Source of the DNA: Candidatus Zixiibacteriota bacterium
GTDB taxonomy: Bacteria; Zixibacteria; MSB-5A5; GN15; PGXB01
Direction: 5' to 3'
Length of the DNA: 64,000 nucleotides
Assembly: GCA_016933955.1 (NCBI GenBank)
Contig: JAFGTT010000032.1
Coordinates: 186,001-250,000, forward strand
Positions 1 through 64,000 of this stretch are shown one piece after another. The number at the start of each line of letters is the position of its first letter. Positions within the stretch are counted from its first letter, which is position 1. The translations under genes and the position numbers were made by a program. Under the pieces are notes generated by a model. It did not search any database and had not been told where the DNA came from. It saw only the letters and a list, made by a program, of their open reading frames with translations.

Positions 1-771
1 GGTCAGTTTCAGCCTGACCATGGCCTGCTCACTGGCCCGGTATTTTAAACCGTCGCGACCCAGTCCGAAACCTTCCAACAAGCAAATTACATCGGCGACA
101 TGCACAATATCGATCCCGGGATTGCTGTGTTCAGTATGATCCGGCTGATGATGCCACCGAATGATTTCCATGATTCTCTCGGGGAAATGCCAGTGTTCGG
201 CCAGCATGGCCCCGGCTTCAGTATGGTCGACGCCCATAACCTGCTCCTCGGCTTCCTCGAAAGATATATTATTTTTATCGACCAATTCTTCGATCTCATC
301 GATAAATTCTTCAACCGATTCCTGCATTACCAGCTTGCCGATATCATGGACCAGACCGCCCGTATATATGGCTCCGTTGTCTCTGATATTCAAGAGCTTA
401 CAGAGGTTGTCGGTCATCACCGCCACGGCAATGGAATGTTTCCAGAAATCCTCGGCCGTCATATCATAGCCCCGCGCCGGGGTTCGAAGATTGGAATATA
501 CGAGCGAGGATAAGGCCAGCTGGTAAATCCACTTGGTCCCGATCCGGAAACTGGCTTCGGCAATAGAATCGATCGGCTCCTGGAAACCCAGAAAGGCCGA
601 ATTGGCCGCTTTGAGAACATTGGCCGTCAGCGCCGGGTCCAGCTGGATAACATTGGTAAGTTCTGCCGCCTCGGCATCCGGGTTATTTATCAAAACCAGC
701 AGTCTCTCAGCCATGGCAGGAAGGGTCTTAAACGACGATATTCCGGAGATTACGCGATCTCTGATTTTCAT
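1..771 (-). CDS. HDOD-domain signalling protein (3' end beyond left edge)
   Basis: The minus strand is open from the ATG at 771 to the window edge (257 codons visible, no stop), so the C-terminus is missing. The N-terminal half reads as an HDOD domain: a helical region with the pattern LDPALTANVLKAANSAFLG near residues 43-61, then LVHDIGKLVM near 141-150 and HWHFPERIMEIIRWHHQ near 190-206. HDOD proteins are HD-related signalling modules; here an HD pair is still present in HDIGK, so residual phosphohydrolase activity cannot be excluded. Its ATG overlaps the cheD stop by 4 bp (ATGA), which implies translational coupling at the end of the chemosensory operon. HDOD proteins are often found beside che genes as outputs or partners; the role here is inferred. 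Confidence 0.85.
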   Translation of the reverse strand, partial: MKIRDRVISGISSFKTLPAMAERLLVLINNPDAEAAELTNVIQLDPALTANVLKAANSAFLGFQEPIDSIAEASFRIGTKWIYQLALSSLVYSNLRTPARGYDMTAEDFWKHSIAVAVMTDNLCKLLNIRDNGAIYTGGLVHDIGKLVMQESVEEFIDEIEELVDKNNISFEEAEEQVMGVDHTEAGAMLAEHWHFPERIMEIIRWHHQPDHTEHSNPGIDIVHVADVICLLEGFGLGRDGLKYRASEQAMVRLKLT

Positions 772-1247
772 AATTCCATCACTCCTTTTGGCGATTTAAC
801 CGTGACCCTTCCGGTTTTCATCTCCAGTTGAACGGTTCGTGACAGGTTGCCCCCAACATCCTCGGCGTCAATCAGGATATTGTTTTTCCAGAGAAGTTTT
901 CTTAAAATCAGGTAATTTCTCTCGCCGATATTGAAAATCTTGTTCTGGTCCATCAGTTTCGAGCCGCCCGCGACTTTGACCACCAGGCGGTCTTTGGCCG
1001 CCCCCTCGGCAAAAGCTTTTTTAAGCAGGAAAGGGATCCCGGTGTCGGCGAACATGGCGGGCTTAACCCTGGCCTTCTCCGGCGATATTTTGGACAGCGG
1101 CAGCATATAATGAATCATCCCACCCACCCGGGTGACCGGATCATACACGGTTACACCGATACAGGAACCCAGAGAATACGTCACGATTACTTCATCGACA
1201 TTCCGGGAGACGTGGAAATCCGAAATCCCTACAACATGCAGCCCCAT
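768..1247 (-). CDS. cheD: Chemoreceptor glutamine deamidase CheD
   Basis: 159 residues, the usual size for CheD, which deamidates receptor glutamines and, in Bacillus and Thermotoga, binds CheC. The Thermotoga catalytic triad (Thr21, Cys27, His44) is matched in spacing by Thr23, Cys29 and His46 in the segments IVTYSLGSCIGV and GMIHYMLP. The start at 1247 is preceded by AAAGGA seven bases upstream, inside the end of cheR, from which it is separated by 3 bp. The stop overlaps the HDOD start. The presence of both CheD and a CheC/CheX protein points to a Bacillus/Thermotoga-like adaptation circuit rather than the E. coli type. Confidence 0.95.
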   Translation of the reverse strand: MGLHVVGISDFHVSRNVDEVIVTYSLGSCIGVTVYDPVTRVGGMIHYMLPLSKISPEKARVKPAMFADTGIPFLLKKAFAEGAAKDRLVVKVAGGSKLMDQNKIFNIGERNYLILRKLLWKNNILIDAEDVGGNLSRTVQLEMKTGRVTVKSPKGVMEL

Positions 1248-1250
1248 CTT

Positions 1251-2084
1251 TTATTCCTTTATGTATATGGACGGCTTCAGACATTTGAGTCGCTTGGCCA
1301 TCCCGGTCATGCTTTCTGCGTGCCCCGTAAAAAGGTGCCCGCCGGTTCTTAAAAGACGTTCGAATTCTACCGCAAGTTTTCGGCGCAGGCCGGTGTCGAA
1401 ATATATCATCACATTACGGCACATGATAATATCCACCTCCGGCCGGATGGGAAAAGGCGGTGTCGATAGATTAAGCTGACGATAAATAATCATTTTTTTC
1501 AGGTCGTCCCGAACCTGATAAACGATTTCATGATTGTGCTTAATCTTATTAAAATACTTGGTTTTCAGATGTTTCGGAATCGGCGCTATTCTATCTTCGG
1601 TATAAACTCCGCTCTGCGCCGCCCGGAGGACCTGGAGGTTGATATCGGTGGCCAGTATGCGAACCTCAACTGAATGCCGTCCGATATTCTCGGCCAGTTC
1701 GATAGCCAGAGTGTACGGCTCTTCCCCGGTTGAACTGGCAGTACACCAGATGCGTATAATCCGCTGACCCTTGTTTAGCCAATCCTTGATCACTGTTCTC
1801 AGGAAATCAAAATGGTCCGCTTCTCGATAGAAGCTGGTGGTGTTGGTGGAAATCGCATCGAGAAGCATCTGGATTTCCACCCCGGTCGGATCATTGAGGA
1901 TCAAATCCAGATAGTCGTCATAGCTCTCCATCCGTAGAGCCCGCATTCTCTTGGCAACCCGGGCCTTGACAAGAGATTCCTTGCTGTCATTCAACGAGAT
2001 CCCGCTCTGCTGATAGACTATTTCCCTCAGCCGGTAAAAAGTATCGGCCTTCAGAACCGGCGACAATCCGATAACTTGCTTCAT
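1251..2084 (-). CDS. cheR: Chemotaxis protein methyltransferase CheR
   Basis: 277 residues, typical for CheR, which transfers methyl groups from S-adenosylmethionine to receptor glutamates. The N-terminal helical domain (about 1-80) precedes a methyltransferase domain with STGEEPYTLAI, LATDINLQVLRAAQSGVY, IIMCRNVMIYF and a closing FTGHAES, all familiar CheR signatures. It follows cheY after 3 bp and precedes cheD by 3 bp, so all three are one transcript. The ribosome-binding site is weak (GGTTAAGTT before ATG), consistent with coupling to cheY. No cheB methylesterase is visible in the window; it may lie further left. Confidence 0.95.
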   Translation of the reverse strand: MKQVIGLSPVLKADTFYRLREIVYQQSGISLNDSKESLVKARVAKRMRALRMESYDDYLDLILNDPTGVEIQMLLDAISTNTTSFYREADHFDFLRTVIKDWLNKGQRIIRIWCTASSTGEEPYTLAIELAENIGRHSVEVRILATDINLQVLRAAQSGVYTEDRIAPIPKHLKTKYFNKIKHNHEIVYQVRDDLKKMIIYRQLNLSTPPFPIRPEVDIIMCRNVMIYFDTGLRRKLAVEFERLLRTGGHLFTGHAESMTGMAKRLKCLKPSIYIKE

Positions 2085-2087
2085 AAC

Positions 2088-2459
2088 TTAACCGTTGGAA
2101 GGCGGCAGGAATTTTTCCAGCTTGGCCTGAATATCCTTGGGGTTAAAGGGCTTGACCAGATAATCATTGGCCCCCGACTTGATCGCTTCGATAACCTTTT
2201 CCTTTTCGGATTCCGTGGTGACCATGACAATCGGGGTTTTGCTCCCGCCGGTTCGTATTTTTCTGACAGCGTCTATTCCGGTCATGACCGGCATATTCCA
2301 GTCCATCAGGATCAGAGAGATATTGCCATCCTTGGCCACAACATCAACCGCTTCCTGACCATTGGCGGCCTCGACGATATCATTAACGTTCTGCTTCTTT
2401 AGAGCACCAGTGACGATTTTTCTCATAATCTGAGAATCATCTACTACCAATACCCGCAT
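2088..2459 (-). CDS. cheY: CheY-type response regulator
   Basis: A single receiver domain of 123 residues. Asp7/Asp8 (VVDDSQ), phospho-acceptor Asp53 (LMDWNMP), Thr81/82 and Lys103 (YLVKPF) are all present. No output domain follows, as expected for CheY. The ATG at 2459 is chosen because AGGAGG sits six bases upstream; an upstream TTG at 2486 would extend it but lies before this ribosome-binding site. It overlaps the end of cheX by 23 bp. CheA would phosphorylate it and CheX, encoded just upstream, would dephosphorylate it. The target (flagellar switch, pilus motor or other) cannot be told from this window. Confidence 0.95.
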   Translation of the reverse strand: MRVLVVDDSQIMRKIVTGALKKQNVNDIVEAANGQEAVDVVAKDGNISLILMDWNMPVMTGIDAVRKIRTGGSKTPIVMVTTESEKEKVIEAIKSGANDYLVKPFNPKDIQAKLEKFLPPSNG

Positions 2460-2943
2460 GTATGGCCTCCTTTTTTTCCGGAACAACTGCTGGCTTGAAA
2501 GTCACCATCAGTGAAAAATTGCCCAGTTCGCTCTCAAATGGGACGTCCAGAAAGACTGCGTTCTGAAGATTACTCAATTGACAGATATTACCACGAACAA
2601 CAGTGGGCAGGCTGAGATTGATGGCATGACCGTCGAACTTGCCTTTGGCACTCCCGGCAATGATATTGACCAGTTCACCAACGCCATCGATAATCGATGA
2701 ATCGACGCCACGGAATTCCATCCCGACCATGCGCCCCACCATGGCCAGAGCTGTCCGCACCGGGAGCCTCAGGGCAACTATCCCCTGGGCCGTCCCCGAC
2801 ATTCCGATCACTCCAATAATATCCGGGGTCCCGTTTTCCTGGACAACCAAACCCGGCTTATTCATCTTGAGCTTGCAGTCCAGCATATTTTCGAACAACT
2901 CGTTAACAGCCGTAATAAATGGATTAATGTTCTCTGCTTTCAT
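2437..2943 (-). CDS. cheX: CheX/CheC-family CheY-P phosphatase
   Basis: About 168 residues from the ATG at 2943, which has GGAG six bases upstream; an ATG at 2955 is a less well supported alternative. The region around residues 80-95 (IDGVGELVNIIAGSAK) contains the acidic/Asn pair of the CheC/CheX/FliY active-site helix, and I see only one such helix, as in CheX. Family knowledge: CheX dimers remove phosphate from CheY-P. It overlaps fapA-like by 20 bp and cheY by 23 bp, so the three are translated in close coupling. The call CheX rather than CheC rests on the single motif and the length. Confidence 0.85.
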   Translation of the reverse strand: MKAENINPFITAVNELFENMLDCKLKMNKPGLVVQENGTPDIIGVIGMSGTAQGIVALRLPVRTALAMVGRMVGMEFRGVDSSIIDGVGELVNIIAGSAKGKFDGHAINLSLPTVVRGNICQLSNLQNAVFLDVPFESELGNFSLMVTFKPAVVPEKKEAIHAGIGSR

Positions 2944-4381
2944 TTTCCTCTCCATCTTTATTTTCCAATTCTGATGACAACACCACTTCGCCCGTGATGG
3001 GACTCAAACTGGCGACAATCGGTCCGGCCAGAGCATGGTCTATCTTATAGTGGGATTCATTGATCCGAATATTCACACCCGGGTGAGCTACTTCGAGTAT
3101 GATTATCCGGGCCCGGCTGTTAACCAATATTATTTCATGCATTCTTCGATTTTCCTCTTCCAGCCGCTCGATTTCGATCTCGCCCTCTGATATCTTAAAC
3201 TGTATCTCGGTCATTGTTTCTTTCTGGGCATTGGTGAGCAGATGCTGATTGGCTTTCAAATTGCGAATCACCGTGTCGAGCTTTTTAACGGTTTCCTTAA
3301 GACGGTTGATCTCGGTGCAATTCTCATTCCTTTTATTTTTCAGTTCCTTATCGAGTCCGGCAATCAAAACCGTTTTCACATTGCCTTTGGAACCGGCTTC
3401 TCCGACAGTAATCCCTTTGGTGGCCAGGACCTCACCCCCGATAATCCGACCGCTTTTACAGATTACTTCCCCTTTGGTTTTCAAATTGCATTGGAAAATC
3501 TCGGTGTTGACGATTATATTGCCGCCCGCACTCAGATTGGCATTCTGGATATACTTGGCGTAGATATCGCCGACTACATTGAGTAATTTTTCGGGATGGC
3601 TGTTAATACCTTCTTTGGCCGTCAGATTACCGCCGCAGACGATATCACTGGCATAGGTCAAACCTCTTATCTCGATATCCCCGGCGGCCTCCACCTTGAA
3701 CTCTGACTCCACCTCGCCGTCGATCACGACCGGGCCATTATGATTGATATTGCCGCTCTCGATTCCGACTCCGTTGGGAACGAAATAAACAGGATCGATA
3801 TCAAGCGTCTTCCCTTTCAGCTTGACCCGTCCGGAACTGTTGGCGACATATCCGTTTTGATCCGGATCCCAGTAAACATTGGGTCCGCCCTTAAGCTCGG
3901 CCTCGCGGGGACGACGGACCGTGATCTTGTTACCCAGAGCATCGTAGCCATCCTTACCGGGACAGGCCCGGACAACCCGGACCAGCAATTGACCTTTCTC
4001 CACATTGGGATTCCCCGCCCGTTGCCGGAAATCTATTCTATTGGTAACCGGATCAATCTGATAACCGGTGTGAAAATAATCTCCCTGCCATTCCAGCCGG
4101 CCATCAACCGATTCAACCGGGGGTATTCCCTTTAAAAGGGGCCAGTCCTGGATATACTCGCTCGTTTCCGGAATCTGTTTGAGTGATTGCTGGATCTGTT
4201 CCAGATTGGGAATTCTGGGAATGCCGGCCTGTTTGAAGGCGGCCACAATTTCATCGTATATACTGCTGTTGTCCACATAGGCTGAAGGACAGGACATAAA
4301 CACTGTCATCTTGTCATCGGCGATCTTTATTTCCATCGCCGGAAGATGGGTGTCTGCTTCTGGTTCTCTGAGGTTGTCCAT
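2924..4381 (-). CDS. FapA-family protein (DUF342)
   Basis: 485 residues with the layout of DUF342/FapA proteins: an N-terminal domain (about 1-165), a long glycine- and valine-rich beta-helix-like stretch with repeated IEIRG, VVGDIYAKYIQNA and KGEVICKSG-type turns (about 170-335), then a charged coiled coil (about 345-420) and a short tail. FapA proteins occur beside flagellar and chemotaxis genes, and Vibrio FapA affects flagellar assembly; the biochemical role is unsettled. Here it sits between cheW and cheX. GGAG nine bases before the ATG supports the start. A structural polymer-like or scaffold role in this pathway is an inference. Confidence 0.85.
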   Translation of the reverse strand: MDNLREPEADTHLPAMEIKIADDKMTVFMSCPSAYVDNSSIYDEIVAAFKQAGIPRIPNLEQIQQSLKQIPETSEYIQDWPLLKGIPPVESVDGRLEWQGDYFHTGYQIDPVTNRIDFRQRAGNPNVEKGQLLVRVVRACPGKDGYDALGNKITVRRPREAELKGGPNVYWDPDQNGYVANSSGRVKLKGKTLDIDPVYFVPNGVGIESGNINHNGPVVIDGEVESEFKVEAAGDIEIRGLTYASDIVCGGNLTAKEGINSHPEKLLNVVGDIYAKYIQNANLSAGGNIIVNTEIFQCNLKTKGEVICKSGRIIGGEVLATKGITVGEAGSKGNVKTVLIAGLDKELKNKRNENCTEINRLKETVKKLDTVIRNLKANQHLLTNAQKETMTEIQFKISEGEIEIERLEEENRRMHEIILVNSRARIIILEVAHPGVNIRINESHYKIDHALAGPIVASLSPITGEVVLSSELENKDGEENESREH

Positions 4382-4550
4382 TTTCCTGTGCTCCAGACCC
4401 TTAATCCTGCGGAATGCGCCCGAATTTATATCAGGCGGTTACCCGCACTAATCATTATTTCCAATCGGTTCCATACAAAAATCAGATCGGAGGACAATTA
4501 ACGGCTATCAGGCTCTATTCTTAATTAATCGGTTCGCCTGACTCCGCTTC

Positions 4551-5093
4551 TTAGTTCAGTACTCCTGTTTCGTCTTCCACCTTTGGCATTTTATCTTCTT
4601 CGAAGGTATTCAGGACCATATCGATATCCAGAAGAATCTTGATTTGATCCCTAATCCTCGCCATACCGAGTATAAACCGGGTGTCGAGGTCGCCTCCGAA
4701 ACGCGGTGGATCCTCTATCACTTTATCCTTAATATCAAGGACTTCCGAAACGGCATCAACCGCGATGCCGATCATAACATTGCTGTCGGCAATGGTTATT
4801 TCGGTGACAATAATACAGGTCTGATCGGTATCCACAGCCGTTGCCATCCCGAATTTATTGCGCAGGTCCACCACCGGAATGACTTTACCCCGTAAATTGA
4901 TGACACCGCGAATATATTCTGCCGATCCGGGGACATGAGTAATATCAATAAGCCCGATAATTTCCCGGACCTTGAGGATTTCCAGACCATATTCTTCTCC
5001 GGCCAGTTTGAAAGTCAGATACATGCCGCCCCGTTTTTCGCGCTCCGGAGATTGGCTCTCCATCATCCGAGCAGGCTTTTGCGTCTGGTTCAT
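4551..5093 (-). CDS. cheW: Chemotaxis coupling protein CheW (copy 1)
   Basis: 180 residues: a low-complexity N-terminus of about 20 residues, then a CheW domain with EEYGLEILKVREIIG, RGVINLRGKVIPVVDLR and an acidic C-terminal extension. CheW links receptor tips to CheA in the signalling array. Start chosen at the ATG with AAGGA six bases upstream. It lies between mcp and the fapA-like gene and is closely related in sequence to the second cheW at 7314-7889, so the pair looks like an intra-operon duplication. A 169-bp gap follows before fapA-like, with no clear promoter seen. Confidence 0.95.
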   Translation of the reverse strand: MNQTQKPARMMESQSPEREKRGGMYLTFKLAGEEYGLEILKVREIIGLIDITHVPGSAEYIRGVINLRGKVIPVVDLRNKFGMATAVDTDQTCIIVTEITIADSNVMIGIAVDAVSEVLDIKDKVIEDPPRFGGDLDTRFILGMARIRDQIKILLDIDMVLNTFEEDKMPKVEDETGVLN

Positions 5094-5142
5094 ATCAATT
5101 CCTTCTCCCGTGAATACAACATCCCTGTATTTTCAACCGTTG

Positions 5143-5173
5143 CGGATTCTCTCGATTTGATCGAGAGAATCCG
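5143..5173 (-). terminator. Perfect 14-bp hairpin between mcp and cheW
   Basis: The arms CGGATTCTCTCGAT and ATCGAGAGAATCCG are exact complements around a 3-nt loop, 12 bp after the mcp stop codon. No T-run follows on the transcribed strand, so it may be an attenuator or an RNA-stabilising or processing site rather than a complete intrinsic terminator. Confidence 0.55.
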
Positions 5174-5184
5174 TAACCGATCAA

Positions 5185-7179
5185 TTAAAATTCCTGCATC
5201 TCATGTTCACCGAGCGGAATAATATCCTCGGCCTTCTCCTTATGACTCCCGGCCGCGGGTTCTTTGGCCTTGCGTTCGTTCCATTCTTTCGAATGAAGGT
5301 TGGCTTTGATGGACTTGACCGTCTTGGTCGGTTCAAACTGCTTGCGGTGGGAATTCTGGGCGTGTTTCTGTATAACCGGCCCCTGATTGACTCCGGCATC
5401 GGACCCGTTGACAATCCTGGTCAGCATATAGACCGTATCCTGAAGCTGCATTGCCTGGGCCGCCAGCTCTTCGCTGGCCGAGGAAGACTCTTCGGCGTTG
5501 GCCGCATTCTGCTGGGTGACCTGATCCATCTGGGAAATAGCCGTATTGATCTGGTCAATCCCCTGGGCCTGTTCATTGCTGGCCGTCGAAACTTCACTGA
5601 CCAGGGCGTTGACCTTCTTGATACTTTCGGTCACATCATGCAGAATCATTACGACTTCCTGGGTGGCCTGGACACCGTTATCGGCATTCTTCTGCGAACC
5701 CTCGATCAGAGCATTGGTATTGCGGGCCGCTTCGGCCGAGCGCTGGGCCAGATTACGCACTTCTTCAGCCACCACCGCAAATCCCTTACCGGCTTCACCG
5801 GCGCGGGCTGCTTCGACCGCCGCATTTAGAGCCAGCAGGTTGGTCTGGAAGGCGATCTCATCGATAACCTTGATAATCTTAGCTGTCTCATCAGAGGATT
5901 TCTTGATTTCCTGCATGGCCTGAGCCATCCGATCAACCGCCGAGACACCCTTCTCCGCTCCGCCGGTGGCGTCTGTAGCCAGCAGGTTGGCCTGCTTGGC
6001 ATTATCGGCGTTCTGACGGGTCATACTGGCCATCTCTTCGAGCGAGGACGATGTCTCTTCAAGAGATGAGGCTTGTTCTGATGCTCCCTGGGCCATCGAC
6101 TGACTGGCCGCGGCGACTTCTTCCGAGGCCGCGCTGACCTGGTCGGAGCCGCTTGACAGGTTCTTGATGACTTCATTAATCGGTTTGGTGATACTGCGGG
6201 TGATGAAATAGGCGAATAACACGCCGACTATAATACCTCCGATAACCAGGGCGATCAAAAAAGCCGTGGCGCTGTCAATCACCGAGGTCATGCTGTTGTT
6301 GAGAGATGCTTTCAGATTGGTGCAATTTTCGCTTAAATCCACCGCGTACCCGATCAATTCATTGTAAGCATTCCGGCTGGAAACAATGGCCGAATAATAC
6401 TTATCGCCGGCCCCGCCATACTCACTCAGAAAACCATCGATATTCGAAGCCGCTTCCTCAAGAGCACGGTTTCCCGACACCAGGCGGTTCCATACGGCCA
6501 GCCCCTCTTTGGCCCGGCTCATCTGCTTGCCGTAATCGGCCCATTGATCGTCGCCCTCTTTCAAAATAAGATAAAGAGCCGTCACGCGCAGGGTCAAATA
6601 CTGCTCAATGACGCTGCTATTCAAGACCTTATTAATATTATTCCACATGTCGAGGGCTTCGAAATTCCGTGATTTCTTGGCATCCTCAATTGCCGGATTA
6701 ATAATTTCATTCTGGGCTTTACCGATTTTCTCCGTGATAGCCCAGCCTATCCGGGTCCAGTCGGCCAGGGCCGCATCTTTGTTCTTTCGGGCATCGGAAA
6801 GCTGTTCCACACCGCGCTTATAATCATTGGAATTCTTCATCGCGGAGTTGACCAAATCCCGGTCGGATTGACTCAGCTGGGAGTACTCCCGAAGCTGATT
6901 CAATAACCGGCCTTGCTCGCCATAGACGTCATTGTACATCTCGATGTAGTTTTTCCCGTCTTTCCCTTTGCCTGCAAAACCGAAGGCCAGGAAATCCTTG
7001 ATATGGCCCCGGGCCTGATCTACCGAGCCGTTCACGGCATCGGCATTCTGCGAAATAGTGACATATTGCTGAACACGGCCGAGGCTGTTCCAGCCCATGA
7101 ATCCAAGAATACAGGCGATCACCATGATGACGCCGAAACCGCCTGCTATTTTGGTACTCAGTTTGAGATTCTTGAACAT
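5185..7179 (-). CDS. Methyl-accepting chemotaxis protein 1
   Basis: 664 residues. Membrane segment 1 at about 10-30, a periplasmic helical sensor region of roughly 275 residues, membrane segment 2 at about 306-327, a HAMP segment, then the cytoplasmic signalling hairpin with the near-invariant tip [21 protein letters not shown] (about 441-461). Gln/Glu-rich helices before and after the tip are the likely CheR/CheD sites. After the hairpin comes a basic, Lys-rich linker of about 70 residues ending in EMQEF. AGGAGG six bases upstream fixes the start. It lies between two cheW genes, so it is the dedicated receptor of this operon; the ligand is unknown. Confidence 0.95.
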   Translation of the reverse strand: MFKNLKLSTKIAGGFGVIMVIACILGFMGWNSLGRVQQYVTISQNADAVNGSVDQARGHIKDFLAFGFAGKGKDGKNYIEMYNDVYGEQGRLLNQLREYSQLSQSDRDLVNSAMKNSNDYKRGVEQLSDARKNKDAALADWTRIGWAITEKIGKAQNEIINPAIEDAKKSRNFEALDMWNNINKVLNSSVIEQYLTLRVTALYLILKEGDDQWADYGKQMSRAKEGLAVWNRLVSGNRALEEAASNIDGFLSEYGGAGDKYYSAIVSSRNAYNELIGYAVDLSENCTNLKASLNNSMTSVIDSATAFLIALVIGGIIVGVLFAYFITRSITKPINEVIKNLSSGSDQVSAASEEVAAASQSMAQGASEQASSLEETSSSLEEMASMTRQNADNAKQANLLATDATGGAEKGVSAVDRMAQAMQEIKKSSDETAKIIKVIDEIAFQTNLLALNAAVEAARAGEAGKGFAVVAEEVRNLAQRSAEAARNTNALIEGSQKNADNGVQATQEVVMILHDVTESIKKVNALVSEVSTASNEQAQGIDQINTAISQMDQVTQQNAANAEESSSASEELAAQAMQLQDTVYMLTRIVNGSDAGVNQGPVIQKHAQNSHRKQFEPTKTVKSIKANLHSKEWNERKAKEPAAGSHKEKAEDIIPLGEHEMQEF

Positions 7180-7313
7180 GTATCTCCTCCTTTTAGCCTA
7201 TTTGCATAAGTTGTCAATCAGGTAAAATGTGCCCAAGGATGGAGGCGTGGTATGATCGTGAGACTCCCCCTGATGGCAACCCCCTTTTACCTTTTGACCG
7301 TTATTCCATCGAA

Positions 7314-7889
7314 TTAAACACCGGCGGTTTCAAGTTCGGCCACGTTCATGGTCTTGCCTTCGACGCTTTCACCCATGTCGTTCAGTATGGCCATATCGCC
7401 GGTATTAAGAACCTTGTCTATATCAAGAAGAATTTTGACTTCATTCTTGATTTTGCCGATGCCCAGGATGAAATCGGTTTCCACGCCGCCCCCGAAGGTC
7501 GGGGCATCCTCGATCTGTTCATCATCGATATCAAGCACTTCTGAAACGGCATCGACCACCACTCCGGTCATCACCGACTGGTCGCCGAAGGTCACTTCCA
7601 CCACCACGATACAGGTTTGGTCGGTATCTTCGGCCGCATCCATCCCGAATTTCAACCTTAAATCCAGGACCGGAATGACCTTGCCCCGGAGATTGATAAC
7701 GCCGCGGATGTGAGACGGTGTCTGAGGCACCCCGGTGATCTCCATCAGGCCGATAATCTCGCGGACTTTCAGTATTTCAAGTCCGTATTCCTCGTTGGCC
7801 AATCGGAAGGTCAGGTATTTACCGGCCCGGCTGTCACCTTCCCGAACAGCAGTATCGGAAGTCTCCATCGATCTGTTCTTCTTGCTCAT
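7314..7889 (-). CDS. cheW: Chemotaxis coupling protein CheW (copy 2)
   Basis: 191 residues, with a hydrophilic 24-residue N-terminus, the CheW core EEYGLEILKVREIIG, RGVINLRGKVIPVLDLR, and a longer acidic tail than copy 1. GGGAG five bases before the ATG supports the start. It follows cheA after 28 bp and precedes mcp by 134 bp; that gap holds a GGTAAAA...TTTTACC inverted repeat with a long spacer. Two CheW paralogues flanking one receptor may tune array composition, since CheW-only rings can form in arrays; this is an inference. Confidence 0.95.
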   Translation of the reverse strand: MSKKNRSMETSDTAVREGDSRAGKYLTFRLANEEYGLEILKVREIIGLMEITGVPQTPSHIRGVINLRGKVIPVLDLRLKFGMDAAEDTDQTCIVVVEVTFGDQSVMTGVVVDAVSEVLDIDDEQIEDAPTFGGGVETDFILGIGKIKNEVKILLDIDKVLNTGDMAILNDMGESVEGKTMNVAELETAGV

Positions 7890-7917
7890 GTTTTCTCCCT
7901 GTTTTATTTTAGTATTC

Positions 7918-10368
7918 TTAAATCATTACCTCAACTACCGGCTCTTCCGTCCCAACCCCCTCTTCCGGGGCCGTGCTGACGGCCGAAGTTTCATTCCCGG
8001 CCGGATTGTTGCCATCCATTCGGGATATATCTATTCTTGACACGCGGCGGCTTGGCACCGTGCGGGCCAGTTCCACAATCCCGTTGATATCTATGATCAA
8101 ACCGATATTCCCGTCGGACAGAATGGCCCCGCCCGAAATCCACTTCTGTTTCTCAAACATCCGGCCCAGGCTCTTGATAACCGTCTGGCGCTGGCCGAGC
8201 AATTTATCGACCACCAGCCCGATTCGGTTTTCCATATCATCAACTATGACAACCGTGCTGTCACTGTTTTCATTATCGCATGAAGGAATATCGAACAAGT
8301 CCCGCACCCGATTAAGGGGAAGCATTTTGCCCCTGATATTGATCATCTCGTTACGGCTGTTGACGGTACTGATCATATCCGGCGTCAACTGCAACGATTC
8401 CACCACCGAAAGGGTTGGAATAATGAATTTTTCACACCCGACACTGACCAGCATACCATCGATAATGGCCAGCGTGAGCGGCAGTTTCATGGAGAACTTC
8501 GTCCCCTGTCCTTTTTCGGATTCAATTTCCAGGTGGCCCCGCATGGCATCGATATTTTTCCTGACCACATCCATTCCCACTCCTCGCCCGGATATATTGG
8601 TAATCTGGCTCGCCGTCGAAAATCCGGGGAGCATGATAAGGCTGAATATTTCCTTTTCGGATAATTCCTTATTGGGCGGAAGAAGTCCGCGCTCGCGGGC
8701 TTTATTCACAATTTTTTCGGTGTCCAGCCCGCGCCCGTCATCCTCCACCTCGAAATAAATATTCCCGCCCTTGTGGAAAGCCCGGATCCAGAGATGCCCC
8801 TCTTCCGGTTTCCCGGCCTTAAGACGATCCTTGGCCGTCTCGAGACCATGGTCGATTGAATTGCGGACCATATGCATCAGCGGATCGCCGATGTTTTCGA
8901 CAATACTCCGATCGACCTCGGAATCCTCACCGGACAGAATCAGGTTGACCTGTTTATCGGATTTTCGGGCCAGATCGCGGACGGCCCGGGCCAGTTTCTG
9001 AAAGGCCGACTGCACCGGGACCAGGCGCATGGCCATACCCATCTCCTGCAACTCCCGGGTGATTTTATTCAAATGCGAAATATTCTTGGAAATTTTGGTC
9101 GAGGCTTTGGCCAGGATTTCCTCATCCTGCCCCACCATCGACTCGGCGATGACCAGTTCTCCGATCGTATCCACCAGGCGATCAAGACGCTCGGTGTCGA
9201 TCTTTACCATTTCCTTGACGATATTGCCATGGCGCGCCCGTTGCTGTTCCCGCAGGGCCTGGGCTACCGCCTTGGCCGGGACTCTACCCTGTTTCACCAG
9301 GGTTTCGCCGACTTTCTCCTCGGGCCTCGATTTGTTGGCCAGAGCTTCCTCGATATCGGACTCGGCCACCGTTCCCTGTTTGACCAGGATATCTCCCAGA
9401 CGCTCATTCGAAACATCTTCCTCCTGAAGATAATCCTCGATCCGGTCGATGTTGGCCAGAAGATCCTTGAGACGGCCCAGAATGGCACCAATCACTTCAC
9501 CACCGTCATATGTCCCCCCGCTCTTAAGAAGCTCCTCCAGACCCTTTAACAGGGTCCGCATGGTGTCGATGGAATCGAAAATGATATCGGCGATCTTGCC
9601 CTTGACTGCCACCGTCCCTTTGCGGGCTAAATCAAGCAATGTCTCCGATTCATGAGCCAGAACCAGAATCGGTTTGAGTTCCAGAAATCCAGCGGCCCCC
9701 TTGATGGTATGGAAACTTCGGAAGATGGCATCGATAGCCGATTTATTTCCGGGATCGGTTTCCATATCCATTAACATCTGCTCGGCGGTGGCGCAATGTT
9801 CCATAGCCTCGGTGATGAATTCGGCCAGAAGCGAGGTGTCACTGCCATCAAGATTAATAATGAGAGGTTCCGCCTCCGTTTGCGGGGCGGGTTCTTTTGA
9901 TACCGGTTTATTCTTTTCAAGGATGACAGCCGGCGATTTTTCGGGTTCAGAAACGGTTTCCTGAGATACCTCCGGTTCATTCAGTTCCTCTTCCAAATCG
10001 GCCGGAGCCAGGCTTTCCGGAAATACGACTTCGGAAGGTTGCCGGCGATCGCGAATTATGGCCTGAAGTCCGGTCACAGCGCTATTGAGCAACTCTATCG
10101 CCGCCGCCTTGCTGTCTACCTCGCTTAATACAATCTTTTCCACGAGATCGGCGCAGTTCGCCGCCACCCTGGAGGTCACCGCCGTATCATCGTTTATGGA
10201 CTTTATCAGCTCGAGGAAATTTTCGTGAAGATTGGCCAGCGCCGGCAGATCATCCGTATCGACCATCACTAGATCCGTGGCAATATGCTCTACCCTGGAT
10301 TCCAGATCGCTCACCGGCCATTGCAAGTTCTTGGCGACTTCCTGAATCTGCTTTTCAAGTTCATTCAT
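7918..10368 (-). CDS. cheA: Chemotaxis histidine kinase CheA with an MshEN-like insertion
   Basis: 816 residues from the ATG at 10368; a TTG two codons earlier is less likely because AGGG would be only 3 nt away. Numbers below count from that TTG. A helical N-terminal region (1-110) is followed by a Pro/Glu-rich linker, then the HPt domain with phospho-His in FRSFHTIKGAAGF (His222). No clear CheY-binding P2 domain follows. Instead residues 324-381 hold two repeats of the pattern RLGDILVKQGTV..DIEEAL and KVGETLVKQGRV..AVAQAL, which resemble MshEN modules. Then come the dimerisation helices, N box HMVRNSIDHGLE, G boxes DDGRGL and GRGVGMD, and a C-terminal CheW-like domain. First gene of the operon. 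Confidence 0.95.
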   Translation of the reverse strand: MNELEKQIQEVAKNLQWPVSDLESRVEHIATDLVMVDTDDLPALANLHENFLELIKSINDDTAVTSRVAANCADLVEKIVLSEVDSKAAAIELLNSAVTGLQAIIRDRRQPSEVVFPESLAPADLEEELNEPEVSQETVSEPEKSPAVILEKNKPVSKEPAPQTEAEPLIINLDGSDTSLLAEFITEAMEHCATAEQMLMDMETDPGNKSAIDAIFRSFHTIKGAAGFLELKPILVLAHESETLLDLARKGTVAVKGKIADIIFDSIDTMRTLLKGLEELLKSGGTYDGGEVIGAILGRLKDLLANIDRIEDYLQEEDVSNERLGDILVKQGTVAESDIEEALANKSRPEEKVGETLVKQGRVPAKAVAQALREQQRARHGNIVKEMVKIDTERLDRLVDTIGELVIAESMVGQDEEILAKASTKISKNISHLNKITRELQEMGMAMRLVPVQSAFQKLARAVRDLARKSDKQVNLILSGEDSEVDRSIVENIGDPLMHMVRNSIDHGLETAKDRLKAGKPEEGHLWIRAFHKGGNIYFEVEDDGRGLDTEKIVNKARERGLLPPNKELSEKEIFSLIMLPGFSTASQITNISGRGVGMDVVRKNIDAMRGHLEIESEKGQGTKFSMKLPLTLAIIDGMLVSVGCEKFIIPTLSVVESLQLTPDMISTVNSRNEMINIRGKMLPLNRVRDLFDIPSCDNENSDSTVVIVDDMENRIGLVVDKLLGQRQTVIKSLGRMFEKQKWISGGAILSDGNIGLIIDINGIVELARTVPSRRVSRIDISRMDGNNPAGNETSAVSTAPEEGVGTEEPVVEVMI

Positions 10369-10740
10369 AGACAATAACCCTGTCTAATATTGTTTATCCG
10401 CGATATATCATGTAACTGCCGGGTTGATCGTGCTGAGCCGGCGGAAAAGATAAAACGGTCGGTGCATCTTGCCCCTCTGTTTTAGAGTCCTTCCTGTTGT
10501 CTTAAGTTTCAAATTCGTCAATATTTAGCAACCCTTTAGGCTCGGTCGTAAGGGCTTAAATATTCTGTATAATAAATGAACAGACCTCGAAAATTAGCCT
10601 GGAGGATATTTCAATTTATGTTGCAATGGCTGAAATGCCGTAAACCGCAAGGAATTGCGAATTACTGAAAGAAAAAATATATGACCGTCAGGGATATTTT
10701 CGGCAGTTGGCGGAAATCAATACATGGAGCGTCAAGGCTA
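10369..10740. other. Intergenic region upstream of cheA
   Basis: About 370 bp between the symporter stop and the cheA start, both on the minus strand. It should hold the che operon promoter and leader. I see no strong -35/-10 pair on the minus strand. A weak sigma-28-like match (TAAAGGGT, 11 nt, GACGAATT) reads toward cheA around 10515-10541. A TATAAT lies on the plus strand at 10568-10573 but no plus-strand gene follows; the first ATG after it opens only 16 codons. A small hairpin CGCAA-TTCC-TTGCG lies near 10647-10660. Confidence 0.4.
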
Positions 10741-12126
10741 TTAATCGCGATGCATCCCCTGACCCAATTCATGGAAATACTTGCGGCAGGCCGCCGCCAC
10801 CACTCCCGAAAGGGCCAGCAGGGCAATCAGGTTGGGAAGGGCCATCAAACCGTTGGCGATATCGGCAAAACCCCAGACAATATCCAGCCTGAGAGCGGCG
10901 CCGACCGGAATAAAAATAAGGAAAATCCATTTATACGGTAAAACCGCCTTACGCCCGAAAATATATTCGATCCCCTTTTCGCCATAGTATGACCAGCTGA
11001 TTATGGTTGAAAAGGCAAAAAGCACCAACCCCAGCGAAACCATGGAACTGCCCCAGGTCGGTAAAATCGCTTCAAAGGCGCTGGCTGTCAGCGGCGTCCC
11101 GTTGAGTCCGTTGTCCCATTGCCCTGAAACCATTATCACCAGCCCGGTGATGGTACAAATCACGAGTGTGTCGACAAAGGGCCCGATCATCGCCACCAGG
11201 CCCTCCCGCACCGGTTCATTGACTTTGGCGGCGGCATGAGCCATCGGAGCCGATCCCAGACCGGATTCGTTTGAAAACACCCCCCGACGGACACCCTGTT
11301 GCAGGGTCAGCCAGATAGTCGCCCCGGCAAAGCCTCCCGTGGCCGAGGTGGGCGTGAAAGCATGAGACAGAATTATCTCAAAAGCCGGAATAATCATCCG
11401 ATAGGCGAACACCAGAACAATCAGCGCCGATCCGACATATATCACCACCATAAAAGGAACGATTCGTGAAGCCACCTTCCCGATACGCTTGATACCGCCG
11501 ATAATCACCAGACCCACCAGTACTCCGATAACCAGACCGATCCCGAGCCTCATCATTAAACCGGCCGGTGTTCCGGATTTATCGAACAAGGCCACAATCC
11601 CGTCGGCCACCGAATTGGCCTGAACCATATTGCCCGTTCCCATGGACGCAATAGCCGTGCAGATGGCGAACATATAGGCCAGAAACCGGAATTTCTTCGA
11701 CATCCCCAGTTCGATGAAATACATCGGCCCGCCCCGGACATAACCATCCGGATCAATCCGGCGGTACATCACCGCCAGCGTGCACGAAGTGAATTTGACC
11801 GCCATCCCGAAAATGGCCGTGATCCACATCCAGAACAAAGCCCCCGGTCCGCCGACCGCTATCGCCGTCGCTACCCCGGTTATATTTCCGGTTCCAATCG
11901 TGGCCGAAAGAGCCGCCGATAGAGCCTGGAAATGGGTGATTTCTCCCTTATGATGAGGTTTGTCGTAGCGGCCCGATATTAGTTCAAAACTGTGTTTGAA
12001 TCCCCGAATCTGGACCAGGTGATTTCGGATCGTAACGAATATGCCTGTTCCGACCAGAAGAAATATTAGCGGTAATCCCCAAATGGCGTCTCTGATTGAA
12101 TTAATGATATTTAAAATTGAATCCAT
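10741..12126 (-). CDS. Sodium:alanine (AGCS-family) symporter
   Basis: 461 residues from the ATG at 12126; a TTG at 12153 would add nine residues, and neither start has a clear ribosome-binding site. The protein is a polytopic inner-membrane carrier with about ten hydrophobic segments. AGCS signatures are plain: ALSATIGTGNITGVATAI near the N-terminal third, a conserved GGPMYFIE, and FSNESGLGSAPMAHA in the second half. The family imports alanine or glycine with sodium (or protons). It is divergent from the small gene at 12180. No linked amino-acid metabolism gene is present. Confidence 0.93.
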   Translation of the reverse strand: MDSILNIINSIRDAIWGLPLIFLLVGTGIFVTIRNHLVQIRGFKHSFELISGRYDKPHHKGEITHFQALSAALSATIGTGNITGVATAIAVGGPGALFWMWITAIFGMAVKFTSCTLAVMYRRIDPDGYVRGGPMYFIELGMSKKFRFLAYMFAICTAIASMGTGNMVQANSVADGIVALFDKSGTPAGLMMRLGIGLVIGVLVGLVIIGGIKRIGKVASRIVPFMVVIYVGSALIVLVFAYRMIIPAFEIILSHAFTPTSATGGFAGATIWLTLQQGVRRGVFSNESGLGSAPMAHAAAKVNEPVREGLVAMIGPFVDTLVICTITGLVIMVSGQWDNGLNGTPLTASAFEAILPTWGSSMVSLGLVLFAFSTIISWSYYGEKGIEYIFGRKAVLPYKWIFLIFIPVGAALRLDIVWGFADIANGLMALPNLIALLALSGVVAAACRKYFHELGQGMHRD

Positions 12127-12179
12127 TACTTTTTTATTTAATATATTGGTCAAAGACAGGCAATAAAAACTTTGGCAAT

Positions 12180-12467
12180 ATGGCTGATTACAATATAGAC
12201 GATTTCTTCGGCGAATTCCTCGATGACCGGGGAGAGATACCGCCCGAATCCATTCTGGTTTTTCGGCGCTTGATTAAATTGACTCTGGAGTTCCGGGATA
12301 ATTGGAAATCTCGAACGGGCCGGACTTTAACTGTCGGTGAAACCCGCCGGGCTCTGGATATTTATCTCGAAGCCATGAATAGCGGCTTTCTTCCCTCGGA
12401 TATGGAACCGATGATTGAAGAACTCGTCAGGTTCTGGATTAAAAATATCAATCATGGTGACTATTAA
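12180..12467 (+). CDS. Small conserved-looking protein of unknown function
   Basis: 95 residues from the ATG at 12180. An earlier TTG at 12117 would overlap the symporter start, so it is not preferred. The protein is acidic at both ends with a central basic stretch (FRDNWKSRTGRT) and reads as mainly helical; there is no signal peptide, membrane segment or cysteine motif. I do not recognise the family. Coding character is supported by an uninterrupted frame, third-position bias like its neighbours, and a following strong promoter that begins just after its stop. It is transcribed divergently from the symporter, with 53 bp between the two start codons. Confidence 0.6.
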   Translation: MADYNIDDFFGEFLDDRGEIPPESILVFRRLIKLTLEFRDNWKSRTGRTLTVGETRRALDIYLEAMNSGFLPSDMEPMIEELVRFWIKNINHGDY

Positions 12468-12470
12468 TAT

Positions 12471-12499
12471 TTGACAGACTCTCCCCGGCGCCATATACT
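12471..12499 (+). promoter_or_regulatory. Sigma-70-type promoter for pcm
   Basis: TTGACA at 12471-12476, a 17-bp spacer, and TATACT at 12494-12499. The pcm ATG lies only 8 nt after the -10 box, so the expected transcription start falls at or next to the start codon (leaderless mRNA). Confidence 0.75.
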
Positions 12500-12507
12500 G
12501 AATCGGA

Positions 12508-13242
12508 ATGCATCAAAATCGGAGAACATTTAAAACTCTGACCGCAATATTGATAATGAGTACTTTTTTTTCCTGTTCCGGGAAATCCGAATCCGGCGAT
12601 ACTGCCGACAGATATGAACAAATGCGGTCAAGAATGATCGAGGCTCAAATCATCCGGCGCGGAATCAAGGATGAAAAAGTCCTGGAAGCCATGCGTCGAG
12701 TCCCGCGGCACCTGTTTGTACCGGCGGAATACCGCGATGATGCCTATAACGACGGCCCGCTTCCGATCGAACACGGCCAGACCATATCCCAGCCCTATAT
12801 CGTAGCCATCATGACGGAATTGCTTCAACTAGATTCGGTTTCGAAAATCCTGGAAATAGGTACCGGCTCTGGTTACCAGGCGGCCGTCCTGGCCGAGATT
12901 TCCGATTCGGTTTACAGCATAGATATCATTCCGGAATTGGCCCGAAAGGCCGATTCCCTTCTCGATTCGCTGGGTTATACCTCGATCCAGGTTCGCGCCG
13001 GCGATGGTTACCTCGGCTGGCCGGAAGCGGCTCCGTTCGATGCCATCATTGTCACCGCCGCCGCACCACAAATACCTCAGCCTCTGCTCGATCAACTCAA
13101 ACCAACCGGACGGATGGTTATTCCGGTCGGCGATTACTCCCAGGAATTGCTGCTGATTACCCGTGATCGGGATAATATCATTAAAAAATCGGTTATCCCC
13201 GTCAGGTTTGTCCCCATGACGGGAGAAGTGCAGAAACAATAG
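12508..13242 (+). CDS. pcm: Exported protein-L-isoaspartate O-methyltransferase lipoprotein
   Basis: 244 residues. The catalytic part is a standard PCMT: VPAEYRDDAYNDGPLPIEHGQT-type substrate region and the SAM-binding EIGTGSGYQA (116-125), ending with FVPMTGEVQ. The family methylates isoaspartyl residues in damaged proteins as the first repair step. Unlike cytoplasmic Pcm, this one begins with a basic n-region (QNRR), a hydrophobic core and an FFSC lipobox-like site with Cys23, so it is probably a membrane-anchored periplasmic lipoprotein. SAM supply outside the cytoplasm would be a puzzle. No Shine-Dalgarno precedes the ATG, matching the leaderless promoter just upstream. Confidence 0.9.
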   Translation: MHQNRRTFKTLTAILIMSTFFSCSGKSESGDTADRYEQMRSRMIEAQIIRRGIKDEKVLEAMRRVPRHLFVPAEYRDDAYNDGPLPIEHGQTISQPYIVAIMTELLQLDSVSKILEIGTGSGYQAAVLAEISDSVYSIDIIPELARKADSLLDSLGYTSIQVRAGDGYLGWPEAAPFDAIIVTAAAPQIPQPLLDQLKPTGRMVIPVGDYSQELLLITRDRDNIIKKSVIPVRFVPMTGEVQKQ

Positions 13243-13275
13243 TCCACCGGCCGATTTATCAACGGCTCCATTCAT

Positions 13276-15456
13276 CTATAAATTATTCAAAGCCGCCTCG
13301 GCCTCTTTTTTCAGACTTCCTTTCAGACCGCCCCGGAGCGCTTTTTTGAGATACGTTCTGGCTTCAAAAGCGGACCCCAGTCTCTGGTGATTTATCCCCG
13401 CATAAAAATTGATTTCCGGATCATCGGGAGCCAGTTTCAAAGCCTCATCGAATTTGACTTTGGCGATTTTATATTTTTTCAACTCCAGATAGGCCCGACC
13501 GACCGTGCAAAAATGCCTGCCATTGGTTTTATCATAAAGAAGTGCCCGATTGGCCAGATTGGCCACCCGGTTGGGATTCTCACCCTTTTCAAGCAGAAGA
13601 ACCGCAAGATTGCCATAAGCCTTGCCGGCATAGGTATCGAATTTCAGAATGTCTTCATAGACGGCAATGGCGCTGTCCGGTTGGCCCTGCGCTTCCATTA
13701 ACCGCGCCATTTGGATTCTGGCCTCGGTATTAAGAGTATCAAGAGCCACCCCGAGGCGGATCAGTTCTTCGGCCCGATCCAGATCACCACTACCCAGATA
13801 ATGTTTTCCCGCCATAGCCAGCGCATAGGAATCATCGGCGTTGTGTTTCAACAGCAGAGAATAGATTTCTTCGATATCCGTCCCTCTTCCCGATTTTACC
13901 GCCAGATTGAGAGCGGTGCGGTACCGATCCAGATCTTCGAAGGCCACTTCAATCAGCCTCCGGGAAAATTCATAAGCCGCAACATTCTCCCCCAATGCTT
14001 CATATAGCTTGAGCTTTTCCTCGGCCAGAGCCGGCCGGTATGAAACATATTCATCAAAACCGTTCAGGTATTTTAAGGCCGCCGCCGGACCTGATTTCTT
14101 TCGGGCGATTGCCATTTCGCCCAAAATGGCGACGGTATTAAGTTTATCCACCCCCAAGACCTCCTGGAATAACTGATGAGCCGTAACCAGCGAATCCATT
14201 TTCAGGTACAAAGAACCCATCTGTTCCATATACGAGGGATTTCCGCGGGCCGCCTTCAGGGCTCGCGGGAGAAGTTCCCGCAAACGGTCGATACCGTCAA
14301 CCATCAGATACAAATAGGCCCCCTCATAAAGAACCCGAAAATCATTGGGCATACTGTCGAGTAAACCATCGGTGGTCGGACCGGCCAGAATAAACCGCCC
14401 GTACTGGAAATAAAAATCGAGTAATTTATAGTTCAGATCCATCGAGGCCGTGTTGGGATATCCGCCGCGCGAGCCAATCTGGGCGGCCGTGGAAAAGTAT
14501 TGCTCCGATCCCAGTCCATCGCCCGCCTTGCGTTTGAAACCGGCAAACCGGCTCAGAACGGTGGGATTCTCGTTATTTTGCGGCAGGATCATTCCATATT
14601 CCTGAACAGCATTGTCATAATCCCCTCGGGCTTCTAAAATTTCCGCCCGGAGAAGATGCAGACGATGAGAATTCGGCGCCTTTTCGGCAAAACGATCCAG
14701 AATTTTTTTCGCCCGATGCAGATAATTCAGCCCGATATACGCCTCCGCCACATCCAGCAGAAAATATTCATCCCCGGCCCCAAGTTTTTCAGCCCGTTGA
14801 TAACATAAGGCCGCGGAATCATACAGACCAATTGAATCATAAAAAATACCGGCCTCCAACAATATCGCCGCCGCAAGAGTATCGGTCGAGACTACCCGGG
14901 AACACTGCTCAATACCCTCCGGTATTTGATCGTTTCGGGCCAGATATTCGCTCTGTTTTATAAGCAACCGGGGCGCTCGGGGGTTTTCCGCCAGGGCTTT
15001 CCTTAAAATACTCTCGGCATCATTCAGTTTCCCGGCCTGTAGCAGAGCCTCGGCCTCAATCGATCGGCCCAAATTCAAATCTCCGCCGTTTTCTTCATAT
15101 AATGCAATATTAAAAAAAGCCAGTTCCGGCCGCTTTACCCGCAGGCTCAAATCGGTACTCATCAACAACGATGGCAAAAATCGAGGATGCTCGGCCAGAG
15201 CTTTGAAATTTTCCCGGATGGCTTCGTAAAGAAAGCCTTCTCTCTCGTAATAATAAGCCAATCCCTGATATGCATAAGGTGTTTCAGGGTAATCTCTTAA
15301 GATTGACTGGAAAATTTCCAGGGCCTTGTCCGGATCACCCTGATTCATCCGACTCATACCTTTTTCATATTGCCTCAGGGCGGCCTTGTCCGAATCGGTG
15401 CAGGATAGTTGCAGTGCTGTCATAAGTAACAATATGGCAATGACTTTTCGTCTCAT
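13276..15456 (-). CDS. Large TPR-repeat lipoprotein
   Basis: 726 residues from the ATG at 15456, chosen because GAGG lies five bases upstream and a proper signal peptide follows (RRK, hydrophobic core, lipobox LQLSC). A TTG 39 bp earlier only adds an unlikely N-terminus. The rest is built almost wholly of about fifteen or more TPR-like helical repeats with patterns such as G..Y...G....A, consistent with an elongated protein-protein interaction scaffold on the periplasmic side. Partners are unknown. It converges on pcm (33 bp between stops) and is divergent from lptB, with which it shares a 125-bp promoter region; a link to LPS export is possible but not shown. Confidence 0.85.
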   Translation of the reverse strand: MRRKVIAILLLMTALQLSCTDSDKAALRQYEKGMSRMNQGDPDKALEIFQSILRDYPETPYAYQGLAYYYEREGFLYEAIRENFKALAEHPRFLPSLLMSTDLSLRVKRPELAFFNIALYEENGGDLNLGRSIEAEALLQAGKLNDAESILRKALAENPRAPRLLIKQSEYLARNDQIPEGIEQCSRVVSTDTLAAAILLEAGIFYDSIGLYDSAALCYQRAEKLGAGDEYFLLDVAEAYIGLNYLHRAKKILDRFAEKAPNSHRLHLLRAEILEARGDYDNAVQEYGMILPQNNENPTVLSRFAGFKRKAGDGLGSEQYFSTAAQIGSRGGYPNTASMDLNYKLLDFYFQYGRFILAGPTTDGLLDSMPNDFRVLYEGAYLYLMVDGIDRLRELLPRALKAARGNPSYMEQMGSLYLKMDSLVTAHQLFQEVLGVDKLNTVAILGEMAIARKKSGPAAALKYLNGFDEYVSYRPALAEEKLKLYEALGENVAAYEFSRRLIEVAFEDLDRYRTALNLAVKSGRGTDIEEIYSLLLKHNADDSYALAMAGKHYLGSGDLDRAEELIRLGVALDTLNTEARIQMARLMEAQGQPDSAIAVYEDILKFDTYAGKAYGNLAVLLLEKGENPNRVANLANRALLYDKTNGRHFCTVGRAYLELKKYKIAKVKFDEALKLAPDDPEINFYAGINHQRLGSAFEARTYLKKALRGGLKGSLKKEAEAALNNL

Positions 15457-15547
15457 ATTGACCTCAAATTGATGTTCTTTAACATTGGCATTCAAGATAT
15501 GTTAATCGCTTCGTAATAGCAAATATTATGCTGATAATAAAATTTGA

Positions 15548-15577
15548 TTGTCATTAATTCCCTCAATCGTATATATT
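15548..15577 (+). promoter_or_regulatory. Candidate promoter for lptB
   Basis: TTGTCA (15548-15553), an 18-bp spacer and TATATT (15572-15577). Start codons follow at 15582, 15588 and 15597, so the leader is absent or under 15 nt. Confidence 0.5.
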
Positions 15578-15581
15578 ATAT

Positions 15582-16313
15582 ATGAATATGATAAAAATGA
15601 GTTCGCATAATCTTGTTAAAAAATATAAAAGAAGAGCGGTTGTCAATGGTGTAACGATTGAGGTTAATCCGGGCGAGGTTGTCGGCCTGCTCGGACCCAA
15701 CGGGGCCGGTAAAACTACCACCTTCTACATGATTATCGGATTTATCCGTCCCAATGCCGGTCAGGTTTATCTCGGAGAAAAAAATATCACGGGGCTTCCG
15801 ATGTACAAGCGAGCCAGTATGGGAATTGGATATCTGGCCCAGGAGGCCTCGGTCTTCAGAAAATTAACCGTCGAAGAAAATATCCGGGCCATTCTCCAGA
15901 TGCGCCATTTGCCCCGAAATGAACAAAACCGGCGTTTGGAACAACTACTCGATCAGCTTGACATTTCTCATCTGAGAAAAAGAATAGCTTACTCGCTCTC
16001 GGGCGGGGAACGACGGCGGGTTGAAATTACCCGGGTCCTGGTCTCGGAACCGCAGTTTATCCTGCTCGATGAGCCTTTCGCAGGAATCGATCCCATTGCC
16101 GTGGAGGATATTCAAAAAATAATTTCGCGTTTGACCGAAAGCGGGCTGGGAGTCTTGATTACCGACCATAATGTGCGCGAGACGCTTTCCATCTGTGACC
16201 GGGCCTATATAATGTGCGATGGGAAAATACTAAAATCGGGAACCTCGCAATTTCTCGCCGAGGATCCCGAAGCGCGGAAAATATACCTGGGAGAAAAATT
16301 CAAGCTGAACTGA
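15582..16313 (+). CDS. lptB: LPS export ABC transporter ATPase LptB
   Basis: 243 residues. Walker [10 protein letters not shown] (38-46), Q-loop [12 protein letters not shown] signature LSGGERRR (139-146), Walker B FILLDEP (159-165) and H-loop His196 are complete. LptB powers extraction of lipopolysaccharide from the inner membrane with LptF/G and LptC. The assignment to LptB rather than another ABC ATPase rests on the characteristic sequence ([22 protein letters not shown]) and on the classic lptB-rpoN-hpf gene order. Three in-frame ATGs (15582, 15588, 15597) lack a ribosome-binding site; the third would best match the usual N-terminus. Its presence shows a diderm, LPS-type envelope. Confidence 0.95.
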
Positions 16314-16467
16314 GGTAATTTCTGAACAATCTTTATGAAAATATCGCCAATGAGAGCGGTCAGCAATTAGTTTATCTAAATACAACCGGTTTTTAGACCG
16401 ATATGAGTATTAGATGATTCACTGTTACTTAATTTGCGGCAACTTGTTTTAAAGCAACGGATTATAA

Positions 16468-17871
16468 ATGAAACTCGGATTACAGCTAAAACTGAAACAA
16501 ACGCTGGCACCTCAGCTGATACAATCTTTGAAGATGCTCCAGATGCCGATTCTTAAACTGGAACAGACTCTCAGACATGAGTTATCGGTTAATCCCATGC
16601 TTGATGAGGTCGAGCCTTCCGAACTTAATGATCAAAATGACCGTGAGGCGGAAAATCTGCTCAAATCAGAAGAAGATATCGATCCCAAGTTGGATAAAAT
16701 CGACTGGGAAAATTACCTGAGTGATGATGATGACGGGTTTAAAGTAAAAAACAGCTTTTCGGTTCCCGAAGAACTCTATGAACGAGTTCCGGTCCTGGAA
16801 AAAACCCTGTACGACCATCTCCTGGAACAACTCTCTTATCTTAAGTTGAACGAAGAAGATACGTTGATCGGAGAATATATAATCGGGAATATCTCCCCGA
16901 AAGGTTACCTGGTGGTCTCGACCGAGGAAATGGCCGAAGAGCTCTCCGTACCTCCTGAAAAAATATCAACGTTGATAACCAAAATTCAGCATTTCGATCC
17001 GCCCGGCGTCGGCGCTCATGATCTTCGCGAGTCGCTTCTGCTTCAACTGGAAGAAAAAGGATGCAAGGATTCTCTGGCCTATCGCGTGGTCGATAAACAT
17101 GTCAATGAACTTGACCGCAAATCGATTCTCCAGATTTCCCGTTCCATGGGGGTTCCCTTCGAAAAAGTCCAGCAGGCCATGGACCTCATTAAAACCCTTT
17201 CGCCATACCCGTCTCATGGTAGTTTTGAATCATCGGCCATGCCCATTGTGCCTGACTTGATCGTGGAAAAGATCGGCGATGACTATGTTGTTTATCATAA
17301 TGATCGCAATACGCCTCAACTCAGGATTAATCCCGGATACCGTCAATTACTCAAGGCCGGCAATAAGACCTCCAAAGATACCAAAAAATATGTCCGGGAA
17401 AAACTGGAACAGGCTCGCTGGCTGCTCAATTCGATCAATCAGAGGCGCTCCACCATGATCCGGGTGATGGAGGCTATTATCGAAGAGCAGTATGAATTCT
17501 TTGAAAAGGGTTCGGCCTTTTTAAAACCGCTGATTATGGAAGAAATCGCCCGCAAGGTCGAAATGAATGTCGCCACCATCAGCCGCGTATCCAACGGCAA
17601 ATATGTTCAAACCCCCCAGGGAGTCTACGAGATAAAATATTTCTTCAATTCCGGCATTGCCAATGAGGATGGCGGTGAGATGTCCAAACGGCACGTCAAA
17701 AACAGAATCGAAGAAATAATTCAGGGTGAAGATCTCGAAAAACCATTGTCCGACCAGGAAATCTTTCAGCGACTCCAAACCGAGAAAATTAAACTGGCCC
17801 GGAGAACGGTAACCAAATATCGCGAGGAATTGAAGATCTTGCCGGCTCGCTTTCGTAAGCGCAAGATATAG
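16468..17871 (+). CDS. rpoN: RNA polymerase sigma-54 factor
   Basis: 467 residues. Region I at the N-terminus is Gln/Leu-rich (LKLKQTLAPQLIQSLKMLQMP), followed by an acidic region II, the core-binding domain, the helix-turn-helix (EEIARKVEMNVATISRVSNGKY) and the RpoN box ARRTVTKYRE near residues 447-456, which reads the -24 element. It therefore directs enhancer-dependent transcription from -24/-12 promoters with bEBP activators, none of which is encoded in this window. It lies 154 bp after lptB. The ribosome-binding site is weak (GGA eight bases upstream). I found no convincing -24/-12 promoter within the window. Confidence 0.97.
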   Translation: MKLGLQLKLKQTLAPQLIQSLKMLQMPILKLEQTLRHELSVNPMLDEVEPSELNDQNDREAENLLKSEEDIDPKLDKIDWENYLSDDDDGFKVKNSFSVPEELYERVPVLEKTLYDHLLEQLSYLKLNEEDTLIGEYIIGNISPKGYLVVSTEEMAEELSVPPEKISTLITKIQHFDPPGVGAHDLRESLLLQLEEKGCKDSLAYRVVDKHVNELDRKSILQISRSMGVPFEKVQQAMDLIKTLSPYPSHGSFESSAMPIVPDLIVEKIGDDYVVYHNDRNTPQLRINPGYRQLLKAGNKTSKDTKKYVREKLEQARWLLNSINQRRSTMIRVMEAIIEEQYEFFEKGSAFLKPLIMEEIARKVEMNVATISRVSNGKYVQTPQGVYEIKYFFNSGIANEDGGEMSKRHVKNRIEEIIQGEDLEKPLSDQEIFQRLQTEKIKLARRTVTKYREELKILPARFRKRKI

Positions 17872-18190
17872 AATGTATTGGCCCCGAACCGAAAATTGAC
17901 CCTTTTTATTATAACCCGAAGGGCTGAAAGACCGTATATTAAATAGGAGGAAAGCTATTGGATGGGCCTTTTTCTCGCGTCAGCATCTCATGAATCTGTA
18001 ATATCTGAAACATACATATTGTCCGGTCGGGCGGATGAACAATTGGAAAAATCTCTGCCGGTGAAAACATCATTTAAAGAAAAATCAATCAAGGGGGTGG
18101 ATCATTTATTGGCGTTTAAATGTATCAGTATAAGCCGGCACCAACAGACGACCCGGTTATAAAGGCAGTTTTTCAGAAAGGAGCGTAACG
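17872..18190. other. rpoN-hpf intergenic region
   Basis: 319 bp. It holds a strong Shine-Dalgarno-like AGGAGG at 17945-17950, a TATATT box just before it without a matching -35, a second purine-rich GGGGGTGG near 18094, and the small open frame listed separately. An hpf-proximal AAGGAG lies at 18178-18183. Confidence 0.4.
17962..18162 (+). CDS. Possible small protein between rpoN and hpf
   Basis: 66 codons from the ATG at 17962, preceded by AGGAGG eleven bases upstream (seven bases before an out-of-frame TTG). The product (MGLFLASASHES...) has a short hydrophobic start and basic end, no recognised motif. A second purine-rich site lies inside it, before an in-frame TTG. Spacing and sequence are not decisive; it could equally be a non-coding leader of hpf. 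Confidence 0.25.
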   Translation: MGLFLASASHESVISETYILSGRADEQLEKSLPVKTSFKEKSIKGVDHLLAFKCISISRHQQTTRL

Positions 18191-18550
18191 ATGAATATCG
18201 AGATAACCGCAAGGCATTTTGACCTGACTCCGGAATTAAGGGAGCATATTGAAAAAGAAGTGACCGGGCTAAAAAGGTATTTCGAACATATTATTGCTTC
18301 CGAAGTTATCCTCGACGTGGAAAAATATCGCCAGACCTCGGAAATCAAAGTAAAAGTTTACAAAGACGTTATTACCGGCAAGGCCGATTCCAACGACATG
18401 TATGCCTCAATTGAAAAATCCATCGACAAGGTTAAAACCCAGTTGAAAAAATACAAAGGTAAACTCAAAGAAAAACATCCGGGGCAGATTAATGAAGCCG
18501 TCGAAAAGGTGACCAGGCCGGAAACCGATGTTGACGCCGTTGATATTTAG
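18191..18550 (+). CDS. hpf: Ribosome hibernation promoting factor (short form)
   Basis: 119 residues, matching the short HPF/YfiA fold: beta-alpha-beta start MNIEITARHFDLTPELREHIEKE, then a lysine-rich second helix (YASIEKSIDKVKTQLKKYKGKLKEKH). It lacks the C-terminal dimerisation domain of long HPF. The protein binds the 30S decoding region and stores inactive ribosomes in stationary phase. GGAG seven bases before the ATG supports the start. Its position after rpoN is widely conserved. A strong terminator follows at 18573. Confidence 0.95.
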   Translation: MNIEITARHFDLTPELREHIEKEVTGLKRYFEHIIASEVILDVEKYRQTSEIKVKVYKDVITGKADSNDMYASIEKSIDKVKTQLKKYKGKLKEKHPGQINEAVEKVTRPETDVDAVDI

Positions 18551-18572
18551 AGAGCGCGCGATACAAAACTCG

Positions 18573-18601
18573 AGCCCCCCGATCCAAATGGGGGGCTTTT
18601 T
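18573..18601 (+). terminator. Intrinsic terminator after hpf
   Basis: Arms AGCCCCCC and GGGGGGCT pair exactly over a 9-nt loop and are followed by TTTTT. On the minus strand the same hairpin lies just after the lipoprotein stop and could act in both directions. Confidence 0.9.
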
Positions 18602-18616
18602 ATATATCCTGACTTA

Positions 18617-19972
18617 CTACCTGTAATAGAATATTTCGAAATGCTTGATATGGACGATACTGCACACCCCGGAGGTCGTCCCCCAGGAATAAAATTCAAC
18701 ACTAAAATCCTTACCGGCCGGATCATGGCCCTGCGAATAGAATTGTCTCGTAACCTCGAAATCCCCGCTTCCATTCGCAAACTGGGAGGTTCCAACCACT
18801 TCATCATCCAGAATATAGCCAATTGTACAGAAGCCTTCCGTCAGGCTGATATCGATCGACCAGGAAATACCGCCGGCATCGACGGGAATGGGCAGGGGAT
18901 GTGCCATGGTCAGTTTGGCCGCCCCGTTGATCAGGCACGAATTATAATTATAACTCTCATATTCAACATCAATCAACCAGCCTTTCCAGATTCCATCATC
19001 CCCAAACAGCCATTCTCCGGGCGATTCGATACCATCGGAAACAAAAACCCTCTCCCGAATTCGGCCTCGTAGATTAATGGTGGTATCGTTCTCGATGAGG
19101 ACTTCGAAAGTGTCGGTCAGAATTTCATAATCCTGATTGCCCTCATCCTCAATTTGAAATGACCGATACCCGGCCGGGATAAAATCGATACTGAAATTAC
19201 CGGAAACATCGGTCAGATCGGACAGGGGTGTCGGAGATCCGTCTTTGTTTAATAGCGTCACCCTTACATTCTCCAGCTCCGTCCCTGTCGCCGTGGCCAC
19301 CTGACCCGTTACCGTTTTGGCCAGATCGGGACATTCCACATATATATCAAGCTCGGTATCCCCGGTTACGGAAAGGGTATCGACAAAATCATTACATCCG
19401 GGTGTACTTATTGTGATAATCCGGTTGCCGATCGGAACGTGCCTGACTGCATAGGAACCTTTATAAGAGGTGGTGTCGATCAAACGGCCCACCATCACCT
19501 CGACGTATTGCAGCGGAATACTGGTTTGAGCGTAATAGACATAACCCGATATTGTATTACCCTCAACCAGCGGGATCCAGAATTCCTCGCTCGTGGTGTC
19601 CACCCCGTCATCCACCTCCAGAATGACCTTTAAAGACATTCCTCCGCTTAAAACGGAAGAAACGGTCAGAGTACACTGCGGCGACTCATAATTCGAAAAC
19701 CGGGCCGCGCCGGGATAGGTTGACCATCGGTAGACAATTGAATCTCCGTCGGGATCATGGGCCTCGACCGTCATAATGATATCCGCCCCCGGATGAACCG
19801 ACTCCGGGTCGAAAATAACGGTATCGATCACCGGAATCGAATTGCCCGGTCCGGAAACCTTATCGGAGCATTGTATTACCAGCAAACCCAGGGCGAGAAA
19901 CCAAATCGGGATCATTCCCGTCAAACGGCGGCACCAACCCTCCCCCGCATCACCGAAATCACATTCTTTCAT
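18617..19972 (-). CDS. Lipoprotein with carboxypeptidase-regulatory-like domains
   Basis: About 451 residues from the ATG at 19972. A hydrophobic segment IPIWFLALGLLVIQC ends in a possible lipobox Cys (the -1 Gln is unusual). Then follow a Big/PKD-like domain (HPGADIIMTVEAHDPDGDSIVYRWST) and two carboxypeptidase-regulatory-like beta-sandwich repeats (ISGYVYYAQTSIPLQYVEVMV and VTGQVATATGTELENVRVTL), with a Gly/Tyr-rich C-terminus. These architectures are surface or periplasmic adhesion and binding proteins; the ligand is unknown. The start is chosen because a TTGACA-17-TATATT promoter ends 7 nt before it; longer versions would start upstream of that promoter. An ATG at 19915 is an alternative. 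Confidence 0.75.
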   Translation of the reverse strand: MKECDFGDAGEGWCRRLTGMIPIWFLALGLLVIQCSDKVSGPGNSIPVIDTVIFDPESVHPGADIIMTVEAHDPDGDSIVYRWSTYPGAARFSNYESPQCTLTVSSVLSGGMSLKVILEVDDGVDTTSEEFWIPLVEGNTISGYVYYAQTSIPLQYVEVMVGRLIDTTSYKGSYAVRHVPIGNRIITISTPGCNDFVDTLSVTGDTELDIYVECPDLAKTVTGQVATATGTELENVRVTLLNKDGSPTPLSDLTDVSGNFSIDFIPAGYRSFQIEDEGNQDYEILTDTFEVLIENDTTINLRGRIRERVFVSDGIESPGEWLFGDDGIWKGWLIDVEYESYNYNSCLINGAAKLTMAHPLPIPVDAGGISWSIDISLTEGFCTIGYILDDEVVGTSQFANGSGDFEVTRQFYSQGHDPAGKDFSVEFYSWGTTSGVCSIVHIKHFEIFYYR

Positions 19973-19979
19973 ACCGGTA

Positions 19980-20008
19980 AATATATATCGGACCAAAGAA
20001 ATTGTCAA
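19980..20008 (-). promoter_or_regulatory. Sigma-70-type promoter for the regulatory-like lipoprotein
   Basis: On the minus strand TTGACA (20008-20003), a 17-bp spacer and TATATT (19985-19980). The ATG at 19972 follows 7 nt later, so the message is predicted to be leaderless. Confidence 0.75.
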
Positions 20009-20408
20009 AGCTAATAGCGCCCGATCATATACCGGACCGATATTATAAATCCCGAAAATATTCGTACCGGGATATTTTCCGGTCCGAGAATATGTCCTTT
20101 TTTTAATCAATTTTGAAAGGAAAATTAATATTTAATCGAATATAGTATTAAACAATAATGTTGGATTTCCATCGGTCCTCACTATCAACTTATTAAGCAA
20201 TTAATTTACAATGGCTTAAAAACCATCAGAACCTCAATATTAGACAACAATACCTATTATATGAAATATGGCCGATTAATTCCCGGCCGCCTTCTGCCGA
20301 ATACTATACAGTGACTGAACGAAAAATTAAATAGTCAATGGGTTCGACTCCGGGAATATCAGACACCAATTAAAACAGCCTTTTGGGTTAAACGACAAGG
20401 GGAAAGTA
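20009..20408. other. Divergent intergenic region upstream of mcp2
   Basis: 400 bp without a gene, AT-rich. A bulged hairpin is visible: outer arms GGACCG (20034-20039) and CGGTCC (20080-20085), inner arms GAAAATAT (20054-20061) and ATATTTTC (20072-20079). A GCCGATTA at 20271-20278 resembles a sigma-28 -10 element but has no matching -35. The promoter for mcp2 was not identified with confidence. Confidence 0.4.
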
Positions 20409-22322
20409 ATGTTGAAAAATCTGAGGCTGGGGGCAAAGATCATCGGGGGATTTGCGGTAGTTCTGATAATTACCGCCGCTATTTCACTGGTTGGGTACAA
20501 TGGCCTCTCGGGTATTAAAGCCCGTATGCAAAGTGTCGACCAGGTTCGTAATTTGAGTCAGCTGGTGAATAAAGCTCGCCAGGCCGAAAAGAATTATATC
20601 ATTCGGATGGATACGATCTATGTAAGTGAATTGACCGGCACCATGAACCGTATCTTCAACCTCTGTGAACAGCTAAAACATGACTTCACCGACAGCGATG
20701 ATCGCACGGCGGTGGAAAATATCAGGCAGGAAGCGACTACCTATGTCGAGGCCTTCGGTCGCTGGCTCCAGTTGACCAATTTACAAGAAGATGATCAGGA
20801 ACTCATGATGCGGAGTGCTTCTGATTTCGTAGCCCTGTGCGAAGAAATCTCGGTCGATCAGAAGGACGCTATGAGCCTGGAATTGCTTGACCCCTCCACC
20901 ACTTCCGATGTCCTGATCGACCGCATGTGGAAAGCTACCATGACCGATAAACTGGCCATGTATTCCAATCAGGTGAGAATTATCGAAAAAGACCTGGTTT
21001 ACACCGGTCACCTCTATCTTCTTCCCCGTATCGATAGCCTTATGGATGAATCGGCGTCGCTCAGCATGGAACTGGCCGGATGGTTTGCCAAAGAAAACAA
21101 CAAAAACCGCCTGGTTAAAATTGACGCCGCGGCCGATAGGTACCGGTCCAGTATTAAATCCTGGGTCGAACATTATGACCTGAAGGTTCTCGAGGAGCAG
21201 GCCATGATGGCGGCCGCCGATGAGTTTGAACAATCATGTCAGGCTCTTAAGGTCTCCCAGGAAAATGTCATGTCTTCCCGGGTGACCATGGCTGTTACCC
21301 TGATCTTAGCGGGCGCCCTGATCGGTATTGCTGTCGGGGTGCTTATTGCCATCTCTCTGACCCGATCCATCACCGGACCGATCAACGCCGTAATCGAATC
21401 GATTACCAAGGGTTCCCGGCAGGTGGGCTCGGCTTCGCAAGAAGTTGCCGGGGCCAGCCAGTCCCTGGCGGCGGGAGCCTCCCAGCAGGCCTCATCGCTT
21501 GAGGAAATAACCTCGTCGCTGGAAATCCAGGCTGAAAAAACCCGCAACAATGCCGAAAATACCAAACTGGCTGAGAACCTGATGAATGATACATCCCTGC
21601 TGGTTTCCAACGGCCGTTCATCCATGCATGCCCTGACCGGCACCATGGACGAAATCAAAGACAGCTCCAAACAAACGGCGCAAATTCTCAAGGTCATCGA
21701 TGAAATCGCCTTCCAAACCAACCTCCTGGCCCTCAATGCGGCTGTAGAGGCGGCCCGCGCCGGCGAGGCCGGCAAAGGTTTTGCCGTGGTGGCCGAAGAA
21801 GTCCGAAGGCTGGCCCAGAGATCGGCCGAGGCGGCCCGCAACACCAATACCCTGATTGAAAGCTCGATGAATAATGCCGACAAGGGCGTTTCTGTGGCCG
21901 GAGATGCCGTCAAACTGATCGAGAATATTTCGGCCAGTTACGACAAAGTCAGTCACCTGATTCAGGAAATCGCTCTGGCCAGCTCCGATCAGGCCCAGGG
22001 AATCGAGCAAATCAACAGCGCTGTCACCCAGATGAATAATGTTACCCAGCAGAATGCTTCTAATGCCGAGGAATCATCCTCGGCCAGTGAAGAACTCGCC
22101 GCTCAGGCCAAGTACATGCAACAGAGTGTCAATCAACTGGCCCGTATCGTCCACGGAGCCGGACAGGCTGATACGGATTATCAGGCAGATGGAAATATAA
22201 TTCGACGAAAATCCCATGACCACCAATTATCCGGATTGGGGTATAGAATCGAAACCCGATTCCAAAGCAAGATCGACGAATCATCGAATATCAACGAAAG
22301 CGAAACAATCAATCGCTTTTAA
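20409..22322 (+). CDS. Methyl-accepting chemotaxis protein 2
   Basis: 637 residues. Membrane segment 1 (about 10-30), a 260-residue all-helical periplasmic domain, membrane segment 2 (about 293-316), HAMP, and a signalling hairpin with the same tip as receptor 1 ([21 protein letters not shown]). The periplasmic domain has the [13 protein letters not shown] pattern seen in helical bimodular (HBM) sensors that bind small organic acids; this is suggestive only. The hairpin is followed by a linker ending in NRF. GGGGA six bases before the ATG supports the start. It is an orphan receptor 10 kb from the che operon and presumably feeds the same CheA. Confidence 0.95.
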
Positions 22323-22335
22323 CTTCAATTCCGAT

Positions 22336-23109
22336 TCAATCCGGTCCATCATAAGGCGGGCGATTTTTAAAATCCCCTGCCTTTTTTTTGGTCTTTTGCC
22401 TTTCAACCAGACATATCAGCCGCTTACTGTCGCTCTGGTAGGGTGACATATCGAACGATGCCATTGCCCGGACGATACCCAGTCCGGCCCGGTTTAAAAG
22501 CGGCTCAAGATCATCGATATCATAGGGGCACTGAATATGTTCTTCTACTGATCCATCGCCGAATTCAAATGAGGTCCGGGCCAGGCGATTGACCGCTTCA
22601 TACCGGCATTTATGAAGAAACCGCTCGCCGTTGAATTCGTGAACGAATTCTCCGTTGTGCTGACTATAAAGTTTATGAGTGTTGGAATCAAAAATAAATC
22701 GACCCGTTTCTTTCAGATGATCATGCACTTTTTCAAAAACCGCTTCCAGATCGGCTTCTTCCAGGAGGTAGTTGATGGAATCGAAAGTGCAGGTCACCAA
22801 ATCGAATTGTCCGGCGACCTTAAAACGGCGCATATCCTGAATTGCGAACGAGATATTATCCATGCCGGATGCTTTTTTACGGGCCTGAGCAATCATCGCG
22901 GGAGACAAATCCAGTCCAACCGCCCGGAAACCTCGACGGGCCAGTTCGATAGCCAGATTCCCGGTTCCGCAGGCCAGATCAAGAGAATGCGCTCCGGACA
23001 ACCCGGCCGGCGGCCACAGCCGATCAATCAGTTCCAAATACTTGATTGCATATCGGCCCCACCCGTTATCATAGAAGTGGCTCAATCTCTTATAGTTTTC
23101 AACTTGCAC
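22336..23109 (-). CDS. Class I SAM-dependent methyltransferase
   Basis: 257 residues starting at a GTG with AAGGA seven bases upstream. The Rossmann methyltransferase core is clear: LDLACGTGNLAIELARRG (motif I), GLDLSPAMI (motif II), FDLVTCTFDSINYL (post-motif) and the FDSNTHKLY region. This resembles the family of small-molecule methyltransferases related to UbiE/COQ5-like and Methyltransf_25. The substrate cannot be deduced. It converges on mcp2 with a 13-bp gap and is co-oriented with rsgA, 145 bp downstream of that gene's expected start region on the same strand. Confidence 0.85.
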   Translation of the reverse strand: MQVENYKRLSHFYDNGWGRYAIKYLELIDRLWPPAGLSGAHSLDLACGTGNLAIELARRGFRAVGLDLSPAMIAQARKKASGMDNISFAIQDMRRFKVAGQFDLVTCTFDSINYLLEEADLEAVFEKVHDHLKETGRFIFDSNTHKLYSQHNGEFVHEFNGERFLHKCRYEAVNRLARTSFEFGDGSVEEHIQCPYDIDDLEPLLNRAGLGIVRAMASFDMSPYQSDSKRLICLVERQKTKKKAGDFKNRPPYDGPD

Positions 23110-23254
23110 AGATTAATCCTTCCTCATCAATCAAATAACCCCCGGTCTGAAAATAAAGATATTTTTGCTTTCAATTCACTCAAATATGCCCACTTTACTC
23201 CTAAAGCCTCCTATTTATCAATAAAATGCTCCCTAACTGCTCCACTCTTACCCA

Positions 23255-24346
23255 TTACTTCTTTCTTTTCTTAAGTTCTCTTTGATGCAGCGCAATCTTA
23301 CGCCATTTGGCTGTCTCTCTCAGACGAGCCCGCTGGTCTTTTCTTATTGATTGGTAGGCCGACTCCTTCTGAAGCTTGATGAAATTCAAATATCTGTCTT
23401 CGTCAAGAGTCCCATTCTTCAAAGCCTCCTGCACGGCACAGCCCGGCTCGTTTTGATGACGGCAATCCCGAAACCGGCATCGGCCGGCCAGACCCTCGAT
23501 ATCGGAGAATGTCTCCCCCAGGCCTCCCGCGTCGGACCAGACCGACAGCCCCCGCATCCCCGGTGTATCGACCATCAGCCCGCCCGATGGCAAAACGATC
23601 AATTCCCGCCACGAAGTGGTATGACGGCCTCGATCGTTAAATTGACTGACCTGGTTAACCTTCAAACGCTCCTCGCCCAGCAGGTGGTTGATTATGGTCG
23701 ATTTCCCGACCCCCGACGATCCCAACAGAGCGACCGTTTGCCCGGGCTCGAGGTATGGCCGGATTGTTTCCAGATTATGTTCCGTTTCTGCGCTGATTAC
23801 ATGCCGCTGAATGCCATAGGCTACCGTATCGATTTCCCTTAATCGATCATCCAGGTCGGTGCACAAATCCGATTTATTTAATATAATAACCGGACTGACG
23901 CCGCTTTCCCGGGCCAAAGCTAAATATCGTTCAATTCGCCGGGGATTGAAATCATGATCGAGACCGCTGACCAGAAACACCGTATCGATATTGGCGGCCA
24001 GGACCTGAACCTCGGTCCGTCCTCCGCTATCGGGCATGCCCCCTGAACAAACCGCCTTCCGCATGAAGGCATTTTTGCGCGGCAGGACAACCCGAATCAT
24101 GGCCCGATCCTGGCCCGGTTTCATCTCCGCCGCCACCCAGTCCCCAACCGCAGGAAAATCGGCCCTGGTTTCGGCCTGATGTCTCAATCGCCCGGCAATT
24201 TCGGCCGGCATCTCACCTGTTTCAGTATAGATCAGATAAAGGTTTTTGTGTTCCCTGGCCACCCTGGCCGGGATATAACCATCGTTTCGATAATTTTCAA
24301 ATGCCTGGCTGAAGAAATTATTCCAGCCGAGTAGATTCAAATTCAT
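23255..24346 (-). CDS. rsgA: Ribosome small-subunit-dependent GTPase RsgA
   Basis: 363 residues. The circularly permuted GTPase order is visible: G4 NKSD (157-160) precedes G1 GSSGVGKST (209-217) and G3 DTPGM (260-264). An OB-fold lies at the N-terminus and a zinc knuckle at the C-terminus (Cys290, Cys295, His297, Cys303). The C-terminal end is rich in Lys and Arg. RsgA acts late in 30S maturation, sensing the decoding centre. GAGG seven bases upstream supports the ATG. Upstream, a terminator isolates it from the next gene. Confidence 0.95.
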   Translation of the reverse strand: MNLNLLGWNNFFSQAFENYRNDGYIPARVAREHKNLYLIYTETGEMPAEIAGRLRHQAETRADFPAVGDWVAAEMKPGQDRAMIRVVLPRKNAFMRKAVCSGGMPDSGGRTEVQVLAANIDTVFLVSGLDHDFNPRRIERYLALARESGVSPVIILNKSDLCTDLDDRLREIDTVAYGIQRHVISAETEHNLETIRPYLEPGQTVALLGSSGVGKSTIINHLLGEERLKVNQVSQFNDRGRHTTSWRELIVLPSGGLMVDTPGMRGLSVWSDAGGLGETFSDIEGLAGRCRFRDCRHQNEPGCAVQEALKNGTLDEDRYLNFIKLQKESAYQSIRKDQRARLRETAKWRKIALHQRELKKRKK

Positions 24347-24714
24347 TTTATTGCCTCATCAGGTATATCTGTTTGTTGTCTTGGCGGCTATGCGGTACAA
24401 TAAAAAAACCGCGCTCCATCTACCGCGGCTTAAATATTGGTACATAAAACACCGCGGCCAATAATCATGCCCGCGGCGGGAATTATATATATTGTAAGGC
24501 GGCCGCCCCCTTTGGGCTAACCGGTACTATCAATGATAATGAAATAAAAGCGTTATCGAGAAGCCTCCGCCGGGCATGCTTGACTAAGATCTAATTGATA
24601 CACAGCGGTCATAAAAATCCTTCCCTCCGTAATTAAGTTTATCTCGATAGCCGTTACGTGTTTTGTTGTTATAAAGTTGCGCCAAAATCCAAAAAAGTCA
24701 AGACCAAAAATCAC
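24347..24714. other. Intergenic region upstream of rsgA
   Basis: 368 bp. It holds the terminator listed at 24401-24431 and several GC-rich short repeats of CCGCGG near 24420-24475. No convincing promoter or RNA gene was recognised. Confidence 0.4.
24401..24431 (-). terminator. Intrinsic terminator after the YoaP-type gene
   Basis: Read on the minus strand, AAGCCGCG pairs with CGCGGTTT (one G-U pair) over a 10-nt loop and runs into a T tract. It lies about 280 bp after the stop at 24715, so the transcript would carry a long 3' end. Confidence 0.7.
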
Positions 24715-25497
24715 TCAGACATTTTTCAAGGCCTCTGTTATTGCCTCCCGGATGCCCTCCCGCGGCGCTTCATAGCCCCAGCTGATTTCCTTCCCGTTGA
24801 TAAAAATCGCCCTGGGAGTCTGATACTTACGCAGGATTTCGGGATCATCGGCGCTGTATTCGTTAAAAATGACTTTATCGGCGAATTCCGCCGCCACCTC
24901 CCGCACCCTCTCGGCTTCCTGGCAAACTGTCATGCAAAATGTATGATGGAATAAATCAACCACCACTTTGCCCGGAACACTTTTAAATTTGTATTTTCTT
25001 TTGAGGAAGCGGGGCGGTTTGACCTTTTCGTCAAAGACCCGCCATATGAGGGCGGTGTTCTTCTCGCTCGCCGCGACTTCAAAACCGAATTTTTCGAAAA
25101 ATCCGGCCGGCATAAACCAGAAATCATGATAATAGGCGGTGACCACCATCCCTTTGAAACCCTGCAATCGGGCTTCCGCCTCGGCCGCCTTTAAGAGGGA
25201 CTGCCCGGCTTTCTTATGTTGCCCCTTCTCCATGACATATAAACACGGAATAACCATCAGATCACGACCGATAGGTCCCCACGGGCAAATGTCAATCGGC
25301 ATCAAATACAGAAATCCCACCCGGTCATCACCTAACCGGGCCACCTTGACCCGCATCCCGCGGGAATACATTTTTTTTATCCAGACCAATCGTTTCGCGG
25401 CGGCGGTATCCATTTCCTCGGATTCATTGATATGAGAACAGGCCGACACAAAATACTCATCCGATGAATCCATATCCCGGACCTGAATAAATGCCAT
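24715..25497 (-). CDS. GNAT acetyltransferase fused to a YoaP-like domain
   Basis: 260 residues. Residues 1-160 form a GNAT N-acetyltransferase fold (VARLGDDRVGFLYLMPI, LYVMEKGQHKKAGQSLLKAAEAEA, GFFEKFGFEVA). The C-terminal part (about 165-260) is a thioredoxin-like YoaP domain with VVDLFHHTFCMTVCQEAERVREVAAEF, where Cys-Met-Thr-Val-Cys replaces the canonical CxxC spacing, ending in a cis-Pro-like TPRAIFINGK. Proteins of this two-domain type are widespread but the acceptor is not settled. GGAGG seven bases upstream supports the ATG. The combination suggests coupling of acetylation to a thiol chemistry or metal; that is inference. Confidence 0.85.
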   Translation of the reverse strand: MAFIQVRDMDSSDEYFVSACSHINESEEMDTAAAKRLVWIKKMYSRGMRVKVARLGDDRVGFLYLMPIDICPWGPIGRDLMVIPCLYVMEKGQHKKAGQSLLKAAEAEARLQGFKGMVVTAYYHDFWFMPAGFFEKFGFEVAASEKNTALIWRVFDEKVKPPRFLKRKYKFKSVPGKVVVDLFHHTFCMTVCQEAERVREVAAEFADKVIFNEYSADDPEILRKYQTPRAIFINGKEISWGYEAPREGIREAITEALKNV

Positions 25498-25548
25498 AAC
25501 CTAACCTCCCCTCATTGTATCCGATTTGATATTACTCGCAGAATTACA

Positions 25549-25573
25549 CAAAAAGGCTCTCTCGGACAGCCTT
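25549..25573 (-). terminator. Intrinsic terminator after the 93-residue protein gene
   Basis: On the minus strand AAGGCT and AGCCTT pair over a 9-nt loop and are followed by a T run. It lies directly after the stop codon at 25577. Confidence 0.75.
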
Positions 25574-25576
25574 CGC

Positions 25577-25858
25577 TCAGTTCGGAATCCATATTTTTTG
25601 TGCCGCTATCAGTTCAATTCCTCCGGAAAAATAGAGGACGCTCTCCGAGAGGGTAACAAATGCCAATCCTTTGTAGCTGGTCAGATAGCGATATTTCCTG
25701 AGCATGAAACCGCCCCGGGCCATCACTACCACCGGGCGATCCGCCCTCTGGATTATTTTCATAAAGTCATCGGGGGAAACACTGACCAGCACTCCCGAGG
25801 CTTTGGTTGCTTTGGCTATGGCCGCGGCGGCCGCCGCGGCACCTCCATTATAAGACAT
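25577..25858 (-). CDS. Conserved-looking 93-residue protein with poly-Ala N-terminus
   Basis: The ATG at 25858 has GGAG nine bases upstream; a TTG at 25867 overlaps that site and is not preferred. The protein begins MSYNGG, runs into seven alanines and continues ATKASGVLVSVSPDDFMKII, then ARGGFMLRKYRYLTSYKGLAF and ends in AQKIWIP. It has no signal peptide. I recall similar short proteins in unrelated bacterial genomes, so it is probably a real conserved family, but I know no function. It follows a methyltransferase gene by 21 bp on the same strand and is closed by a terminator, so the two form a small operon. Confidence 0.75.
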   Translation of the reverse strand: MSYNGGAAAAAAAIAKATKASGVLVSVSPDDFMKIIQRADRPVVVMARGGFMLRKYRYLTSYKGLAFVTLSESVLYFSGGIELIAAQKIWIPN

Positions 25859-25879
25859 AATTTTCAACTCCCCACAGGA

Positions 25880-26503
25880 TTAATTCGGTTTTTTCAAAAC
25901 CAATGAATGAAAATATGTTTTCGGATTTCCCAGCGGAATCAAATTAAAATAATAAATTTCAAATGCTCTGGCGACAATTTCTTTTAAATTCATATCAGTA
26001 TAAAATGAAAAAAAACGATGCGGCTCATATACATCATCATCAAGGATACCTTCAAAATCAACCCCCCCGTACGCTCCCATATAGAATAATCCATCATCTG
26101 TCATTAGCCTTCCAATATTCTGCAGTACCTGGGACAAATCTCTTTTGGGTATATGTAATAAGCTATTCAGCGCCCAGACTGCATCGAAAGATGAATCTTT
26201 TAAACAGGGATCCATAATATCCATTAAGACTGTTTCGATTCCTCTTTTTCGGCAGCATGAAGCCATCCGGTATGAAAAATCAGCCGCTACAGTATTGATA
26301 AACTCTTCTTTTACGAAAAAAGCCGAATCCCGTCCCGGTCCGGATCCGAGATCAAGAATCCTCCGAACACCTGATTTTTTTTGAAGATCAAGAAACATCT
26401 TCCGCTCGGCCGCTTTCCATGATGATATCCTGTCATTATCCCGGACTGCCGCGTTAAGATCATAGGCCCGTATCAGGTCATGTCTATTCTGTTCATCAAG
26501 CAT
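25880..26503 (-). CDS. Class I SAM-dependent methyltransferase
   Basis: 207 residues, with the core LDLGSGPGRDSAFFVKE (motif I), VAADFS (motif II), FDAVWALNSLLHIPKRDL (motif IV region) and FYMGAYGGVDFEG. The pattern is close to Methyltransf_11/23 proteins acting on small molecules. No ribosome-binding site is visible before the ATG. It heads a two-gene operon with the poly-Ala protein. The substrate is unknown. A GNAT gene lies just upstream on the same strand (37 bp). Confidence 0.85.
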   Translation of the reverse strand: MLDEQNRHDLIRAYDLNAAVRDNDRISSWKAAERKMFLDLQKKSGVRRILDLGSGPGRDSAFFVKEEFINTVAADFSYRMASCCRKRGIETVLMDIMDPCLKDSSFDAVWALNSLLHIPKRDLSQVLQNIGRLMTDDGLFYMGAYGGVDFEGILDDDVYEPHRFFSFYTDMNLKEIVARAFEIYYFNLIPLGNPKTYFHSLVLKKPN

Positions 26504-26540
26504 TTCTGACTAATAAAAAAAGTGACAATTAACCCAGGCC

Positions 26541-27038
26541 TTATTCGACTTTTTTGAAATACTGGACCGGTCCCCGCCAACGATCGTTTTCAAGTATGAC
26601 CTCTTCAAACCTGCCGCCAGTATATTGCCCGATAACATGTCTCCAGAATTCCCGGGCTTCATAATTATGCGGGGTCTCCGCTATTTCCCAGCGGCCCGGG
26701 AATTTATCGAAAATCCGAAAGGCCATGGTGGAACCGACCCCGCGCCGGCGGTATTTCCGCATGACGAAAAACTCCGCCATTACATGAGTCTTCTCCGGGG
26801 AGTCGAAATAAGAATGACAACGGACCAGGACAAATCCGGCCGGTCGGCCATCGACATATACCAAATATGGATACCTTCCGGTCTCTTCCCAATAAATATC
26901 GAGATAGGTATAATGGAACAATCCCTGATCATCAACATCGCCCCCCTCGATTTCGCTGAAATCATAAAAATACAACTGCAGTAGCCGCTCCAGAATGGGT
27001 TTCTTATCTCGTCCGGCTTCTTTTATTTTTATAATCAT
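26541..27038 (-). CDS. GNAT-family N-acetyltransferase
   Basis: About 165 residues from the ATG at 27038 (MIIKIKEAGR). The GNAT core is visible: PYLVYVDGRPAGFVLV, then AEFFVMRKYRRRGVGSTMAFRIF with the acetyl-CoA loop RRRGVGS, and EAREFWRHVIGQY. The start is not certain: AGGAGG lies 16 bases upstream, too far, while a TATATT box lies 8 nt before the ATG with a TTGCGT 17 bp earlier, so a leaderless message is possible. A TTG 51 bp further upstream would add residues that do not look like GNAT. Substrate unknown. Confidence 0.85.
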   Translation of the reverse strand: MIIKIKEAGRDKKPILERLLQLYFYDFSEIEGGDVDDQGLFHYTYLDIYWEETGRYPYLVYVDGRPAGFVLVRCHSYFDSPEKTHVMAEFFVMRKYRRRGVGSTMAFRIFDKFPGRWEIAETPHNYEAREFWRHVIGQYTGGRFEEVILENDRWRGPVQYFKKVE

Positions 27039-27164
27039 GGCTATTAAATATACCCCTCCTGATAAATAAACGCAAAGGGCTTCGATCAAGTCACCCGTTT
27101 TATCTCAATAGTCTTAAACTCCGGGTAATATCATATCGATAGCCGGGTGGATCGGATTTTATCA

Positions 27165-27193
27165 TTGACAGAACGGCCCCCAGGCCCCATTAT
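27165..27193 (+). promoter_or_regulatory. Sigma-70-type promoter for the lipoprotein/SH3 operon
   Basis: TTGACA (27165-27170), 17-bp spacer, CATTAT (27188-27193). The predicted leader to the ATG at 27238 is about 38 nt. Confidence 0.65.
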
Positions 27194-27237
27194 CATCCTC
27201 AGGTTTCAAGGGGTATATAACAAAGGGAACCGTTAAA

Positions 27238-28488
27238 ATGCGATGGTTCATGCGGGCAATCATGCCGCTCGGATTGGCTGTGACGGTCGCTCTAATAAAC
27301 TGCGGCCATAAAAAAAATGATCTCAGGGAATTTACGGCCGATCTCATCGATCATAAAGACGACCGCGATATTACCGGCAAATTCTATATCAAAGGCGCCT
27401 CCTACCGGATGGATCGAGAAATCGACTGCGAACAAACCATCATGATTGTCAGCCAGGAAACCGGCCTGACCAGGGTCATTTACCCCGAAAGCCGGGATTA
27501 CTATGTTATCCCCAGCATCAACCGTATGAACATGAAAAACGATCTCTTTCAGTATGCCCGGCTCATCGCCTCAAAAGGCGAAAGCCGCTCCGAAGGGGTC
27601 AGCCCCGTATCCGGCTATGAATGTGAAATATCAATTCTCTCAATGGAAGGCGAAGAGCTTGTCGCCCGGTGGATGCCGACCGATCTCGGATTTCCGCTCC
27701 GGATTGATATGCTGGTAACCGAGGACCGTTATGTCGAACTCCGAAATATCAAAGTCACTGCCGTCGATGACAGCCTGTTTCTTGTCCCCCACGATTACTC
27801 CCCGATGAGTTACCCGGACCAGCCCCGGATCGGGATTCCGGATTGGGCCGACTCGATACCCTCGGCGCCAATCATAACCCCGCCATTCAGGACCAAAGCC
27901 TTAAACGGCGAGATCATCCGCGTCAAGACCGAACCCGGTAAATCCTTCATGTTTCGTGCTACGGATATTACCGGCGACAGCTCTTTCGCCCGGGATATTC
28001 CCTTCCGGGCCGGGAAACCTCTCAAAAATGTTTCCAGTTATGATAACTTTGCCCGGAAAGGCATCTTATATTCCAGACACCCGGAATCGATTACCGAGGC
28101 CGATGAAATCGTGATTCATGTCGAAAAAGGCGGCTTTACCCTTGAAGCCGAGGTAAACAAAGCCGAAGAAAAAGATATTTCTGAGGGTGAGGATTTCAGG
28201 GTGAGCTTGTATCCGGAAAACGAAATCGAGGTCCGTTTTACCAATATCCGGGACAGCAAAGCGGAGTGCAAATTCATGTTTATGTATAAAGGCCGCGATA
28301 TCTCAGTCGGGGCCGATGAACACCGGACTATCACTATGACTTCAATAAATGAAAACAATTCCAAAACACTCCGACATGATAAGGCCGATGAATTGCTGTT
28401 TCGAGTAATCCGGGGAACCATGCATATCAAAGTAACTCAGTATGAAAAAACAAATGGTAGACTAACCCGCGATGCCCACAGGAAATAA
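27238..28488 (+). CDS. Lipoprotein, DUF4412/LolA-like N-terminal domain
   Basis: 416 residues with a signal peptide (basic start, hydrophobic core) and a lipobox-like ALINC, so Cys22 would be lipidated. Residues 30-190 read as a LolA/DUF4412-like half-barrel: KFYIKGASYRMDREID, TRVIYPESRDYYVIP, ELVARWMPTDLGFPLRI, VELRNIKVTAVDDSLF. The second half is a beta-rich region of unknown type with several GK and charged turns. Probably a periplasmic or outer-membrane-associated lipid-handling or structural protein; the function is not known. Weak GGGA precedes the ATG by 7 bases. The stop overlaps the SH3 gene by 17 bp. Confidence 0.75.
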   Translation: MRWFMRAIMPLGLAVTVALINCGHKKNDLREFTADLIDHKDDRDITGKFYIKGASYRMDREIDCEQTIMIVSQETGLTRVIYPESRDYYVIPSINRMNMKNDLFQYARLIASKGESRSEGVSPVSGYECEISILSMEGEELVARWMPTDLGFPLRIDMLVTEDRYVELRNIKVTAVDDSLFLVPHDYSPMSYPDQPRIGIPDWADSIPSAPIITPPFRTKALNGEIIRVKTEPGKSFMFRATDITGDSSFARDIPFRAGKPLKNVSSYDNFARKGILYSRHPESITEADEIVIHVEKGGFTLEAEVNKAEEKDISEGEDFRVSLYPENEIEVRFTNIRDSKAECKFMFMYKGRDISVGADEHRTITMTSINENNSKTLRHDKADELLFRVIRGTMHIKVTQYEKTNGRLTRDAHRK

Positions 28489-28840
28489 AAAAACCGGGCT
28501 ACCGGCTACGGTGATTGCCGAATACCGGACCCCATATCCCGATCCCCTGGTGATTAAAGCCGGTGAAAAAGTCCAAGTGGAACCGCGTCCGTCGGAATGG
28601 CCGGGCTGGATCTGGTGCGTAATTGCAGACGGTCGGAGCGGCTGGGTACCGAAAAAATATATCGATGAAAAACATGGCCTCCATCTGGCCGCTGTTGACT
28701 ATTCGGCGGCCGAACTGAATGTCGCCGTCGGAGATAATCTGACCATTATCAAACAGGAGAGCGGCTGGGCCTGGTGTGAGAATTCAAGGGGTGATCAGGG
28801 CTGGGTTCCTCTTGACAATCTCGACTTCCCATCGAATTGA
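28472..28840 (+). CDS. Two-domain SH3-like protein
   Basis: 122 residues made of two variant SH3 units: the first about residues 10-66 (VIAEYRTPYPDPLVIKAGEKVQV ... WIWCVIADGRSGWVPKKYI), the second about 70-120 (AAVDYSAAELNVAVGDNLTII ... WAWCENSRGDQGWVPLDNL). No signal peptide, so cytoplasmic. The ALYDY-like, GxxGWVP pattern is the eukaryote-like SH3 signature, seen in a few bacterial families. It starts inside the lipoprotein gene, without a strong ribosome-binding site, so translation is probably coupled. Partner unknown. Confidence 0.85.
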   Translation: MPTGNKKTGLPATVIAEYRTPYPDPLVIKAGEKVQVEPRPSEWPGWIWCVIADGRSGWVPKKYIDEKHGLHLAAVDYSAAELNVAVGDNLTIIKQESGWAWCENSRGDQGWVPLDNLDFPSN

Positions 28841-28990
28841 CAATCGCACCATGCGGTCCATTCAAAGCGGACGGCATTATCGGACCGGAAAACACCCGGT
28901 CAATAAAACCCGAATCGGATTCCCATATCACATTATGGTACAAGGCAATACGGGCGTTTTTACATTATTTTTCGGAATCTCAAATAAACA

Positions 28991-29018
28991 TTGACAAGTT
29001 TTTGCCGTAATGTATATT
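28991..29018 (+). promoter_or_regulatory. Promoter of the RRM gene
   Basis: TTGACA (28991-28996), 16-bp spacer, TATATT (29013-29018); an overlapping TATTAT gives an 18-bp spacing. Predicted start near 29026 gives a leader of about 173 nt before the RRM ATG. Confidence 0.7.
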
Positions 29019-29026
29019 ATGGCTGT

Positions 29027-29074
29027 ATGAAAACTTATCTCTGGTATTATTTTTTGAGGCATTCCCATCGGTAA
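29027..29074 (+). CDS. Possible leaderless leader peptide MKTYLWYYFLRHSHR
   Basis: A 15-codon frame whose ATG lies 8 nt after the -10 box, so it could be read from the very 5' end of the mRNA. Five of fifteen residues are aromatic (Tyr, Trp, Tyr, Tyr, Phe) and two are His. It resembles an attenuator leader peptide, though the downstream gene is an RNA-binding protein rather than an amino-acid enzyme. It may be chance. Confidence 0.3.
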   Translation: MKTYLWYYFLRHSHR

Positions 29075-29130
29075 ATCCAACGAAAAATTAAATATCTTGA
29101 GGTAATGGCGCAATAGTGCGCGTGAATGAA

Positions 29131-29181
29131 TTTATCTTGTATTTCCACGTTATATTGAAAAATCGTCAGGGACAAGATAAA
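29131..29181 (+). promoter_or_regulatory. Inverted repeat next to the RRM ribosome-binding site
   Basis: TTTATCTTGT (29131-29140) and ACAAGATAAA (29172-29181) are exact 10-bp complements with a 31-nt loop. The second arm ends 7 nt before GGAG of the RRM gene, so folding could control ribosome access, for example with temperature. Confidence 0.5.
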
Positions 29182-29198
29182 CAAATCTGGAGTGTAGA

Positions 29199-29498
29199 AT
29201 GAACATCTACGTCGGGAATCTGTCATACAATATGACAGAGGATGATCTTCGCCAGACTTTCGAGAATTATGGCGAGGTCACAAGTGCCACCATCATCAAG
29301 GACAAGATCAGCGGCGACTCGCGCGGGTTCGGTTTTGTCGAAATGTCATCCGAGGACGAGGCCATGGCGGCTATCGACGCCCTCAATGGCCAGGAGATGA
29401 ACGGACGCAAACTTAATGTCAACAAGGCTCGTCCGCGCAACGATCGGGGCGGCGGCGGTGGTCGTGAACGTCGCGGTGGCGGCGATCGACGTTTCTAA
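29199..29498 (+). CDS. RRM-type RNA-binding protein
   Basis: 99 residues. One RNA-recognition motif fills residues 1-80, with RNP2 IYVGNL at the N-terminus and RNP1 RGFGFVEM near 47-54; the solvent-exposed aromatics needed for RNA stacking are present. A Gly/Arg-rich tail (GGGGGRERRGGGDRRF) follows. Single-RRM proteins with a glycine-rich tail are known in cyanobacteria and other bacteria, where several are cold-induced. GGAG six bases before the ATG is a good ribosome-binding site. The long structured leader and own terminator show a monocistronic, probably post-transcriptionally controlled gene. Confidence 0.95.
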   Translation: MNIYVGNLSYNMTEDDLRQTFENYGEVTSATIIKDKISGDSRGFGFVEMSSEDEAMAAIDALNGQEMNGRKLNVNKARPRNDRGGGGGRERRGGGDRRF

Positions 29499-29545
29499 GG
29501 GAACTGACTTCTATCGCAAAGCATCGTTTTCAACCAGAAAATGAT

Positions 29546-29577
29546 AAAGGACAGGTTTCAAAACCTGTCCTTTTTTC
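29546..29577 (+). terminator. Intrinsic terminator after the RRM gene
   Basis: A 13-bp stem AAAGGACAGGTTT / AAACCTGTCCTTT with a 2-nt loop leads into TTTTTT. Very strong, and symmetrical enough to act on the converging symporter transcript as well. Confidence 0.93.
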
Positions 29578-29601
29578 TTCTATACATTTATTATTTATCC
29601 C

Positions 29602-31035
29602 CTATCTGGCCGGGAAGACCAGGCTCACCAGCGGATTGACCGCCAGCGAAATCAGCATCCCGACTGTTCCGGCCTGCGGCGAGGGTGTCCCGGTAAGGTA
29701 CAACATCAGGCACACCGTCAACCCCACCAGAGCTGAACTGATAGCGCCGACTTTGCCGGCCCGGCGGGTTAGAAGACCCCAGACAAACGGACCCAGAAAA
29801 ACAGACCCGATCGCGCCCCATGAAATACCCAGTATGGCCACAATCGTGGTCGGTTTAAAATAAGCGATAATGACCGACAGGATCACAAAAAACCCGCTCG
29901 AAACCCGCATCAGCAGGGTTAGTTTTTTGTCCTCGGCATTTTTATTAACGAACCCGGCATAAAAATCCTTGGCCACCGCCGAGCTGGATATCAGCACCAG
30001 AGCCGCCAGAGTGGACATCGAAGCCGATAGAATCAAAAGCAGAATCAGTACCAAAAGTCCCTCCGGGATAATTTTCACCATCAACTCCGGCATCAGGGCA
30101 TCGAATATCGGCCCGCCCTTATCGAATGCCGCCGAAGCGTTTTCCGGGGTCAGAAAGAAACGTGTCGTCGCCCCGGTAAAATACCCGATTCCGCCAATCA
30201 GAACGGCAAAGAAAGTCGAGGCGATCATGCCGATTTTGATCGAGCGGTTATCCCGGATGGCATAGAATTTCTGAATCAGTTGCGGCATGGCAAACGGCGC
30301 CGCACTGGTCAGGAACACCAGACAGAACAATGGCCACCAGCCCGGGGGACCGACTATCGCCGTCAGATCCGGATTGATCGCCTTCAATCCCGCGGTAATA
30401 TTGTTCAACCCGCCGGCCTTATCAATTGCGCAGTACAGAAGAATCACCACCCCGGCCGTCATAATCACCCCGAACACCATATCGATCATGGTCATCGATT
30501 TGTACCCCCCGAGCACCAGGTATATCCCGGTAAAACCACCCATCAATACCAGGGCCAGGGTATAGTCGATCCCGAAGGTGGACCGGAACAGGTACGACAG
30601 CCCCATAAAGACGGCCGCGGAATACGGTACGAAAAAGATAAATATCGATATCGCCGCCATCAGTTTCAAAAACTTGCTCCGGTATCGAATTTCGAAATAC
30701 TCCGACATGGTGTGAACATTGTATTCGGCGGCCATTTTCTTGATCCGGGGACCCATCAGCCACCAGACTCCCAAGACTCCCAGAAGGGCATTACCGGCCG
30801 CAATCCACAAACCGGAATAACCGAATCCCCAGCCGATCTTACCGGCGAATCCGATAAACAGAACGGCCGAAAAATAGGCCGTGCCATAGGTGAAGGCAGT
30901 CATCCAGGGTCCGATCTTGCCGCCCCCCAGGAAAAAATCCGAAAACGATTTCGCCCGGCGCATCCCCAGAAACCCGATAATAATAATTATCAGGGCGTAT
31001 GCGGCGATCACCGCGATTTTTAGAAATTGAGCCAA
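29602..31035 (-). CDS. Sodium:solute symporter (SSS family)
   Basis: 477 residues from a TTG with GGGGAGG four bases upstream; the nearest in-frame ATG is 24 codons later and would remove the first membrane helix. About thirteen hydrophobic segments are present. The SSS pattern includes FFLGGGKIGPWMTAFTYGTAYFSA in the first two helices, GGYKSMTMIDMVFGVIM, and SASMSTLAALVLISSSAVAKDFY in the middle. The family imports proline, pantothenate, sugars and others with sodium; the substrate is unknown here. A good promoter lies upstream at 31071-31099. Confidence 0.93.
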   Translation of the reverse strand: MAQFLKIAVIAAYALIIIIIGFLGMRRAKSFSDFFLGGGKIGPWMTAFTYGTAYFSAVLFIGFAGKIGWGFGYSGLWIAAGNALLGVLGVWWLMGPRIKKMAAEYNVHTMSEYFEIRYRSKFLKLMAAISIFIFFVPYSAAVFMGLSYLFRSTFGIDYTLALVLMGGFTGIYLVLGGYKSMTMIDMVFGVIMTAGVVILLYCAIDKAGGLNNITAGLKAINPDLTAIVGPPGWWPLFCLVFLTSAAPFAMPQLIQKFYAIRDNRSIKIGMIASTFFAVLIGGIGYFTGATTRFFLTPENASAAFDKGGPIFDALMPELMVKIIPEGLLVLILLLILSASMSTLAALVLISSSAVAKDFYAGFVNKNAEDKKLTLLMRVSSGFFVILSVIIAYFKPTTIVAILGISWGAIGSVFLGPFVWGLLTRRAGKVGAISSALVGLTVCLMLYLTGTPSPQAGTVGMLISLAVNPLVSLVFPAR

Positions 31036-31070
31036 GCCACCTCCCCATGTGCAAGTTTTATCGATGGATG

Positions 31071-31099
31071 ATAATAATTAAATCCTAGCATGGCGGCAA
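31071..31099 (-). promoter_or_regulatory. Promoter for the SSS symporter
   Basis: On the minus strand TTGCCG (31099-31094), 17-bp spacer, TATTAT (31076-31071). The predicted leader is about 30 nt. Confidence 0.6.
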
Positions 31100-31199
31100 C
31101 AGGATTATCTCTGTCAAAGTAATTAAATGCCGCTTTCCATTCCGGTTTAGCCATGCCGGGATTAATATATTTCAATGGCACAGATAATGATTAGGCCAT

Positions 31200-31228
31200 A
31201 ATAAAACCGGGGATTTACTCCCCGGTTT
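31200..31228 (-). terminator. Intrinsic terminator after pepF
   Basis: AAACCGGGG and CCCCGGTTT pair exactly over 7 nt and run into TTATT on the minus strand, 20 bp after the pepF stop. Confidence 0.88.
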
Positions 31229-31247
31229 CATTCATTTATCAGTAATT

Positions 31248-33071
31248 TTAGAGTTTATCGGCCAGCCGCTCGACTTCATCGACCCGTTCGGAAAAAAGCT
31301 TTAATGTCGCTTTGAACGGTTCCGGCGTGGTCATATCCACCCCGCACTTTTTAAGCAGTTCAATCGGATAATCAGACCCGCCCGAGGACAATAAACCCAG
31401 ATATTTTTCAATAATACCTTCCTCACCTGACAGGAATTTCTTCAGGATGGCCTGCGAGGCGGCGTACGATGTGGCGTATTGATACACATAATACTGATTA
31501 TAGAAATGCGGTATCCGCGCCCATTTATACCGTGACCATTCGTCCATGGTGATGACCGGGCCGTAGCATTTCCGGGTCAAATCCTCCCACATCCGGTTCA
31601 TCAGGTCCGGCGAAAGCGCCTCTCCCTTTTCGACCTGTTCATGGATCATCAATTCGAACCGGGCATACATTACCTGGTGGAAAAACGTTCCCAGGGTTCC
31701 GTCGATATTCCGGTTGAGCAAAAACAATTTCTGCCTGGTATCGGTCATTTTGGCCAGAAGGTACTGCAGGAGTAATCCTTCATTGAGCGTCGAGGCTACC
31801 TCGGCGACAAAAATCGAATACTGGGCTTTGGGAAACGGCTGTTTTTCATTGGACATATAGCTGTGCAGGCAATGACCCATCTCATGGGCCAGCGTGAACA
31901 TATTGCTGACGGTGTCGTTGTAATTCATCAGGACAAAGGGATGCGCCGAGTAATTCCCCCAGCTATAGGCGCCACTGCCCTTACCCTCCGTTTCAAAGAC
32001 ATCCACCCAGCGGCTCGCGAAGGCCTTTTTCAATACCTCGCCGTATTTTTCACCCAGCGGTTTAACCGCCTCGATCACTTGCTTCACCGCTTCATCGTAG
32101 CCGACCTCGAAATTTTGATCGGGAAAGAGCGGGCAGTAAACATCGTACGTATAAATTTTTTCCAGATCCAGAATCTTTTTTCTGACTGCCATCCATTTAT
32201 GCATTCCGGCCAGGTCCGCCTCGGTCGTATCCAGAAGCGAATGATAAACCGACACCGGAATATTGAACGCATCCAGCCCCCCATGCAGACAACTTTCATA
32301 CCGGCGGGCCCGGGCGTAAAAGACATCTTTGTTGATTGTCGAGGCCAGGGTCGCCCCGATGGTATTAATATGTTCTTTGTAGGCCGAGACCATCGCCTCG
32401 GTGGCGTCACGACGGACCCGCTGATCGGGAGATTCCATAAATTTGGCATAGCGTTGCTTGGTAATAACCACCTCGTCGCCCTTCTCATCGCGGATGGAAG
32501 GATACTTGATATCGGCATCATCAAGCATAGTGAAAATACTGTCCGGACCGCGGGCGATCATCTGGGCCTGCGCCAATAGTTCCTCGACTTCGCCCGAACG
32601 GATATGCTCGCGGTGACGGATCAATTCCCGGATATATAAATCATAAACATCGGTCCGGGGAAATTTTGCGGCCATTTCCAGCAGATGTTCATCGTCTATG
32701 GCCGATAATTCGGGCTCCACAAACGAATAGGCGGCCCCGGCCTGTGATGATAACATGGCCGCCCGCTCGGTCATAGCCTGATAACGGGAAACCCGGTTAT
32801 CGAGATCCTGGTTCAGTTTGGCATACTGATAAAGATTGTGGCAGATCAGACCCAGCTGACTGCGTAATTCGAGACACTCATATAAAACCTCGGGCGAACC
32901 GGCCAGTTGCCCGGTATAACTTTTCGCCTTTTCGATCAACCCCTGCGCTTTTTTGCTGTCGGCTTCCCAGGCGGTATCGTCAGCGTAAAGATCTGTCAGA
33001 TTCCATTTGAATTTTTCGGCAATATCCGAACGCTGCGGAATAGCCCCGGTCTTTTTCAGATCAGTCGTCAT
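31248..33071 (-). CDS. pepF: Oligoendopeptidase F
   Basis: 607 residues, the normal length for PepF (M3B family). The zinc-binding HEMGH (396-400) and the downstream FVAEVASTLNE, whose Glu is the third ligand, are intact. The N-terminal part is the usual helical M3 scaffold. The enzyme is cytoplasmic and trims oligopeptides of about 7-17 residues. AAGGA four bases before the ATG supports the start. It is flanked by terminator downstream and an unrelated lipoprotein gene upstream, so it is probably expressed alone. Confidence 0.96.
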   Translation of the reverse strand: MTTDLKKTGAIPQRSDIAEKFKWNLTDLYADDTAWEADSKKAQGLIEKAKSYTGQLAGSPEVLYECLELRSQLGLICHNLYQYAKLNQDLDNRVSRYQAMTERAAMLSSQAGAAYSFVEPELSAIDDEHLLEMAAKFPRTDVYDLYIRELIRHREHIRSGEVEELLAQAQMIARGPDSIFTMLDDADIKYPSIRDEKGDEVVITKQRYAKFMESPDQRVRRDATEAMVSAYKEHINTIGATLASTINKDVFYARARRYESCLHGGLDAFNIPVSVYHSLLDTTEADLAGMHKWMAVRKKILDLEKIYTYDVYCPLFPDQNFEVGYDEAVKQVIEAVKPLGEKYGEVLKKAFASRWVDVFETEGKGSGAYSWGNYSAHPFVLMNYNDTVSNMFTLAHEMGHCLHSYMSNEKQPFPKAQYSIFVAEVASTLNEGLLLQYLLAKMTDTRQKLFLLNRNIDGTLGTFFHQVMYARFELMIHEQVEKGEALSPDLMNRMWEDLTRKCYGPVITMDEWSRYKWARIPHFYNQYYVYQYATSYAASQAILKKFLSGEEGIIEKYLGLLSSGGSDYPIELLKKCGVDMTTPEPFKATLKLFSERVDEVERLADKL

Positions 33072-33171
33072 TTTATCCTTCCTGATTCAGGTTCAATACT
33101 TCCGATGAATATGCAAAACAATTGCGGGAAATTCAAGACTTCGAACGATGATAAGCACAGAATAAGACAAA

Positions 33172-33795
33172 TTAATAAATAACCGGATTCTTGATAGAAT
33201 TGCCGCCCCAGAAAACAAACAACCTTAGTCCCTTTTCGAAAACCAGGGCCTCGGGAATAGTCATTTCCTCAAAACCGGTACATCCCCGGCACCCGGTCCC
33301 ATGAGGTTCACGATCCGAAAAACGGATCATAACCGTCCACTCCCAGTCCGGTTTCAAGGAGATAGTCAGTTCCTTCTCGGATAAAATTTCTTCTTTATCC
33401 CCCACGAATTTGATATTAATGTCCAGATTTCCTTCAAGGGCCGTAACCAGCGGCCGTGTAAACAACCCGAACTGCTCGGCGGTAATAGCCGTAGAATCAA
33501 TCGGACTGCTCGATAATACCGAATCCTTGGAAAATTGCCCGCCGGCCAGAAAATACTGCGATTGCCCGTCGAATACAGAAATCCGAATCATCTTCAAAAT
33601 GGCCGGAGCCCATTTCTCGGGGATACCGATCTGAAATCGGAGTCTGGCCTGGTCAACACTGTCTGCGACCGTATCGGTTCGTCGCTCCACAACCGGCCCG
33701 GATTTATCATTATCTCCTTTACAGGCAATAACAGCCGCCAGCAGACAGATAATTATTATTCGATCTTTTAATATCAACATAGTCTTTCCGGGCAT
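33172..33795 (-). CDS. Putative lipoprotein of unknown function
   Basis: 207 residues with a signal sequence (LKDRIIIICLLAAVIAC), lipobox VIAC and a charged, disordered linker. The mature part is beta-rich and includes a CRGC motif (TGCRGCTGF) near residue 170 that could bind metal or form a disulfide. I do not recognise the family. There are two in-frame ATGs (33795 and 33780); the second has GGAAAG close by, so the start is uncertain. It is divergent from the membrane-protein gene at 33847 with 51 bp between. Confidence 0.75.
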   Translation of the reverse strand: MPGKTMLILKDRIIIICLLAAVIACKGDNDKSGPVVERRTDTVADSVDQARLRFQIGIPEKWAPAILKMIRISVFDGQSQYFLAGGQFSKDSVLSSSPIDSTAITAEQFGLFTRPLVTALEGNLDINIKFVGDKEEILSEKELTISLKPDWEWTVMIRFSDREPHGTGCRGCTGFEEMTIPEALVFEKGLRLFVFWGGNSIKNPVIY

Positions 33796-33846
33796 TATTA
33801 ATTTTATATTTTCCCCACCCTGTATAATGTATAATTTTTACCCCAT

Positions 33847-34638
33847 ATGGAGCAAACAATTATTTTAAAAACCATAATTTCTTTTATGGCGGCCGGTATC
33901 TGGATAACCTCGGCGACTCTTCTGGCCGAACGCCTGGGAAGCAAGATCGGCGGACTGCTGACCAATCTGCCGTCCAATATTCTCGTATCGTTCGTCTTCA
34001 TTTCATTGACCCGCGATCGTTATTTCGCCGCCGAGGCCACGCGGGCGGTTCCGATCGGGATGACTGTCGATACCATCTTTCTCTTTATATTCATAGTCTC
34101 CCTTCGCTTCGGAGTAGCCGCGGCAACCGCTCTCTCGCTTGCCGTCTGGGCCGGTCTGGCCTTTCTGGCGGGGCACCTGATGTTGACCGGCTGGATAGAT
34201 AATATTGCCATTTATGTCATCATTGCCATTGCACTTTTCCTGATATGTGAGAACGTCCTGAAAATTCCCTCGGCGGCTCGAACAACTCGAAAATACACTG
34301 CCTTTCAACTGTTAATCCGGGCCGTTTTTGCCGGCGGCGTGGTTGGCGGGACGGTTCTCATATCGGCCTTTGCAAGTGCCTATTGGGTCGGGCTTTTTTC
34401 CACTTTTCCGGCCGTTCTCCTATCGACCATGATTATTCTGAGTATCAATCAGTCGCCGGCCTTTGCCAGGGCCACCGGAAAAATCCTTCTCTTCTCCTCA
34501 TCGAATATCATCATCTTCGGTCTCGGGGTCTTTTTGACCTACCCTGCCATCGGCCTTATCGGCGGAACTGCGCTTTCATTTTTTATGGCATTTTTATGGG
34601 TCTGGATTTTTCAGCCGTTTCTCAAACGGCTCATCTGA
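33847..34638 (+). CDS. Polytopic membrane protein of unknown function
   Basis: 263 residues with about eight hydrophobic segments and short loops, no signal peptide, and a repeated pattern of Gly and Ser at helix faces that suggests two inverted repeats. I cannot name the family with confidence; it recalls small uncharacterised transporter-like proteins. Two TATAAT boxes (33823-33828 and 33830-33835) lie just upstream, the second 11 nt before the ATG, and no ribosome-binding site is visible, so the leader would be very short. Confidence 0.75.
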   Translation: MEQTIILKTIISFMAAGIWITSATLLAERLGSKIGGLLTNLPSNILVSFVFISLTRDRYFAAEATRAVPIGMTVDTIFLFIFIVSLRFGVAAATALSLAVWAGLAFLAGHLMLTGWIDNIAIYVIIAIALFLICENVLKIPSAARTTRKYTAFQLLIRAVFAGGVVGGTVLISAFASAYWVGLFSTFPAVLLSTMIILSINQSPAFARATGKILLFSSSNIIIFGLGVFLTYPAIGLIGGTALSFFMAFLWVWIFQPFLKRLI

Positions 34639-34702
34639 GTACATTTCGGAAACGAAATTACGTAGTGAAATCAATTGAACGGACAATTTCTATCCGGGTT
34701 CA

Positions 34703-35890
34703 TTATTCCACCCGGCAAATCATCCCCTTAAGATATTCCCCTTCCGGAAAAGACAACAGCCGGGGGTGGTCCTCGGCATGATGCATGGTCTGCAGAATCT
34801 GCACCTGCCGATGAGCATCAACCGAGGCCCAGAAGACCGCCATTTTCAGAGAATCGAGTGTAACCGCTCCGGAGCATGAAAAAGTGACCAGTATTCCGCC
34901 CGGCCGGAGAATCTGCATCGCCGTCAGGTTAATATCCTTATAACCGGCCAGGGCTTTTTGTAGATGGCTTTTCGATGAGGCGAATTTCGGCGGATCAAGA
35001 ACGACCAAATCAAACTGCGAACCAGCCTCTCTCAAATCTCTCAAGGTCCGAAAAGCATCTCCAATTCGGTATTCCACCTGTTCGGTATCGAGACCGTTGA
35101 GGATCAGATTTGTTTTGGCCAGGGCCAGCGATTCCTGCGACGAATCTACCAGCATAACCGAATCGGCCCCACCCCGAAGAGCATAAACGGCAAAACCGCC
35201 GCAATAACTGAAACAATCCAGCATCCGGCCCCCTAGGACATATCGTGACGCAATCATGCGGTTATCCCGTTGATCAAGATAAAACCCGGTCTTTTGACCG
35301 TTTTTGATATCAATCCGGAATTTAAGCCCGTTTTCATTGATGTCCAGCAAATCCGGTGGTTCTTCACCGACCAACCGCCCCTTGGCGGCCTTCAATCTTT
35401 CCATCGATCGAATCGATGCATCACTCCGCTCATATATACCGGTCGGTTTTAAAAGACGATTGAGGCTTCCTGCAATAATATCTTTAACCGCTTCAATTCC
35501 GCGCGTCAAAGACTGCATGACAATGAAATCGGCATATTTATCAACAATCAGTCCCGGCAAAAAATCGGCCTCACCAAAAACCAGACGATAAGCATTGGTG
35601 TCTTCATCGTTTTTAAAACGGCTTCTGGATTCAATAGCGGTCGCCAAACGGTGTTCCCACCATGCCTTATCAATTGATATATTATCATTCCATTCCAGAA
35701 GACGGATCTGTATCTGGGAAAAAGGATTATAATATCCGAGGGCGACAAAATCCTCATCGCAACCTATCACCCGCACGATTTCTCCCGGCTCGGGCGACCC
35801 GGAAATTTTATCAATGGCGCCCGAAAATAGCCACGGATGAAACTGGCGGGCGGGCTTCTCCCGCCCCTTTTTTAAAATAATTTCATTCAT
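34703..35890 (-). CDS. rlmI: 23S rRNA (cytosine) methyltransferase, RlmI type
   Basis: 395 residues from the ATG at 35890, which gives almost exactly the length of E. coli RlmI; a longer reading from 35953 adds an unlikely hydrophobic N-terminus. An N-terminal PUA domain (LKKGREKPARQFHPWLFSGAID), an EEHAD-like middle domain and a C-terminal Rossmann methyltransferase with LDCFSYCGGFAVYAL, VDSS and VLDPPKFA are visible. The enzyme makes 5-methylcytosine in 23S rRNA (m5C1962 in E. coli). The catalytic Cys of FSCSGAV is present. No strong ribosome-binding site was seen before the ATG. Confidence 0.9.
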   Translation of the reverse strand: MNEIILKKGREKPARQFHPWLFSGAIDKISGSPEPGEIVRVIGCDEDFVALGYYNPFSQIQIRLLEWNDNISIDKAWWEHRLATAIESRSRFKNDEDTNAYRLVFGEADFLPGLIVDKYADFIVMQSLTRGIEAVKDIIAGSLNRLLKPTGIYERSDASIRSMERLKAAKGRLVGEEPPDLLDINENGLKFRIDIKNGQKTGFYLDQRDNRMIASRYVLGGRMLDCFSYCGGFAVYALRGGADSVMLVDSSQESLALAKTNLILNGLDTEQVEYRIGDAFRTLRDLREAGSQFDLVVLDPPKFASSKSHLQKALAGYKDINLTAMQILRPGGILVTFSCSGAVTLDSLKMAVFWASVDAHRQVQILQTMHHAEDHPRLLSFPEGEYLKGMICRVE

Positions 35891-35968
35891 GGTCGAATAT
35901 TTCCCCGGTATTGCCCATAGGCCAATGATATATTTATAAATTCCCAAAGGCAATCATTCATCCGCCTC

Positions 35969-35997
35969 TTGACATTGAAAATGCCGTTCATTTTAAT
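35969..35997 (+). promoter_or_regulatory. Promoter for the DUF486 gene
   Basis: TTGACA (35969-35974), 17-bp spacer, TTTAAT (35992-35997). Predicted leader about 50 nt. Confidence 0.65.
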
Positions 35998-36052
35998 TCC
36001 TCGCTTGTTTGAGAAAATGAAAACATGAAAATTCAAAATCAGGGAAACCTTT

Positions 36053-36391
36053 ATGGATAAATTCGCGCCGGTTCTGCTTCTGATCGGTTCCAATCTTTTC
36101 ATGACTTACGCCTGGTACGGTCATTTAAAGGATTTCAGCCGCAAACCACTCGCAATGGTTATTATTATCAGCTGGGGCGTTGCCTTCCTTGAATATTGCC
36201 TTCAGGTCCCGGCCAACCGGATCGGATTCCAGTATTATTCGCTGGGACAGCTCAAAGTCACCCAGGAAATTATCACCATGTGTATTTTCGCGCTTTTTTC
36301 GGTCGTTTACATGAAACAACAGCTTCGGCTCGATTTCCTCTGGGCCGGGCTGTGTCTGGTCGGGGCGGCCTATTTCATCTTCCGCCATTAA
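36053..36391 (+). CDS. DMT-type small membrane protein (DUF486)
   Basis: 112 residues with four hydrophobic segments. The pattern LLLIGSNLFMTYAWYGHLK, SWGVAFLEYCLQVPANRIGF and QLKVTQEIITMCIFALFSV is that of DUF486, a short drug/metabolite-transporter-like family thought to work as dimers. Substrate unknown. GGGA seven bases before the ATG supports the start, and a strong promoter lies upstream. Confidence 0.9.
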   Translation: MDKFAPVLLLIGSNLFMTYAWYGHLKDFSRKPLAMVIIISWGVAFLEYCLQVPANRIGFQYYSLGQLKVTQEIITMCIFALFSVVYMKQQLRLDFLWAGLCLVGAAYFIFRH

Positions 36392-36441
36392 CCGGCGCGG
36401 TCTAATGGGAAACTTCGGACATATCTTAATATCACCGGGAC

Positions 36442-36471
36442 TTGCCTCCAAACGATTTGATTCATTATATT
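36442..36471 (+). promoter_or_regulatory. Promoter for the DNA methyltransferase gene
   Basis: TTGCCT (36442-36447), 18-bp spacer, TATATT (36466-36471). The ATG at 36479 follows 7 nt later with no ribosome-binding site, so the mRNA is predicted to be leaderless. Confidence 0.6.
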
Positions 36472-36478
36472 GTCCCGC

Positions 36479-37306
36479 ATGAGCCCCGCTTCTTATAAAA
36501 AACCGAGGTTGTGTAATGAAGACTGCGTAACCGGCATGACCCGGCGTCTGAAAGCCGAATCGATCGATGTCGTGGTTACCTCTCCTCCATACAACATAGG
36601 TATCGAATACGCCACCTACAACGATCGTCTTCCCCGAAACGAATATCTCGCCTGGCTCGATTTATGGGGCACCTCGGTTAAAAGAGTTCTGAAAGACGAT
36701 GGTTCCCTGTTTTTGAATATCGGTTCCAAACCGTCTGACCCGACGGTGCCTTTCGAAGTTCTCGAAATTCTCAGGCGACAATTCAAACTTCAGAATGTTA
36801 TCCACTGGGTCAAATCGATCTTTATCGAATCGGGAAGTTACGGCCATAACCAGCATATCAATGTCGGCCATTACAAGCCGATCAACAGCCCCAGGTTTCT
36901 AAATGATGCTCATGAATATATTTTTCACCTGACCAAATCCGGCCATGTCCGGCTCAATCGTCTCGCTCTCGGAGTTCCCTATAAAGATAGTACCAATATC
37001 AAACGCTGGACATCAGGGCGGAAAAATCTTCGATGCCGCGGCAACTGCTGGTTCATACCTTATCAAACTATCCAGAACCGCGATCAGGATCGTCCGCACC
37101 CGGCCTCGTTTCCGATCGAACTGGCCGAGAATTGTATTAAACTGCATGGCCTCAATAAGGGCATGACCGTTCTCGACCCCTTCATGGGACTGGGTCATAC
37201 CGGTCTGGCCTGCCGCCGACTGGGGATTAATTTCATCGGTTTTGAAATCGATCCGTATTACTATCGGCTGGCTTCGGAGGCTATGGCCCGGAAGAAAGTC
37301 AAATAA
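36479..37306 (+). CDS. Orphan site-specific DNA methyltransferase (TSPPY type)
   Basis: About 275 residues from the ATG at 36479; a TTG at 36470 overlaps the promoter -10 box and is unlikely. The catalytic motif IV is TSPPYNIG (near 35-42) and motif I DPFMGLGHTG (near 233-242) comes after it, the beta-class order. SPPY in place of DPPY is typical of N4-cytosine methyltransferases, though some N6-adenine enzymes share it. A CRGNCW segment lies near 185. No restriction endonuclease gene is adjacent, so it is probably an orphan that marks the chromosome for regulation, mismatch repair or cell-cycle use, or a phage-like remnant. The recognition site is unknown. Confidence 0.9.
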   Translation: MSPASYKKPRLCNEDCVTGMTRRLKAESIDVVVTSPPYNIGIEYATYNDRLPRNEYLAWLDLWGTSVKRVLKDDGSLFLNIGSKPSDPTVPFEVLEILRRQFKLQNVIHWVKSIFIESGSYGHNQHINVGHYKPINSPRFLNDAHEYIFHLTKSGHVRLNRLALGVPYKDSTNIKRWTSGRKNLRCRGNCWFIPYQTIQNRDQDRPHPASFPIELAENCIKLHGLNKGMTVLDPFMGLGHTGLACRRLGINFIGFEIDPYYYRLASEAMARKKVK

Positions 37307-37309
37307 TAC

Positions 37310-37337
37310 TTGACAAAAATCGCGATTTACTTAATTT
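37310..37337 (+). promoter_or_regulatory. Weak promoter for the methyltransferase at 37347
   Basis: TTGACA (37310-37315), 16-bp spacer, TAATTT (37332-37337), 9 nt before the ATG. The -10 is poor (3 of 6), so this is tentative. Confidence 0.35.
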
Positions 37338-37346
37338 GGATTCCCT

Positions 37347-37946
37347 ATGGATAAAGATCGCCGGAAATATTTCGAGTCCTGCGCTGAGGAATGGGACAAG
37401 GAATTCACGGCTGAAGACCTTGAAATCCTGTCCTTTTTAATTGATTCCTTCAATATCAAAGAAGGTTCCCGGATTGCCGACCTCGGATGCGGCACCGGAA
37501 TCATGTTTGACATGTTGCGCCGCAAAACCGGGGACAATGGTATAGTGGTTGGAATCGATTTCGCCCGAAGCATGATCGACCTGGCCCGAAGAAATTTCCC
37601 CTTCCGAAATGTTTTCGAGGTGGATGGTGATGTCGAACACCTGCCGTTACGCCGGGGATTTTTTGACCATGCCATCACTTTTGCCGCCTTTGCCCATTTC
37701 GTCAATCACCAGATTGTCATGGAGGAGGTTTCGCGAATTTTGAAACCCGGCGGGACTTTTCATATAATTCATCTGATGGGCAGTCGGGAACTGGAAGAAT
37801 ACCATATAAAAACCGGCGGGCCGGTCGCCCATGACCACCTTCCCTCGCACGAAGACATGATGGCGCTCTTTCAACATGGCCATTTCATAAATATCAAAAT
37901 CGCCGATCAACCCGGTATCTTCCTGGCCTCCGGCGTTAAAGGATAA
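37347..37946 (+). CDS. Class I SAM-dependent methyltransferase (UbiE-like)
   Basis: 199 residues with the core ADLGCGTGIMFDMLRRK (motif I), GIDFARSM (motif II), FDHAITFAAFAHFVN and LKPGGTFHIIHLMG. This is the Methyltransf_11 pattern seen in UbiE-like and small-molecule enzymes. The substrate is unknown. It lies 40 bp after the DNA methyltransferase and 8 bp before a membrane-protein gene. The last residues (GIFLASGVKG) end in the purine-rich sequence that could serve the next gene's start. Confidence 0.85.
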   Translation: MDKDRRKYFESCAEEWDKEFTAEDLEILSFLIDSFNIKEGSRIADLGCGTGIMFDMLRRKTGDNGIVVGIDFARSMIDLARRNFPFRNVFEVDGDVEHLPLRRGFFDHAITFAAFAHFVNHQIVMEEVSRILKPGGTFHIIHLMGSRELEEYHIKTGGPVAHDHLPSHEDMMALFQHGHFINIKIADQPGIFLASGVKG

Positions 37947-37954
37947 TCCCCGCT

Positions 37955-38461
37955 TTGGGCCCTAATCGCATTGCCCATACCGCCCTCTATCTTGCATTGG
38001 CAATAGCCCTCCCGATGGCTTTCCATTGGACCGGCCTGGGTGGCAGGCTCTTCCTTCCCATGCATATTCCCGTTCTTATCTGCGGTTTCGTTGTCGGTCC
38101 TCTGGCCGGATTGCTGGTTGGCCTGATTGCACCCTTTATGTCGCACCTGCTCACTTCCATGCCCCCGGCTTATGCCGTCCCGCTCATGACTATGGAACTC
38201 GCTATTTACGGACTGGTCGCCGGACTGACTTTTAAAAAACTGAAAATGAATATTATTCCCGCCCTGTTGATTGCCATGATTGTCGGCCGTCTGGCCTTTG
38301 CCCTGGGCCTGTTTTTACTGGGTCAATTTATCGAACTGCCCTATGGACCCGCAGAATTTCTGGTGGGCGGTATTTTGCTGGCCAGCTGGCCCGGAATAAT
38401 CATTCAATTCATTCTCATCCCGCCCCTTGTCTATGCCATCAGACAATCCTCGCGTCAATAG
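37955..38461 (+). CDS. ECF transporter S component-like membrane protein
   Basis: 168 residues from a TTG, with AAGGA eleven bases upstream inside the end of the previous gene. Six hydrophobic segments and the patterns MHIPVLICGFVVGPLAGLLVGLIAP and PLMTMELAIYGLVAG match substrate-binding S components of energy-coupling-factor vitamin transporters. The ECF ATPases and T component are absent from the window, so the module must be supplied elsewhere. The vitamin is unknown. Possible coupling to the methyltransferase upstream is only by position. Confidence 0.7.
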   Translation: MGPNRIAHTALYLALAIALPMAFHWTGLGGRLFLPMHIPVLICGFVVGPLAGLLVGLIAPFMSHLLTSMPPAYAVPLMTMELAIYGLVAGLTFKKLKMNIIPALLIAMIVGRLAFALGLFLLGQFIELPYGPAEFLVGGILLASWPGIIIQFILIPPLVYAIRQSSRQ

Positions 38462-38579
38462 AAAACATTGTTCATAAAAAATTCCCGGACCCGCCCTCAA
38501 CATTTATACGGGCACATATAACCGGATGAATATCAATTGCTTGTAATGGCATTCGAGATTACTTTTTACGGTTTTGAAA

Positions 38580-38608
38580 TTGCTAATTTATCAAAAATTT
38601 CGTATAAT
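38580..38608 (+). promoter_or_regulatory. Sigma-70-type promoter for gyrA
   Basis: TTGCTA (38580-38585), 17-bp spacer, consensus TATAAT (38603-38608). Predicted leader about 42 nt. Confidence 0.7.
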
Positions 38609-38656
38609 ATGGTCTTGAAAAAGAATGTTGTAAAAAAGGTTAAAAGGAAATAGAAA

Positions 38657-41083
38657 ATGCCTCTGGAACGTGAAAAAATAGTCCCGATTTTCCTCGAGGA
38701 GGAAATGAAAAATTCCTACCTCGATTATTCCATGTCTGTGATTACCAACCGGGCCCTTCCCGATGTTCGCGATGGTCTGAAACCATCCAATCGACGAATT
38801 CTGGTGGCCATGAACGATCTCAATCTCTCGCCCGGACGGCCGCATCGTAAATGCGCTAAAATCGCCGGCGATACTTCGGGAAATTATCATCCCCACGGCG
38901 AGCAGGTGGTTTATCCCACCCTGGTTCGCATGGCCCAGGATTTCAACATGCGCTACCCGCTGGTGGATGGTCAGGGCAATTTCGGTTCCATTGACGGCGA
39001 TGGCGCGGCGGCCATGCGCTACACCGAGGCGCGCCTGACCCCGATTGCCATGGAAATGCTGGCCGACATGGAAAAAGATACCGTGGCCATGATGCCCAAC
39101 TATGATGAAACCCGCCATGAACCGAAAGTGCTTCCGGGCAAATTCCCCAACCTGATCTGTAATGGTACCTCAGGTATCGCCGTCGGTATGGCTTCCAACA
39201 TCCCGCCGCACAATCTTGGCGAGGCTGTCGATGCCATTACGGCCCTGATCGATAATGATGAATTGACCAATGACGAACTGATGCAATATATTCCTGGCCC
39301 GGATTTCCCGACCGGCGGTATTATCAACGGCCGCGATGGTATTCGCGAAGCCTACCGGACCGGCAAAGGACGTCTACTGGTACGCGCCAAGGCCGTTACC
39401 GAAAAACAGAAAAACGGCAAAGAATGCATTGTCGTAACAGAAATTCCTTTCCAGGTCAATAAATCCAATCTTCTGGAAAAAATTGCCGACCTGGTGCGCG
39501 ACAAGAAAATCGACGGGATCTCCGACCTGCGTGATGAATCCGACCGCGACGGCATGAGAATCGTTATTGAGTTGAAACGTGATGCCCAAGCGGAGATTGT
39601 CCTCAATCAGCTTTTCAAAAACACCCAGATGCAATCGACTTTCGCCATCAACCTGCTGACTCTGGTCGGGGGTGTTCCCCAAGTATTAACCCTGAGACAG
39701 CTTCTCAGCGAATTTATCAAACACCGCCATGAGGTGGTCGTCCGGCGGACTCAGTTCGATCTTAATAAGGCCGAGGCGAGAGCTCATATTCTCGAAGGTT
39801 ATAAAATCGCCCTTGATAATATCGATGCCATTATCGAATTGATCAAGAAATCGGCCGACACTCCTGCGGCCCGCGAAGGCTTGATGAAGAAATTCAAGCT
39901 GTCCGAAATACAGGCCAACGCCATCCTGGAAATGCGTCTGGCCCGGCTGACTGGGCTCGAACGAAAGAAAATCGAGGATGAATATATCGCCACTATCAAG
40001 CTGATCGCGGAACTCAAAGGCATTCTGGAATCCAAACCGCGCCGGATGGCTATCATCAAGAACGAACTGACCGAACTCAAGAAAAAATACGATGATCACC
40101 GGCGAACCGAAATCCAGGGCGCGGCCGAGGATTTCAAGCTGGAAGACCTTATCGCCGAGGAAGATATGGTTATCACCATATCCCATTCCGGCTATGTCAA
40201 GCGGTTGTCGATCACCATGTACCGCCGCCAGAATCGCGGCGGGCGGGGAGTTATCGGCATTGAAACCAAAGAGGAAGATTTCGCCGAGCACCTCTTTATC
40301 GCCTCGACCCACGATTATATCCTGTTCTTCTCCAACAAGGGCCGGTGCTACTGGGTGAAAGTGCATGAAATTCCCACCGGCGGACGGCTGGCCAAAGGCA
40401 AACCGATTGTCAATATGGTCGATCTCAGTAAGGGTGAAACTATTACGGCCTTCTGCAAGGTCCGCGATTTCGATCCCGGCCATTATATTGTCATGGCCAC
40501 CCGCAACGGCATCATCAAGAAAACGCCGCTGGATAATTTCTCCAATCCGCGCAAAGCCGGGGTCAACGCCGCCAATATTCCTGTTGATGATGAGTTGATC
40601 GAGGCCATGGTGACCGATGGCAGTTTCGATATTGTTCTGGCCACCCGGAAAGGTCAGGCCATCAGGTTCCACGAGGAAAAAATCCGGCCCATGGGCCGGA
40701 CGGCTTACGGTGTCAAAGGGATTAATCTCGCAACCGGCGATTACACCATCGGCATGGTTGTCGTCAAACGCGAAAGCACCCTCCTCTCGGTTACCGAAAA
40801 CGGTTACGGCAAACGGACCGATATCAATGATTATCGCGTCACCAATCGGGGCGGCAAAGGAGTGATTAATATCAAAACCTCCGACCGCAACGGCGAAGTG
40901 GTGACCATAAAAGAGGTTCTCGATGATGATGAGTTGATTCTGATTACCAAACGCGGGATCACCAACCGGCAGCGGGTTAAATCCATTAATGTCATCAGCC
41001 GTAACACCCAGGGCGTCAGACTCATCACCCTGGATAAAGGCGACAAGGTCATCGATGTCGCCCGAGTGGTTCAGGAAGAATAA
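38657..41083 (+). CDS. gyrA: DNA gyrase subunit A
   Basis: 808 residues. The breakage-reunion domain carries catalytic Tyr122 ([10 protein letters not shown]) at the E. coli numbering. The quinolone-determining region reads [12 protein letters not shown], so Ser83 is Gln and Asp87 is Pro. The C-terminal wrapping domain contains a GyrA-box-like QNRGGRG (near residue 525) with Asn in place of the second Arg, and a later TNRGGKG, which favours gyrase over topoisomerase IV. It introduces negative supercoils with GyrB, which is not in this window. AAGGA eight bases before the ATG supports the start. It has its own promoter and terminator. Confidence 0.95.
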
Positions 41084-41103
41084 TCCGATATCAAAATCGT
41101 TTT

Positions 41104-41135
41104 AGGGCAGGATTATTATGGTCCTGCCCTTTTTT
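41104..41135 (+). terminator. Intrinsic terminator after gyrA
   Basis: AGGGCAGGA and TCCTGCCCT pair exactly over 9 nt and run into TTTTT. Confidence 0.93.
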
Positions 41136-41229
41136 ATAGCCACGATTTATAGCCTGCACTAATACGTATCCCTCTGACTGTTTTACGCTTATGTTATATG
41201 AACGTATTCCTGCCGAATTTCCGGCCCGG

Positions 41230-41244
41230 TGACAGGATTTGTCA
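41230..41244 (+). promoter_or_regulatory. Putative operator 1 upstream of uvrA
   Basis: TGACAGGATTTGTCA, an inverted repeat with half sites TGACA and TGTCA and a 5-nt centre. It lies just upstream of a promoter-like element. A near-identical copy lies at 41307. Confidence 0.6.
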
Positions 41245-41253
41245 TTAATGTGA

Positions 41254-41281
41254 TTTTCAAATAAGTAAAAAAATCTATATA
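41254..41281 (+). promoter_or_regulatory. Candidate promoter for uvrA
   Basis: TTTTCA (41254-41259), 16-bp spacer, TATATA (41276-41281). It lies between the two operator-like repeats. Predicted leader about 75 nt. A TATATT at 41322-41327 is an alternative -10 without a good -35. Confidence 0.4.
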
Positions 41282-41306
41282 GATAATCTGAAAATCAGTC
41301 CCCGAC

Positions 41307-41321
41307 TGACAGGAATTGTCG
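41307..41321 (+). promoter_or_regulatory. Putative operator 2 upstream of uvrA
   Basis: TGACAGGAATTGTCG, 13 of 15 bases identical to operator 1, 77 bp downstream of it, with half sites TGACA and TGTCG. It overlaps the end of a small hairpin TCAGTC-CCC-GACTGA (41295-41309). Together the two copies bracket the candidate promoter, an arrangement typical of repressor looping. Confidence 0.6.
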
Positions 41322-41364
41322 TATATTACAGGTTACACTTTTTTTGAAAGCAATTTGAAAGCAA

Positions 41365-44196
41365 ATGAGCGAATCGAAAGAAATCTTTATAAAAGGTGCC
41401 CGGGAGCACAACCTCCAGAACATCGATGTCCACATCCCCCGCAATAAACTGGTCGTGATAACCGGCCTGTCCGGTTCGGGTAAATCATCCCTGGCGTTCG
41501 ATACCATCTATGCTGAGGGCCAGCGGCGTTATGTCGAATCATTGTCGTCCTACGCCCGACAGTTTCTCGGTCTGATGGAAAAACCCGATGTCGATCTGAT
41601 CGAGGGGCTTTCTCCGGCCATTTCGATCGAACAAAAGGGCTCGGCCAAAAATCCCCGTTCGACAGTCGGCACCGCCACCGAAATCTATGATTATCTCCGT
41701 CTTCTCTTTGCCCGCATGGGCGTTCAGCACTGCGTCAAATGCGGCAAACCGATCACCCGTCAAACGGTAGAGCAAATTGTCGATTCGGTTCTCTCATTCG
41801 AGGAAGATACCCGCCTGATGGTTCTGGCGCCGGTTGTTCGCGGAAAAAAGGGTGAACATCGCGAAATCATCGAGGAGGCCAGAAAAGAGGGCTTCGTGCG
41901 GCTTCGGATCGATGGCGAAATTGTCGAGACCGACCACGAGATCAATCTCAAGAAAAATGTCAAGCACACCATCGAGATTGTCGTCGATCGGCTGGTTGTC
42001 AAAAGACGCTCCGCCCGCCGCCTGGCCGATTCGGTCGAAACCGCCCTCAAAACCGCCGGCGGCATTGTTCTGATCAATATCAAGGGTCAGGATATGCTTT
42101 TCTCCGAGCAATCGGCCTGCCTCGATTGCGGGATCAGCTACGAGGAACTCTCACCCCGAATGTTCTCCTTCAATTCTCCCTTCGGAGCCTGCCCCACCTG
42201 CTCCGGACTGGGCCAGAAAATGGATATTGATCCGAGACTGATTATCCCCGATCCTTCTCTGCCGCTCAATCAAGGAGCCATCAGCCCCTGGGGAGCCGAT
42301 ATGGCCAATTGGTACCGCTTCATGCTTCGTGCGGTAGCCCGGCATTACGATTTCAAGCTGTCCGCGCCTTTCGAAAAACTCCCCGAGAAAATTCAAAAGA
42401 TTATCCTTTATGGTTCCGGCAAAGAGCAGTTGCGCTTCGAATATGAACATCATAACGGCCGCGGAACGGGTGAATACATCGGCAAATTCGAAGGCGTTAT
42501 CCCCCACCTGGAGCGGCGCTACCGCCAGACCCAGTCATCGGGCGTGAGGCAGTGGATCGAGCAGTATATGTCCATTTCGCCCTGCCCTGATTGTCATGGT
42601 TCGCGGCTGAAACCGGAAGCACTCTCAGTTGTCATTAATCGCGAAACTATCGACTCGGTGGCCGAGATGTCGGTCAAATCGGTTAGAAAGTTCTTCGATG
42701 AACTGCCGCTGACCAAACGCCAGGAATTGATCGCCCGGCAAATTCTCAAAGAAATTCGCCAGCGACTGGGATTTCTCGATGATGTCGGCCTTAATTATCT
42801 TACTCTCAGCCGCGCCGCTTCGACTCTGTCCGGCGGCGAGATGCAACGAATCCGCCTGGCAACCCAGATCGGTTCACGCTTGGTGGGTGTCATGTATATT
42901 CTCGATGAACCATCCATCGGACTGCATCAGCGCGACAATCGCAAACTTCTGGGCACCCTGACCGGTCTGCGTGATCTCGGTAATACCGTGATTGTCGTCG
43001 AACACGACCGCGAAACCATCGAGTCCGCCGATTATGTTATCGATCTGGGCCCTGGAGCCGGCATCATGGGCGGCAAAGTCGTTGCCGAGGGAACCCCGGA
43101 GCAGATTCGTAAATCCAAAAACTCTATTACCGGGGCCTATCTGAGCCGCCGCATGGTGATTCCGACGCCTGATTCAAGACGCACTTTCAATGGTAACCTG
43201 ATCACGCTCGAAGGTGCCCGCGGTAATAATCTTAAAAATATCAAGGTCGATATTCCGCTGGGAGTTTTCACCGTCGTAACAGGTGTCTCAGGCTCGGGCA
43301 AATCGACCCTGATAAACGAAACCCTGTATCGTATTCTCTCCCGCAAGTTCTACAATTCGCGCAAAACGCCTCTGGAATATGATCGGATCAAGGGACTGGA
43401 GAATATCGACAAGGTGGTAGCCATCGATCAATCGCCCATCGGACGTACTCCTCGCTCCAATCCGGCCACCTATACCGGTGTTTTTACGTATATCCGTGAC
43501 CTTTATTCACAACTGCCCGAGTCGAAAGTGCGCGGTTATCGCCCCGGACGATTTTCATTCAATGTCAAGGGCGGACGTTGCGAGGCCTGCCAGGGAGACG
43601 GTATCATCAAGATCGAGATGCATTTCCTGCCCGATATCTATGTCCCGTGCGAGGTCTGCAAGGGCAAACGGTTCAACCGCGAAACCCTGGAAGTGACCTA
43701 CAAAGGGGAAAATATTGCCGAGGTGCTCGATATGACCGTCAATGAGGCTCTCGAGTTCTTCAAGAATATTCCCCGGATCAAGCGCAAGCTGATGACTCTG
43801 AACAAAGTCGGTCTGGGTTACATTCACCTCGGTCAGCAGGCCACCACCCTCTCGGGGGGCGAGGCCCAGCGGGTGAAATTGTCTTCGGAATTGTCCAAAA
43901 CGGCTACCGGGCGAACGCTGTACATCCTCGATGAACCCACCACAGGACTGCATTTCGAGGATATCAGGATGCTTCTCACGGTTCTCAATGAGCTGGTTGA
44001 CCGAGGTAACAGCGTTCTGGTGATTGAACATAACCTCGATGTCATCAAAACCGCCGATTTTATCATCGATATCGGTCCTGATGGGGGTGATGATGGCGGC
44101 CGGATCATTGCCACCGGCACTCCTGAAGAGGTTGCACGGGTCAAATCATCTTACACCGGTCAATATATCGACCGGGAATTAACCGGCGCTAAATAG
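41365..44196 (+). CDS. uvrA: Excinuclease ABC subunit A
   Basis: 943 residues, the standard length. Two ABC ATPase modules are present with Walker [10 protein letters not shown] (34-42) and GVSGSGKST (near 640), both signature motifs LSGGEMQR and LSGGEAQR, and zinc-binding CxxC clusters ([34 protein letters not shown]). UvrA dimers scan DNA for bulky lesions and load UvrB. The ATG has no strong ribosome-binding site (GAAAGCAA only). It has its own upstream control region with two copies of an inverted repeat, consistent with damage-inducible expression. Confidence 0.97.
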
Positions 44197-44512
44197 GCCA
44201 ATCGAGCAATATCTTCCGTTCTTTTGTCATTCATGGTCATCTGAGCGGAATTAAAGCTCCAAAATCCAATGAATAGTACACGAACTATTTTCACTTTTTT
44301 TTCGAAAATGGTGTTTTTTTTGTTGCACGAAAGTTTTAATTTTTTTTACTTGATGCCGATAAGTGATTTAGGCAGGATTCAATTTGCATGATGCATGCGA
44401 AAGGGGAGATTAAGGGATTCAAAAAATCTTGGGTATGAATCCACATTAAGTACAGGAATCACTGGAATCTAAAACCAACTCAATATCCGACACCTAACGA
44501 AAGGAGCGGAAA
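44197..44512. other. Upstream region of the H1-like gene
   Basis: 316 bp. Three runs of eight T lie at 44295-44302, 44314-44321 and 44340-44347, so the DNA may be rigid or curved. A near-palindrome TTTGCATG-ATG-CATGCGAAA lies at about 44381-44400. A sigma-28-like promoter is listed separately. No clear uvrA terminator is visible. Confidence 0.45.
44336..44362 (+). promoter_or_regulatory. Sigma-28-like promoter before the H1-like gene
   Basis: TTAATTTT, 11 nt, GCCGATAA: the -10 is identical to the FliA consensus and the -35 matches 6 of 8. The -35 lies in a T-rich tract, and GCCGATAA also occurs inside unrelated genes here, so chance is possible. Confidence 0.3.
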
Positions 44513-44878
44513 ATGGCTGCAAAAAAGAAAGCCAAACCCAAAGCCAAAGCGAAAGCCAAACCCAAAGCCAAGGCTAAAGCGAGAGGCAAAAAGCCGGTCG
44601 GTAAAGCCTGGAGCGCAGCGGAAATTCAGAGTCTTCGCACCAGTTACAAGTCCAAACCGGCCTCGCAAATCGCCAAGGAACTGCGGCGCTCGCTGGCGTC
44701 GGTGCGCGGGAAGATCAGCGCTCTTAACCTGACCAAGCCTGCCGCGGCCAGAAAGGCCAAACCGAAACCCAAGAAAAAAGCGGCTCCCAAAAAGGCCGCC
44801 CCGAAAAAGGCCAAAGCCAAAGCCAAGGCCAGACCGAAAAAGAAAGCCGCGCCGCGTAAGTCTTACCGGAGGTACTAA
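44513..44878 (+). CDS. Histone-H1-like protein with a Myb/SANT-like core
   Basis: 121 residues. Residues 1-32 and 76-121 are Lys/Ala/Pro-rich tails of the histone-H1 type (repeated KAKAKAK and KKAAPKK). Between them, residues 33-75 (KAWSAAEIQSLRTSYKSKP, then ASQIAKELRRSLASVRGKI) form a three-helix HTH of the Myb/SANT or GcrA-like kind, which would give it sequence- or structure-specific DNA binding in addition to nonspecific tails. AGGAG six bases before the ATG is a strong ribosome-binding site. Likely an abundant nucleoid protein. The codons of the tails are themselves repetitive, so slippage variants between strains are likely. Confidence 0.9.
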   Translation: MAAKKKAKPKAKAKAKPKAKAKARGKKPVGKAWSAAEIQSLRTSYKSKPASQIAKELRRSLASVRGKISALNLTKPAAARKAKPKPKKKAAPKKAAPKKAKAKAKARPKKKAAPRKSYRRY

Positions 44879-44948
44879 TACCTGATTTGGTAGATCCCAG
44901 GGATGGGAGGTGCAGCTAAAAGGACTTTATTGAAGTATCCATCCCGGA

Positions 44949-44977
44949 AAAACCCGCCCCTTAAGGGCGGGTTTTTT
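44949..44977. terminator. Bidirectional terminator between the H1-like gene and eno
   Basis: CCCGCCC and GGGCGGG pair exactly; A-runs on one side and T-runs on the other mean it can end both the plus-strand H1-like transcript and the minus-strand eno transcript. Confidence 0.9.
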
Positions 44978-45003
44978 AATTAAATTCGAATAATCGCAAA
45001 ATC

Positions 45004-46364
<1,361 letters not shown>

Positions 46365-46493
46365 CAAAAAACAAAATCCGCACGCTTTTCCTTATGATTG
46401 ATACGCATAAACTGATGCCCCCCTTTGTCCGATCAACTATTTAAGAAAAAAGTGGATTAAGAGCGGAAGATATTTTATATTCGGCCCGGTACC

Positions 46494-47486
46494 ATGAAAT
46501 CAATCAAAGGCAAAAAAATCCTTGTCACGGGAGCTGGCGGTTTTATCGGCTCGCATTTGACCGAAACTCTGCTCAGGCAGAGGGCCAAAGTCACCGCTTT
46601 GCTCCGATACACATCGCAGGGACGGACCGGGTGGCTGGAACAACTGCCGGAACGATTGAAAACCAAAATTAATATCGTCTTCGGCGATATTCGCGATCCT
46701 GATATTTGCCAGAGAGCGGTCAATGGAAATACCCATGTTTTTCACCTGGCGGCCCAGATCGCCATTCCTTACTCCTATATCGCCCCCCGGGATTTCACAG
46801 CCGTCAATGTCATGGGGACTGCCAACCTGCTTCAGGCCGCCAGGGAATCAGGCGTTAAGAAATTCCTTCAGGTTTCGACTTCGGAAGTCTATGGCACGGC
46901 CCGGTATGTTCCGATCGATGAGAATCATCCTCAGACCGCCCAGTCACCCTATTCGGCCTCAAAAATCGCGGCCGATAAACTGGCCCAGTCTTTTCATCTC
47001 AGCTTTGGCCTCCCGACTGTAACCGTCCGTCCTTTCAATTGCTACGGTCCCCGTCAATCGGCCCGGGCCATTATCCCGACTATCATTCTTCAGGCCCTCC
47101 GGGGACGGACCGTCAGGCTGGGTAACACCGACAGCCGAAGAGATATGAACTATGTTTCCGATATCACCGATGGTATGATTGCCGCCGCCTTTACCGACAA
47201 AACCACCGGCGTTGTTTTAAATCTGGCTACCGGTACCGACTACTCCATCGGGGAGATCGTCGATCTTGTCGGAAATATTCTCAATAAAAGATTGATCATA
47301 AAAAGCGAAAGAAAACGTATCCGGCCGAAAAATTCCGAAGTCTGGCGTCTTCAGGGTGACAATCGGCTGGCCGCCCGGTTAATCGGCTACAAACCGAAAT
47401 TCGCCTTATTATTGGGTATGAAAAAAACCATAGAGTTTTTCGAAAATCATCTGGCAATGTATGATCGCGAGGATTATCAGTTGTGA
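46494..47486 (+). CDS. Sugar-nucleotide 4,6-dehydratase, LegB-like
   Basis: 330 residues, extended SDR fold with GAGGFIGSH (13-21), the STSEVYGTA segment, and catalytic Tyr153/Lys157 in SPYSASK. The stretch with PFNCYGPRQSARAIIPTII and AIPYSYIAP closely resembles LegB and related NAD-dependent dehydratases that start legionaminic-acid and related amino-sugar pathways from UDP-GlcNAc. No ribosome-binding site is visible; a TATATT lies 12 nt before the ATG, so the leader is short. It overlaps the next gene by 4 bp. The exact sugar is not proven by sequence alone. Confidence 0.85.
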   Translation: MKSIKGKKILVTGAGGFIGSHLTETLLRQRAKVTALLRYTSQGRTGWLEQLPERLKTKINIVFGDIRDPDICQRAVNGNTHVFHLAAQIAIPYSYIAPRDFTAVNVMGTANLLQAARESGVKKFLQVSTSEVYGTARYVPIDENHPQTAQSPYSASKIAADKLAQSFHLSFGLPTVTVRPFNCYGPRQSARAIIPTIILQALRGRTVRLGNTDSRRDMNYVSDITDGMIAAAFTDKTTGVVLNLATGTDYSIGEIVDLVGNILNKRLIIKSERKRIRPKNSEVWRLQGDNRLAARLIGYKPKFALLLGMKKTIEFFENHLAMYDREDYQL

Positions 47487-48205
47487 GAACCGGACTAAAA
47501 ACCATCAGCCAGGCGATTATTCTGGCTGGTGGTGAGGGGCGCCGCCTTCTACCGTACACCCGGATTCTGCCCAAACCCCTCTGGCCGGTGGGCGATATCC
47601 CCATTGTCGAAATTCTCATCCGCCAACTGGCCCGATCCGGGATTAAAGAAATCATCATGGCGGTCGGTTATCAGGCGGATTTGATTCGGATGATTCTCGG
47701 CGATGGGCGTCAATTCGGTGTGAAAATCCGGTACTCCCAGGAGAAAAAGCCGCTTGGAACAGCCGCCCCGCTTCGCCAGATCAGGGGGTTGGACAGTAGT
47801 TTTCTGGTCCTCAACGGTGACCTGCTGACCAACCTGCCTTTCAAGGATTTTATTCGGGCACACTTGCGAAGTGATGCCGTGGCAACCGTGGCGATATTCA
47901 AACGAACCGTGAAAATCGATTTCGGGGTGGTCACCACCTATGAGAATATAATCGAGGAATACGATGAGAAACCGGTCCTGGGATACATGGTCTCGATGGG
48001 GATTTATGCCTTCCGGCGAGAGGTCTTAAAATATATCCCCAACCATAAATTCGATTTCCCCGACCTGGTAAACAGGCTAATCGAGGTCGAGAGCAATCCG
48101 CAGGTTTATCGTTTTCGGGGCCAATGGCTCGATATCGGGCGGCCCGATGATTGGGAAAAGGCTACCCGGCTCTTTCAGAAGAAATCTCAAGCTTTTTTAA
48201 AATAA
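47483..48205 (+). CDS. Sugar-phosphate nucleotidyltransferase
   Basis: 240 residues from a GTG that overlaps the previous stop (GTGA). The NTP_transferase fold shows LAGGEGRRLLPYTRILPKPLWPVGDIPIVE (nucleotide and sugar-phosphate loops), FLVLNGDLLTN (metal Asp) and YMVSMGIYAF. It is close to mannose-1-phosphate or glucosamine-1-phosphate guanylyltransferase-type enzymes such as those in legionaminic-acid pathways (LegX/PtmE catalytic part) but lacks CBS domains. It makes an NDP-sugar for the surface glycan made by the flanking dehydratase and epimerase. Confidence 0.85.
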   Translation: MRTGLKTISQAIILAGGEGRRLLPYTRILPKPLWPVGDIPIVEILIRQLARSGIKEIIMAVGYQADLIRMILGDGRQFGVKIRYSQEKKPLGTAAPLRQIRGLDSSFLVLNGDLLTNLPFKDFIRAHLRSDAVATVAIFKRTVKIDFGVVTTYENIIEEYDEKPVLGYMVSMGIYAFRREVLKYIPNHKFDFPDLVNRLIEVESNPQVYRFRGQWLDIGRPDDWEKATRLFQKKSQAFLK

Positions 48206-48266
48206 CGACGTAGAAATTTCTCGTTAAGTCGATATTATCAAAAAAAGGAAATATTGGGGATTATTT

Positions 48267-49202
48267 ATGAAATATCTTATTACCGGCGGGGCCGGATTTA
48301 TCGGAAGCAATATCGCCCATACCCTCCTGGATAAGGGTGAAACCGTCCGGATTCTGGACAATTTTTCGACCGGGCGCCGAATTAACCTGGCCGATATCGA
48401 GGACAAAATCGAGATCATTGACGGCGATATCAGCGATTTCTGGACGGTCAAGGATGCTGTCGAGGGTATCGATTATGTTCTGCACCAGGCGGCTCTCCCG
48501 TCGGTCCCGAGATCGGTCAGTAATCCGCTGACCTCCAACAAGGTCAACATCGATGGAACTCTGAACTTGCTCGAAGCCGGCAAGCGGGCCGGCGTGAAAA
48601 GATTCGTTATGGCTTCATCATCTTCGGTTTACGGCGACACCCCGGAACTCCCCAAGCATGAACAGATGCCGACCGATCCGCTTTCTCCCTATGCCGTAAC
48701 CAAACTGACCTGCGAAAAATATTGTAAGGTATTTTATAACCTCTACGGCCTCGAAACTGTCTGCCTGAGATATTTCAATATTTTTGGTCCCCGTCAGGAT
48801 CCCAACTCGGAATACGCCGCTGTCATTCCCAAATTTATTTTCGCCCTCTCCTCCGGGAAACAACCGGTGGTCTTCGGTGATGGCGAGCAATCCCGTGATT
48901 TCACCTATATCGACAATACCATCCAGGCCAACCTCCTGGCGGTCACCTCAAAAATCGCGCCCGGCAACTTTTACAATGTGGCCTGCGGGGCCAGATTCAC
49001 CCTTAATGATCTTCTCGATATGCTCCGCGAAATCATCGGAACCAATATCAAAGCCAAATATATCGCTCCCCGGCCCGGCGATATTTTGCATTCCTATGCC
49101 GATGTCTCCCGCGCCAAAAAAGACCTGGGTTACAACCCACGGGTGATGTTCAAAGAGGGATTGAAAAAGACGGTGGAATGGTTTACTTCTGACCACTCCT
49201 GA
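48267..49202 (+). CDS. UDP-sugar 4-epimerase, WbpP-like
   Basis: 311 residues, SDR fold with GGAGFIGSN (7-15), AASSSS-like SSSSVYGD (117-124), Tyr142/Lys146 in SPYAVTK and RYFNIFGPRQDP. The segment HQAALPSVPRSVSNPLTSN strongly resembles WbpP, the UDP-GlcNAc/GalNAc 4-epimerase. It is 61 bp after the nucleotidyltransferase with GGGGA six bases before the ATG. It likely provides a GalNAc-type donor for envelope glycans. Enough differences exist that the substrate should be called only provisionally. Confidence 0.88.
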   Translation: MKYLITGGAGFIGSNIAHTLLDKGETVRILDNFSTGRRINLADIEDKIEIIDGDISDFWTVKDAVEGIDYVLHQAALPSVPRSVSNPLTSNKVNIDGTLNLLEAGKRAGVKRFVMASSSSVYGDTPELPKHEQMPTDPLSPYAVTKLTCEKYCKVFYNLYGLETVCLRYFNIFGPRQDPNSEYAAVIPKFIFALSSGKQPVVFGDGEQSRDFTYIDNTIQANLLAVTSKIAPGNFYNVACGARFTLNDLLDMLREIIGTNIKAKYIAPRPGDILHSYADVSRAKKDLGYNPRVMFKEGLKKTVEWFTSDHS

Positions 49203-49251
49203 AAGGTAACCGGGATCGGACAAATTCCGACTGTATTAAAATTTTGAATAG

Positions 49252-49279
49252 AAAAAGCGGTCCCTAAGGCCGCCTTTTC
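49252..49279. terminator. Possible bidirectional terminator after the glycan genes
   Basis: GCGG and CCGC pair over about 9 nt, flanked by A-runs and T-runs, between converging genes. The stem is short, so confidence is moderate. Confidence 0.5.
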
Positions 49280-49318
49280 AAATTCCAGTCCGGACCATGC
49301 CCCGTTTTTCCCCGGAAT

Positions 49319-49624
49319 TCAATCGCTGAAGAGATCATCGAATTTCTTCTTGCGATCATCCTTGGAATCAACCCGTTCCGGCCTTCCCCCGGGTGTATGG
49401 AAGGCATTGCGAAGCTGAAACCAATCACAGAAATTCGATTTGTCCTTAATAGGAATCGGCGCCTCAATAGGCTCACGGCACTGCCAGCGGGAGGTCGGAT
49501 CAAAAAAACGGCAGCCCCGGCAACAGCGCAAATCCGCCCGGCAATGCGGGCAATAATCATTGCGTGTTACCTTGCCCTCGATTCCGGTCGCCCTGGCGCA
49601 ATTCCAGCAGATTAAATCGCCCAT
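49319..49624 (-). CDS. Small Cys-rich zinc-ribbon-like protein
   Basis: 101 residues. Two zinc-ribbon-type pairs are visible: CWNC (6-9) with CPHC (25-28), and CCRGC (34-38) with a further CREP and CDW later, ten cysteines in all. A charged tail follows. No signal peptide. I do not recognise the function; such small ribbons often bind RNA, DNA or partner proteins. GGGAG eight bases upstream supports the ATG. It sits between the glycan genes and the asparagine-synthetase homologue but is not obviously part of either. Confidence 0.75.
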   Translation of the reverse strand: MGDLICWNCARATGIEGKVTRNDYCPHCRADLRCCRGCRFFDPTSRWQCREPIEAPIPIKDKSNFCDWFQLRNAFHTPGGRPERVDSKDDRKKKFDDLFSD

Positions 49625-49710
49625 TACCTGTTCTCCCTGATACCTGTCCTTCTCCTGTTATACAATATAATAATTTTGGAATTTTATGCCAGTGGTACGA
49701 CCATCCTGAT

Positions 49711-51537
49711 TTATGATAACTTCCCGGGAAAGCGTCGTTCAATATCCATGATATACAGCATAATTGTCAGAAGTTGATACAGCGGCAGACTTCCCGGATA
49801 ATCGGCCATCAGATTATTCACGGCCTTTATATCGAAATACCGGCTGACCGCTTCCGACTGCCGCATTATTTGCCCTATATTCTCCCTCAACCATATCATC
49901 TCGGGATCATCTTTTCGGCGGCCGATAAGACGGTTGCGAAAAGAACGCGCCGATTTATATAAATAGCGGTTATAACGCAGCCATAATTTGGACTTAGCCC
50001 GGATCCGGAATAGATAATTATGCCTGATCGGGTTGACTCCTGCAATTCCGCTGTAAATGGGTAGCTCGATACTCCGTGGATCAAGTTCCCGCAGAAAATC
50101 GACAAAAAAGAAATAATCGATCATCGCAAGCGGCACCCGCGTCATAATGAATTCAAACAGGTCTTTCCCCCAGAAAGGCGACACCACCCAGTTGAACAAT
50201 CGATGACGGTTTTCTCCCCCATTGTCGAATTTGTTGTAGCGCTCGAACTGAAGATGGACCACCCGGCCGCGCAGACTTTTTTCGGTCCAGCTATCGATTT
50301 CGGAAACAATACTTTTATCGAAAACCGATCGCTCCATTTCGAGTACCGAGCAGGCCTGATTGATCATGAACAAATTACTGAACCCGTCCCCGGCGATCAT
50401 ATCATTCAGGCCTCGGTAATGACGAAGCGGACGATAGCGATGCCGCAGAAACTCGCCCCCGAGACCCATGAAATGAACCTTTTTTCCGGATATCTTCGTC
50501 TCCCGCTCCATTTCATCATAATAGTTATTGACCGCCATCAGGCAGTTTACCTGACAGTCGGTCTTGAAAGTAACGTCGGCCAGAGAGTCGATCTCCCGAT
50601 TAGGCCGAAGACCGGAAAAGTGCATTAATGGTGTATGATAATGTTCGGCCAGGCTGTTGGCGATCTCGGCTTCAATCCCTTCGGTCAGATGGTCATTGCA
50701 GGCGGTCAACTTAGCCCCGAGACCGGCCAGTCCGGCAAATACCGCCCGGGTATCATGACCGCCGCTGACATCGACTATTAGACCGTAATCCTGAGCTGTG
50801 ACCCGGTCGAATCTGACCCGTACCATCTCCCGAAATAATTCGGCGCAACGGCCGATTATCTCCCGCCGGTCGGTTAATTCTTCCCTATCATCGAAATTAT
50901 CGCTCCCGAGATTTTTACTCTCATATTTCAGTCGAGCCTGATGGAACGAAACACTGATCAATTCCGCCGGCTCGAGATATCTAACCCCCTCGATTATCGT
51001 CTTATTGCCCAGGTTATATTCAAAAATCAGAAATTCGGCCATCCACAACCGATTCAATTTTATTGACTGCAAGTGTTTCAGGACATATTTCAATTCCCTG
51101 GAAAAAACCAGACCGTCATCAGTAATTGCATAATAAGCCGGCAGACGGGCCCAGCGATCATTGAAAAGCAACAGCTTCCGTGTTTTTTTCAGGAAAATCA
51201 CGGCCAGGAATTCCCCGTCGGAATTATCTATAAATGATTTAATGACTCCTTCAATATTCTCGCCCGCCTCAGCATTTATTGATACTCCTTTAAAAAAATC
51301 CCCGATCTCAGAATCAGACCGATTATAAATCATACCCTCCACAGCCCAGATCATCCCATCGTCAGAGGCAGTCAAAAGCGGATATCCATCATAACCGGAA
51401 AAAATCAATTCAAACGATCCGTCGTAATGGAGTTCTCTGATTTTAAGGCTGTCTTTCCAGAGAAGGACCTCCTTCGTATTTGATATCTCCTTATCACTCC
51501 GGCCATTCGATCGGCAGAACAGATGTAATCCGGGCAT
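49711..51537 (-). CDS. Asparagine-synthetase homologue lacking the glutaminase Cys
   Basis: 608 residues. The N-terminal half has the Ntn-glutaminase fold pattern (DGEFLAVIF near 107-115, NDRWARLPAYY near 126-136, FSRELKYVL near 145), but the protein begins MPGLHLF, so the catalytic Cys2 of AsnB is absent. The start is firm: AGGAG five bases upstream. The synthetase half has SGGHDTR (258-264) in place of SGGLDSS, keeping the PP-loop glycines and Asp. Related divergent homologues occur in polysaccharide clusters and as beta-lactam synthetase-like enzymes. It may form amides or ligate acyl groups with free ammonia or another amine; function is inferred. Promoter not identified. Confidence 0.8.
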   Translation of the reverse strand: MPGLHLFCRSNGRSDKEISNTKEVLLWKDSLKIRELHYDGSFELIFSGYDGYPLLTASDDGMIWAVEGMIYNRSDSEIGDFFKGVSINAEAGENIEGVIKSFIDNSDGEFLAVIFLKKTRKLLLFNDRWARLPAYYAITDDGLVFSRELKYVLKHLQSIKLNRLWMAEFLIFEYNLGNKTIIEGVRYLEPAELISVSFHQARLKYESKNLGSDNFDDREELTDRREIIGRCAELFREMVRVRFDRVTAQDYGLIVDVSGGHDTRAVFAGLAGLGAKLTACNDHLTEGIEAEIANSLAEHYHTPLMHFSGLRPNREIDSLADVTFKTDCQVNCLMAVNNYYDEMERETKISGKKVHFMGLGGEFLRHRYRPLRHYRGLNDMIAGDGFSNLFMINQACSVLEMERSVFDKSIVSEIDSWTEKSLRGRVVHLQFERYNKFDNGGENRHRLFNWVVSPFWGKDLFEFIMTRVPLAMIDYFFFVDFLRELDPRSIELPIYSGIAGVNPIRHNYLFRIRAKSKLWLRYNRYLYKSARSFRNRLIGRRKDDPEMIWLRENIGQIMRQSEAVSRYFDIKAVNNLMADYPGSLPLYQLLTIMLYIMDIERRFPGKLS

Positions 51538-51727
51538 GGTTTCTCCTGTTATTATTTTATCAAACTATGGGTGGTTATCGGGGCAGGATTTAATACCGGC
51601 ATTTGAATATATTTCATAAAAAACATTTTAAACCTGAAGTCTAAAAAAATGATTAAGCGTTTTTCATTATAAAGCGTCTGTCTTTTGAATGTAACCAGAA
51701 AATATGATTGTGGGGCAAATAATTTGA

Positions 51728-51754
51728 GGGCCCGTTCCCCTCTTTAACGGGCCC
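51728..51754. repeat. Perfect 9-bp GC-rich inverted repeat
   Basis: GGGCCCGTT and AACGGGCCC pair exactly over a 9-nt loop. No T-run follows on either strand, so it is not a standard terminator; it could be a processing site or the end of an unrecognised transcript. Confidence 0.5.
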
Positions 51755-51939
51755 CCTGCCTCGAGAAAAGAAGATAGCGACCTGAAAATAAGCGTAGAGG
51801 TCAATTTTATTAAATCATCAGCCCTGACTGATTTCCTCACTCCTGGCCAAAATATAGCAACGCCAATGCCAAAATATCGCAGACATCCCGCGGGCCTTTC
51901 TATTTTATTGATATATAATAACTTATAGAGTCAGAGGAA

Positions 51940-52017
51940 ATGCCGATGGGCAATTTTTGCAATTTAATTCGTATATTTATACGAGTATTTATTCTAACTG
52001 GAACCCTAATAAATTGA
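51940..52017 (+). CDS. Possible 25-residue hydrophobic peptide
   Basis: ATG CCG ATG then a frame rich in Ile, Phe and Leu (NLIRIFIRVFILTGTLIN). GAGG lies 8 nt before the second ATG, and a TATAAT lies 21 nt before the first. Size and composition recall type I toxin peptides, but no antisense RNA could be checked. Confidence 0.2.
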   Translation: MPMGNFCNLIRIFIRVFILTGTLIN

Positions 52018-52156
52018 TCCCCAATAGATTACATTGAAACGAAGATAATCGTTCAATTCGCACTATTTTACGATTTTCTAATCAAATTCAAAGAATACTG
52101 AAACAACCAACCCGATTTTAAATAATCGCGGTTGATTATTTATCTCATGAAATCCA

Positions 52157-53431
52157 CTATATTACAATCGTCTCTTCGCGTCTGGCCCCGGTGGAGACAA
52201 GACAAATGCCGACCTTAAGATCATCGGCTATGAAACCGAGATACTTTCTGGCCTTATCCGGCAGTTTCCTGAAATCATCAATCCCAGCCGTGGCTATCAT
52301 CCAGCCCTCGAATTCTTTATATACCGGCTCCACATGCCATAATTCAGCCAGATCCAGAGGCACTTCGGTCAACACTTCTCCGTTCAACCGGTAGCCGACA
52401 CATACCCGAATCTTTTCGAAAGTATCTAGGACATCAAGTTTGGTTACGGCGATTTTTTCGATCCCGTTTATCCGGCAGGCATGCCGCAGGCCCACCAGGT
52501 CGATCCACCCGGTCCGCCGGGGGCGGCCCGTAGTGGCACCAAATTCTTTTCCCGCCTCGCGTAATCGTGCCCCCGTTTCATTTACCAGTTCGGTCGGGAA
52601 CGGTCCGCTTCCGACCCGCGTCGTGTAAGCCTTGACAACCCCGATAATTTCGTCGAATACCTTCGGTCCCAGTCCCAGCCCGGTCATGGCCCCGCCGGTA
52701 GTGGTATTCGATGAAGTCGCAAAGGGGTAGGTTCCCAGATCGACATCAAGCATCGCCCCCTGGGCTCCCTCGAACAGAATCGATCTCCCCGAAACAATAT
52801 GCCCGGTGATTTCCAGCGATACATTGACCATCATCGGTTTCAGAAGGGGCGCCAGATCCAGTAAATCACTCAATATTTTTTTCATATCGGCCCGCTCATC
52901 ATCGGTCCCGTTGAAATATTCAGTCTTCATCTTTCGATAACTTTCCAGCTTTTCTTTCAGCCGGTCGGGGGCATAAAGATCGCACAACCGGATACCGAAC
53001 CGGCCGACCTTGTCGCGATAAGCCGGGCCGATCCCCCTTAAAGTTGTTCCAAGGCCGTCACTGCCCCGCTTTTTTTCATCCATACTATCGATCATTTTAT
53101 GGTACGGCATCACCAGGTTGGTGGCCGAGGACACGAATAATCGCCCGGTCGTATCAATACCCTTCGCCTTAAGTAAACCGATCTCCTCGATAAAACCGAA
53201 CGGGTCCAGGACCACGCCGTTGCCGATATAACATATCTTACCGGGGTGGATGATTCCGGAGGGGATCAGGTGCAAGATAAACTGCTTGTTGCCGTAGCGA
53301 ATAGTATGGCCGGCGTTGGCCCCGCCCTGGAAACGGGCGATTACATCGGCCTTCTCGGCCAGAAGATCGACCACCTTACCCTTGCCTTCATCGCCCCATT
53401 GGCATCCGAGCACAATTACATTCTTACCCAT
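52157..53431 (-). CDS. purA: Adenylosuccinate synthetase
   Basis: 424 residues from the ATG at 53431 (MGKNVIVLGCQWGDEGKGK); a GTG three codons earlier is less likely. The GTP-binding loop QWGDEGKGK, catalytic Asp and His in NAGHT, the IMP-binding LGTTLRGIGPAY, SSNTTTGG and TTRVGSGPFPTE, and TTGRPRRTGW near the C-terminal third are all present. It joins IMP and aspartate with GTP to begin AMP synthesis. It follows engB after about 25 bp on the same strand, and precedes a long intergenic gap. Confidence 0.98.
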   Translation of the reverse strand: MGKNVIVLGCQWGDEGKGKVVDLLAEKADVIARFQGGANAGHTIRYGNKQFILHLIPSGIIHPGKICYIGNGVVLDPFGFIEEIGLLKAKGIDTTGRLFVSSATNLVMPYHKMIDSMDEKKRGSDGLGTTLRGIGPAYRDKVGRFGIRLCDLYAPDRLKEKLESYRKMKTEYFNGTDDERADMKKILSDLLDLAPLLKPMMVNVSLEITGHIVSGRSILFEGAQGAMLDVDLGTYPFATSSNTTTGGAMTGLGLGPKVFDEIIGVVKAYTTRVGSGPFPTELVNETGARLREAGKEFGATTGRPRRTGWIDLVGLRHACRINGIEKIAVTKLDVLDTFEKIRVCVGYRLNGEVLTEVPLDLAELWHVEPVYKEFEGWMIATAGIDDFRKLPDKARKYLGFIADDLKVGICLVSTGARREETIVI

Positions 53432-53456
53432 AATCACCACTCTCTTAAAAACTTAT

Positions 53457-54035
53457 TTATTTCTGTTTACCGGTAATGCCCTCAATCCAGAGCAACAGCT
53501 CTTTTTTGCCGATTCCCGAAACAATCGAAAACGGAATCGGGCTGGATTTAAAGGCTTTTTCGATCTGCCGACACCTGTTAAGCAGACGGCTCTTGCTGAG
53601 TTTGTCGGCCTTGGTGAGAACAATTATATACTCTATGTTTCGCGACTGAAGCCAGTCAACCATCATCAGATCATCCTCATTGGGGTCGCGGCGGCAGTCG
53701 AGAAGAAAACAGAGCCCTTTCAATGACGGCGACGAGTCCAGATAACTGTCGACCAGTTTTCCCCATTGCCGACGCGCCTCCACCGAAGCCCGGGCATAAC
53801 CGTAGCCCGGCAGATCCACAAAAAAACAAACCTCGTTAACCAAAAAAAGATTAATCAACTGCGTCCGGCCGGGAGTCTTGGAAGTTTTGGCCAGTTTTTT
53901 TCGACCGACAATCTTATTCAATAATGATGATTTCCCCACATTGGAGCGACCCGCGAAAGCGATTTGAGGACGGTTGTCGGATGGTATTTTCCGGGCATCA
54001 GCATAGGACCCGAAAAATTCCGCTTTTAAAGGCAT
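53457..54035 (-). CDS. engB: Ribosome biogenesis GTPase EngB/YsxC
   Basis: 192 residues. G1 GRSNVGKSS (29-37), G2 region KTSKTPGRTQ, G3 DLPGYGYA (74-81) and G4 TKAD (141-144) are complete. EngB acts late in 50S subunit assembly. The start lacks a good ribosome-binding site. It lies 79 bp after lon and is followed by purA, all on one strand. The gap between lon and engB is AT-rich and holds no obvious terminator. Confidence 0.95.
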   Translation of the reverse strand: MPLKAEFFGSYADARKIPSDNRPQIAFAGRSNVGKSSLLNKIVGRKKLAKTSKTPGRTQLINLFLVNEVCFFVDLPGYGYARASVEARRQWGKLVDSYLDSSPSLKGLCFLLDCRRDPNEDDLMMVDWLQSRNIEYIIVLTKADKLSKSRLLNRCRQIEKAFKSSPIPFSIVSGIGKKELLLWIEGITGKQK

Positions 54036-54114
54036 CTTGAGATTATTTCGTTATTCTTATTGTTCCGCCACCGAGAAGTATAATAGCTTGCCATATATAA
54101 AATAAAGCAAAATT

Positions 54115-56493
54115 TCACTTTTTTGGCCGTCGCTCGCCCGCGATTTGTTCGGTTTTACTGCCAAAGGCAATTTTAATCGCCTCTTCAACCGTCTTGATCG
54201 GCCGCAACCTGATACCTTCGACCAGCTTATGCGGCAACTCGGGAATATCCTTCTTATTCCGGTAGGGGATAATAATATCACTGATTCCGCTTCTTTTGGC
54301 GGCCAGCAGTTTTTCGTTGAGTCCTCCCACCGCGAGGATATCGCCGCTGATTGTAACCTCGCCTGTCAGTGCCAACTTGTTGCGGACCGGCCTTTCGGTC
54401 AACGCCGACAATATCGCAATCAGGATCGTTATCCCGGCCGAGGGGCCATCTTTCGGCACGGCTCCCTCGGGAACGTGCACATGAATCTCCATCTCCTTAA
54501 AAAAGTCGGGATCAAGACCGAACCTGCCGGCATGACTGCGGATATACGATAATCCCGCCCAGGCCGACTCCTGCATAACTTCGCCCAGCTTGCCGGTTAG
54601 AGTCAATTTGGCCGCTCCCTTCATCAGGTTTACTTCGATCGGCATCACCTCGCCTCCGACCTGGGTCCAGGCCAGACCGACGGCATAACCCGGTTTCGGT
54701 CTCGGTTTGATATCGGTTGTCAGGTATTGTGGAGCCCCAAGAAATCCATTGACCTTCTTCGGCCCGACCGTGAATTTCTTCTTTCTCGATCCTTCCGCCA
54801 GTTGCTGAGCTATTTTTCTCAGGATGGTGGCGATCTGCCGCTCGACTTCCCGCACCCCCGATTCCCTGGTATAAAACCGTATTATCTCAATAAGCCCGGA
54901 ATCGGGAAAATCGACTTCGATACCACCCAATCCCATTTCTTTTTTCAACTTGGGAAGCAGGTAGCCCCGGACAATCTCCAGTTTTTCATGTTCCAGGTAA
55001 CCGGGTAACCTGATCGTTTCCATCCGGTCCATCAGGGCCGGCGGAATTCCGGAAAGTGAATTGGCCGTCGTGATAAACAGGACTTTCGAAAGATCGAAAT
55101 CCAGTTCGAGATAATTATCAGAAAAAGCCACATTTTGTTCGGGATCGAGAACCTCGAGTAGAGCCGCGGCCGGATCGCCTCGAAAATCAATTCCGATCTT
55201 ATCGACTTCATCAAGTAAAAATACTGGATTCGATGATTCAGCTTTCTTTATTGATTGGATAATCCGCCCCGGCATAGATCCGATATAGGTTCGGCGATGT
55301 CCCCGGATCTCGGCCTCATCCCGAACTCCCCCGAGAGAGATTCGGACAAACTTGCGATTCAAAGCCCGGGCGATCGAGCGGCCCAGCGAAGTTTTGCCCA
55401 CCCCGGGCGGACCCACCAGGCAAAGAATCGGACCTTTCACATGCCCGGCTACTTTGAGGACAGCCAGATGTTCCAGTATCCGTTTTTTGGGTTTATCGAG
55501 ACCGAAATGATCGCCGTCGAGAATTGATTTGACCTCCTTGAATTTCTGCCGATCGGTCGTTGTCTTTTGCCAGGGTAAAGCCAGAACCAGTTCCGCATAA
55601 GAACGCACCACGGCTGATTCCGCCGAATAAGGGTGCATTTTCGACAATTTCTTTATCTCATCCTCACACCGCGCAATAACTTCTTTCGGAGCTTTCAGGG
55701 TGGCCAGCTTTTCAAGCAAATCCTCCACTTCATTGGCCATCTCGTCTGTCTGACCCAGTTCATCTTTGATGGCCTTGAGCTGTTTCTGAAGATAGAATTC
55801 CTTTTGATCCCGCGACATCGCCTCCCGCACCGTCCCGTCGATTTTCTGCTCGATCTTGAGAATTTCCAGTTCCCCCTGCAGTACCGCCGCAATCTTGGAA
55901 AACTGGCTCTTAACCGTTTCCAGTTCCAGGATGGCCTGCTTGACATCCATTTTTTGCAGAATATGAGCCGCAATCGTATCGGCCAGACGCTGATAGTCAT
56001 CTATGGCGGTAAACGAAAGCAGAACCTCATCGGGAAGACGCCGGTTGAGATGGACATAGTCGGAGAACAACTCCCGCACCGTCCTTGAAAGGGCCTCGGT
56101 TTCGCGGTCGTACTGCAGGCTGGTCCTGGTCGGATTGACGCTGACCGTGAAATGAGCCCCCGACTTGGTGTACTGCTTTATTCTCGCCCGGATCAATCCC
56201 TCCACCAGAACCTTCATGGTTCCGTTGGGAAGTTTCATTACCTGTAATATCCGCGCAATCACTCCGACATTATAAAGATCGGCCCGCTCCGGCATATCGA
56301 CATCCGAAAGTCTCTGGGCGCAGAGAAAAACCTGTTTCTCCTGAATCATGGCTTCCTGAAGAGCCGCGATCGTAAACGGGCGGCCCACCAGAAGCGGGTA
56401 AACCATATGGGGATATATGACAATATCGCGAAGTGGAATAACCGGCAACTTGGTTTTTATTTCAATGTTTTCATCACCATAAGTCAGCTTCAT
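54115..56493 (-). CDS. lon: ATP-dependent protease Lon
   Basis: 792 residues. The substrate-binding N-domain (about 1-200), coiled coil (210-290), AAA+ module with Walker A GPPGVGKT (361-368) and Walker B VFLLDEVDK (424-432), and the protease domain with catalytic Ser685 (PKDGPSAG) and Lys728 (GGLNEKLL) are intact. A Lys-rich, disordered tail ends the protein. Lon degrades damaged and regulatory proteins. GAAGG four bases before the ATG is the ribosome-binding site. No CIRCE-type or sigma-32-like element was seen upstream. Confidence 0.98.
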   Translation of the reverse strand: MKLTYGDENIEIKTKLPVIPLRDIVIYPHMVYPLLVGRPFTIAALQEAMIQEKQVFLCAQRLSDVDMPERADLYNVGVIARILQVMKLPNGTMKVLVEGLIRARIKQYTKSGAHFTVSVNPTRTSLQYDRETEALSRTVRELFSDYVHLNRRLPDEVLLSFTAIDDYQRLADTIAAHILQKMDVKQAILELETVKSQFSKIAAVLQGELEILKIEQKIDGTVREAMSRDQKEFYLQKQLKAIKDELGQTDEMANEVEDLLEKLATLKAPKEVIARCEDEIKKLSKMHPYSAESAVVRSYAELVLALPWQKTTTDRQKFKEVKSILDGDHFGLDKPKKRILEHLAVLKVAGHVKGPILCLVGPPGVGKTSLGRSIARALNRKFVRISLGGVRDEAEIRGHRRTYIGSMPGRIIQSIKKAESSNPVFLLDEVDKIGIDFRGDPAAALLEVLDPEQNVAFSDNYLELDFDLSKVLFITTANSLSGIPPALMDRMETIRLPGYLEHEKLEIVRGYLLPKLKKEMGLGGIEVDFPDSGLIEIIRFYTRESGVREVERQIATILRKIAQQLAEGSRKKKFTVGPKKVNGFLGAPQYLTTDIKPRPKPGYAVGLAWTQVGGEVMPIEVNLMKGAAKLTLTGKLGEVMQESAWAGLSYIRSHAGRFGLDPDFFKEMEIHVHVPEGAVPKDGPSAGITILIAILSALTERPVRNKLALTGEVTISGDILAVGGLNEKLLAAKRSGISDIIIPYRNKKDIPELPHKLVEGIRLRPIKTVEEAIKIAFGSKTEQIAGERRPKK

Positions 56494-56510
56494 AAAACCT
56501 TCAACTCCGA

Positions 56511-56714
56511 TTATGCGTTTTTCGGGCGGCCCGTAATGTAACCAATTTTCTCCCGAAACGTTAATCTTTTTTTCCCGGGCTCTATCCCGCGCCGGCTATC
56601 CTCTTTTACCTCAACGCCAAAGCCCAAAAACAGCTTGCCAAATCGGGCCACAGGTAGTATAGTTTTAGACTTAATATCCGGAGGAACGAAGTCATCGGCA
56701 TTTGGTATAAACAT
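56511..56714 (-). CDS. Possible small ORF before lon
   Basis: 67 codons ending 17 bp before lon. The predicted peptide (MFIPNADDFVPPDIKSK..., ending KIGYITGRPKNA) looks protein-like but has more ATA, CTA and CCT codons than its neighbours and no ribosome-binding site. It could be a relic of a longer gene or just the lon leader. Confidence 0.2.
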   Translation of the reverse strand: MFIPNADDFVPPDIKSKTILPVARFGKLFLGFGVEVKEDSRRGIEPGKKRLTFREKIGYITGRPKNA

Positions 56715-56755
56715 CTATGAGTATCTAATCAATCTAACCAATGGGGAAATATCTC

Positions 56756-58510
56756 ATGAAGAATGCTTTGTTAATTATCACATATTTCGTCCTTTTCATT
56801 TTCGGCGCCATTATGCTGAATGGCTGCGGTTCGGATGATGATCCCGTTATCGCCAAAGTTGACGGCGAGAAAATAACCGCCCGTGAACTCAACGATATTT
56901 TCAACCGGTCCGGACAGAAATTCGCCTCTTTCGATGAGGAATTGCAGAACCGCCGGCAAATTCTCGATAGCCTGATCATCCAGCGCCTGCTTATCAAAGA
57001 AGCCTATAAAAAGAATATTGATGAATCCGAGGAGGTCAAACGGATTGTCCTGGGCAACAAAGACCGCTTCCTGCTCGACGCCTTCTACAAAAAAATGGTC
57101 ATTGATCCGGTTCAGATAACCGATGAAGACGTTAAAGATTTCTATAATAAACTGGAATATAAAGTCCAGGCCTCGCACATCCTGGTTCATAGTAAAGAGC
57201 TGGCCGATTCCATCATCGAAAAACTGAAAGAGGGCGAGTCTTTCGAGAACCTGGCCCTCCAATACTCGGTTGACCCGAGCGCTTCCCAGAACCGCGGTGA
57301 CCTGGGTTATTTCGTCTGGGGACAGATGGACCCCGTTTTCCTGGAAAACGTCTTTAAACTCAACCCGGGAGAAACTTCGGCTCCTTTCGAAACCCGTTAT
57401 GGCTGGCATATTGCCCGGATGACCGACCGCGCTCCCAACGAACTGCGCGACACCTATGACAAGATGTACACCAAGATGCGTAACGCCCTGGAATCCATGA
57501 AACGCAGTAAACGCCTTGATGAATATACTAAAGAAGTCAAGGCCAAATATCCTATCCATATCGATACCGTCACCTGCGATTACCTGATGCACAAACGGGC
57601 CAGCCTGTACCCTCCGACCCTTTTGGAAACCCTGCCCAAAAACGATTTCGACCTGTCGCAGCTGGATCGGGACGAAAGAGAATTGGTTCTGGCTACCTGG
57701 GATGGGGGTCAGATGACCCTGGGCGGCTATCTGGGAGCTATTAAACAGCTTAAAACGGGTATGCGGCCCGATTTCGATGATTACGATGGTTTGGCCGATG
57801 TCATCTTTAATCTAAGCGCCATGGATATCCTGGAAATGGAAGCCCGGCGGAGCGGTATGGAAGATGAACCCGGATTTAAAGATCGGATCAAGCGATTTAC
57901 CGAACTCACCATGGCCGATATTATGGAAAATGATTCCATTCAATATCCCGGTGAGGCCGATGAAGGTGAAATCCGGCAGTACTACGATGACAATCAATCC
58001 GAATTCGCTGTACCGGAAAAAATCCATGTCTATGAAATCATGTTCAATGACTACGCTACGGCCAAAACCTATGTGAACAAAATCAATTCCCTCGATCGTT
58101 TTAAATCTCTGGCCTCGCAATATACCGAACGAAGCGGCAAACGGGCCAATGGCGGCGATCTGGGCTGGATTGAACAGAGATATTATCCCGCCATCTTCAA
58201 AGTGGCCAAAGAAACTCCGATCGGCAAGGTCGGCGGACCCATCGCTATGGGCAATAAAACGTCGATTATTTTTGTCGCGGATATAAAACCGGAAACCATC
58301 AAGGATTTCTTCACCGTCAAGCAGAGCATCAAGGAAAAACTGGATAAACTCCGGCGGCGGATGGCTTTCGAAGAATGGGTCAAAGAACACCGCGAGAAAG
58401 CCAGTATCGATATCAACGAAAGCAACTTACGGGCCAGTATTGATAAATCGCAGTACGAACAACCCGATGCTTCGAAAAATCATCCGGTTCCCGATACCGC
58501 CGCCGGCTGA
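56756..58510 (+). CDS. Lipoprotein with two parvulin-type PPIase domains
   Basis: 584 residues from the ATG at 56756 (MKNALLII); an ATG 15 bp earlier lies before the purine-rich GGGG. The signal sequence ends in the lipobox MLNGC. An N-terminal SurA-like helical region leads to a first rotamase domain (from about residue 138, QASHILVHSK, with DLGYFVWGQMDPVF) and a second, degenerate one (from about 424, VYEIMFNDY, GGDLGWIEQRYYPAIF). Periplasmic parvulins help outer-membrane and exported proteins fold. It is followed after 14 bp by a SurA homologue, so the two form a chaperone operon with the S4 gene. Confidence 0.88.
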   Translation: MKNALLIITYFVLFIFGAIMLNGCGSDDDPVIAKVDGEKITARELNDIFNRSGQKFASFDEELQNRRQILDSLIIQRLLIKEAYKKNIDESEEVKRIVLGNKDRFLLDAFYKKMVIDPVQITDEDVKDFYNKLEYKVQASHILVHSKELADSIIEKLKEGESFENLALQYSVDPSASQNRGDLGYFVWGQMDPVFLENVFKLNPGETSAPFETRYGWHIARMTDRAPNELRDTYDKMYTKMRNALESMKRSKRLDEYTKEVKAKYPIHIDTVTCDYLMHKRASLYPPTLLETLPKNDFDLSQLDRDERELVLATWDGGQMTLGGYLGAIKQLKTGMRPDFDDYDGLADVIFNLSAMDILEMEARRSGMEDEPGFKDRIKRFTELTMADIMENDSIQYPGEADEGEIRQYYDDNQSEFAVPEKIHVYEIMFNDYATAKTYVNKINSLDRFKSLASQYTERSGKRANGGDLGWIEQRYYPAIFKVAKETPIGKVGGPIAMGNKTSIIFVADIKPETIKDFFTVKQSIKEKLDKLRRRMAFEEWVKEHREKASIDINESNLRASIDKSQYEQPDASKNHPVPDTAAG

Positions 58511-58524
58511 CCCCGGGAAAGCTT

Positions 58525-59838
58525 ATGAAAAAAATAAACATACTCCTGTTGGCCCTGATCCTGAGTTCGATTCTTCCTCCGGCAGTTCATCCGGAAATGG
58601 AACCGATCGAGAAAATCGTGGCTATTGTCGGCCGTGATCCCATCATGATGTCGGAGTTGGCCGCCCAGATTCAATTGGTGGCAATCCAGGGAGGTCTCCG
58701 GCCGAAAAACGAACAGGAGTTGAAAAAACTCCAGGATGATGTTCTCGATCAGATGATCTCCGAAAGGCTGTTCTTGAATGAAGCCCGTCAGGATACTTCC
58801 ATAAAGGTAACCGCTGAAGATGTCGACCTGGCCCTCGATGATCATATTGCCCGAATATCATCGCAGTTCGAAAGCGAGGATCAATTCCTCGAACAGCTTA
58901 GCCTGGAGGGTCTGACCCTGAGGACCTTTAAAAAGAAACTTCGCCCCGAAATAGAAAACCAGCTTCTGAAACAGCAGTTGATATCAAAAAAACTGGCCCA
59001 GATATCCATTTCCCGTCAGGAAGTAATGGATTTTTATGAAAAGTACAAGGATTCCATTCCGGATCAGCCCGAAGCAATTCGTCTGGCGCATATCCTGATA
59101 AAGTTTCAGCCTTCGAAAACCACCGAGGATTCGGTTCTGGCCGAGGCTGAAAAAATTCGTCTGAATGCTGTCTCCGGGGCTGATTTCGCCACCCTGGCGG
59201 CGACTTATTCCAGTGGCCCTTCCGCGCTTACCGGCGGCGATCTCGGTTTTGTGGCCGCCGATGATGTCGTTCCCGAATTCAGCCGGGTGGCCTTTAACCT
59301 GTCCCCGGGCGATATTTCCGCACCGGTCAGAACTCAATTCGGCGTCCACATTATCAAATGCGAGGAAATTGAAGGCAAACGGGCTCACCTGCGCCATATC
59401 CTGCTGGAGGTTCTTCCGATAAGTCAGGATTCCCTCCTGAGTTACAAACTGGCCGATTCTCTCCTGGCAGAAATAAGGAACGGCGCCAATTTTAAAGAAA
59501 ATGCCAAGGTTTTCTCGGCCGATGATGAATCCCGAAAACAGGGTGGCGAACTGGGCTGGTTTGCCGTGAAAGATCTCCCGCCCGGCTTTCAACAGGCCAT
59601 GGACAGCCTGACCGAAAATGGGGATATCTACGGCCCCGTCAAGACCGATTACGGCCTTCATATTATCGAGCGTCTCGACTGGAAACCTGGTGGAACGCTC
59701 AATCCTGTGGATAATTTCGATCAGATCAAGGAAATGGCCAAGCAATCCAAAACCGGTGAATTTGTCGACCGCTGGCTGGCCGAAATAAAAGAAAAAACCT
59801 ATGTCGAAATCCGGAATATTGGCAACACCGAAAAATAA
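58525..59838 (+). CDS. surA: SurA-type periplasmic chaperone
   Basis: 437 residues. A signal peptide (KKINILLLALILSS, then cleavage near PAVHPEM) shows export. A SurA N-domain (EKIVAIVGRDPIMMSELAAQI, EQELKKLQDDVLDQMISERL) is followed by two parvulin domains (from about 186, LAHILIKFQP, and from about 288, LRHILLEVLP), and a short C-terminal helix. SurA carries unfolded outer-membrane proteins to the BAM complex. GGGA six bases before the ATG supports the start. The paired parvulins likely have complementary clients. Confidence 0.92.
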   Translation: MKKINILLLALILSSILPPAVHPEMEPIEKIVAIVGRDPIMMSELAAQIQLVAIQGGLRPKNEQELKKLQDDVLDQMISERLFLNEARQDTSIKVTAEDVDLALDDHIARISSQFESEDQFLEQLSLEGLTLRTFKKKLRPEIENQLLKQQLISKKLAQISISRQEVMDFYEKYKDSIPDQPEAIRLAHILIKFQPSKTTEDSVLAEAEKIRLNAVSGADFATLAATYSSGPSALTGGDLGFVAADDVVPEFSRVAFNLSPGDISAPVRTQFGVHIIKCEEIEGKRAHLRHILLEVLPISQDSLLSYKLADSLLAEIRNGANFKENAKVFSADDESRKQGGELGWFAVKDLPPGFQQAMDSLTENGDIYGPVKTDYGLHIIERLDWKPGGTLNPVDNFDQIKEMAKQSKTGEFVDRWLAEIKEKTYVEIRNIGNTEK

Positions 59839-59844
59839 ATAAAC

Positions 59845-60087
59845 ATGAGACTCGATCAATATCTTTCCAAAGTGGGGCTGATAAAACGACGGACCGTGGC
59901 CAAGGAAATGGCCGACAGCGGACTGATTAAAAAAAACGGCGAACGATGTAAGCCGGCCGGCGAGGTCAACGAGGGCGATATTATCAGTGTCGGCGGCAGT
60001 CATCCCCTCACTATTAAAATAACCGCTCTCCCCGCCGGAAACGTTAAAAAGGAAGAAAGAGAAAATTATTACCAATCGATGGCGTAA
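59845..60087 (+). CDS. S4-domain RNA-binding protein (RqcP/HslR-like)
   Basis: 80 residues, a single S4 domain: MRLDQYLSKVGLIKRRTVAKEMADSG, then KNGERCKPAGEVNEGDIISV. Its size and sequence are like RqcP (Hsp15/HslR family), which binds 50S-peptidyl-tRNA complexes in ribosome rescue. It starts 6 bp after surA with no strong ribosome-binding site (ATAAAT), so translation is probably coupled. Its stop codon is part of the terminator stem that follows. Confidence 0.9.
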   Translation: MRLDQYLSKVGLIKRRTVAKEMADSGLIKKNGERCKPAGEVNEGDIISVGGSHPLTIKITALPAGNVKKEERENYYQSMA

Positions 60088-60125
60088 GCCTTCAGTTTCT
60101 TTTATAGAAAGGCTTGCGTTTTTTT
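60083..60125 (+). terminator. Terminator overlapping the S4 gene stop codon
   Basis: CGTAAGCCTT and AAGGCTTGCG pair (one G-U) over a 16-nt loop and run into seven T. The TAA stop of the S4 gene lies inside the left arm, so a terminating ribosome could compete with hairpin formation. Confidence 0.85.
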
Positions 60126-60232
60126 CATTTTCGTGTTTTTTTTAAACAGGGACGATATCGGTACAGGTCCGATAATTGCAGGCAATAGTCGTCTTGGGAA
60201 AATTGTGAAGAATATATAAGCGGAGAAAGACA

Positions 60233-60568
60233 ATGAAAATTACTGATGAAGTCAAAGGCGATGTGGCCATAATTCATCTTGAAGGCAAAGTCATGGGCGG
60301 TCCCGACTCCACCATGTTTCATGGCAAGTTGCATGAACTGGCCAACGGCGGCACCAAAAAAGTTGTAATCGATCTGGCCAAAGTGGAATGGATGAGTTCG
60401 GTTGGACTGGGTATGCTTATCTCGGCTCTGACAACCATGAAAAACAATAAGGGCATGCTCAAGCTGGCCAATGTGACCAAGGGAATCGAATCACTCCTGA
60501 CCATCACCCGGCTGGTGACCATCTTCGAAACCCACGATTCTCTTGACGAGGCCGTAAAATCATTCTAA
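60233..60568 (+). CDS. STAS-domain anti-sigma-factor antagonist-like protein
   Basis: 111 residues covering one STAS domain: VAIIHLEGKVMGG, VVIDLAKVEWMSSVGLGMLISA, with Ser55/Ser56 at the phosphorylation position of SpoIIAA/RsbV. Such proteins bind anti-sigma kinases or phosphatase modules and switch gene expression on phosphorylation. No partner kinase is encoded nearby, so it is a stand-alone component. GGAG seven bases before the ATG supports the start. Confidence 0.93.
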   Translation: MKITDEVKGDVAIIHLEGKVMGGPDSTMFHGKLHELANGGTKKVVIDLAKVEWMSSVGLGMLISALTTMKNNKGMLKLANVTKGIESLLTITRLVTIFETHDSLDEAVKSF

Positions 60569-60603
60569 ACCGGCCTATCCGGTCGGCTTCCGATAGGATA
60601 TAT

Positions 60604-60641
60604 TAAAAATGGCAGTTTGATTCAATCAAGCCGCCGTTTTT
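60604..60641. terminator. Weak terminator between converging STAS and LtaS-like genes
   Basis: TTGAT and ATCAA arms inside a GGC/GCC outer pair are followed by T-rich sequence. Short and imperfect. Confidence 0.35.
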
Positions 60642-60657
60642 AATTTTATCGCAAGAA

Positions 60658-62673
60658 TTAATTATTGCCGCTTCGATCAAGCGGACGCCGCGGATTATAA
60701 TAAGCGCTCTGGTAAAGGCCATACACTTTGCATTTCATCTCCGCCACCACCTCAGGATACTCCCCGGCAATATTAAACGACTTGTCCGACAGATGATAGA
60801 GCGAAATCGGACCGCCGTTAAGACGGCTTACAAAGAAGAGGCTGTCCCGAATGAAACCGATATTGTACCAGCTCGTGGCAAAGGCAAAATCCTCGACCGT
60901 AGCGGTCGTATCGAAAAGATCATAACCAAGCGAATAATCATCATAATCCAGCCCCACCCGGCCCATCACCGTGGGAAGAATATCAAGCTGGCATCCCAGC
61001 CGATTATTTCTTACCCCCCCGTTTATTTCTCCTCTGGTGCTGTAAACAAAAAACGGAATCTGTATCCATGACACATCCAGTTCGGTCGTGACGTTATACG
61101 GAAAACCGTTGTCGGCCGTAAAAAAGATGATTGTGTTGTCGAAAGCGCTGTCCCTGTCGATCTGGTAAAAGAATCGCGAGAAGGCCCAGTCGGCGTAGCG
61201 TATGGCATCGAATTCGTTTTTTCGCGGTTCCGATTCCGGCATCCGTTCGATCCCCACCTCCGGAACCTCGCAGGGCGGATGGTTGGTTCCGGTGAGAATC
61301 AGGGCAAAAAATTTCCTGCCCTCCAGCGCCCTTTTCCGCAACTGGTTATAGGCATGATCGAACATGACCTGATCGGGAACCCCCAGCCAGTTTAAGACCA
61401 ATGACTGATCGTGATCCAGAACCGAATACACTGTCATTACCCCGTTGGCTCGCATAAATCCCTGCATATTGTCAAAATGGGGATCCTGGGTAGTGCAGAA
61501 AATCGTTTCATATCCCTTTTCGCGGAGTATCGCGGCCAGTGAAAAATAGGTCCAGTATCCCTGGACCTGCTTCATCATGGTCCTTCCGAACAGGTGCGGA
61601 GTTCCAGTCATGACCGAAAACATGGCGGTACAGGTATGAGTTCCAGTTGAATAGAAATTGGTGAAAAGAGTCCCCTTCTTCGACAGCGAATCAAAACCCG
61701 GCGTCAGATCATACTGGTATTCACTCAGCAATGTGCCGATCTTGCTCGATCCGAAAGACTCGCTGATGACCACAATAATATTGGGTGGGTCGGGATTTTG
61801 TTTCTCGAAATGGCGATGGCGAACCAACCGTTTCTCTTCCTGGCCATCTTTGACAGGCGGCATCCCCAGCATCTCCCTGACCGTGTTTTCCCCTTCGGGA
61901 TACTCCACCTGTTCCACCAGCCGGTGAATTTGCTCTCTTTTGCCCATATCATAAAAAATATCCCGGGCGAATTCATGGACCGGGTTAAGAGTAAGCTGAT
62001 TGGCGAATTCATACCTGGAGAAAAAAGCCATTCCCCATCGCATCGGGGACACTTCATAAATTCGGCCGATTCCGCCAATAACCAATATAAACAACACCGG
62101 AAGAATATAAACCGCCGTCACCCAGCCCCGGTTGGGACCGGTGAGATTGAGAATCAAACCAAGCAGACGTTTGGCCAGGTAGATGAAAGTTACCAGGATC
62201 ACCAGGTATAAAAGCATATACCGTATTACCGGGTAGCTTTCCCAGATCATCTTTATCATGTCGCTGGAACTGTCTTTCCACAGCAGCGCCGAACCATTGA
62301 GGCGGGCCTTGAAAAATTTGTAAAACTCGATGTCGATTAAGTGCAGGAAAAACATCACTCCCGAAATGACTCCCAGCAAAACCAGATTGACAACCCGCAC
62401 TGATTGATACCGCGAAATATCTATGGTCGGAATGGTACCTATCAGGAAAAGAGGAAGGAGAACCACCGCGATTACCCGAAAATCAAAACGGGCCCCGATT
62501 ATAAAGGATTGCATCAGAATTGACAGAGGAATTTCGGATACCGGATCAGGATTGCTGACCATCAATAACAATCGCCAGAATTCGGAATATAACAGTAACA
62601 GAAGCGCCGCCCCGAGAATATAAAAGGCGGACGCCGAAACAAACCGAAATTTATAATTTCTTCCCCTGATCAT
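60658..62673 (-). CDS. LTA-synthase-family membrane sulfatase-fold enzyme
   Basis: 671 residues from the ATG at 62673, which has GAGG six bases upstream; the TTG at 62685 overlaps that site. Five or so hydrophobic segments (1-225) are followed by a large extracytoplasmic alkaline-phosphatase-fold domain with metal ligand Glu305 (VVISESFG), nucleophile-like Thr in GTHTCTAMFS (about 345-353), FFTADNG and further His/Asp ligands. The family includes lipoteichoic-acid synthase and phosphoethanolamine and phosphoglycerol transferases that decorate envelope glycans in diderms. The donor and acceptor are unknown. Confidence 0.9.
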   Translation of the reverse strand: MIRGRNYKFRFVSASAFYILGAALLLLLYSEFWRLLLMVSNPDPVSEIPLSILMQSFIIGARFDFRVIAVVLLPLFLIGTIPTIDISRYQSVRVVNLVLLGVISGVMFFLHLIDIEFYKFFKARLNGSALLWKDSSSDMIKMIWESYPVIRYMLLYLVILVTFIYLAKRLLGLILNLTGPNRGWVTAVYILPVLFILVIGGIGRIYEVSPMRWGMAFFSRYEFANQLTLNPVHEFARDIFYDMGKREQIHRLVEQVEYPEGENTVREMLGMPPVKDGQEEKRLVRHRHFEKQNPDPPNIIVVISESFGSSKIGTLLSEYQYDLTPGFDSLSKKGTLFTNFYSTGTHTCTAMFSVMTGTPHLFGRTMMKQVQGYWTYFSLAAILREKGYETIFCTTQDPHFDNMQGFMRANGVMTVYSVLDHDQSLVLNWLGVPDQVMFDHAYNQLRKRALEGRKFFALILTGTNHPPCEVPEVGIERMPESEPRKNEFDAIRYADWAFSRFFYQIDRDSAFDNTIIFFTADNGFPYNVTTELDVSWIQIPFFVYSTRGEINGGVRNNRLGCQLDILPTVMGRVGLDYDDYSLGYDLFDTTATVEDFAFATSWYNIGFIRDSLFFVSRLNGGPISLYHLSDKSFNIAGEYPEVVAEMKCKVYGLYQSAYYNPRRPLDRSGNN

Positions 62674-62773
62674 TGCCGACCTCAATATTTAAAAAGGAGA
62701 ATTTATGCCGAAACATACATTTCGACCAGAGAAAAATTGAATAATTGGAAATAACGGTTTTCCGGTCCGGCCA

Positions 62774-64000
62774 TTATAGCCTGTTGACCTTCATGATGGC
62801 ATTATAATAAATATCGGCCGTGGCTGTATCACCGATCATTTCATAATAGCGGCCCAATTTATCCCCGGCCGTCGAGGCGTGGCCATCCGACATCTCGAAG
62901 GCCTGCTGAAGATAGTTTAATCCCCGCTCCAGTTCGCCTTTTTCCAGCATGATATCCCCCATCAGAACTACCGGCAGGTAAAAGTCCGGGGGACCGCTCC
63001 GGGCGGACTGCCCGGCCGCTTCGAAGGCCAGGTCGAATTCTTTATCCCGGTTGTAATTGAGCGCCTCGGCATAAAGGTTGATAAATCCGGGATCGCTGTA
63101 ATAACTATCCGGTCCCCGGTAATCATCCCGATGTTTGAAAATAGTATACATATACCCCTCGACATGAAACACCGGGTAATAGCCATTACGAAATTTCGAT
63201 GACAGAAATAAGGCCTTCTCAGCCGGGGCCGACGGTTTCAATCCCGTCGAAAAAAGAATCAGATCCGGCTCACGCTCCATGAGGTAAGGGACATTGTAAT
63301 TGCGCTCTTTCCAGGTTGATTTAATACCCCAGACCGGCCGGGGATTCTTGGCAATTGTTCGATCGGTCAGACCGAGCATATCGATGACCTCCGCCCCGCT
63401 GTAAAAACCGTAGGCTCCGATAGTCGTCAGGGCAATGGTATAATGATACGAGCGTGCCTGTCCAATAATTTCCGCCTGTCGTTTCATACTGCTGACCAGT
63501 CCGATCTCGAATTCTCTCACCCGGAGCAATCCCGGACGGGGAATAAGAAAGGTTGCCGCCCCGCAGGCAATCATAACAACAGCAAAAACGACTGCCCGGA
63601 CAGGAGATTTCCCTTTTGTGATTTTATCAACCAGAAAATAAATGGCCGAGGTAAACGGGATGTACAAAATCGGTAGCAGGACGATAAAAAAACGATAGCC
63701 ATGAAGAACATCCCCCCCCACCAGTCCGACATAAATGATAAAACCGATAATAACCGGCAGAAACAATTTTAATCGCTGAGGAATAAACCGGAAAAGAACC
63801 ATCGGGATTACAATAAGCCCGCCGCCAAAACCATAATTTTTTAAAAAAAGCCGGATATAACTTAAACCGGATGCCAGATATTCGCTCGACCAGCCGGTTT
63901 TGGCATAAAAAGGATTAGGTAATAAATCCCCGTAATAAAACCAGCGAAATACGAACTGAGGCAAAATTAAAACAGCAAAGACCGCCGCCATTAGAGCCAG
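62774..64000 (-). CDS. AftB-like GT-C glycosyltransferase with TPR tail (N-terminus beyond right edge)
   Basis: The frame is open to the window edge, so the N-terminus is missing (409 codons seen). Several hydrophobic segments carry YYGDLLPNPFYAKTG and VGGDVLHGYRFFIVLLPILY, typical of AftB-type GT-C arabinofuranosyl- or mannosyl-transferases that use lipid-linked donors outside the membrane. A later soluble part has DMLGLTD, then about three TPR-like repeats near the C-terminus (LYAEALNYNRDKEFDLAFEAAG, GDIMLEKGELERGLNYLQQAFEM). The combination suggests a membrane glycosyltransferase with a partner-binding tail. Neighbouring LtaS-like gene on the same strand points to envelope glycan or glycolipid work. 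Confidence 0.8.
   Translation of the reverse strand: MALMAAVFAVLILPQFVFRWFYYGDLLPNPFYAKTGWSSEYLASGLSYIRLFLKNYGFGGGLIVIPMVLFRFIPQRLKLFLPVIIGFIIYVGLVGGDVLHGYRFFIVLLPILYIPFTSAIYFLVDKITKGKSPVRAVVFAVVMIACGAATFLIPRPGLLRVREFEIGLVSSMKRQAEIIGQARSYHYTIALTTIGAYGFYSGAEVIDMLGLTDRTIAKNPRPVWGIKSTWKERNYNVPYLMEREPDLILFSTGLKPSAPAEKALFLSSKFRNGYYPVFHVEGYMYTIFKHRDDYRGPDSYYSDPGFINLYAEALNYNRDKEFDLAFEAAGQSARSGPPDFYLPVVLMGDIMLEKGELERGLNYLQQAFEMSDGHASTAGDKLGRYYEMIGDTATADIYYNAIMKVNRL

Follow-up and report, generated by a model that had tools for sequence, protein, structure and literature searches.

Paired sites before uvrA as candidate targets of a PafBC/DriD-type WYL activator in Zixibacteria

The uvrA upstream region

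The window, a 64-kb stretch of DNA analysed as a whole, contains gyrA followed by the presumed target gene uvrA, and a likely terminator between the two means that uvrA has its own promoter region (Table 1). This region holds two 15-bp sites which, exactly as the preliminary description had them, agree at 13 of 15 bases, have starts separated by 77 bp and consist of inverted TGACA/TGTC(A/G) arms around a 5-nt centre. The pattern TGACA-N5-TGTCR has three matches in the window, one site being read on both strands, against an expectation of 0.16, and none of 100 shuffles reached three. The remark that the window holds no third good copy is likewise borne out: all remaining matches carry three mismatches, which is chance level. 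Further matches to TGWCRG-N10-TANNNT in the window lie inside coding sequence and were set aside.

Table 1. Features at and around the uvrA promoter region (window coordinates)
Feature	Position	Strand	Remarks
GC-rich hairpin with T run, likely terminator	41103..41136	+	3' of gyrA (38657-41083); assigned by eye
Site 1, perfect palindrome TGACAGGATTTGTCA	41230..41244	+	135 nt upstream of uvrA ATG
Element AATGTGATT	41247..41255	+	2-3 nt past site 1; from family conservation
Site 2, TGACAGGAATTGTCG	41307..41321	+	58 nt upstream of uvrA ATG; this genome only
TATATTAC, likely uvrA -10 region	41322..41329	+	Family form TATATTAYAGGTT; from sequence comparison
TACACT (a TANNNT)	41334..41339	+	Distance to site 2 exceeds the canonical PafBC-type spacing by 1 base
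uvrA, presumed target gene	41365..44196	+	943 aa

A promoter had been proposed between the two sites, and its elements TTTTCA (41254-41259) and TATATA (41276-41281) are present with a spacing of 16 nt, yet they make up one candidate only: TATATTAYAGGTT, directly past site 2 (41322 onward), is more likely the -10 region of uvrA, because family-wide conservation singles it out. Site 2 thus abuts a conserved -10-like TATATTAYAGG, and no -35-like hexamer was found 17 bp from TATATTAC. Three sister genomes (L131-L133) carry TGNCA-N5-TGTCA at the position of site 1, followed by AATGTGATT, an element that is kept even where site 1 is lost and that occurs also downstream of the recA motif. Besides these degenerate forms of site 1, the motif precedes uvrA in this genome only; apparent uvrA sites at -9 in L131 and L132 were discarded, as they correspond to the uvrA start codon region (ATGACAGAA).

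The genome, a 3.38-Mb Candidatus Zixibacteria MAG, was scanned by pattern and by stretches. With up to one mismatch, TGACAGGANTTGTCR has nine matches (two of them a single site on overlapping contig ends) and the reversed control none, a large excess; the looser TGACA-N5-TGTCA, also with up to one mismatch, occurs in 118 places against 36 for its control. Exact matches to TGACAGGANTTGTCR number three in the genome, two of which are the uvrA pair. The two uvrA sites are real and go beyond chance. Several perfect palindromes (at selD, a thioredoxin-like gene and the 3' end of an HDOD gene) were left out of the regulon, being intragenic or beside terminators.

The motif before recA and lexA in relatives

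A family search located recA and lexA; both genes and uvrA were retrieved from up to 40 relatives, and their upstream regions were compared. The motif proved to be the core of a 21-bp palindrome, YACTGACA-N5-TGWCAGTG, which lies before recA in the majority of f1, f3 and f4 genomes, these being three of the four best-sampled families, at 90-280 nt from the start (usually 90-155 nt, up to about 280 in f3). In the genome under study, the recA palindrome reads CACTGACAGCATTTGACAGCG and the promoter TGACAGCG-N8-TATATG, a near match to TGTCRG-N10-TANNNT; the exact word, with TG(T/A)C, occurs upstream of recA in 16 of 30 cases. A second recurrent target is comM, encoding an Mg-chelatase-like ATPase, at which we find TGTCAGTC-aatcatcc-TATTAT here and the full promoter also in many relatives.

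At lexA the picture is reversed: the motif is present in 0 of 30 upstream regions when one mismatch is allowed, and a different palindrome, CTGMMCA-N2-TGKKCAG, lies just past a TTGACA -35 in all families (27 of 30 within two mismatches; fuller form TTGACA-N-CTG(A/C)(A/C)CA-NN-TG(T/G)GCAG). Upstream of recA and uvrA in the relatives compared, no box of this lexA type was found. The preliminary description had suggested that the sites are either the lineage's damage-response operator or belong to an unrelated repressor, and had looked to both recA and lexA for copies. Of this, the link to the damage response is supported by the conservation of the motif before recA in most Zixibacteria, and the expectation for lexA failed. 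Since uvrA and recA are common SOS genes and the motif does precede recA, the uvrA sites could in principle be the LexA (SOS) boxes of the lineage. We reject this reading as highly improbable: the motif is absent at lexA in 30 genomes, while LexA autoregulation is, to our knowledge, nearly universal; lexA has a conserved box of its own that recA and uvrA lack; and the recA motif is lost together with the gene for a WYL protein described below, whereas lexA is retained.

The palindrome CTG(A/C)(A/C)CA-NN-TG(T/G)GCAG is itself a candidate LexA box of Zixibacteria, apparently undescribed in the literature covered (L098, upstream of position 2112 on the minus strand; L160-L189). The Bacillus-type GAAC-N4-GTTC was rejected for lexA, as it appears in one family only and in a one-mismatch form, whereas CTGMMCA-N2-TGKKCAG is conserved more broadly. 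A separate recurrent element, AATGTGAT(A/T), was observed downstream of the recA motif (L100-L128), past uvrA site 1 (41247-41255) and, inverted, before lexA of f4 genomes (L169-L179, reverse strand); it is enriched upstream of genes in a sample biased to recA and uvrA, and is possibly a second promoter element or the site of another regulator.

Promoter spacing and a WYL protein as candidate regulator

The position of the palindrome relative to the -10 element is fixed: Among 98 distinct sites gathered from the fetched DNA, TANNNT lies exactly 8 nt past TGTCAGTN in 53, compared to 0-12 at other offsets (P about 1e-42 per orientation), and the -10 is missing at about half of the motif sites. 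The composite TGACA-N5-TGTCAG-N10-TANNNT occurs 174 times, in 68 of 132 genomes of the phylum, against one site for the reversed control, and its only two exact occurrences in this genome lie before comM and before a gene adjoining that of the WYL protein, hereafter the partner gene. The mycobacterial LexA-independent recA P1 promoter has been described as tTGTCRgtg-8 nt-TannnT (PMC5656591) and a variant of the M. tuberculosis PafBC motif as TGTCAG-10N-TANNNT (PMC8151990). At the level of sequence, the Zixibacterial half-site and its spacing are this published mycobacterial PafBC promoter word, and the novelty with respect to it is the second, inverted half-site upstream. The fixed -10 spacing favours a PafBC-type activator site within the promoter over a repressor operator, so that the repressor suggested earlier has become the less favoured option.

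One protein with a WYL domain (PF13280) was recognised in the genome. It comprises 316 aa (C24:10996-11943) and has the Pfam domains HTH_11, WYL and WCX, all above cut-offs; a sequence comparison with the PDB ranks PafC first (E 9.5e-15), and its AlphaFold model, of moderate quality (pLDDT 75), matches DriD and PafBC, fold matches that rest partly on sequence. The gene is followed by the partner gene, whose product, a paralogue of 202 aa, combines an HTH with a WYL-like Sm fold, has no WCX and gives PafBC chain 9fnd_X as its best fold match. Such an adjacent HTH plus WYL-like paralogue occurs in f1, f3 and a few f4 genomes, and none stands beside the WYL gene in most of f4. Between the WYL gene and the partner gene lies a copy of the motif with the correct -10 spacing, which is among the few perfect palindromes; 10 of 11 family members retain a copy at this place.

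WYL gene and recA motif also share their distribution. In the scorable genomes, 25 have both, two the motif only, one the WYL orthologue only and eight neither (Fisher p = 1.3e-5, ignoring phylogeny; about four independent losses), and completeness is 64-66% in the two motif-only genomes. The f2 family and G037, which have no recA motif, lack the orthologue, as does G003, in which the recA motif has decayed. In the single genome with a WYL gene and no recA motif (G026), the recognition helix reads HVRSIYRYV as opposed to the near-invariant TER[ST][IV][YF]RD elsewhere. As a side observation, the f2 genome G029, with a recA lacking the motif, contains an apparently broken WYL gene with two TGA stops (L249, G029:C56), which suggests a recent loss.

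A symmetric 21-bp palindrome would fit many homodimeric regulators, and the pairing of WYL protein and site is a prediction from sequence; the regulon might thus be real and be run by some other, unrelated dimeric protein, repressor or activator, whose occurrence happens to coincide with that of the WYL gene. We consider this improbable, since the PafBC promoter word and its spacing are matched exactly, a site adjoins the sole recognisable WYL gene, WYL gene and recA motif share their phylogenetic profile, and the recognition helix is altered in G026. A WYL regulon in Zixibacteria, taken apart from the uvrA pair, is what we hold with good confidence.

The membership of uvrA is held less firmly, because the -10 spacing of its sites is non-canonical and their outer flanks (GG..TTA and AC..TAT) deviate from the regulon consensus. 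The canonical arrangement of half-site and N10-TANNNT is absent from both uvrA sites: at site 2 the -10 spacing is 1 bp too long for the PafBC-type word, and site 1 attains the spacing only via its left half, TGACAG-N10-TAATGT. Together with the restriction of site 2 to this genome and the degenerate state of site 1 in sister genera, these deviations would suit a pair that serves something else or is a non-functional, lineage-specific relic beside a genuine recA/comM regulon. Such a reading is unlikely: a known PafBC-type target has two copies, identical in 13 of 15 bases, in a 92-bp span of its promoter; the pair makes up two of the three exact genome matches; and the position of site 1 is conserved in the three sister genomes. 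We therefore lean, somewhat more than evenly, toward the pair being a working part of the regulon, and regard the uvrA sites as probable members with a weaker claim than the regulon itself.

A putative LexA-independent damage regulon

Taken together, the uvrA sites are rather probably binding sites of a PafBC/DriD-type WYL activator that would run a LexA-independent DNA-damage regulon in Zixibacteria. From the evidence above we infer both the assignment of the regulator and its DNA-damage response, and the following course of events would be expected: Damage exposes single-stranded DNA, which would bind to the WYL domains of the 316-aa HTH-WYL-WCX regulator, perhaps together with its 202-aa neighbour. 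The activated dimer would then bind YACTGACA-N5-TGTCAGTG and, via the fixed TGTCAG-N10-TANNNT geometry, present a promoter without a good -35 to the housekeeping polymerase, thereby switching on recA, comM, the regulator's partner gene and, if the same protein acts at its sites, uvrA in this genus. In mycobacteria, control of recA, uvrA and uvrC by PafBC has been reported (PMC8223512); if the uvrA pair is functional, uvrA would join recA as it does there. Zixibacteria thus probably use an ssDNA-sensing activator plus LexA for their repair genes. Our literature search found no LexA or WYL damage regulons in Zixibacteria.

The closest known system is PafBC/RecA-NDp (P1) of mycobacteria and other Actinobacteria, which resembles the present one in the word TGTCRG-N10-TANNNT at recA, in recA (and uvrA) as targets, in a coexisting separate LexA system and in an HTH-WYL-WCX regulator with an adjacent related HTH gene. 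It differs in several respects: Here, in another phylum, the -26 element appears twice and forms a 21-bp inverted repeat, and the Zixibacterial site is palindromic, whereas mycobacterial PafBC binds a non-palindromic site as a heterodimer. Moreover, the pair is diverged: the partner has no recognisable WCX, and most f4 genomes have no partner gene beside the WYL gene. In Zixibacteria, comM and the partner gene belong to the core targets. We would class the feature as one that works like PafBC/RecA-NDp, and full membership is not claimed because the heterodimer, ssDNA activation and binding are putative and the symmetry of the site differs. DriD of Caulobacter crescentus is a homodimeric WYL activator that binds a pseudo-palindromic site of ~20 bp at a poor -35 and whose site adjoins its own gene (PMC12340889), which is the similarity; its consensus, ATACGAC-N7-GTCGTAT, is unlike the Zixibacterial half-sites CACTGACA/TGTCAGTG with their N5 centre, and it targets didA, bapE, recJ and dnaG, not recA. 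The LexA/SOS regulon shares the targets recA and uvrA and differs in its operator at lexA. We see an even chance that Zixibacteria have a PafBC-like, LexA-independent regulon in which a single WYL activator, homodimeric or partner-assisted, acts on the mycobacterial -26 element in palindromic form.

If this is true, the RecA-NDp promoter architecture would be ancient across phyla or transferred between them, recA would have come to stand outside LexA control in much of a phylum, and a PafBC-type response, known mainly from Actinobacteria, would extend to an uncultured phylum, with the same half-site and -10 spacing serving a symmetric site. Whether ssDNA-sensing WYL activators, not LexA, are the main controllers of recA in Zixibacteria becomes testable, and the candidate regulator-operator pair and the separate LexA box can be assayed in vitro without cultivation.

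Less regular targets, identified by eye, comprise an endonuclease-IV-like gene, DNA methyltransferases, GIY-YIG proteins, RAYT-like transposases, a Cas3-like HD gene and a PaaK-like gene, and in some genomes the palindrome is also close to transposases and surface-protein genes. Genes for RAYT-like (Y1) transposases lie ~30-110 nt downstream of perfect or near-perfect palindromes (L254, L264, L276, L291, L301, L305), several of which have N8-TANNNT; possibly these transposases are under damage control, or the palindrome doubles as a REP-like sequence. Clusters of ACTGACAG(A/G)(A/T)TCTGTCAGT, some of them paired, stand beside beta-propeller lipoprotein genes (L251, L252, L255 and L256 in G017; also G007 and G013) and could represent a mobile palindrome family, not operators. 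Finally, a near-perfect site is located 244 nt upstream of a gene for a Cas3-like HD-domain protein (L284, G014:C69).
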